From Desulfobacula sp. (GTDB taxonomy: Bacteria; Desulfobacterota; Desulfobacteria; Desulfobacterales; Desulfobacteraceae), in the NCBI RefSeq assembly GCF_021107415.1, contig NZ_JAIOSW010000384.1, positions 1 to 11,208 on the forward strand: a stretch of DNA of 11,208 nt, written 5' to 3'. The notes beneath the pieces are model-generated. The model worked only from the letters and a program-made list of their open reading frames with translations, was not told the origin of the DNA and did not search any database. The translations under genes were made by a program, and so were the position numbers. Of this stretch, positions 1 through 11,208 are shown piece after piece (the first letter of the stretch is position 1; each line of letters starts with the position of its first letter).

Positions 1-77
1 CACATGCCCAGAAAATAGGCCAGAAGAATATTACCGATAAATACGGAATTAATAAACAGACTTAATAGATCACCCAT
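1..77 (-). CDS. nqrE: Na+-translocating NADH:quinone reductase subunit E, N-terminus (partial)
   Basis: Only the first 25 codons lie in the window; the gene continues beyond base 1. The peptide begins MGDLLSLFINSVFIGN and goes on into LLAYFLGM, which matches the first membrane helix of NqrE (RnfA homologue). The cut codon 26 begins with TG, which fits the conserved cysteine that in this family binds an iron-sulfur centre between NqrD and NqrE. The start ATG at 77 has a good Shine-Dalgarno sequence (AGGAAGT) just upstream and lies 18 nt after the nqrD stop. It is the fifth nqr gene in the usual A-B-C-D-E order, so nqrF would be expected next, outside the window. NqrE is an integral membrane subunit of the sodium pump. 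Confidence 0.9.
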   Translation of the reverse strand, partial: MGDLLSLFINSVFIGNILLAYFLGM

Positions 78-95
78 GTGCACTTCCTATCTTTT

Positions 96-734
96 TTACT
101 TATATGTTCCGGGTTTCGATATCCCGGGCAGACTGTTTTTCAGCCAGACCAGCAACCCGATAATGAAAAAAGCCCCGGGTGCCAGCACCATGAGGCCCAT
201 GTTCTGGTATCCGGCATCAAAAACAAATTGCGGGATAATGTTGAACCCTAAAAATTTACCCGATCCTAAAAGCTCTCTTATAAAAGCCACTGTAACCAGT
301 ACCAGGCTGTAACCCAGACCGTTTCCAATACCGTCAAAAAAAGAATCCATAGGTTTGTTGGCAAGGGCAAAGGCTTCGGCCCTTCCAAGAACAATACAAT
401 TGGTGATGATCAGACCGACAAAGATAGACAATTGTTTGGAAATATCATAAAAAAAGGCTTTCAATACCTGATCAGTGATAATGACAAGGGAAGAAATAAT
501 AGCAAGCTCCACAATGATCCTGATATTGGATGGGATTCTTTTCCTCAAAGAAGATATGATCAGGCTGGAAAAAGCAGTTACTATTGTCAGGGCAATGCCC
601 ATGACGATGGAAGTGGACATTTTAACCGTGACAGCCAGTGCGGAACAAATTCCCAATACCTGGTAGGCAACGGGATTTTCCTTCCAGATGCCTCTGGTTA
701 CGATCTCTATATAGTTTGTTTTCTCTTCGGACAT
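96..734 (-). CDS. nqrD: Na+-translocating NADH:quinone reductase subunit D
   Basis: This 212-residue protein is a full-length NqrD (RnfE homologue) with about six hydrophobic helices. NqrD and NqrE form an antiparallel pair in the membrane that holds an iron-sulfur centre and forms part of the sodium path. Cys30 (in [10 protein letters not shown]) and Cys113 (in [11 protein letters not shown]) are at the places where the family has its ligand cysteines. The segment [19 protein letters not shown] is typical of NqrD/RnfE. The start ATG at 734 follows an AAGGA about 11 nt upstream, a slightly long spacing. It lies 51 nt after nqrC, the widest gap between nqr genes here, and a short tandem repeat occupies part of that gap. 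Confidence 0.95.
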
Positions 735-774
735 GATGAATACTATCCTTTTTGTCTATTTACTATCTTTTGGG

Positions 775-800
775 TCAGTATCTTTTTAATCAGTATCTTT
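775..800 (-). repeat. 15-nt tandem duplication across the nqrC stop codon
   Basis: On the plus strand TCAGTATCTTT occurs at 775-785 and again at 790-800, a period of 15 nt; a weaker third copy follows at about 760-770. The unit is a multiple of three. Read in the nqrC frame, the copy nearest the gene encodes KDTD then a stop, and the next copies encode KDTDPKDSK then a second stop. The sequence suggests local duplication at the 3' end of nqrC, which gave the gene an earlier stop. Confidence 0.7.
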
Positions 801-1538
801 ATTGGGGCTCATTTTTTTTGCTTTAAGCTGTTTCTGCCTGAAGGTAATGGACACGGAATCATATTTGATCAGGGTCTGTTTTATCCCTTGTGAAAGATAT
901 TTGCCGGTTAGTGTCGCCCCTGAAATTCCGTCCACATAATGGGCTTGTTCGTCTTTGGGAAGATTTGTGGCCTTTCCTTTGGCAATGCCCACTGAAACAA
1001 ATTTGTTCTGGGAGTTTAATATTTTCTTGCCTTTAAAGTTTTTCTGAAACCAGGCACTTTCTATTTCACCGCCTAACCCCGGGGTTTCCGAATGGCTGAA
1101 AATTGAGAATCCTGATATGGTCTGGCCATCATTTTCAAAGGCGAGATACCCTTGTATTTTCCCCCATAATCCTCGGCTGTTGATGGGAAGGATATACCCT
1201 TTTATCACTATATCCCCCTGGCCGGCCTTCTGAAAAAAATAGAGGTTCAAAGCATTGGGGACATAATTTCCAATGATTTTCCCCTGGTCATCGACCATTA
1301 CTTCCTTGATACGGGCATCATAAAGTTCATTTATTTTTTCTTTGGACGGCTTTTTATGGCCGATAAGGTTAGCAGCTTTGAGTATATTGATTTTTTTGTC
1401 AAGTTCCATATTGGCCACCTGAAATCCTTTTAACCCGCCTGCAGCAGCCGTAATTAAAAGGCTGCAGATGATAGAGAGCAGCAGGGCAAACACGATGACA
1501 TTTTTCTTGCTGTTTTTATCAAAGGGTTGATCAGACAT
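786..1538 (-). CDS. nqrC: Na+-translocating NADH:quinone reductase subunit C (FMN-binding)
   Basis: This 250-residue NqrC (RnfG homologue) carries a covalently bound FMN in the electron chain of the pump. It has one N-terminal membrane helix at about residues 13-33, then a large soluble domain on the outer face. The FMN attachment motif Dxx(S/T)GAT is present as DGISGAT, residues 204-210, making Thr210 the expected flavin-linked residue; a separate flavin transferase (ApbE) would be needed and is not in the window. ETPGLGGEIE (151-160) is another family signature. The length is close to the usual 250-260 residues and exceeds the usual RnfG length. The start ATG at 1538 has AAAGGAT upstream and overlaps the end of nqrB by 8 nt, suggesting coupled translation. 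The 3' end carries a small tandem duplication. Confidence 0.95.
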   Translation of the reverse strand: MSDQPFDKNSKKNVIVFALLLSIICSLLITAAAGGLKGFQVANMELDKKINILKAANLIGHKKPSKEKINELYDARIKEVMVDDQGKIIGNYVPNALNLYFFQKAGQGDIVIKGYILPINSRGLWGKIQGYLAFENDGQTISGFSIFSHSETPGLGGEIESAWFQKNFKGKKILNSQNKFVSVGIAKGKATNLPKDEQAHYVDGISGATLTGKYLSQGIKQTLIKYDSVSITFRQKQLKAKKMSPNKDTD

Positions 1539-2691
1539 TGGGTATCCTTTTTGATGCCTTATATTTAATCACAATATGATCCAGCATCGGAGCAAACACA
1601 TTCATAAAAAGAATGGCCAGCATAGTACCTTCGACAAAAGCCGGGTTGACCACCCGGATGATAACGGTTAAAAATCCGATTAAAAAACCGAAGATCCACC
1701 GTCCAGGGTTGGTGCCCGGGGCACTGACAGGGTCCGTAGCCATAAATGATATGCCGAATAAAAATCCACCGGCGCAAAGGTGGAATAAAGGGCCTGCATT
1801 CATCCAGGAGTCAGATCCACCCGGAATCAGATAAAAAATGATGGAGGTAACAATTAATCCAACACCCCCCCCGATAATAATCCTGAAGTTTGCAATCTTT
1901 GTGATGATCAGGAACAACGCCCCAAGGATACAGCATAAAGCTGAAGTTTCTCCAATACTTCCCGGTACAAACCCAAGAAAAAGATTGGATAAGCTAAAGC
2001 CGTCACCTGCAAGAGCCGTTGTAATTTTTTCACCTTCCGGGGCCAGAATAGACAGTGCGGTGGCCCCGCTGAAACCATCCACTGAATTTTTTACCGCCAC
2101 CCAGACATCTCCGGACATGGAAACAGGATAAGAGAAAAATAAAAAGGCTCTCCCTGTCAGTGCCGGGTTTAAAAAGTTTCTTCCGGTTCCGCCAAACACT
2201 TCTTTGCCGATAACCACACCAAATGAAATTCCCACGGCCACCTGCCATAAAGGAATGGTTGGAGGAAGGGTTAAGGGAAATAAAAGCCCTGTAACAAGAA
2301 ACCCTTCACTGATTTTATGTCTCCGGATGGTGGCAAAGACAATTTCCCAGAAAAACCCCACCCCATAAGAGACAATGATGATGGGTAAAACATATCGTGA
2401 CCCCAGCAGGAAAGACTGAAAAAAAGTATAGGATTCCCCCCGGGCAAGTCCTGCCTGAAAACCAGTGTTGTAAATACCAAATACCAGTACGGGCAGAAGG
2501 GCAATGAGGACAAAACTCATAAACCGTTTCAGGTCAAGGTTGTCTCTCACAAACGGACTGAATTGGATTTTTGGTGACGGGAAAAAGAAAAATGTTTTTG
2601 TGGCATCAAAAAGAGGCGCCAGTCTGTTGAGTTTTCCCGAGCCTGTAAAATATTTTTCACTCAGATCCAGTAGTTTCTTTAAAGGATGCAT
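1531..2691 (-). CDS. nqrB: Na+-translocating NADH:quinone reductase subunit B
   Basis: NqrB (RnfD homologue) is the large membrane subunit with around ten helices. It binds covalent FMN and, in known complexes, riboflavin, and contributes to sodium transport. I chose the start at 2691 (MHPLKKLLDLSEKYF), giving 386 residues, because NqrB proteins begin with this kind of segment (xLKKFLxxxxxxFxxGGKL). A longer reading from 2730 adds 13 residues inside nqrA. The FMN site DGFSGAT is clear, with the acceptor Thr at about residue 211 from this start. FGGTGRNFLNPAL and FMATDPVSAPGT are family signatures. It begins 4 nt after the nqrA stop. The Shine-Dalgarno is oddly placed: AGGGG lies almost against the ATG and AGGA lies 14 nt away, so the start is the least certain point. 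Confidence 0.93.
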   Translation of the reverse strand: MHPLKKLLDLSEKYFTGSGKLNRLAPLFDATKTFFFFPSPKIQFSPFVRDNLDLKRFMSFVLIALLPVLVFGIYNTGFQAGLARGESYTFFQSFLLGSRYVLPIIIVSYGVGFFWEIVFATIRRHKISEGFLVTGLLFPLTLPPTIPLWQVAVGISFGVVIGKEVFGGTGRNFLNPALTGRAFLFFSYPVSMSGDVWVAVKNSVDGFSGATALSILAPEGEKITTALAGDGFSLSNLFLGFVPGSIGETSALCCILGALFLIITKIANFRIIIGGGVGLIVTSIIFYLIPGGSDSWMNAGPLFHLCAGGFLFGISFMATDPVSAPGTNPGRWIFGFLIGFLTVIIRVVNPAFVEGTMLAILFMNVFAPMLDHIVIKYKASKRIPNV

Positions 2692-2695
2692 ACCC

Positions 2696-4033
2696 CTATT
2701 CTTTGTCCTTATAATGAGCGTCCATTCCATGGAACAATAATTTTGTCAGTTCGATTTTCGAGGGGCAGGCATATGAGCACAGACCGCAGTGGCAGCAATC
2801 CAGCAGACCATAACTCAATGCATCCTCGATTTCATCGCTTAGCAATGCTTTTATAATAAAATTGGGCATCAGATCAACGGGGCAGATGTTAACGCAACAG
2901 CCGCAATTGATACAGGCTCTTTCTTCTCCATGCAGGTTACAGTCAAGCTCTTTCGGTGTTTTGGTCAGACAGGAAAAAAATGTTTTGGAGACAGTGGGTT
3001 TTGTCAATCCCGGCTGAATAAATCCGAACAGCTCCTCTTTTTGATTGTCTTTGATAATGTTCAAGGTGTTTTCAAAAAATCCGATATGGGTTTGTGGATC
3101 AACAGATCTGCCATTGAAGCGGCCTGTTGTAATAAGGCTGTTCTCATCCAGGTTTCCTATAAGATTTTTGACAGGTGCTCCCTGACGGGTGATAATATGA
3201 GGTTTTTTATCATTTGACCTTGTAATCGTCACCACTCTTTTTACTGGATACCTGCCGGTTAAGAGGAATTTTGCAACCAGTATCAGATGCTCTGCAGAAA
3301 TGCACCAGGAGCGATTTTCTTCCCGGGTTCTTTTTAATTGATACAAAACAACCCCAGGGTCCCAGGCCGGATAAAAATCAGGAACAATATGGGTGATATG
3401 CTCTTTAAACCCATTGAGTCTATCCAGGCTGTCCAGATTATCCCGGCGTGATGTCACGATGATACGTTTTGACAATAAGCTTAAAATTTTTATGCCGAAT
3501 TCAAAAGAATTAATATTGTTTTCCAATATTACCCGTGGATGAGGGGAAAACAGGTCATTTCCATTTAGAGAAACGATGATCATGGGAGGCTCATGGTTTT
3601 CATCGGCTGTATCTTTAAACGGGAACTCCCGGAAACACTGCCAAAGCCCGCCTTCCTGTAATAGTTTTATGATTTTTGATCTGGGAACCGTATCAATACT
3701 TTCTAAAGGCAATGTTTCAAATTGAATGAATTCATTCTTTTTATCAAGACCAATCACTACCTCAAGCAATCTTCTGCGTTCTCCAAAAACAATATGTTTA
3801 ACAATTCCGGTGCCGGGAGCCACATAACGGATGCGTTTGTTTCTCTTGTCACAAAATAGAGGTGTACCTGTTTTTACGGGGTCATTCTCCTTAACCAGAA
3901 GTTTGGGGCGGATATAAGGGATATCCATGGCAGACACGGCCACCGTCTCAGGCTCTGGGATCTGAATAACACTCATATCCGGCATCCCGGCAAGTATTGT
4001 TTTATACCCTTTTGAAATTATAATATTTTTCAT
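2696..4033 (-). CDS. nqrA: Na+-translocating NADH:quinone reductase subunit A with two ferredoxin-type cysteine motifs
   Basis: This 445-residue protein matches NqrA along its whole length. It has an N-terminal ISKGYKTILAGMP segment and a lipoyl-like region YVAPGTGIVKHI (70-81). EGGLWQCFREFPF lies at 127-139, LLTGRYPVKRVV at 257-268, and ELFGFIQPG followed by SKTFFSCL near 334-356. NqrA is the peripheral cytoplasmic subunit associated with quinone reduction. Unusually, the C-terminal part holds two complete CxxCxxCxxxCP motifs, C374-C377-C380-C384 and C413-C416-C419-C423, the pattern that binds two [4Fe-4S] clusters in RnfC. In the standard Vibrio-type NqrA only the last two of these cysteines remain. 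The gene follows the chemoreceptor by 14 nt and has no recognisable Shine-Dalgarno before its ATG. RnfC is an unlikely alternative because the NqrA-specific segments are present. Confidence 0.93.
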   Translation of the reverse strand: MKNIIISKGYKTILAGMPDMSVIQIPEPETVAVSAMDIPYIRPKLLVKENDPVKTGTPLFCDKRNKRIRYVAPGTGIVKHIVFGERRRLLEVVIGLDKKNEFIQFETLPLESIDTVPRSKIIKLLQEGGLWQCFREFPFKDTADENHEPPMIIVSLNGNDLFSPHPRVILENNINSFEFGIKILSLLSKRIIVTSRRDNLDSLDRLNGFKEHITHIVPDFYPAWDPGVVLYQLKRTREENRSWCISAEHLILVAKFLLTGRYPVKRVVTITRSNDKKPHIITRQGAPVKNLIGNLDENSLITTGRFNGRSVDPQTHIGFFENTLNIIKDNQKEELFGFIQPGLTKPTVSKTFFSCLTKTPKELDCNLHGEERACINCGCCVNICPVDLMPNFIIKALLSDEIEDALSYGLLDCCHCGLCSYACPSKIELTKLLFHGMDAHYKDKE

Positions 4034-4047
4034 AGATTTAAAAATTT

Positions 4048-5703
4048 TTATTCTATTGTGAAGTGATCCACCATCTCATGAAGTTTTTTTGCCAGATGGG
4101 AAAGCTGTTCAGAGCTTTGGGCAATACGGGTCGAATTGGATGATATCTGGGAAATTGATTGACTGGCATCATTTACATCCCGGGCAATTTCAGTCGATGC
4201 AATGGATGTGTTTGCAATATTTGAACTGACTTCCTGGACCGCATCCGCACCCTGGGATACATTGTCGTCTATTTCGGAAATGGTGCTTGTCTGCTCATCA
4301 ACTGCAGCAGATATATTTTTAACAATATCATTGACGTCATTGATTATTTTCGCGATTTCCTTAATATCTTCAACCGTGGATGAGGTTGATCCCTTTATCC
4401 AGTCGATATTTTTTTTTATTTGTTCTGTGGCCTCTGTCGTCTGATTGGCAAGGCTTTTTATTTCATTTGCAACAACGGCAAACCCTTTTCCAGCTTCTCC
4501 GGCCCTGGCTGCTTCAATGGTTGCATTCAAAGCCAGAAGATTGGTCTGCTCCGAGATATCAGTGATGGCTTCAGAAACCTGACCGATTTTACGGACAGCA
4601 TTTCCTAGATCATCCACTCTTGAGGAGGCAGAATCAACTCTTTCAACTGCTTTATCGGAAATATGACTGGCTTTGTCAGCGTTTTGTGCGATTTTTTTGC
4701 TGGTTTCACTCATCCGGGATGTGGATTCGGCAATCTGCTGAGTGTTTGCTGTCAGCTCCTCCATAGCAGCTGCCACTGCATTCATGTCTTCGCTCATGGT
4801 TTCGGCACGCTGGGTAATATTTATGGTTTTTTCAGCAGAACTGTCAGTCTCTTGGGAAAGTTCTGTGGCAACACTGTTCATATCGGTTGAAGAGTTGTTC
4901 AGACCCTGGGCTTCCTGGTATATATTTTTCATATTTTCCTGCAGGGATTGGGCAAAAATGTTCAGATTATACCCTAAAAAATCCAATTCATCGAGCTCGT
5001 TTTTTGGCTTGTCTGCTGTTTTAAACCTTCTGGTCAGATCCCCGGAGCTCATCTCCTTGGCTGTGTCAGAGGACTGCAAGAGGTTTTTGACAATGGAGCG
5101 AATTTGAAGGATACTGATGACCATGAGAATGATGCCGATAATCAAGCCAAAGGTTTGAAAGAGAATCAGGCGCTGTACTTTTTTTTCTGAAGAATTCTGG
5201 AGCATCACGACGGCTGTATTCATTTCATTTAAAAGGTTCAAGTTATTATTTTTAATAAATTTCAGACTTTTAGCTGCACTTTCGTTTCCAGAAAGGGCAG
5301 TCTTCATATGGACTGAAAAATCACTCCAGATTTTTTTTACTTTATTGAGCTGGGAAAGAGCGGGTTCAGAAGCTTTGGGGCAGGTCGCATATGCTCCTTT
5401 CAGATCCAGAGATAACGGTGCCTTCCCTGAATCAGCCAGGGCAGACAGGGTAATATCAAATATTTTTATTGTATTGTCTGCACTTGAATTTAATTGTTTT
5501 TTTCCCTTTGATTCTGTTGCCCCGGAAAATAAAAAGAGTTCTTTGGACATTTTTTGAGAAAGCATACGTTGACGCCCGGCAAGGTTGATAACAAGACCAT
5601 CAGCTTTTTGTGCCGAAGTGGTGTACCAGGTAACCAGAAACATGGATAAAATGATAAACGACAATCCTGCGACAATCAAACCTAATTTGTATCTTATAGC
5701 CAT
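4048..5703 (-). CDS. Methyl-accepting chemotaxis protein with PilJ/NarX-type sensor domain
   Basis: This 551-residue transmembrane chemoreceptor has a first membrane helix at about 7-28. A sensor region opening with [16 protein letters not shown] (37-52) follows, the hallmark of the PilJ/type IV pili methyl-accepting N-terminal domain and related to the NarX P-box. A second helix lies at 179-199, then a HAMP-like linker near 200-260 and a long coiled-coil signalling domain. The conserved hairpin tip that contacts CheA and CheW is at about 383-412 ([20 protein letters not shown]). There is no C-terminal CheR-docking pentapeptide. The start ATG at 5703 follows a good AAGGAT. The ligand is unknown; nitrate or nitrite is a guess from the NarX likeness. 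It sits directly upstream of nqrA on the same strand and is probably cotranscribed with the pump genes. Confidence 0.92.
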
Positions 5704-5753
5704 TATTGTATCCTTATTTTGAGGGATTTGAGAAAAATATATTTTAACTTACC

Positions 5754-5792
5754 ATAAAAAGCCTTAGGGTTCAACAGATCTTGATTAGGCTT
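5754..5792 (-). terminator. Terminator-like hairpin in the leader of the chemoreceptor-nqr unit (tentative)
   Basis: AAGCCT (5759-5764) pairs with AGGCTT (5787-5792). An inner pair TCAA/TTGA (5771-5774 and 5781-5784) extends it across an asymmetric internal loop. In the minus direction the hairpin is followed by a short T run (TTTTTA). It lies about 50 nt before the chemoreceptor start. It could be an attenuator, a second-line terminator for read-through from the cyclophilin gene, or chance. No known riboswitch class was recognised. Confidence 0.3.
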
Positions 5793-5841
5793 GATTTTCC
5801 TTTTTATCTGGATTTAGAATAACGAAAATTATTTTATAAAT

Positions 5842-5878
5842 AAAAAGGCCGGATCTGTTTCGCAGATCCGGCCTTTTT
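5842..5878 (-). terminator. Strong bidirectional intrinsic terminator after the cyclophilin gene
   Basis: A perfect 11-bp stem, GGCCGGATCTG (5847-5857) with CAGATCCGGCC (5863-5873), encloses a 5-nt loop. It is flanked by A5 and T5 runs that extend the pairing to 16 bp and supply a U-tract in either direction. It lies 39 nt after the stop of the minus-strand cyclophilin gene. It should separate that gene from the chemoreceptor-nqr unit, which would then need a promoter between about 5704 and 5841. I could not identify a convincing one there. Confidence 0.92.
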
Positions 5879-5916
5879 ATTATTTATTGTCCTGTTGGTA
5901 TTTTTACAGGATTTTT

Positions 5917-6447
5917 TTATGCTTTTGGAAGTTTTGGGAACTGCTTATTCAATATTTTATTCCATTCATCCAATTGGGCTTTGTTTTGTTTAAACAAAGA
6001 ACCCACATTTCCTTTAATGGTGATCTTTTCTATGGTATCACCCTGGGCAATGCTGTCCACAACTTTCTGGTCTTCATCACTTGCAACAACACCAAAAACA
6101 GTGTGCATGCCGTTTAAATGAGGGGTCGGACCATGGGTGATGAAAAACTGGCTGCCGTTTGTTCCAGGGCCTGCATTGGCCATGGAAAGGATGCCGGGTT
6201 TGTCATGCTTCAGGTCTTTTTTGCATTCATCCTTAAATTCATATCCGGGCCCGCCTGTTCCATTTCCATGGGGACATCCACCCTGGATCATGAAGTCTGC
6301 GATGACACGATGAAATTTAAGACCGTTATAATATTCCCTTTTTGCAAGATTTGTAAAATTACTACAGGTAACAGGAGTTTGGTCTGTAAATAATTTTATG
6401 TTAATGGTACCTTTGCTTGTTTCGAAAATTGCTGTTAGGTCAGGCAT
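5917..6447 (-). CDS. Cyclophilin-type peptidyl-prolyl cis-trans isomerase (cytoplasmic)
   Basis: This 176-residue cyclophilin catalyses cis-trans isomerisation of peptide bonds before proline. The core motifs are present: [13 protein letters not shown] (45-57) with catalytic Arg47, then [11 protein letters not shown], and [16 protein letters not shown] (89-104). LNGMHTVFG (111-119) has histidine where cyclosporin-binding forms have tryptophan. There is no signal peptide, so it should be cytoplasmic (PpiB-like). A basic tail of about 30 residues follows the fold. I chose the ATG at 6447 because a strong AAAGGAG lies just upstream and [13 protein letters not shown] is the normal cyclophilin beginning; an in-frame ATG at 6486 would add 13 residues and falls within the likely promoter. 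It appears to be monocistronic, with its own promoter and terminator. Confidence 0.95.
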
Positions 6448-6485
6448 ATTTTTCTCCTTTTTTATTAAAAAAATAAATATGGTCA

Positions 6486-6513
6486 AATTTAAGGCCTAGT
6501 TTATATTTGTCAA
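6486..6513 (-). promoter_or_regulatory. Likely sigma-70-type promoter for the cyclophilin gene
   Basis: On the minus strand a perfect -35 TTGACA (plus-strand 6508-6513) is followed after 16 nt by TAAATT (6486-6491), which matches four of six -10 consensus bases. Transcription would start near 6479, leaving a leader of roughly 30 nt with the strong ribosome site before the ATG at 6447. It is the only clear promoter match seen by eye in the window. Confidence 0.55.
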
Positions 6514-6550
6514 ATAAAAAAAGGGGATGGGCGGAGGGAATCACAAGTAG

Positions 6551-6581
6551 GATTGAAACTGTTTCATCAACTGTTTCGATC
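6551..6581. repeat. Inverted and direct repeat just after the yaiI-like stop
   Basis: GATTGAAAC (6551-6559) is an imperfect inverted repeat of GTTTCGATC (6573-6581), matching at 8 of 9 positions. On the minus strand the same stretch has GAAACAGTT twice with a 12-nt period. It begins 2 nt after the yaiI-like stop codon. No T run follows, so it is a poor terminator. It may be a deletion scar or a transcript-end hairpin. Confidence 0.4.
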
Positions 6582-6583
6582 GC

Positions 6584-6928
6584 CTAACTATTTTTGAAAT
6601 CTCTCATGTTCAGACGCTCTCTAATATCGTCCGAAGAATACAGTTCTCCTCGAGAGTTGAGTGCATCTCCCCCCTTTTCTAAAATCAGGGCTGCCAAAGG
6701 GATATCGCTTGTAATGACAAGATCACCCGTGACAAGCCTCTTGAGAATCTCTTTGTCAGCGACATCAAAACCAGATGCGACTTGCAGCATTTTAATACAA
6801 CGCGACCGTGGTACAGTTAAGGGGTGATTTGCGACAAACGTGAGTTGTACACCGGTGCGCTCAGCCGCTCTGAATAAAATATTTCTAATCACCACCGGGC
6901 ATGCATCTGCATTCACCCATATCTTCAT
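6584..6928 (-). CDS. yaiI: YaiI/YqxD family protein (UPF0178, DUF188), C-terminally truncated
   Basis: This 114-residue protein aligns with the first three quarters of the YaiI family, whose members usually have about 150 residues. Visible family motifs are IWVNADACP (3-11), [11 protein letters not shown] (32-42), [11 protein letters not shown] (51-61), [13 protein letters not shown] (68-80) and RERLNMRDF (103-111). The reading then ends at KNS and stop, losing about 35-40 C-terminal residues. The first acidic residue of the normal WVDADACP motif is Asn6 here. The family has a PIN-like nuclease fold with no settled substrate, so losing a presumed metal-binding acid may matter. The ATG overlaps the upstream stop codon (TAATG), showing translational coupling; its own ribosome site is weak. 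It may be expressed, but the C-terminal loss suggests a degrading gene. Confidence 0.85.
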
Positions 6929-7197
6929 TACAGGCTCACTCGTGCCACGTAAACAGCACCTTCAGACGAACCACCGGTTAAAGGATTATCAAACTCAATG
7001 GTTTGTGAGTCAGCACTTTCAAACACCATACCCAGGAGGTTGGTAAAAGAGTCTTCGAGGAAACCATCTGCCCAGAGGCCAAACACTCCACCAGGTTTCA
7101 AATGCTGTGCCAGCTCCTCCTCGGTATAAAAACGTGAATTCGTTTGGTGTAATACGTTCTTCGGCCAAAAATCTAATTCCTCGTACATCAAACTCAT
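6928..7197 (-). CDS. Spermidine-synthase-like gene with a large in-frame internal deletion (remnant)
   Basis: The open frame encodes 89 residues. [10 protein letters not shown] resembles the usual N-terminus of a spermidine-synthase-like family of around 220 residues (M-x-L-x-F-E-E-L-D). From about residue 11 the sequence jumps to the family's C-terminal part: [16 protein letters not shown] (12-27), [13 protein letters not shown] (33-45) and [13 protein letters not shown] (74-86). The S-adenosylmethionine-type nucleotide-binding core expected between them is missing, so a catalytic role is improbable. The start and stop remain in one frame, and AAAGG lies 7 nt before the ATG. The gene begins 1 nt after the truncated DUF1456 gene and its stop overlaps the yaiI-like start. 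The family assignment rests on recalled motifs; an alternative is a short independent protein. Confidence 0.6.
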
Positions 7198-7198
7198 T

Positions 7199-7584
7199 TT
7201 AAAACCTTTTCGATGACGTAAGGGTCCAAGGATCTTCAGACATCCCCTTGAGACCAGCCAGGGATAGAATCTTTATTACATCATCTGCTTTCAAGTTTAA
7301 GGCTATTTTCAGTTTCATAAAAACAGCATTGTTACTTAGACTCTTTTCCGGCTCAAGCTGGGGCTCGTCTCTTTTGCCCCGCTTATCATTGATCAGCCCG
7401 TTCAAAAAAAATGCCAGCTGTTTATCACTACATTTCTGATAGGCAGGTGCATCATTTTTTTTAACCAGTCGCTGATCTGCGCTCGTGTGACTTGCTGATC
7501 TGCCTGATTAAAAATAGAAATCATTTTTGAATCGCTAAAGTCAAAGACATACTGAATACGGCGTAGAATATCATTCTTATTCAT
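7199..7584 (-). pseudogene. yehS: DUF1456 (YehS-like) gene, frameshifted and C-terminally truncated
   Basis: Two overlapping frames together resemble YehS. The first (7402-7584) encodes MNKNDILRRIQYVFDFSDSK and runs on to ISDWLKK, then leaves the family sequence. The matching continuation is in the -1 frame as DAPAYQKCSDKQLAFF, followed by LNGLINDKRGKRDEPQLEPE and MKLKIALNLKADDVIKILSLAG. The switch falls at an A8 run (plus-strand 7455-7462), consistent with loss of one base. A -1 slip, or one extra A, would restore LKKND in place of the expected LKKDD. The second DUF1456 repeat breaks off after LSLAG and ends in an unrelated tail at 7199, short of the usual length of about 150 residues. The start overlaps the cvfB stop (ATGA), so the gene was probably translated together with cvfB. 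The family has no settled function. Confidence 0.8.
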
Positions 7585-8489
7585 TTTTTCAGGCTAATCC
7601 CGTCTTTTTTTAATTCTAAAACTCCTTTTTTGTACAATCCCCCCACCGCTTTTTTAAATTCTTTTTTGCTCATGGAAAAAAATTTTTTGATATCTTCGGG
7701 AGAGCTTTTATCATAACAGGGTATAAAACCTCCGGCTTTTTTTAAAATGGTTACAATTTTTTGAGCAGATTCTTTTACAGATTCATACCCCGGTTTTTTC
7801 AAAGTCAGGTCAATTTTCTTATCTTCACGAAATCGCATGATATAGCCGGTACAAGTATCACCAATCAACAGATCCTGGTAGGTTTCATTGAGATACAACA
7901 TACCATAATATCGGTTATCGATTACGGCCATGATACCGATTTTGGTAATAGAGTGGATAATAAGATCGACCTGCTGACCCACTTCAAGACCCTTGATATT
8001 TTGATCGCAATTCACAGATATTTGAGTTGTTCCGTACACCCGTTGTGTCTTTTGATCCAAACAGATCTTTGTCAGATATTTTTTCCCGGGCGATATGGAG
8101 TTCTGCTGTGCATTTTTGGGTACCAGCAGGTCTTTTTCAAGTCCCCACTCCATAAATGTTCCAAATGAAGTCACATCTTTTGCTTTCAGAAAAACAAAAT
8201 CTCCAACAATACCAAAAGGTTTTAATGTGGTGGCAACCAGACGATCCTCGGAGTCGGTGTACACAAACGCTTCAAGGGAATCACCAACATTTAAATCATC
8301 AGAAACATATTTGTTGGGAAGCAGAATCCTTCCCCGATCAGAACTTAAATACAAACCAAAATCAGACCTGCTTTCAATAACCAGATAATTATATTTTCCA
8401 ATTTTAAGTTCGTTTTTTTGTCCCCGGGCTCTCTGCTTACCTTGGACAATTTTACGAGAATTCGCCCACACATTTTTAATATCCGACAT
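7581..8489 (-). CDS. cvfB: CvfB/YitL-like S1 RNA-binding protein
   Basis: This 302-residue protein has the CvfB (YitL) layout. A first S1-like barrel begins with IGKYNYLVIESRSDFGLYLS (30-49), a second covers about 92-155 (FLKAKDVTSFGTFMEWG), and a third about 165-235. A C-terminal winged helix follows (FSMSKKEFKKAVGGLYKKG, near 273-291). CvfB-type proteins bind RNA and are linked to expression of virulence genes in Staphylococcus; the role here is unknown. About 27 basic residues precede the point where most family members start. I keep the ATG at 8489 because AGAGG and AAGG lie just upstream. Its stop overlaps the next gene's start by 4 nt, so it heads an operon whose downstream members are damaged. 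It should be cytoplasmic. Confidence 0.88.
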   Translation of the reverse strand: MSDIKNVWANSRKIVQGKQRARGQKNELKIGKYNYLVIESRSDFGLYLSSDRGRILLPNKYVSDDLNVGDSLEAFVYTDSEDRLVATTLKPFGIVGDFVFLKAKDVTSFGTFMEWGLEKDLLVPKNAQQNSISPGKKYLTKICLDQKTQRVYGTTQISVNCDQNIKGLEVGQQVDLIIHSITKIGIMAVIDNRYYGMLYLNETYQDLLIGDTCTGYIMRFREDKKIDLTLKKPGYESVKESAQKIVTILKKAGGFIPCYDKSSPEDIKKFFSMSKKEFKKAVGGLYKKGVLELKKDGISLKK

Positions 8490-8823
8490 TGGCCTTACCT
8501 CTCTGTAAATTTATGCATCCATCCTACCATATTTAAGAATATACCGCCACACGTCCATCACCTTACTTTGAACGCCAGGAAATTAAGATTTACACTCCTT
8601 GCAGTTTTTTTTAATTACATTAAAAATTCGATGGATAGATCATTTACATGGATGATATATAAAAAAACCAGGTGGCATCACTCTGGATTCCACTCGGTTT
8701 TATATCAGAAATAGTTCGCAATTGATTTGATATCATTTAGAAATTCGGCATCGAAATACTACGTACAGGGATAATAATCCTTGAGTGCTGGTTTTGAGTT
8801 TTTTGACATGATGTTTGATATTG
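8490..8823. other. Intergenic region between the U32 gene and cvfB
   Basis: This 334-nt stretch has no supportable gene. It holds a probable terminator at 8661-8700 and a small hairpin at 8766-8783 (CAGGGAT paired with ATCCTTG, with one wobble). The cvfB ribosome site lies next to 8489. A promoter for cvfB is expected in about 8500-8620; TATATT-like and TTAAAT-like boxes occur there, but no convincing -35 element accompanies them. A 61-codon minus-strand open frame (8733-8918) overlaps the end of the U32 gene and resembles nothing I know. Confidence 0.6.
8661..8700 (-). terminator. Probable intrinsic terminator downstream of the U32 gene
   Basis: On the minus strand CCGAGTGG (plus 8690-8697) pairs with CCACCTGG (8668-8675), with one G-U pair and one mismatch, over a 14-nt loop. 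A run of seven T follows (plus-strand A7 at 8661-8667). It sits about 120 nt after the U32 stop codon. The long loop and the mismatch make it weaker than the terminator at 5842-5878. Confidence 0.45.
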
Positions 8824-11076
8824 TTAAATCCCTTTTTTGTATTGAGTGTTAGTTGAGGGATGAATAACTTGTTTGAGCTTTTTTTTTGTATCAAGGTTTC
8901 CATTAAGAAGGTTTTCAAAAAGCCTTATTATGCTTGCTTTATCCATTTCTATTTTAGTTTCGGTTTTTATGTCCCTTAAATCAATAAAACAATTGGAAAA
9001 AATATTGGGTATATCACTAACAATATCTGTATTCAAAAAATTGATATTATTATAGATACTATGGTAATTTCCCGCTGTTTTTTTAATTAAAAGCCGCTGA
9101 TTTTTTAAGTTTGTAATGGATGAAGATTTTTCACATTTTTGAATACACTCCTCATCCATTGTGTGTTTTTCACATCCAGTAACCTGATGAAGTAAACATT
9201 GTCTGCTGGTCATCAGTAAAATAGGATGATAGATGCTATAGTACAGTTTGAAATTCTCAGGCTTAATAATACTTTTTATCTGATATTTACTGATTTCATT
9301 AGAAATAAATGAGCCACAGCTATTAAAATTTTTTTTTAAGCATAAAAGGCTAAAGGAATTAACAATATTGAGATAGGGGCCTGCAATCCAGGGGATTCCT
9401 TTTTTGTAAGCTTCATAAGCTATCCCGGTATTATTGGTTACAATAAGTTTTGTCTGCACCTGTTCAAGAAATTCTACGGCAGCCCTATAGTTCTCTCCTA
9501 TCAAAACAGAGGGGAACCAGGGAATTAATTTTTTGTTTTTTAAGAAAAAGTCTAACAGCTTTAAAGATTCATTTTTAAAACCATTGGGAAGTTGAAAAAA
9601 GATATCGGCACAAGTTTTGTTACATAAGTCCACATCCTTTTGGGAAGAGATTAATACAGATAGAGCCGGAGGCTTTTTAAGTATATTTTTATTTAAGGAA
9701 GGAACATCAATTGGGTCAATCATCTCTTTTGAATCATTCAGGATGAATAAAAGCCTCTTTTTTATTGAAGTGATCTCATTAAAAGAGATAAAGAGATCTT
9801 TTTCAAGATGTTCTAATTCTAAATGCTGAATGGTGTGTTCCGTATCATTTACGGCTTTAAGTCTTTCTAATAAAAAATTGTAAGTGAGGCACTTGGCAAT
9901 GCTATTCTTTTTTGTTGGGACAAGATTAGTTTTGGAAAGCACTGTAAATGAAATGTCTGGTGTTTTTACCAATACTTTTAGAGGTACACCGGAGTTACCT
10001 GAAATACTGATTGTTAAAGGGCTTTTGGCTATACTTAATTGTTTGATTAAATTTTTGACATTTGCTGTAATTTCTTTTTTTTCTTCAAAAAGAGCCAGCT
10101 TGTCTTGTTCCATTTTTTTATTCGTAGCATACGTATTAATGTCAGCAAGATGTTTAATTGAATTATCCCGGGGATTATCAATAAACATCTCCTTATTAAT
10201 ATTTCCCTTTAAATAGGCATTTGAAAAGTCCCGGTTAAAGACTTTATAAAGCCCACTGTTGTCAGTATTCAGTCTGTTTTTAGCATAAAAACTTTGGAGT
10301 TGTTTTTTCCAGCAATTTACCACTGTATAAACGTAATCAAGCCGCTTCATTCTTCCTTCAATTTTTATTGAGTCAACTTTTGCATCATATAATTCTTTTA
10401 GATCAAAATAGGCTGAATTGTCTTTTAGATTAAGAGGGAAATTTTTATTTTCCAAAGTAGGTAAATACCTGTCCCTGCAAGGTTGGCTGCACCTGCCGCG
10501 ATTTCCTGAATTTCCTCCCAGAACAGAACTTATGTAACAAATTCCTGAAAAAGAGATACAATAGGAACCATGGATAAAGACCTCAGTTGACATATTATTT
10601 TTATGTCCAGTTAAAGCCAATGCTTTTATCTCGTTAATATTTAACTCTCTTGATAGATTAATCCGGGTGGCGGTCAGTTTATTTAAAAAACTTATCTGAC
10701 CTTCATTATGAGTATTAAGCTGAGTAGAGGCATGTATTTTAAGAGCTTTAAAATATCTTGATAATAGATAAAACAATCCTAAATCCTGAACAATTACCCC
10801 ATCGATGTCAGTGTTGAGCAGCTTGTTCAACAGGCGTATAAGGAAGGGGATTTCACTTCCCACTATCAGTATATTGAGGGTAAGATACACTTTGCAGTTA
10901 TGCCTATGCCCAAGATGTATAATCCCAATTAAATCTTCAAAATCTATGTTTGTGGCCCGGTTCCTGGCATTCAATTGATTCAAACCACAGTATACAGCAT
11001 CTGCCCCTGCAATAACTGCCGCTTTTATAGACTCAATATCTCCGCCCGGTGCCAGTAATTCAATTTTTCTTTTCAT
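8824..11076 (-). CDS. rlhA: U32 family protein, RlhA-like (probable 23S rRNA cytidine hydroxylase)
   Basis: This 750-residue protein belongs to family U32, once called collagenase-like peptidases. Studied members instead carry out iron-sulfur-dependent, O2-independent hydroxylation of RNA (RlhA, TrhP) or of ubiquinone precursors (UbiU/UbiV). The N-terminal barrel starts with KIELLAPGGDIESIKAAVIA. The signature EVFIHGSYCISFSGICYIS (165-183) and GGNSGNRGRCSQPCR (187-201) supply Cys173, Cys180, Cys196 and Cys200. A middle part near 340-450 resembles DUF3656. A C-terminal cluster has Cys627, Cys635, Cys644 and Cys648. The domain order fits RlhA (about 650 residues in E. coli), but this protein is longer. 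The assignment to 5-hydroxycytidine formation on 23S rRNA is inferred. The ATG at 11076 gives a normal N-terminus but has no clear Shine-Dalgarno. The gene is strikingly AT-rich. Confidence 0.8.
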   Translation of the reverse strand: MKRKIELLAPGGDIESIKAAVIAGADAVYCGLNQLNARNRATNIDFEDLIGIIHLGHRHNCKVYLTLNILIVGSEIPFLIRLLNKLLNTDIDGVIVQDLGLFYLLSRYFKALKIHASTQLNTHNEGQISFLNKLTATRINLSRELNINEIKALALTGHKNNMSTEVFIHGSYCISFSGICYISSVLGGNSGNRGRCSQPCRDRYLPTLENKNFPLNLKDNSAYFDLKELYDAKVDSIKIEGRMKRLDYVYTVVNCWKKQLQSFYAKNRLNTDNSGLYKVFNRDFSNAYLKGNINKEMFIDNPRDNSIKHLADINTYATNKKMEQDKLALFEEKKEITANVKNLIKQLSIAKSPLTISISGNSGVPLKVLVKTPDISFTVLSKTNLVPTKKNSIAKCLTYNFLLERLKAVNDTEHTIQHLELEHLEKDLFISFNEITSIKKRLLFILNDSKEMIDPIDVPSLNKNILKKPPALSVLISSQKDVDLCNKTCADIFFQLPNGFKNESLKLLDFFLKNKKLIPWFPSVLIGENYRAAVEFLEQVQTKLIVTNNTGIAYEAYKKGIPWIAGPYLNIVNSFSLLCLKKNFNSCGSFISNEISKYQIKSIIKPENFKLYYSIYHPILLMTSRQCLLHQVTGCEKHTMDEECIQKCEKSSSITNLKNQRLLIKKTAGNYHSIYNNINFLNTDIVSDIPNIFSNCFIDLRDIKTETKIEMDKASIIRLFENLLNGNLDTKKKLKQVIHPSTNTQYKKGI

Positions 11077-11081
11077 TCAGA

Positions 11082-11100
11082 TTAATTGTAACTTAATTGT
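11082..11100. repeat. Two TTAATTGT boxes 11 nt apart upstream of the U32 gene
   Basis: TTAATTGT occurs at 11082-11089 and again at 11093-11100, one helical turn apart, directly before the U32 start codon. This could be a regulator site or simply AT-rich repetition. The rest of the upstream stretch to 11208 shows no gene and no convincing promoter. Confidence 0.3.
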
Positions 11101-11208
11101 TGATTCATGAAAAATAATCTTTTCTGGTTTTTGCAGACACAAAATCATGCTGCATTCTCGTACGATTTTATCCTGTATATGTTCTTTAAACCCTGGGGTC
11201 TTTCAAGT

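Follow-up and report, generated by a model that had tools for sequence, protein, structure and literature searches.

The window, the whole 11,208-nucleotide stretch of Desulfobacula DNA that was analysed, encodes part of a Na+-NQR whose A subunit carries all eight cysteines of two [4Fe-4S] cluster motifs. By tree and fold the protein is, as judged from its sequence, an NqrA, but no standard one: it is a variant inside the NqrA clade, filed as such because all eight ligands are present, unlike what the openly available text of two papers states for NqrA (PMC12174285, PMC11889175). The eight cysteines are a family trait among the homologs compared, and the window protein very likely binds two [4Fe-4S] clusters. 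The evidence leans toward a Na+-NQR A subunit in which the two sites of an RnfC-like ancestor were never lost, jointly with a relay function of the clusters and a defined order of loss, and we hold this combined reading to be moderately probable. The sequence claim of the original prediction is right, and the Desulfobacula-like pump may be a surviving intermediate between two well-known energy-converting machines.

Table 1. The nqr genes of the window and the two cysteine motifs of NqrA, in window coordinates
Feature	Position	Strand	Description
nqrA	2696..4033	minus	445 aa (P0001); NQRA_N and NQRA_2nd, then a ferredoxin-like C-terminal domain in which both 4Fe-4S motifs are complete
First cluster motif	2882..2914	minus	C374-x2-C377-x2-C380-x3-C384, then Pro; invariant in 82/82
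Second cluster motif	2765..2797	minus	C413-x2-C416-x2-C419-x3-C423, then Pro; invariant in 82/82
nqrB	1531..2730	minus	SGAT FMN-threonine motif; N-terminal stretch that forms quinone-binding helices in V. cholerae
nqrC	786..1538	minus	FMN_bind domain, SGAT motif
nqrD	96..734	minus	Cysteine stretches GICSA and TNCIV, which align between Nqr and Rnf rows
nqrE, first 25 codons	1..77 (codons 77 to 3)	minus	Cut by the window edge

Both motifs have the form CxxCxxCxxxCP, and all eight cysteines were found at the residues and bases claimed for them, their codons occupying positions 2765-2914 of the minus-strand frame that runs from 4033 to 2696, with P424 extending the stretch to 2762. When NqrA's own residues were shuffled, the two motifs never arose together in 200,000 trials, and a single motif arose in 9 of 50,000, so that composition does not explain the eight cysteines and a chance origin of the motifs was discarded. 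The protein contains 15 cysteines in total. In an alignment of 82 eight-cysteine proteins, the eight in the motifs are among 36 invariant columns, and at the positions of the other seven the commonest residue reaches 34-79%. A 4Fe-4S dicluster match in Pfam covers residues 371-424, barely above threshold (25.7 of 25.5 bits), and the motif is already visible in annotation, as NCBI calls some eight-cysteine proteins among the matches listed '4Fe-4S dicluster domain-containing protein'. Ligand pattern, invariance and modelled fold together strongly imply the presence of clusters, and the predicted pair is upheld to that extent, as two sites rather than as bound clusters. The accompanying statement that ordinary NqrA keeps only the last two cysteines holds for Vibrio cholerae and for 6/6 canonical Desulfobacterota rows, but fails for an alphaproteobacterial row, which has one of the eight, and for three Bacteroidota rows, which have one, one and none.

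The two N-terminal domains score 78.9 bits (NQRA_N) and 67.8 bits (NQRA_2nd) against a Pfam gathering score of 25. The window protein misses the NCBIfam cut-offs for naming an NqrA (TIGR01936, 243.8 of 321; NF003761, 432.1 of 450), of which the second is passed by the relative P0121 (460.2 of 450); such an equivalog cut-off is a naming threshold and no structural definition. In the predicted model, the whole chain adopts the fold of solved NqrA, and although it is only 23-24% identical to V. cholerae NqrA, the fold is alike over nearly the entire chain, with low confidence in the ferredoxin-like region and values under 50 at residues 364-373. Modelled separately, the ferredoxin-like domain gives an RnfC-like fold, an outcome toward which the model is biased because 18 of the 34 rows in its alignment are RnfC.

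Phylogenetic analysis of the N-terminal part places the window protein in the NqrA clade with support 100. For the C-terminal part (87 columns, with the eight cysteine columns masked), it groups with NqrA and with P0340 and P0355, apart from Rnf1 and Rnf2 RnfC, with support 97. P0340 and P0355 themselves combine an NQRA_2nd domain with eight cysteines and, in the N-part tree, branch outside the rest of NqrA with support 100. A position inside RnfC, the outcome looked for as contrary evidence, was thus not obtained; the second contrary outcome, a frequent presence of the cysteines in characterised NqrA, does not hold for V. cholerae, whose NqrA was the only one for which a solved structure was located. 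Trees of the core subunits set the eight-cysteine group inside Nqr as sister, with weak support, to the cysteine-free forms, which make up one clade at only 58.8/81. In the C-part tree of 87 columns the cysteine-free forms are instead nested within the eight-cysteine group, which argues against a clean sister relation; ten cysteine-free NqrA rows entered the trees, drawn from groups other than Chlorobi, Planctomycetota and Chlamydiota. The Persicobacter sequence proved to be an Rnf and fell with Rnf. Additionally, a Gly369-x-x-Arg372 signature, whose arginine lies two residues ahead of the first cysteine, is present in 20/20 eight-cysteine, 10/10 cysteine-free and 2/2 hybrid rows, and Arg372 in 0/19 Rnf1 and Rnf2 RnfC rows.

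The predicted gene order A-B-C-D-E is correct, with A to D whole and nqrE partial, but its use as evidence for Nqr falls away, since rnfCDGEA has the same order according to the available part of PMC4014512 and the order cannot separate the two. The products of nqrB, nqrC and nqrD exceed the cut-offs of NCBIfam's Nqr models and score higher on them than on Rnf models, missing the TIGR cut-offs for rnfD, rnfG and rnfE; NqrD is, in addition, above the cut-off of a single model for an RsxE subfamily, with 196.5 of 184, compared with 298-300 for nqrD. The start of nqrB is likelier at an in-frame Met at 2691 than at 2730. What follows nqrE beyond the window edge, which the original prediction had singled out for checking, was read from relatives, in which nqrF comes next: complete nqrABCDEF operons stand on the contigs of 10 of 13 relatives, the remaining three contigs ending early, and the nqr contigs of these 13 genomes gave zero rnfB matches above the cut-off. 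The next gene upstream of nqrA, read in the same direction, encodes a chemoreceptor with a PilJ-type N-terminus (4048-5703); it was also seen by eye at this place in two relatives (L004 and L006), and a cyclophilin gene was noted by eye farther upstream in several Desulfobacula-type loci. Positions 8824-11076 of the window encode a 750-aa protein with a Pfam U32 peptidase domain, for which the top NCBIfam match, TrhP, lies far under its naming cut-off (148.8 of 534 bits).

These observations bear on two doubts about what the protein is. It might be the RnfC of an Rnf operon misread as NqrA, given that 84 C-terminal residues, and only these, fit the rnfC model (74 bits), and given the RsxE score of NqrD and the shared gene order (PMC4014512, in the part available). 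The Nqr scores of the other subunits, the NqrF that comes next in relatives without an rnfB there, the whole-protein fold, the trees and the missing FMN/NAD motifs described below all speak against such a misnaming, which was discarded and which we regard as scarcely credible. Alternatively, the cysteines might bind another metal or none at all. Biochemical data on these cysteines were not found, which leaves this explanation some room, but the exact ferredoxin spacing occurs twice, at the positions of RnfC, whose clusters are seen in solved structures (PMC9588780, in the part available), and the remaining cysteines of NqrA are not conserved; an absence of [4Fe-4S] clusters is accordingly very improbable.

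Homolog searches delimit the family. With the window NqrA as query the best 120 of 341 matches were taken, and with its distant relative P0121 the best 120 of 834; both motifs are complete in 241/241 distinct proteins from these two sets, a number that includes both queries and reflects selection by similarity to eight-cysteine proteins. In a third list, comprising the best 120 of 211 matches, 117 of 121 proteins have the motifs, which are missing in P0281 and in three short proteins. Where sources are named, they are Desulfobacula, Desulfobacteraceae, Desulfobacterales, Desulfonema magnum, Candidatus Magnetomorum and Thermodesulfobacteriota, along with the broader labels Deltaproteobacteria, Proteobacteria and Pseudomonadota. 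Across 395 Desulfobacterota genomes, 104 gave a match and 17 a match above 90 bits, and these 17 divide into seven eight-cysteine, two hybrid and eight canonical-like genomes. The C-terminus of the canonical-like forms was read in six of the eight: it is absent from the G382 contig, and in G367 nqrA is merged in frame with nqrB, so that this genome supplied no NqrA alignment row and its NqrB was omitted from the core tree. With the cysteines excluded, mean pairwise identity within the eight-cysteine group is 0.63 in the ferredoxin-like domain compared with 0.41-0.49 in the other domains. The same domain is best kept in the ten cysteine-free NqrA (0.51 vs 0.41-0.45) and in the hybrid list (0.43 vs 0.32-0.39), so its conservation alone is no proof of cluster use; the excess is greatest in the eight-cysteine group, and in ordinary RnfC the domain is not the best conserved (0.44 vs 0.47-0.52).

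The flavin site of RnfC has a different distribution from the cluster ligands. Two stretches, G[LM]GGAxFP and one resembling NGxECEP, are present in the RnfC rows of the alignment, and we take them, as motifs of RnfC and NuoF, to mark the FMN/NAD site. Both occur in 11/12 ordinary RnfC, 0/6 Rnf2 RnfC, 0/2 hybrids and 0/10 cysteine-free NqrA, and in 0/241 of the eight-cysteine NqrA drawn from the best 120 of 341 and of 834 matches. The hybrids are two operons, G086 (L046 2140-7621) and G050 (L045 893-4725, where the contig ends after nqrD), representing one class of the phylum. In each, the A subunit is RnfC-like, has all eight cysteines and deviates in the FMN/NAD stretches, reaching 221 of 246 bits on the rnfC model in G086; it is accompanied by an NqrB-like subunit bearing an N-terminal extension and, in G086, by an NqrF above its cut-off. 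According to the core-subunit tree, the pair adjoins Nqr as its sister. A series results in which RnfC has flavin and cluster ligands, the hybrids and the eight-cysteine NqrA have cluster ligands only, and ordinary NqrA has neither.

As the simplest history we infer that the flavin site went first and the clusters last, the eight-cysteine group having retained them. The recruitment of NqrF and the loss of the RnfC flavin site would have come at the outset, and the clusters would have disappeared at the end, on the branch or branches that led to the NqrA of Bacteroidota and of proteobacteria. The iron-sulfur domain looks inherited rather than borrowed. That the pump is ancestral, as had been suggested, is well supported though not closed: the protein sits in the NqrA clade, the eight cysteines are common to RnfC and the hybrid group, and the cysteine-free forms look derived. 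The available part of a 2014 evolutionary study proposes that the RnfC cysteines were lost after the loss of RnfB, and its tree has Desulfobacteraceae Nqr among the early branches, nested in Chlorobi/Bacteroidetes (PMC4014512). If the clusters were retained, the eight-cysteine lineage would show the order in which RnfC was dismantled, with the clusters kept and the flavin site not, and the hybrid operon would allow a more direct test of how NQR arose.

By analogy with RnfC, the clusters are probably an electron relay between the riboflavin of NqrB and a soluble partner. They would fold into the ferredoxin-like domain over NqrB, and the nearer one would lie within electron-transfer distance of the NqrB riboflavin; the outer cluster may, with less certainty, trade single electrons with a soluble partner, since the flavin that accepted cluster electrons is gone. 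NQR would thereby gain a second cytosolic electron port besides the sites for NADH (NqrF) and quinone (NqrB). The N-terminal stretch of NqrB, assigned to the quinone-binding helices in the available text of PMC12174285, is kept in 14/14 rows, and the FMN-threonine motif likewise in 14/14, so the entry of electrons from NADH and their exit to quinone seem unimpaired and the two clusters would be extra; loss of the quinone site finds no support as an explanation. One nqrB, in L005, has SSAT in place of SGAT. The residue aligned with G141 of V. cholerae NqrB is Phe or Leu in the eight-cysteine group and does not distinguish it, as it is Leu in Bacteroidota too. NqrM was not found in 12/12 eight-cysteine or hybrid genomes, but the control genomes gave no match either and 6/7 canonical Desulfobacterota were without it, so its absence carries no weight.

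The original prediction had also proposed ferredoxin-like input into an ancestral or hybrid pump. The ancestral part stood; for the input, no recurring partner gene was seen by eye beside the nqr operon within up to four nearest open frames per side. A three-port Na+-NQR, taking NADH at NqrF, serving quinone at NqrB and exchanging electrons reversibly with a low-potential soluble carrier at the NqrA clusters, as a surviving step from Rnf to Nqr, is a tentative proposal that we consider possible but doubtful. Were it true, the NADH, quinone and ferredoxin-like pools would be coupled to one Na+ pump, and the surviving step would be bracketed by the hybrid with its RnfC-like subunit and NqrF. If the clusters are catalytic, they constitute an NQR electron port without prior description in the literature found, as far as its available text goes. 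The bacteria concerned are related to a family that is reported to be cosmopolitan in marine sediments (PMC11887813, in the part available).

Two further explanations accept the clusters and differ over their role or their source. They may be bound and yet purely structural, stabilising the C-terminal domain and its interface with NqrB and carrying no electrons in turnover. With the RnfC FMN/NAD motifs missing throughout the 241 proteins, nothing is seen that could accept electrons from the clusters; the NqrA of V. cholerae has the same fold without a cluster, and the ferredoxin-like domain is the best conserved in cysteine-free NqrA as well. However, precisely because the domain stands cluster-free in Vibrio and Bacteroidota, a structural need is not general, and both sites are complete in every one of the 241 proteins (best 120 of 341 and of 834 matches). 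A purely structural role is therefore the less probable outcome, though one with real weight. Recombination would have given a cysteine-free NqrA the C-terminal domain of RnfC, producing a hybrid protein. Nqr and Rnf genes do co-occur in genomes, five Rnf2 regions coming from eight-cysteine genomes, and an AU test on 46 of the 68 C-part rows, with 22 dropped, does not reject a grouping of the C part with RnfC at 5% (p = 0.082, delta lnL 24.9). Against this exchange, the cysteine-masked C part joins NqrA and not Rnf1 or Rnf2 RnfC, and the Gly369-x-x-Arg372 signature is shared by all NqrA-type and hybrid rows, with its arginine missing from Rnf1 and Rnf2 RnfC. A domain swap from RnfC is thus disfavoured, though not rejected, and we consider it improbable. 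Retention of ancestral clusters with a relay function remains the preferred reading.

Published accounts treat NqrA as devoid of cofactors or as having lost them (PMC12174285, PMC9588780, PMC11889175), and a review and a structural paper, both of 2025, describe it in general terms as lacking redox cofactors (PMC12174285, PMC11889175); the review adds that no direct function can be assigned to NqrA, and an older view had NqrA itself reduce quinone (PMC6560451), all as given in the available text of these sources. The accessible portions of the genome papers on Desulfobacterium autotrophicum and Desulfotignum phosphitoxidans report Nqr and do not mention the cysteines. No description of an NqrA with cluster motifs was found in the literature searched, whose available texts included few of the subscription papers. 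The eight-cysteine lineage offers a natural setting in which to study the function of NqrA.

Compared with known systems, the window protein resembles V. cholerae NqrA (PDB 7xk3, 8a1u, 8acw, 4u9o) in fold, in operon position, in belonging, judged from relatives, to a complex with NqrF, and in having no RnfC-type FMN/NAD motif; it differs in sequence, as noted above, and in that the Vibrio protein has two of the eight cysteines and, in the available text of PMC12174285, no redox cofactor. The NqrA of Bacteroidota (Parabacteroides, Phocaeicola, Prevotella; L078-L080) is likewise encoded in a full nqrABCDEF operon, but retains none or one of the eight. Closer in its ligands is the Rnf2-type RnfC of Desulfobacteraceae, of the D. 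toluolica type (PMC5109826, in the part available), with eight cysteines in 6/6 and FMN/NAD motifs in 0/6, which nevertheless belongs to Rnf by tree and whose electron partner is reported there as not identified. All five Rnf2 regions that reach far enough have a gene for 692-721 aa after rnfA, and the four of these large genes that were scanned contain an rnfB part and an NAD(P)-binding, GltD-like part. By eye in the alignment, RnfD of the Rnf2 operons (L060-L064, L075) is without the covalent-FMN threonine of RnfD/NqrB in 6/6. With RnfC itself (C. tetanomorphum 7zc6, A. vinelandii 8ahx/8rbq, A. woodii 9eri), the window protein shares all eight ligands of the clusters and a C-terminal domain of the ferredoxin type, whereas RnfC has an FMN and NAD site, works with RnfB instead of NqrF, and stands outside Nqr in the tree.
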